The translations under genes and the position numbers were made by a program. A stretch of 13,422 nucleotides of DNA. It comes from Actinomycetota bacterium. GTDB taxonomy: Bacteria > Actinomycetota > Humimicrobiia > Humimicrobiales > Humimicrobiaceae. The notes beneath the pieces are model-generated. The model saw only the letters and a program-made list of their open reading frames with translations. It did not search any database and was not told the DNA's origin. Position 1 is the first letter of the stretch. The number at the start of each line of letters is the position of its first letter. Below, in pieces: positions 1 through 13,422 of this stretch. The DNA lies in assembly GCA_016927635.1 (NCBI GenBank), contig JAFGMJ010000060.1, forward strand, positions 1-13,422, in the 5' to 3' direction.

Positions 1-177
1 CTTGGAATGGTTGATGAGGAATTTAAAAATGGACTTATAAATTACAGGATAGGAAATTACCAGGAAGCGATAAATAATTTCAATGCTGTCCTAAATCTTA
101 ACCAGAAGCATCTGCTTGCTCAGGAATACAGGTCAAAAGCCCAGTCAGGCGCAACAAGTACTTCCAGTTCCCAGTAA
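1..177 (+). CDS. C-terminal fragment of a TPR-repeat protein
   Basis: This is an open frame from the window edge to a TAA at 175-177, giving 58 residues; its start lies outside the window. Residues 12-47 read like the end of a tetratricopeptide repeat: a Gly-Asn-Tyr-Gln-Glu-Ala-Ile core at residues 19-25, followed by an amphipathic helix with Leu and Asn. The last ten or so residues are a Ser/Thr/Gln-rich tail. TPR repeats mediate protein-protein contacts, so the function cannot be deduced from this fragment. A strong terminator follows within 40 bases, so the gene is not part of the downstream amino-acid operon. The frame and TPR-like pattern are seen directly; the family call is by eye. Confidence 0.6.
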   Translation, partial: LGMVDEEFKNGLINYRIGNYQEAINNFNAVLNLNQKHLLAQEYRSKAQSGATSTSSSQ

Positions 178-214
178 CTGCAGAATTTAAAAATATATGT
201 ATATAAATAATTTG

Positions 215-245
215 AAAGGGGATAATTATTATTATCCCCTTTTTA
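215..245 (+). terminator. Intrinsic terminator of the TPR gene
   Basis: Bases 215-225 pair perfectly with 232-242 (11 bp, with a G4/C4 core), and 226-231 can add one more pair and leave a four-base loop. The 3' arm runs straight into a T-rich tract. This is a textbook Rho-independent terminator. It separates the upstream gene from the ilv leader. Confidence 0.88.
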
Positions 246-304
246 TTGTAAAAATTTGAGCTGTGTTTTTAAGGATTTTAATATAAAAACATTGAAAAAA
301 TGTA

Positions 305-333
305 TTGTTTCAAAAAAACAATTATGCTATCAT
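305..333 (+). promoter_or_regulatory. Probable promoter of the ilv-ser-leu operon
   Basis: A -35-like TTGTTT lies at 305-310. It is separated by 17 bases from TATCAT at 328-333, which is preceded by TG at 325-326 in the extended -10 position. Transcription would start near 340, about 37 bases before the leader ORF at 377. A 7-bp dyad (304-310 with 316-322) covers the -35 box and spacer and could be an operator, though it is AT-rich. The assignment rests on consensus match only. Confidence 0.5.
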
Positions 334-376
334 ATTCTTCCAATAAATCTTATACTTTTTAGTGACAGTTTTTAAA

Positions 377-496
377 ATGGAGCAGAAAACATATAATAAT
401 ATTGCATTTTTTATTTCTAAGGGGAAATCCTTTGGAAGTTCAGCTCTATCTGTCATCATTATCGTGGTCATCCTATCAGTGTGCCTGGTGCTGTAA
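377..496 (+). CDS. Branched-chain amino acid leader peptide (attenuator)
   Basis: This is a 39-codon ORF from ATG 377 to TAA 494-496. Its C-terminal end reads SVIIIVVILSVCLVL: eleven of the final 14 codons specify Ile, Val or Leu. Such clustering is the hallmark of the leader peptides of ilv operons in enterobacteria and actinobacteria, where ribosome stalling at scarce charged tRNA controls a downstream terminator. The ORF ends about 60 bases before the terminator hairpin and 135 bases before ilvD. Its last codons are themselves part of the antiterminator. The start is the weak point: there is no clear Shine-Dalgarno sequence before ATG 377, and no ATG, GTG or TTG lies in frame between it and the Ile/Val/Leu run. 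The N-terminal half may therefore be mis-assigned. Confidence 0.72.
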   Translation: MEQKTYNNIAFFISKGKSFGSSALSVIIIVVILSVCLVL

Positions 497-589
497 TGAA
501 GTAGGATGATCGGTTTTAATCTTTAATTTATAAAAAAATCATCCATACTTTTAAACAGCAGCAGGTTTACCTGAGCTGCTGTTTTTTTT
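467..589 (+). promoter_or_regulatory. Transcription attenuator with competing hairpins upstream of ilvD
   Basis: Three mutually exclusive pairings can be drawn. Protector: 467-475, inside the Ile/Val codon run, pairs with 502-510 (nine pairs including one G-U). Antiterminator: 484-494 pairs with 555-565 (ten pairs and one G-G mismatch), continued inward by 501-503 with 546-548 and by 504-510 with 538-544. Terminator: 553-565 pairs with 570-584. The antiterminator uses bases 555-565, the whole 5' arm core of the terminator. A ribosome stalled on the Ile/Val/Leu codons would leave 484-510 free to form the antiterminator. A ribosome reaching the stop at 494-496 would cover it and let the terminator form. 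The pairings are seen directly; the mechanism is inferred from known ilv attenuators. Confidence 0.8.
553..589 (+). terminator. Attenuator terminator before ilvD
   Basis: Bases 553-562 pair perfectly with 575-584, including a CAGCAGC/GCTGCTG core. Bases 563-565 pair with 570-572, with GA bulged at 573-574 and a four-base loop. Eight T residues follow at 582-589. It lies between the leader ORF and ilvD with no gene end nearby, so it serves as a conditional terminator. Confidence 0.88.
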
Positions 590-631
590 AGAGAATTAAA
601 ATTAAAAAATATTTTTAAAAAAGGAGGAATT

Positions 632-2290
632 TTGAAAAGCGACAATGTAAGAGAAGGAATATCCCGGTTACCGCACAGATCTTTATTTAAGGCGCTTGGC
701 TATACTGACGCTGAAATGAAAAGGCCGCTTATCGGAATTGTAAATTCGGCCAATTCTGTCATTCCCGGCCATATGTATCTTGATAATATTGCTGAGGCAG
801 TAAAAGAAGGCGTTCTTATGGCTGGCGGGACAGTCCAGACCTTTTCAACAATAGGAATCTGCGATGGTATTGCAATGAATCACACAGGTATGAAGTATTC
901 ACTTGCAAGCAGGGAAATAGTGGCAGACAGCATAGAATCAGTTGCAATTGCACAGGGTTTTGACGGAATTGTGCTGGTAACCAATTGTGACAAAATCGTT
1001 CCAGGCATGATAATGGCTGCCTTGAGGTTAAATATACCGTCAATAGTTGTCAGCGGGGGGCCCATGCTTGCCGGAAGATTTAAAGACAAAAGTGTGGACC
1101 TGAGCACATGTTTTGAGGCTGCCGGCAGCTACAAAACAGGCAGGTATTCTGACGAGGATATAAAAATGCTTGAAAATGAGGCATGCCCCACATGCGGAAG
1201 CTGCGCAGGAATGTTTACTGCAAACTCAATGAACTGCCTATCTGAAGCGGTGGGAATAGCGCTTCCCGGCAACGGGACAATTCCTGCAGTTTTCTCAAAA
1301 AGGATCAGGCTTGCCAAAACTGCAGGCATGCATATACTTGACCTTGTCAAAAATGATATAAAGCCCAGGGATATAGTAACTGCTGAGGCAATTCGAAATG
1401 CTATTGCAGTTGATATGGCTGTTGGATGTTCAACAAATACTATACTTCACCTTACTGCTATTGCTAAAGAAGCTAAGGTCGATTTTTCCCTGGAACTGGT
1501 AAACAGCATAAGCAAAAAAACTCCAAATTTGTGCCGTATAAGCCCAGCCGGAAGCTATCATATAGAAGACCTTTATTTTGCAGGCGGAATACAGGCCGTG
1601 ATGAATGAATTGCTCCAAAACGGTGCTATAAACGGTGAATTGATAACAGTGACCGGAAAAACTGTAAGGGAAAATATCGGTTCTGCATCAATACTTAATG
1701 AGGAAATAATAAGGCCTTATAAAAATCCTTATACTCCTGATGGCGGGCTTGCTGTACTCTGGGGCAATATTGCTCCTGAAGGCTGTGTGGTAAAAAAATC
1801 TGCAGTTGATCCTTCAATGATGAAGCACAGGGGCAAAGCCAGGGTTTTTAACAGTGAAGAGGATGCTATGGAAGCAATACTTGCGTCAAAGATTGAGAAG
1901 GGAAATGTTATTGTTATAAGGTATGAAGGACCCAAAGGCGGGCCAGGCATGAGAGAGATGCTTTCACCCACTTCGGCAATTGCAGGAGTCGGCCTTGATA
2001 AAGACGTTGCCCTTATAACTGATGGCAGGTTTTCCGGAGCCACCAGGGGGGCTTCAATAGGACATATTTCACCTGAGGCTCAATCAGGCGGACCTATTGC
2101 GTTTGTCCAGGACGGTGATTTTATAGAAATAGATATAAATAAAAACTCCATAAATCTTGCATTGAGCCAGGAAGAAATAGAAAAAAGAAGGAAAAGCTGG
2201 ATCTGCCCTGATATAAAGATTAAAGAAGGGTATCTTTACAGGTATGCAAGGATGGTCACATCTGCTTCTAAAGGGGCGGTGCTGGAGTAA
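632..2290 (+). CDS. ilvD: Dihydroxy-acid dehydratase
   Basis: IlvD dehydrates 2,3-dihydroxyisovalerate and 2,3-dihydroxy-3-methylvalerate to the 2-oxo acids that precede valine/leucine and isoleucine. At 552 residues it is full length. The N-terminus [18 protein letters not shown] is typical of the family. Visible motifs are NCDK at 118-121 (cluster Cys119; Lys121 near the Mg site), [10 protein letters not shown] at 185-194 (cluster Cys191), and DGRFSG at 464-469 with the serine thought to act as base. At 45-47 it has Pro-Gly-His where [2Fe-2S] dehydratases carry a cysteine, so an oxygen-sensitive [4Fe-4S] type like that of E. coli is expected. The start is TTG 632, chosen because AAGGAGG lies at 621-627 and the protein begins where the family begins. 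It is the first gene after the attenuator. Confidence 0.97.
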
Positions 2291-2304
2291 ATCAATCAAA
2301 TATT

Positions 2305-2350
2305 TTTATATTATTTATACCGGAAAATGAGTTAAATAAAATAATATAAA
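2305..2350. repeat. AT-only inverted repeat between ilvD and ilvB
   Basis: Bases 2305-2316 are perfectly complementary to 2339-2350 (12 bp, all A/T) around a 22-base loop. The stem is thermodynamically weak and has no T tract, so it is not a convincing terminator. It overlaps the spacer of the proposed ilvB promoter. It may simply reflect AT-rich composition. Confidence 0.3.
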
Positions 2351-2361
2351 TATGTTATAAT
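2332..2361 (+). promoter_or_regulatory. Probable internal promoter upstream of ilvB
   Basis: The 121-base gap after ilvD contains a consensus extended -10, TGTTATAAT at 2353-2361. An 18-base spacer separates TATAAT from a poor -35-like TTAAAT at 2332-2337. Transcription would start near 2368 and leave a short leader before the ilvB ribosome-binding site (AAAAAGGAG, ending about 2403). It would let ilvB and later genes be expressed when the attenuator stops the primary transcript. This is consensus match only. Confidence 0.45.
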
Positions 2362-2411
2362 CAGGCAAATATTGTTATAAAGTTGTTACTAATTAAAAAA
2401 GGAGAAAAGTT

Positions 2412-4106
2412 ATGGGAAAGATAACAGGGGCGCAAATGCTGATAAAATGTTTAAAGGAATCCGGAGTGGAGGTCATTTTCGGTTTTCCCGGCGGTGTGGT
2501 CATACCCATATACGACGCTCTTTACGACAGTGATATAAGACACATACTTGTAAGGCATGAACAGGGCGCTGCGCATGCAGCAGACGGCTATGCAAGGTCA
2601 ACCGGGAAAACAGGCGTATGCCTTGCTACATCCGGGCCAGGCGCTACAAACCTTATAACAGGCATTGCAAATGCCTATATGGATTCTATACCGGTTGTCG
2701 CAATTACCGGCCAGGTTGCCACGCATGTAATCGGAACAGATGCTTTCCAGGAAGCAGATATTACTGGCATAACAGCACCTATAACAAAACATAATTATCT
2801 GATAAAGGACATTAAAGAGCTGCCTGCAGTAATTAAAGAAGCTTTTTATATTGCATCTACCGGAAGACCCGGGCCTGTACTTATTGATATTCCTGTTGAT
2901 ATCTCCAAAGGTTATATTGATGAAAATTTAAAAGCTGATATTGACGTTGAGGGATATAAACCTACTTATAAAGGTAATCCCAGACAAATAATACAGGCTG
3001 TTAAAAAAATACAGGAAAGTAAAAAACCTGTAATATTTGCCGGAGGAGGGGTGACTTCTTCAGAGGCGGCAGAGGTACTGACTGAATTTGCAGAAATTGC
3101 CCACATACCTGTTATAACATCACTGACAGGTAAGGGGGTTTTTCCAGATACAAGCGATCTTTCCCTGGGCATGGCAGGCATGCATGGTACAAAATACGCA
3201 AATCTTGCCTTTACCCAAACCGACCTTATAATTGCAGTCGGCGTAAGGTTTGACGACAGGGTCACCGGAAAGCTTTCCGAGTTTGCAAAAAATGCAGTGG
3301 TGATTCATATAGACATAGACCCTGCAGAAATCGGCAAAAATGTCAGAGTTGATGTGCCCATAGTCGGAGATGCAAAAAATGTACTTTCAGATCTTAAGAC
3401 AAAATATCTTGAGATAGTTAAAGGAAAGATATCGCCTGAACAGGCAGCATGGCTGGAAAATATTGCCAGCCTTAAAAGTAAATGCGCTCTCAGATATGAC
3501 AGGGACTCTGATGCGTTAAAGCCGGCTTATATAATTGAGAAAATATATGAACTTACAAAAGGCGAAGCAATAATATGCACTGAGGTAGGCCAGCACCAGA
3601 TGTGGACTGCACAGTATTATAAATTTACCAGGCCGAGAACACTTATATCATCAGGCGGGCTTGGAACTATGGGGTTCGGTTTTCCTGCAGCAATAGGCGC
3701 AAAAGTCGGAAATCCGGATAAAACAGTAATAGACATAGCTGGTGACGGCAGCATACAGATGAACGTACAGGAATTTGCCACCGCAGTATCCAATAAAATT
3801 CCTGTAAAAATAATGGTCATAAACAACGGGTATCTTGGCATGGTAAGACAGTGGCAGGAATTTTTCTGGAATAAAAGGTATTCTCATACAAATATTGCTG
3901 ACAGCGTTGATTTTGTAAAGCTTGTTGAAGCATATGGAGGAACAGGGTTCAGGGTAAAAGAAAAAGATGAAGTTGAAAGTACCATAAAAAAAGCACTGGA
4001 GATAGACAATCTTGTGCTGGTTGATTTCTGGGTGGAAAGGGAAGAGAATGTCTATCCGATGGTGCCTTCAGGTTCAGCGATTGACCAGATGATTGAATGT
4101 GATTAA
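2412..4106 (+). CDS. ilvB: Acetohydroxyacid synthase large (catalytic) subunit
   Basis: This TPP-, Mg- and FAD-dependent enzyme condenses two pyruvates to 2-acetolactate, or pyruvate with 2-oxobutyrate to 2-aceto-2-hydroxybutyrate: the first common step of Val/Leu and Ile synthesis. It has 564 residues, normal for the family. The N-terminal PYR domain carries the catalytic Glu50 in RHEQGAAHAADGYAR. A central FAD-contact region includes GVRFDDRVTGKL. The C-terminal PP domain has the TPP motif GDGS at 444-447 ending with NN at 471-472 (metal ligands Asp445 and probably Asn472), followed by GMVRQWQEFFW, a segment typical of AHAS rather than of other pyruvate-family TPP enzymes. ATG 2412 follows a GGAG sequence at good spacing. 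The adjacent ilvN encodes its regulatory partner. Confidence 0.97.
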   Translation: MGKITGAQMLIKCLKESGVEVIFGFPGGVVIPIYDALYDSDIRHILVRHEQGAAHAADGYARSTGKTGVCLATSGPGATNLITGIANAYMDSIPVVAITGQVATHVIGTDAFQEADITGITAPITKHNYLIKDIKELPAVIKEAFYIASTGRPGPVLIDIPVDISKGYIDENLKADIDVEGYKPTYKGNPRQIIQAVKKIQESKKPVIFAGGGVTSSEAAEVLTEFAEIAHIPVITSLTGKGVFPDTSDLSLGMAGMHGTKYANLAFTQTDLIIAVGVRFDDRVTGKLSEFAKNAVVIHIDIDPAEIGKNVRVDVPIVGDAKNVLSDLKTKYLEIVKGKISPEQAAWLENIASLKSKCALRYDRDSDALKPAYIIEKIYELTKGEAIICTEVGQHQMWTAQYYKFTRPRTLISSGGLGTMGFGFPAAIGAKVGNPDKTVIDIAGDGSIQMNVQEFATAVSNKIPVKIMVINNGYLGMVRQWQEFFWNKRYSHTNIADSVDFVKLVEAYGGTGFRVKEKDEVESTIKKALEIDNLVLVDFWVEREENVYPMVPSGSAIDQMIECD

Positions 4107-4141
4107 AAATAAAAAGCTAATAAAGTAAAAAAGGTGGGCAA

Positions 4142-4630
4142 ATGAGCAGTAGTCATATAATTTCTGTACTAGTTGAAAATAAATCAGGCGTACTGGCAAA
4201 AATTTCAGGGCTTTTTTCAAGAAGGGGTTTTAATATAGAAAGTCTTGCAGTAGGTACAACAGATGATGAAAAAATATCCAGGATAACTCTTGTGGTAAAA
4301 GCTGAAAATCACAGCATTGAACAGATAGTAAAGCAGCTTCATAAGCTTATCAATGTACTTAAAATACAGGAACTTGACCCTTCCAATATTGTCGAAAGAG
4401 AACTTGTGCTTATAAAAGTCAACTCAGACAATAATACAAGGGCGGAAATACTTGAGATAGCAAGCATATTCAGGGCAAGCGTTGTTGATGTCGCAAAAAA
4501 ATCGCTTGTCATTGAAATCACCGGCAACAGCAAAAAAGTCGAAGGAATAGAAGACCTTTTAAAGCCCTACGGGATAATCGAGCTTGTAAGAACAGGCAAG
4601 ATCGCTATCAGCCGTGGATCTAAAAAATAG
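4142..4630 (+). CDS. ilvN: Acetohydroxyacid synthase small (regulatory) subunit
   Basis: IlvN activates the catalytic subunit and makes it sensitive to valine feedback. The 162 residues match the usual length. An N-terminal ACT domain (about residues 4-77) begins HIISVLVENKSGVLAKISGLFSRRGFNIESL, with the Gly-Val-Leu turn that lines the effector site in this family. The C-terminal domain (about 80-160) contains RELVLIKV and the ending LVRTGKIAISRG, both typical. It lies 35 bases after ilvB, and AAGGTGG at 4131-4137 supports ATG 4142. It is sometimes named ilvH; the choice of letter has no functional meaning here. Confidence 0.96.
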   Translation: MSSSHIISVLVENKSGVLAKISGLFSRRGFNIESLAVGTTDDEKISRITLVVKAENHSIEQIVKQLHKLINVLKIQELDPSNIVERELVLIKVNSDNNTRAEILEIASIFRASVVDVAKKSLVIEITGNSKKVEGIEDLLKPYGIIELVRTGKIAISRGSKK

Positions 4631-4742
4631 AATATGCAAAAAAGTACAAAAAATCTGCAGGCGTAAATATATGTTTTAAAAAATTTAAAATTGTTCATTG
4701 CAATTTAGTCAATCAGTGGACACAAAAAAGAAAGGCATCAGA

Positions 4743-5906
4743 ATGAGAAAAAACTATGTAATGACACCGGGACCAGTACCTATCTCAAATGAGGTACTTA
4801 TAGAGCACGGAAAGCCACTTATGCATCACAGGTCTCCCGAATTCTCTAAAATATTTGCTGAGCTTACTGAAAAGCTTAAAAAATTCATGCAGACCGAAAA
4901 TGATGTTTTTGTACTTACCGCATCCGGCACAGGAGCTATGGAGGCTGCTGTGACAAATACTTTTTGTACTGGTGATAAGGTGCTTGTGGCAAGTGTAGGT
5001 AATTTTGGAGAAAGATTTAAAAAAATGAGCAAGACATTCGGGCTTGAGGTCATAGCTCTTGACTATGAATGGGGCAAACCTGTTAATCCTGAAGATATAA
5101 AGAAAGCGCTGGACCAGGACCCGGATATAAAAGGCGTAATGATACAGCACAGCGAGACTTCCACAGGAGTTTTGAATGACATTGAGGCGGTAGGTAAAAT
5201 AGTAAAGGATTATCCGGCTGTTCTTATTGTAGACGCTATAAGCGGCATAGGCGCATCGGAATTAAAAGTCGATGAATGGAACCTTGATATTGTGTGCGGA
5301 GGTTCACAAAAAGCTATAAGCGCGCCTTCCGGAGCAGCATTTATCAGTGTTAGCGCCAAGGCATGGCAAATGATAGAAAAATCAGATATACCAAGATTTT
5401 ACTTCTGCTTGCTGGCAGCAAAAAAATCAGCTGATAAAAATCCTCCCCAGACGCCATGGACACCGGGCATATCCATAATAGTGGCAATGAATAAAGCGCT
5501 TGATATGTTTTTTGAAGAGGGCAGGGAAAAAGTTTATGAGAGGCACAGAGTAAATGCTCTTGCAGTGCAGTCTGCATGCGAAAAGCTTGGCCTTGAAATG
5601 CTTGTAACAGATCCTGAGAGCAGGGGTGTTTCTGTCACATCAATAAAGGTCCCTGAAAATATTGACGGCAAGCTCCTTACAAAAACCATGAGGGTCAAAT
5701 ATGGCGTCACTATCGCAGGAGGCCAGGGTAAACTGACGGGGTTGATATTCAGGATAGGCCATCTTGGCTATGTTGGAATATTTGATGTCATAACGGCTCT
5801 TTCCGCACTTGAATTTGCCCTTAAAGAACAGGGATGGAAGTTTGAGCTGGGGATATCTGTAACAGAAGCTCAAAAAGTATTTTTTGAAAATAACTATATG
5901 GAATAA
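4743..5906 (+). CDS. Class V PLP aminotransferase, alanine/serine-glyoxylate type; candidate phosphoserine aminotransferase
   Basis: This is a fold-type I PLP enzyme of aminotransferase class V, 387 residues. Family marks are the N-terminal MTPGPVPIS, SGTGAMEAAV in the cofactor phosphate region, VDAISGIGA with the pyridine-contact Asp, and GGSQKAISAP with the Schiff-base Lys190. The closest group by eye is alanine-glyoxylate / serine-glyoxylate / purine-catabolism aminotransferases. Because it sits 70 bases before serA and no serC is present, it probably converts 3-phosphohydroxypyruvate to phosphoserine, or otherwise serves serine metabolism. That is inference from context. The start ATG 4743 is preferred over an in-frame TTG at 4698 because AAAGG lies at 4731-4735 and the family begins with this Met-Arg-Lys segment. 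The 112 bases after ilvN show no clear terminator or promoter. Confidence 0.88.
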   Translation: MRKNYVMTPGPVPISNEVLIEHGKPLMHHRSPEFSKIFAELTEKLKKFMQTENDVFVLTASGTGAMEAAVTNTFCTGDKVLVASVGNFGERFKKMSKTFGLEVIALDYEWGKPVNPEDIKKALDQDPDIKGVMIQHSETSTGVLNDIEAVGKIVKDYPAVLIVDAISGIGASELKVDEWNLDIVCGGSQKAISAPSGAAFISVSAKAWQMIEKSDIPRFYFCLLAAKKSADKNPPQTPWTPGISIIVAMNKALDMFFEEGREKVYERHRVNALAVQSACEKLGLEMLVTDPESRGVSVTSIKVPENIDGKLLTKTMRVKYGVTIAGGQGKLTGLIFRIGHLGYVGIFDVITALSALEFALKEQGWKFELGISVTEAQKVFFENNYME

Positions 5907-5976
5907 ATATAATATGGACAAAGCATGGAGACTCTATAATATTTTTACTTTTTAATAAACTGGAGGATTTGTTCAA

Positions 5977-7563
5977 ATGAAAAAAAAGATAATAGTCACT
6001 GACGGAATCTCTGAAAATGCAAAAGAAATGCTGCAAGAAAAATATACAGTTGATTTAAAAAAAGGCATTTCTCCGGAAGAGCTGAAAAAAGAAATAAAAA
6101 ATTACAATGCTATTATAATAAGAAGCGCCACTAAAATGACTCAAGATATTATAGAGTCTGCAGATAACCTTGAGGTCATAGGAAGAGCAGGGGTAGGAGT
6201 TGACAATGTCGATGTAAAGGCAGCCACTAAAAAAGGTGTAGTGGTTGTAAATGCACCAGGCAGCAATAGCGTCTCGGTAGCTGAGCATGCCATTGGCCTT
6301 ATGCTTTCCCTTGCCCGGAAAATCCCTGAAGCAGATTTTTCGACCAAATCCGGCAAATGGGAAAAATCCAAATTTAAAGGTATGGAGATAGAAGGTAAGA
6401 CAATAGGTATAGTAGGATTCGGGAAAATAGGTTATCTGGTAGCTAAAAAAGCTTCAGGGCTTGGTATGAAAGTCATAGCTTACGATCCTTTTACGGCGGA
6501 CGAAAAATTTTCGTCTCTGGGTATTGAAAGAGCTGCCAGGCTTGATGATCTTTACAATGTAGCTGATTTCATTACAATACATCTTCCTAAAAACAAGGAT
6601 ACTCTGGGGCTTTTTAATAAAAATGAGTTCAGTAAAATGAAAAAAGGTGTGGTAATAATAAACTCTGCCCGTGGCGGGATAATAATTGAAAAAGATCTTG
6701 CAGAAGCTATAAAAGAAGGCATCGTTGGCGGCGCTGCCATTGATGTCTTTGAAAGCGAGCCGTGCCAGGAATCTCCGTTGTTTGCTGTCGAGCGTGTCGT
6801 GTGCACACCGCATCTCGGAGCTTCCACGGATGAGGCACAGGACAGAGCCGGTACAATGATAGCAGAGCAGGTCGATTCGGTGCTCTCGGGCAAGCCTGCT
6901 ACATTTGCAGTTAACTTTCCTGCAGCAAGCTCTGAATTAATGGAGGCCATATCACCGTTTTTTGAACTCTGCGATAATATGGGCAGCCTTTTTTCCGGCA
7001 TGTTTGAGGGGAGCCTCAACAGCCTGGAAATAGGTTACTATGGAAAAATAGCAGAACAGGACACTAAAATACTTACAAGCATGATTCTTGTTAAAATCCT
7101 CGGAAAATATTCCTCAGAAAATACAAACATTGTCAATGCCGCTGTTATAGCTGAGGAAAGCGGACTCAGCATAAAAGAGGTAAAAAGCAGCCAGACCCAG
7201 GATTATGTAAACCTCATAACACTTTCAGGCAAAGGAAGGCAAAGTGAGCTTTTAATATCCGGTACTGTTACAGGAATCAAGAATAAGCCCAGATTTATTT
7301 CTATTGATAAGTTTGCAATAGATATGGTTCCTTCAAAATATATGGTATTTATAAGGTATGAGGACGTACCTGGCCAGATAGGCAAAATAGGCACAGCTTT
7401 TGGTAAACTTAATATAAATATTGCCGCAATGCATGTAGGCAGGAAAAAAGTCAGCGGTGAAGCTGTCATGGGATTAAATATTGATACAGAGCTTTCACAG
7501 GAAGATTTAAGCCAGTTCAAGAAAATAACGGGATTTGAAAATATAAAAGTTGTAAATTTATAA
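5977..7563 (+). CDS. serA: D-3-phosphoglycerate dehydrogenase, long form with ACT domain
   Basis: SerA oxidises 3-phosphoglycerate to 3-phosphohydroxypyruvate with NAD, the entry to the phosphorylated serine pathway. The 528 residues match the long (Bacillus/Mycobacterium) type. The order is N-terminal substrate domain; NAD domain with GFGKIG at 147-152; catalytic triad Arg232 (in SARGG), Glu261 (in ESEP) and His279 (in TPHLGAST); an intervening ASB-like domain around 295-450; and a C-terminal ACT domain from about residue 456 (MVFIRYEDVPGQIGKIG). The ACT domain suggests serine feedback. The start ATG 5977 has TGGAGGA at 5961-5967. A TATAAT at 5935-5940 lacks a well-spaced -35, so I do not call a promoter. 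Its place between ilv and leu genes puts it under the same attenuator unless an internal promoter acts. Confidence 0.95.
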   Translation: MKKKIIVTDGISENAKEMLQEKYTVDLKKGISPEELKKEIKNYNAIIIRSATKMTQDIIESADNLEVIGRAGVGVDNVDVKAATKKGVVVVNAPGSNSVSVAEHAIGLMLSLARKIPEADFSTKSGKWEKSKFKGMEIEGKTIGIVGFGKIGYLVAKKASGLGMKVIAYDPFTADEKFSSLGIERAARLDDLYNVADFITIHLPKNKDTLGLFNKNEFSKMKKGVVIINSARGGIIIEKDLAEAIKEGIVGGAAIDVFESEPCQESPLFAVERVVCTPHLGASTDEAQDRAGTMIAEQVDSVLSGKPATFAVNFPAASSELMEAISPFFELCDNMGSLFSGMFEGSLNSLEIGYYGKIAEQDTKILTSMILVKILGKYSSENTNIVNAAVIAEESGLSIKEVKSSQTQDYVNLITLSGKGRQSELLISGTVTGIKNKPRFISIDKFAIDMVPSKYMVFIRYEDVPGQIGKIGTAFGKLNINIAAMHVGRKKVSGEAVMGLNIDTELSQEDLSQFKKITGFENIKVVNL

Positions 7564-7585
7564 TGACCGGAAAGAGGTTAAGGTA

Positions 7586-9103
7586 ATGGCAAAAAAGATA
7601 AATCTTTTTGATACCACATTGCGTGACGGAGAGCAGGCTCCAGGCATACATCTCAATGTCAGGGAAAAGCTTGAAATAGCAGAACAGCTTGACAGGCTCA
7701 ATGTAGATATAATCGAGGCAGGTTTTCCAATATCTTCAAAAAGTGATTTCAATTCTGTTGTAGAGATATCAAAAAAGATAAAAAACCGCAGGATAGCTGC
7801 GCTTGCACGGGCAGTACCCATAGATATTGATACTGCAGGCGAGGCGCTTCAGCATGCTGCAAATCCTGTTATTCATACCTTTATATCATCTTCAGATATA
7901 CATCTTGAATACCAGTTCAAAAAAACAAGGGATGAAGCAATAGTCCTTGCTGCTGATGCTGTAAAAAGGGCAAGAAAATATACTGACTGGGTGGAATTTT
8001 CTGCAATGGATGCCACCCGCAGCGACAGGGATTTTCTGTGCAGGATGTATGAGGCAGCAATTAAAAGCGGAGCCAGTGTTTTAAATGTTCCCGATACTGT
8101 AGGATATGCACTTCCAGAAGAGTATGCAAGACTTATAGATTATATAATTGCCAATACAGCCGGGATAGAAAATGTCATTATAAGCGTACACTGCCATAAT
8201 GATCTTGGGCTTGCCGTTGCCAATTCAATACTTGCTGTTCAGCACGGTGCCGGCCAGATAGAGGTTTCAGTCAATGGAATAGGCGAGAGAGCCGGAAACG
8301 CTGCCTTTGAAGAAATTGCCATGGTACTGGATACAAGGAAAAATGAGCTTGATTTTTATACTGATATAAATCTTAAGGAAATAATGAAGACCAGCATGCT
8401 TGTAAGGCATTTGACCGGCTATACAGTGGCGCCTAATAAGCCAATTGTCGGCAAATATGTTTTTACGCATGAGGCGGGAATACACCAGGATGGCATGCTT
8501 AAAAACAGGACAACTTATGAAATAATGAAACCTGAAGATATCGGTTCACAACCGTCAAAACTTATGCTTGGTAAACATTCAGGCAGGCATGCTTTTGTGA
8601 AAAGAATAGAGGAACTTGGATTCAGGCTAAGTGAAGATGAAATAGAAAAAGCTTTTGAAGGTTTCAAGGACCTGGCCGAGAAAAAAGGCGAAATAAGTGA
8701 TGATGATCTTAAAGCAATAATAAACAATGAAATCAGGGATATTGAGGAATACTTTAAATTAAAATATTACCAGGTGATAAACGGCACGAGCATAAAGTCA
8801 ACTGCTACAGTCGGGATTGAGGTCAATGGCAATCTTATAGAAAGCGCTTCTTATGGTGACGGGCCGGTTGATGCATCTTTTAAAGCCATAGATAATATAA
8901 CCGGGCTGGAAGCCAGTCTTTCGGACTACAGCATTGAAGCAGTTTCAGAAGGCGGGGATGCAATAGGCTCCGTAAAAGTGATACTTAACAGTGGTCAGGT
9001 CAGGGTTATGGGTAGCGGTATCAGCACAGATGTAATAGAAGCAAGCATAAAATCTTATCTTGATGCTTTGAACAGGATTATGCTTTACAGAAAGTCAGAA
9101 TAA
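7586..9103 (+). CDS. leuA: 2-Isopropylmalate synthase
   Basis: LeuA condenses acetyl-CoA with 2-oxoisovalerate, the committed step to leucine. It has 505 residues. The catalytic TIM barrel starts with FDTTLRDGEQAPG (Asp9 metal ligand, Arg13) and holds the metal motif HCHND (His202 and His204) followed by VNGIGERAGN. Then come a linker with the HEAGIHQDG segment and a C-terminal LeuA dimer/allosteric domain from about residue 370, expected to bind leucine. GERAGN and the EQAPG signature separate it from the related CimA further on. It begins 22 bases after serA, and AAAGAGG at 7571-7577 supports ATG 7586. Homocitrate synthase is a less likely alternative given the leuCD neighbours and full-length LeuA architecture. 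Confidence 0.95.
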   Translation: MAKKINLFDTTLRDGEQAPGIHLNVREKLEIAEQLDRLNVDIIEAGFPISSKSDFNSVVEISKKIKNRRIAALARAVPIDIDTAGEALQHAANPVIHTFISSSDIHLEYQFKKTRDEAIVLAADAVKRARKYTDWVEFSAMDATRSDRDFLCRMYEAAIKSGASVLNVPDTVGYALPEEYARLIDYIIANTAGIENVIISVHCHNDLGLAVANSILAVQHGAGQIEVSVNGIGERAGNAAFEEIAMVLDTRKNELDFYTDINLKEIMKTSMLVRHLTGYTVAPNKPIVGKYVFTHEAGIHQDGMLKNRTTYEIMKPEDIGSQPSKLMLGKHSGRHAFVKRIEELGFRLSEDEIEKAFEGFKDLAEKKGEISDDDLKAIINNEIRDIEEYFKLKYYQVINGTSIKSTATVGIEVNGNLIESASYGDGPVDASFKAIDNITGLEASLSDYSIEAVSEGGDAIGSVKVILNSGQVRVMGSGISTDVIEASIKSYLDALNRIMLYRKSE

Positions 9104-9124
9104 AAAAGAAAGGAGAAATACGGA

Positions 9125-10402
9125 TTGGCGGCAAACAATACACCTCAGACAATGGCACAAAAAATACTGGCATATCATTGCGGCAGGGACTATGTAAATA
9201 CAGGCGAGCTGATAAATGCAAGTCTTGATCTTGTTCTGGGAAATGATATTACCATGCCCCTTGCTATTGAAGAATTTAAAAAAATCGGGGTTGGCAGGGT
9301 ATTTGATGATAAAAAAATTGCAATTGTTCCTGATCACTTTACGCCGAATAAGGATATAAAATCCGCCCAGCAGTGTAAATTTGTAAGAAATTTTGCTAAA
9401 AACCAGGATATAAAAAATTATTTTGAAATAGGACAAATGGGAATTGAACATGCACTGCTGCCTGAAAAGGGCCTTGTGTTGCCAGGGGATCTTGTAATCG
9501 GGGCTGATTCCCATACATGCACTTATGGTGCACTTGGCGCTGCCTCAACTGGCGTTGGCAGCACAGATGTTGCTGTGGCCATGGCAACAGGCAGTGCGTG
9601 GTTTATGGTTCCGGAATCAATTAAGTTTGAATATTCTGGTTCTTTAAAGCCCTGGGTAACCGGCAAAGACCTTATTCTTTATACAATTGGCCTTATAGGT
9701 GTTGATGGAGCTCTATATATGTCAATGGAATTTACAGGTACTGTAATTAAAAACCTGTCTATGGATTCAAGGTTTACGATGTGCAATATGGCAATAGAAG
9801 CAGGCGGAAAATTCGGCATCATGGAAGTTGACAGTAAAACAGAAGAATTTGTAAAGCCAAGGGCTTCCAGGCCCTTTAAGATATTTAGAAGTGATAACGG
9901 TGCAAATTACTATAAACATTATGAAATAGACTGCAGTAAAATAGAACTTCAGGTTGCTAAGCCCCATCTGCCTTCAAATGCTGCAAATGCAAAGGACCTC
10001 AGCAATATCAGTATAGATCAGGCAGTCATTGGCTCATGCACAAATGGTAGAATAGAAGACTTAAGAATAGCAGCAGAGATATTTGCCGGCAGGAAGGTGG
10101 ATAATACTGTAAGGGCAATAATAATACCAGCAACGCAGAATATTTATCTGGAAGCTCTTGAAAAAGGCTATATAAAGACCTTTGTAGAATCTGGCTGTGT
10201 TGTCAGTACGCCTACATGCGGCCCGTGCCTGGGCGGGCACATGGGCATACTTGCAGAAGGTGAAAGAGCAGTTTCAACTACAAACAGGAATTTTGTAGGC
10301 AGGATGGGTCATCCTAAAAGTGAAGTTTATTTAAGCGGTCCAGCTGTAGCTGCAGCAAGTGCCATAATGGGCAGGATAGCCGTACCGGAGGAGGTTCTAT
10401 AA
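9125..10402 (+). CDS. leuC: 3-Isopropylmalate dehydratase large subunit (archaeal/clostridial type)
   Basis: This is the [4Fe-4S] catalytic subunit of isopropylmalate isomerase, which interconverts 2- and 3-isopropylmalate and, with the right small subunit, citramalate and 3-methylmalate. It has 425 residues, the shorter type found in archaea, clostridia and thermophiles rather than the roughly 466-residue enterobacterial type. Cluster cysteines are visible at 305 (GSCTNGR), 365 and 368 ([11 protein letters not shown]). [14 protein letters not shown] and [11 protein letters not shown] are further family motifs. The start is TTG 9125, supported by AGGAGA at 9111-9116; the next in-frame ATG, at residue 10, has no better site. 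It abuts leuD with no spacer, which fits a tightly coupled heterodimer. A homoaconitase role is possible for this family but less likely here. Confidence 0.94.
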
Positions 10403-10903
10403 ATGATAATAAGAGATAAAGTGATAAAGTATGGAAATAATGTTGATACTGATGTGATAATCCCGGCAAGATATTTAAATACCACTGATGAGGCCGAACT
10501 TGCTTCCCACTGTTTTGAGGACCTGGATCCGGATTTCAGTAAAAAACTTAAAGATCGTAAAATAATAGTAGCCGGCGATAATTTTGGCTGTGGTTCATCA
10601 AGGGAGCACGCGCCTATTTCAATCAAGGCAAGCGGGGTAAAACTGATAATTGCAAAAACTTTTGCAAGGATTTTTTTCAGGAATGCAATAAACATAGGAC
10701 TTCCGGTAATTCCAGATGCTATAGCTGCCTCAAATATAAATGATGGCGATGAGCTTGAAGTAGATCTTGACAGTGGATTTATAAAAAATATAACAAGTAA
10801 AAAACAGTTTAAAATAAACCCTGTACCGGAATTTATCCAGGGAATCATCTCAAGCGGCGGATATATTAATTATACAAAAACAAAGCTTAAGACAAATAAG
10901 TAA
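10403..10903 (+). CDS. leuD: 3-Isopropylmalate dehydratase small subunit
   Basis: LeuD is the swivelling small subunit that closes the active site of the LeuC partner and sets substrate choice. Its 166 residues match the short type that pairs with 420-residue LeuC. It shows [14 protein letters not shown], with the substrate-recognition loop Tyr-Leu-Asn-Thr at 24-27, and the conserved GCGSSREHA at 62-70. Its ATG directly follows the leuC TAA, and its ribosome site (GGAGGAGG, about 10387-10394) lies inside the leuC end, so translation is probably coupled. Because cimA follows, this isomerase likely handles both isopropylmalate (leucine) and citramalate (isoleucine). Confidence 0.95.
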
Positions 10904-10920
10904 GACAGGAAAAATACATC

Positions 10921-12498
10921 ATGGATAATAAAATATTTATATTTGACACGACTTTGAGAGACGGCTCACAGGGCGCTGATGTCTCTTTTTCAGTAAAAGA
11001 TAAAATACTTCTTATAGAAAAATTCAATGAAATAGGTATTGACTATATTGAGGTTGGTTTTCCTGCCTCAAACCCTAAAGATGAGGAACTCTTTGAGGTG
11101 CTCAAAAAAAGAAAGTTCAATTATTCAAAAATAGTAGCTTTTGGAAGGACAAAATATAAAAACACACGAGCTGAAAATGATGAGAACATGCTGAGCCTGC
11201 TGGAGACTGAAGCCGGTGTTATCTGCATATTCGGTAAAAGCTCAACACTTCATGTTGAAAAGGTGCTGGAGACAACTCTTGAAAATAACCTTGAAATGAT
11301 TTTTGATTCTGTCTCATATCTTAAAAAAAACTGCCCGGAAGTAATTTATGATGCTGAACATTTTTTTGACGGATATAAACTTGATCCTGATTATGCAATA
11401 AAAACGCTTTTTGCCGCCAGGGATGCCAAAGCAGATTTTATTGTCCTTTGCGATACGAACGGAGGCTGCCTGCCACAGGAAACACTTGAAATAGTCTCAA
11501 AAGTTGCGGAAAAAATAAATGTGCCGCTTGGCATACACTGCCATAATGACAGCGGTTGTGCTGTTGCCAATTCCATACTTCTTGTTGAAAATCTTGATGC
11601 TGTAAGAATGGTACAGGGCACAGTAAACGGTTATGGCGAACGATGCGGCAATGCTGATCTCTGCCAGATCATTCCAAGCCTTGAGCTGAAGCTTGGTAAA
11701 AAATGCCTGCCGGAAAATAATTTAAACCAGATAACCAGCCTTGCCAGGTTTGTGGGCGAGATAGCAAACCTATCAGTGCCTTACAGCCAGCCATTTGTGG
11801 GCCGCAATGCATTTACGCATAAAGCAGGCATGCACGTGCATGGAGTAAGCAAAGTGCCGGAAGCTTTCGAGCATATAAGTCCTGATATGGTTGGCAATAC
11901 ACGTGATATACTCATATCCGAGCTTTCAGGCAAGAAGTCTATAATAGTCAAAGCCAGGGAATTTGGTGTAGACCTTGCTTCAGACCCGGAAAGCGTAAAT
12001 AAAATCCTTAATATGATACAGAATCTTGAATATAAGGGGTACCAGTTTGAAGCAGCAAATGGAAGTTTTGAGCTTATGGTAAAAGATACCATAGGAATAA
12101 AAAAACAGTTTTTTAATCTTGAAAGCTTCAGGGTGCTCAATGAAAAAAGAATGGACGGGCAAATGATATCTGAAGCGACTGTTAAAATAAATATTAAAAA
12201 CAAAAGAATAATAGAAACAGCTGAAGGCGATGGACCCGTGCACGCCCTTGACTGTGCCATCAGGAAAGCGCTTGAAGGATTCTACCCGGGACTTTCAAAA
12301 ATTAAACTGACCGATTTTAAAGTCAGGGTGCTTGATGAAAAACAGGGCACCGGCGCGGTTGTCAGGGTACTTATTGAATCCACTGACGGGACAAGCAGCT
12401 GGGGGACTATAGGCGTTTCTGAAAATATAATAGAAGCAAGCTGGAAGGCTCTTGAAGATGGCATTGTATATGGACTGATGCATCTGGAATGCAGGTAA
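10921..12498 (+). CDS. cimA: (R)-Citramalate synthase
   Basis: CimA condenses pyruvate with acetyl-CoA to citramalate, which LeuCD and LeuB convert to 2-oxobutyrate, bypassing threonine dehydratase in isoleucine synthesis. It has 525 residues. The DRE-TIM barrel opens with FDTTLRDGSQGADVSFSVKD (Asp9, Arg13). GSQGADVSFS distinguishes the CimA group from LeuA's GEQAPG. The metal-binding HCHND has His206 and His208, followed by VNGYGERCGN. KAGMHVHG and a C-terminal LeuA-type regulatory domain (about 380-520) complete it, suggesting isoleucine feedback. The gene starts 17 bases after leuD; only a weak ACAGGA at 10905-10910 precedes ATG 10921. A second LeuA or homocitrate synthase is a less likely reading. 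Confidence 0.93.
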   Translation: MDNKIFIFDTTLRDGSQGADVSFSVKDKILLIEKFNEIGIDYIEVGFPASNPKDEELFEVLKKRKFNYSKIVAFGRTKYKNTRAENDENMLSLLETEAGVICIFGKSSTLHVEKVLETTLENNLEMIFDSVSYLKKNCPEVIYDAEHFFDGYKLDPDYAIKTLFAARDAKADFIVLCDTNGGCLPQETLEIVSKVAEKINVPLGIHCHNDSGCAVANSILLVENLDAVRMVQGTVNGYGERCGNADLCQIIPSLELKLGKKCLPENNLNQITSLARFVGEIANLSVPYSQPFVGRNAFTHKAGMHVHGVSKVPEAFEHISPDMVGNTRDILISELSGKKSIIVKAREFGVDLASDPESVNKILNMIQNLEYKGYQFEAANGSFELMVKDTIGIKKQFFNLESFRVLNEKRMDGQMISEATVKINIKNKRIIETAEGDGPVHALDCAIRKALEGFYPGLSKIKLTDFKVRVLDEKQGTGAVVRVLIESTDGTSSWGTIGVSENIIEASWKALEDGIVYGLMHLECR

Positions 12499-12527
12499 AA
12501 ATATTTAAATAGTTTTTTTAAAAATTC

Positions 12528-13346
12528 ATGAATGAAATAAATAAATTTAAATCTTCCGCTGAGCCTGTAAAAAAAGAGTTTTTAAACGGCATAACCTCCT
12601 TAATTGAAAAATTTCTAAAGGATTACAGGGATTGTAAAATAACAGAGAAAGATTTTATTGCCGAAATAAAAAATCTTTATTTTGAAGATATTGAATATGC
12701 AAAAATCGATCATCATCGTGCGCTCAGGAGAGGATTTCCGGAAGTTGTATACGGAAAAAATAAAACGCCCCCGCAGATACTGGAAATCTCACAAAAAATA
12801 TTAAAATATTCCGATATACTTCTTGTGACAAGAACCGATTTTTCAGTTTATGAATTGCTCAAAAAGCATATCAAAGGTATTGTATTTGATAAAGCGGCAA
12901 ACCTGATTTATAAACCTCCTAAAACCCCTGAAGAAAAACTCATTGAGGGCATAACAGTATTGTGCGCAGGGACAACAGATATACCTGTGGCAGAAGAAGC
13001 AGCAGTGACTGCTTATCTTATGGGAAATAAAGTAAAAAAAATATATGATGTCGGCGTGGCCGGCATTCACAGGCTTTTGAGCTACAGGGATTGCCTTCTT
13101 AATTCCAATATTATTATTGCTGTAGCAGGAATGGAGGGGGCCCTGCCTGGCGTTGTAAGCTCTCTTGTTTCATGCCCTGTTATAGGAGTTCCTACGAGTA
13201 TCGGTTATGGCGCGAGCTTTTCCGGGCTTTCGCCTTTACTTACGATGCTGAATTCCTGCAGTCCTGGCATACTTGTGACAAATATAGACAACGGTTTCGG
13301 GGCAGGATACTCAGCAGGACTTATAAATAAAAAAATAGTCAAATAA
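12528..13346 (+). CDS. larB: Nickel-pincer cofactor biosynthesis protein LarB
   Basis: LarB carboxylates and hydrolyses nicotinic acid adenine dinucleotide to give pyridinium-3,5-biscarboxylate mononucleotide, the first step to the nickel-pincer nucleotide of lactate racemase and related LarA enzymes. It has 272 residues. The N-terminal part has the family signature DHHRALRRGFPEVVYG (about residues 62-77). The C-terminal part is PurE-like, with CAGTTDIPVAEEAAVTAYLMG, YDVGVAGIHRLL, AGMEGALPGVV, PTSIGYGASF and NIDNGFGAGY. Cys244 in LNSCSPG is the residue I expect to be catalytic from knowledge of the family. ATG 12528 is the first possible start (stop codon just upstream in frame), but no Shine-Dalgarno sequence is visible in the AT-rich 29-base gap after cimA. 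larC and larE, its usual partners, are not in the window. Older annotations call it an AIR carboxylase-like protein. Confidence 0.92.
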   Translation: MNEINKFKSSAEPVKKEFLNGITSLIEKFLKDYRDCKITEKDFIAEIKNLYFEDIEYAKIDHHRALRRGFPEVVYGKNKTPPQILEISQKILKYSDILLVTRTDFSVYELLKKHIKGIVFDKAANLIYKPPKTPEEKLIEGITVLCAGTTDIPVAEEAAVTAYLMGNKVKKIYDVGVAGIHRLLSYRDCLLNSNIIIAVAGMEGALPGVVSSLVSCPVIGVPTSIGYGASFSGLSPLLTMLNSCSPGILVTNIDNGFGAGYSAGLINKKIVK

Positions 13347-13381
13347 AAAATTGCTTCAGTCTCTTTATCTCCATTTTTCCA

Positions 13382-13410
13382 TACAAGAATAAGCCGGTTT
13401 AAGCTATAAT
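13382..13410 (+). promoter_or_regulatory. Weak promoter-like sequence at the window end
   Basis: A perfect TATAAT at 13405-13410 is preceded at 17 bases by a poor -35 match, TACAAG at 13382-13387. No terminator hairpin was seen between the larB stop (13344-13346) and this point. If real, it would drive a gene beyond the window. AT-rich composition makes chance matches likely. Confidence 0.22.
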
Positions 13411-13422
13411 AAAAAAAGCATA

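Follow-up and report, generated by a model that had tools for sequence, protein, structure and literature searches.

The window, that is, the whole stretch of 13,422 nucleotides analysed here, is one complete contig (G000:C118) of a draft genome of 1.6 Mb that is 77% complete. It carries a series of genes on the plus strand that begins with ilvD (632–2290; TIGR00110, 789.7 bits), which has a TTG start and a Shine-Dalgarno sequence, AGGAGG, at 622–627. This first gene is followed by ilvB and ilvN, encoding the large and small subunits of acetolactate synthase (2412–4106, TIGR00118, and 4142–4630, TIGR00119), by a class-V aminotransferase gene (4743–5906; PF00266 when scanned from 4746, with no NCBIfam model above cut-off), and by serA, encoding phosphoglycerate dehydrogenase (5977–7563; TIGR01327). 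Further downstream are leuA for 2-isopropylmalate synthase (7586–9103; TIGR00973), leuC and leuD for the large and small subunits of 3-isopropylmalate dehydratase (9125–10402, TIGR02083, and 10403–10903, TIGR02087 above cut-off with TIGR02084 just below), cimA for citramalate synthase (10921–12498; TIGR00977), and a last gene at 12528–13346, for which an AIR-carboxylase domain (PF00731) is the computed match and whose product we take to be a LarB-like protein. The usual context of LarB is lactate racemase, and here the LarB-like gene closes an operon outside that context. An earlier note on this DNA had listed serA, an aminotransferase, cimA and larB; all of these are found, larB as a LarB-like gene, yet the list was incomplete in that leuA, leuC and leuD are also present. 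The gene ilvC is not among the named genes of the window. The spacing of the genes from ilvD to larB suggests one transcript, and the position of the aminotransferase gene and serA between ilvN and leuA implies that serine or glycine metabolism may come under branched-chain amino acid (BCAA) control.

Upstream of ilvD lies a short open reading frame (ORF) of 39 codons and a TAA stop (377–496, plus strand) that reads MEQKTYNNIAFFISKGKSFGSSALSVIIIVVILSVCLVL*. It ends in an Ile/Val/Leu run, as the earlier note had described, with 13 Ile, Leu or Val codons among the last 22. The run proper comprises codons 26–39 (452–493, plus strand), marked out by folding with a ribosome at successive positions and by family composition and codon bias, and within it codons 27–32 (I I I V V I; 455–472, plus strand) are the predicted sensing codons. 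The leader peptide of the window has no Pfam match. A second frame starts from a TTG at 432 with AAGGGG upstream, and it contains no Ile/Leu/Val run. A candidate extended −10 promoter, TATGCTATCATA, is located at 323–334 on the plus strand; the start site would be near 341, giving the leader a 5′ untranslated region of about 35 nt. Of 27 family upstreams, 24 have the pattern TGNTA(T/A)NAT in the 110 nt that precede the leader ATG, 29–62 nt away from it, compared with 113 of 1350 shuffled sequences. The Shine-Dalgarno pairing of the leader is −3.6 kcal/mol in the window versus −12.2 kcal/mol for ilvD, and the family means are −2.0 (weak) versus −11.3 kcal/mol. Further upstream, at 215–242, there is an AT/GC hairpin with T runs on both sides (listed on the minus strand). 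It probably serves as a bidirectional terminator downstream of the preceding gene, which ends at 177; the genome seems to use intrinsic terminators of the canonical kind.

The RNA that spans the end of the ORF and the spacer before ilvD can form three competing helices, all on the plus strand. The anti-antiterminator, P1 (466–511), pairs 466–476 with 501–511 over 11 base pairs; the protector at 467–475/502–510 that had been described earlier does exist but is slightly longer than was stated. The antiterminator, P2 (484–565), consists of an upper stem (498–510 with 538–551) and a lower stem (484–494 with 555–565) in which the last leader codons and the stop pair with the 5′ arm of the terminator, so that folding agrees with the earlier description of an antiterminator joining 484–510 with 538–565 and capturing that arm. 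The intrinsic terminator, P3 (553–589; −16.3 kcal/mol), has a stem at 553–584 and a T run at 582–589. It had been called perfect and followed by eight T; its 13 base pairs are interrupted by a two-base bulge at 573–574, and three of the eight T (582–584) lie inside the stem while five follow it. The regions 340–600 and 484–600 both fold better than shuffled sequences (z −3.8 in each case), with 1 of 200 shuffles as good in each. Folding of 340–600 without a ribosome, which the earlier note had proposed as a check, did not yield the protector together with the terminator; at equilibrium, the free RNA folds as the antiterminator P2. The bare helices are nearly equal in energy (−30.3 kcal/mol for P2 versus −30.1 kcal/mol for P1 and P3 together), so that, with no ribosome present, the OFF state would be a matter of which segments are synthesised first.

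The family set used for comparison consists of 35 genomes in 15 genera (g1 to g15), all 35 of which contain ilvD, and the window belongs to genus g1 (G000, G001 and G002). The region upstream of ilvD is readable in 31 of the 35, the window included, with three of these 31 cut within the leader; the four left out have no sequence before ilvD (G008, G026 and G031) or 96 bases of it (G004). The phylum of the host is judged to be Actinomycetota because of the distribution of WhiB, which is found in 14 of 61 relatives, one of them in the window's class, and in a single one of 14 controls, Corynebacterium. Eleven WhiB copies occur in a 9.2-Mb genome of the same phylum, and WhiB is absent from all 35 family genomes. 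The low-GC anaerobe of the earlier note, in a Firmicute-like reading, thus gives way to a low-GC member of Actinomycetota.

An equivalent leader is present in all 31 readable upstreams, each with 12–16 Ile, Leu or Val codons among the last 22 before the stop. The frame was chosen by its Ile/Leu/Val score and therefore the same choice was repeated on shuffled upstreams, among which 56 of 930 offered some frame with at least 12 such codons; on the antisense strand of the real upstreams, 7 of 31 reach 12 and none of 31 reaches 14. Relatives that kept ilvD and lacked either the hydrophobic run or the alternative pairing were what the earlier note had named as evidence against its reading; the run is found in 31 of 31 and the competing hairpin in 30 of 31. 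The leaders whose start is on the contig (28 in number) are 34–55 codons long. In their last 20 codons Ile, Leu and Val make up 68%, whereas Phe (0.7%), Ala (1.1%) and Met (0.4%) are nearly missing; the N-terminal part of the same leaders is polar, contains 8.9% Phe and 13% Lys, and differs widely among genera. The near-absence of Phe, Ala and Met from the run, set beside 8.9% Phe N-terminally, indicates that codon identity has been kept and not hydrophobicity. Codon choice differs as well: in 24 genomes the leader run versus ilvD uses CTA for 32% versus 5% and CTC for 18% versus 5% of Leu, GTC for 57% versus 12% of Val and ATT for 70% versus 36% of Ile, a bias of which part could stem from P1 pairing. 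The leader has a pN/pS of 0.76 when pooled over same-genus pairs, with values above 1 in some pairs of g9 and g6. Low Phe, Ala and Met, the codon bias and this pN/pS together form the pattern expected if codon identity matters and the peptide does not.

These properties bear on the proposal that the ORF encodes a small membrane protein, whose N terminus is basic and which has a single hydrophobic helix, and that the terminator just ends the transcript of this gene. A Lys-rich polar N-terminal part followed by a hydrophobic C-terminal stretch is what such a protein would look like. However, a membrane helix is expected to include Phe, Ala and Met, and the last 20 codons of the leaders do not fit this composition, although Phe is used freely in the N-terminal part. 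The enrichment of CTA, CTC and GTC, the pooled pN/pS, the wide variation of the N-terminal part among genera, and the fact that the competing helices are built from the end of the ORF also run against a membrane protein, which is considered very improbable.

Conservation of the RNA was assessed by two scores. For P1, the strongest pairing that the final 20 codons can make with the 35 bases following the stop, at any location, was compared with dinucleotide shuffles; the folding of the first 80 bases past the stop was scored in the same way, and genus means were combined. Over 14 genera the combined z is −8.6 for P1-type pairing and −6.2 for the post-stop fold. No signal over shuffles was obtained for P1 in g2 and g14 or for the post-stop fold in g10 and g12, and the signal is weak (z between 0 and −1) for P1 in g15 and for the post-stop fold in g3 and g13. 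Of the 31 readable genomes, 30, from 13 genera, have a P2-type hairpin close to the stop, in competition with the protector; none was found in G011. In this same genome (L006) P1 is an unbroken hairpin of about 20 base pairs across the stop, far longer than elsewhere, with a z of −7. In g2 the spacer between leader and ilvD is purine-rich and dominated by A, and is 368 bases long in one species (L012, G003) and 252 in the other (L013, G017).

Covariation in P2 was examined in an alignment of 25 of the 30 genomes that have this hairpin. Five rows (G000, G001, G002, G018 and G009) were left out since their stop lies later, those of g1 being also misaligned at the 3′ arm; G006, G012 and G021 were trimmed shorter, and G006 and G032 were kept in spite of a misaligned 3′ arm. 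P2 is paired in 83% of cells in these 25 relatives, against 67.5% in shuffles and 33–45% when slid, and its covariation is 0.439, against at most 0.077 when slid, with 42 double-change cells and 0 of 500 shuffles as good; such cell-based measures count sequences and not events, and kinship can raise them. Two of the five measures are not above shuffles, namely the count of pairs that show a double change (7 versus 6.2 in shuffles; 152 of 500) and that of pair types (17 versus 16; 194 of 500). An unguided consensus fold of the same 25-row alignment returned the P2 core, with six pairs of which three show double changes. The short P1 stem has no covariation signal of its own because its 5′ arm consists of conserved codons. 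An alignment of the leader for covariation and for conservation of the run had been suggested beforehand; it bears out the run in all 31 genomes, and P2 covaries on some of five measures.

It could also be supposed that the RNA is a riboswitch or a protein-binding leader and the ORF incidental, as a structured leader with a conserved hairpin would allow. A precedent comes from Streptomyces, where one study reported no effect of substituting possible ilv control codons (PMC1262725). The Ile/Leu/Val codon run in all 31 upstreams is not what an incidental ORF would provide, however, and apart from the codons and the GG and TCC of the helices there are few invariant columns. Among 4227 models of Rfam 15, a set that may not include ilvB-OMG and ilvB-II, none matches the window at its gathering score. 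The reading as a riboswitch or protein-binding leader is accordingly given very little credence. A sub-threshold match to the Rfam L20_leader at 94–253 (27 versus 58.7 bits) overlaps the coding end and the terminator of the upstream region and is probably due to chance.

The effect of translation on the switch was modelled by leaving out the bases covered by the ribosome, taken to extend 12 bases downstream of the A-site codon's first base, and folding the remainder. In the window the probability of the terminator is 0 with the A site at codons 22–32, 0.70 at Leu33, 0.71 at Ser34, and 0.98–1.00 from Val35 to the stop; a footprint two bases shorter or longer moves the transition by about one codon. 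Codons 27–32 satisfy both conditions, a free antiterminator and a covered P1, because the ribosome reaches the 5′ arm of P1 only from codon 27. With stalls at Leu24 and Val26 the antiterminator is free at equilibrium, but the 5′ arm of P1 is not covered. The outcome of a stall at Leu33 depends on the assumed footprint, and stalls at Leu37, Val38 and Leu39 lead to the terminator. The window would thus, in this model, sense mainly Ile and Val, with Leu ambiguous. It had been put forward that the final Leu-Val-Leu codons and the stop are themselves antiterminator bases and that the position of stalling would be read very precisely from them; they do form the base of the antiterminator, but stalls at codons 37–39 give the terminator.

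Elsewhere in the family the equilibrium picture varies. In G001 the terminator has a probability of 1.00 with the ribosome upstream, about 0.45 at three Ile codons and the next Leu, and then 1.00 again, and in G002 it is never under 0.99 at any modelled position; the switch at equilibrium is partial in the former and absent in the latter because the lower stem of P2 is shorter in both. In all 30 genomes with P2, an A site three codons short of the stop lets this hairpin form and an A site at the stop abolishes it; P2 was sought next to the stop, however, and the fit is therefore a consistency check that is partly built in. When the ribosome is placed further upstream, P1 prevails at equilibrium in g3, g5, g12 and g13 and in some members of g4, g6 and g9, whereas P2 beats P1 at every upstream position in the remaining genomes, among them those of the window's genus.

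The locus is best explained as a classical ribosome-mediated transcription attenuator of the trp/his/ilv type at the head of the operon, a reading drawn from the sequence and the folding model to which we assign a probability of about 0.82. The earlier note had arrived at such an attenuator, and its claim is supported by the ORF, the mutually exclusive helices, the run in 31 of 31 genomes and the competing hairpin in 30 of 31. The ORF, the helices and their conservation, the codon bias and the fit of the ribosome support it: the window contains an upstream ORF rich in Ile, Leu and Val, an intrinsic terminator, an antiterminator countered by a protector, and an appropriate geometry of stall and stop, of which the terminator and the geometry are less general in the relatives. 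From these features we infer leader translation, stalling, termination near 589, the order in which the helices form and how the switch responds to amino acids. Transcription would begin about 35 nt upstream of the leader ORF. When tRNAs for both Ile and Val are charged, the ribosome would reach the stop at 494 and cover the 5′ arm of the antiterminator, allowing the terminator at 553–584 to form and RNA polymerase to stop near 589. Under a shortage of Ile or Val, the ribosome would stall at about codons 27–32 and cover the 5′ arm of the anti-antiterminator; the antiterminator (484–510 with 538–565) would then form, its lower stem taking the 5′ arm of the terminator, and the ilvD-ilvBN-aminotransferase-serA-leuACD-cimA operon would be transcribed. 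If there were no translation, the anti-antiterminator would be made first and termination would be favoured.

The output of the switch appears less uniform than its sensor. A separate strong terminator beyond P2 (−15 to −16 kcal/mol with a T run) is found in 3 of 31 genomes, all of g1 (−16.3, −15.0 and −15.8 kcal/mol in G000, G001 and G002), and no comparable separate hairpin was found in the other 28 readable family members. The fold beyond a ribosome at the stop has z values of −2.2, −1.6 and −2.8 in these three genomes; outside g1 no third structure is evident in the spacer between leader and ilvD (z −1.3 to +2.1), with the exception of G003 (−2.05). In G005, G006, G009, G012 and G030 there are hairpins of −10 to −13 kcal/mol with a T-rich stretch behind them; they coincide with P1 or P2 themselves and may terminate. 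In G012, P2 is followed by seven T, which its congeners G021 and G030 do not have. P1 may also be a terminator in g9 and g13, where U-rich tracts follow it, but P2 could not then serve as its antiterminator, the 3′ arm of P2 being made after that point. An IlvD tree that covers 30 of the 35 family genomes joins g1 first to g3 and next to g10. The terminator is missing from G018, the only readable member of g3, and in G011 (g10) a T run is preceded by a weak AU-rich hairpin, so that the simplest reading is a gain of the terminator in g1.

Other outputs are suggested by the 3′ arm of P2, which mostly carries UCC and is a better partner of the ilvD Shine-Dalgarno sequence than most windows of the same spacer. 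The mean rank over 13 genera is 0.28 (one-sided p = 0.001), a test that is helped by the UCC imposed by P2 and in which the 3′ arm was placed manually for G006. Ranks are 0.00–0.01 in g2, 0.03 in g4, 0.01 in g5 and 0.02 in g6 (4/6), and the pairing is also strong in G002 of g1. In g2 the same pairing is present in both species with stops 368 and 252 bases before ilvD, the two species being close kin. From the sequences, sequestration of the ilvD Shine-Dalgarno is plausible in g2, g4, g5 and g6. Rho-dependent termination is possible too, since 31 of the 35 family genomes, G000 among them, have a rho domain (over cut-off in 30).

It may accordingly be asked whether the leader is real and the ancestral output of the family was something other than a separate terminator, the g1 terminator having been added later and control elsewhere depending on Rho, on weak termination at P1 or P2, or on blocked ilvD translation. 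The leader and P2 in 13 genera with a separate strong terminator in one, the nesting of g1 by g3 in the IlvD tree with a terminator-less G018, the rho domains, and the pairing of the P2 3′ arm with the Shine-Dalgarno in g2, g4, g5 and g6 all point this way; yet the pairing is not seen in g3, g13, g14 and g15 (ranks 0.39–0.86), matched and mismatched genera differ at only p = 0.048, and the P1 or P2 hairpins of the five genomes named above may terminate. Such a history is credited with somewhat less than even odds; it concerns the family and does not contradict the attenuator reading of the window. A related and slightly more doubtful proposal is that of one family-wide ribosome sensor, made of the Ile/Leu/Val leader with P1 and P2, whose output differs by genus, being the terminator in g1 and sequestration of the ilvD Shine-Dalgarno in several others. 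As part of this tentative proposal, sequestration would follow a 1-2-3-4 chain, UCCU / AGGA / UCCU / AGGAGG, with the 3′ arm of P2 on the ilvD Shine-Dalgarno. If true, leader-peptide attenuators would swap expression platforms as riboswitches do, inside one bacterial family.

The enterobacterial trp, his, ilvGMEDA and leu attenuators follow a 1:2, 2:3 and 3:4 logic in which segment 1 contains the control codons or is preceded by them. The attenuator of the window shares this logic and differs from them in building the base of its antiterminator from the final codons and the stop. For Actinomycetota, control of ilv by leader peptides has already been published (PMC1262725, PMC10272879, PMC11857589). 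In the first of these papers, leaders with Ile, Val and Leu codons are predicted before ilvB in Corynebacterium, Mycobacterium and Streptomyces, with the mode of ilv regulation left unclear, and leaders without terminators are noted for cys genes (PMC1262725); these resemble the present family in their actinobacterial Ile/Val/Leu runs and, as in most of the family, in terminator-less leaders, while the first genes differ. The ilvBNC attenuator of Corynebacterium glutamicum (IlvL; ilvB-II motif) is described as having mutational support (PMC11857589, PMC10272879). By description, it shares with the window the phylum, as inferred here, a short Ile/Val/Leu leader, an anti-antiterminator, an antiterminator and a terminator, whereas its leader has 15 codons, begins one base from the transcription start and precedes ilvB, and that of the window has 39 codons and precedes ilvD. 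Mutation-supported leader-peptide attenuation is also described for Rli60 of Listeria monocytogenes (PMC5864092) and for the ilvD attenuator of Staphylococcus aureus (PMC5794164). Like the window, these attenuators lie directly upstream of an ilv-leu operon headed by ilvD; they differ in that they belong to Firmicutes, have leaders of 13 and 26 codons and are combined with CodY (PMC5864092, PMC5794164). The Listeria element has a four-segment 2:3/3:4 design like that of the window, and in S. aureus the predicted antiterminator takes the poly-U. A search of full-text literature, made without the name of the family, returned nothing recognised on the ilv leader of this family. The switch of the window is ordinary in kind; the unusual aspect is that the sensor stays constant while the output appears to change inside one family.

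A T-box might have been expected at this position, as had been remarked earlier, and the contrast is real. No T-box (RF00230) was found in the window or in G000 with a model that matches 35 of 61 genomes at an E-value of 0.001, and in G057, of the same phylum, a T-box sits directly before ilvD (L129, G057:C60:3069-3303, 132 bits, with ilvD from 3354). The ilv-leu T-box of Firmicutes and that of G057 have the same position in the operon, where G000 is without one. In four of the six family T-box loci that were fetched (L128, L130, L131 and L133) the T-box is followed by an ORF that is presumably trpB-like. The locus offers a BCAA attenuator with all its parts, from a low-GC and uncultured branch of Actinomycetota; with their shared sensor and seemingly changing output, the 31 readable leaders form a natural series for how a leader-peptide switch changes its output, and the phylum offers a view of how attenuation and T-boxes replace each other before the same operon.

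Second, distant ilvD-like genes (38–51% identity) are present in G005, G008, G012, G021, G024 and G026. Five upstreams of such genes, judged by eye, have no leader of this kind, and in G005 the second gene is in pieces, with a single in-frame TGA.
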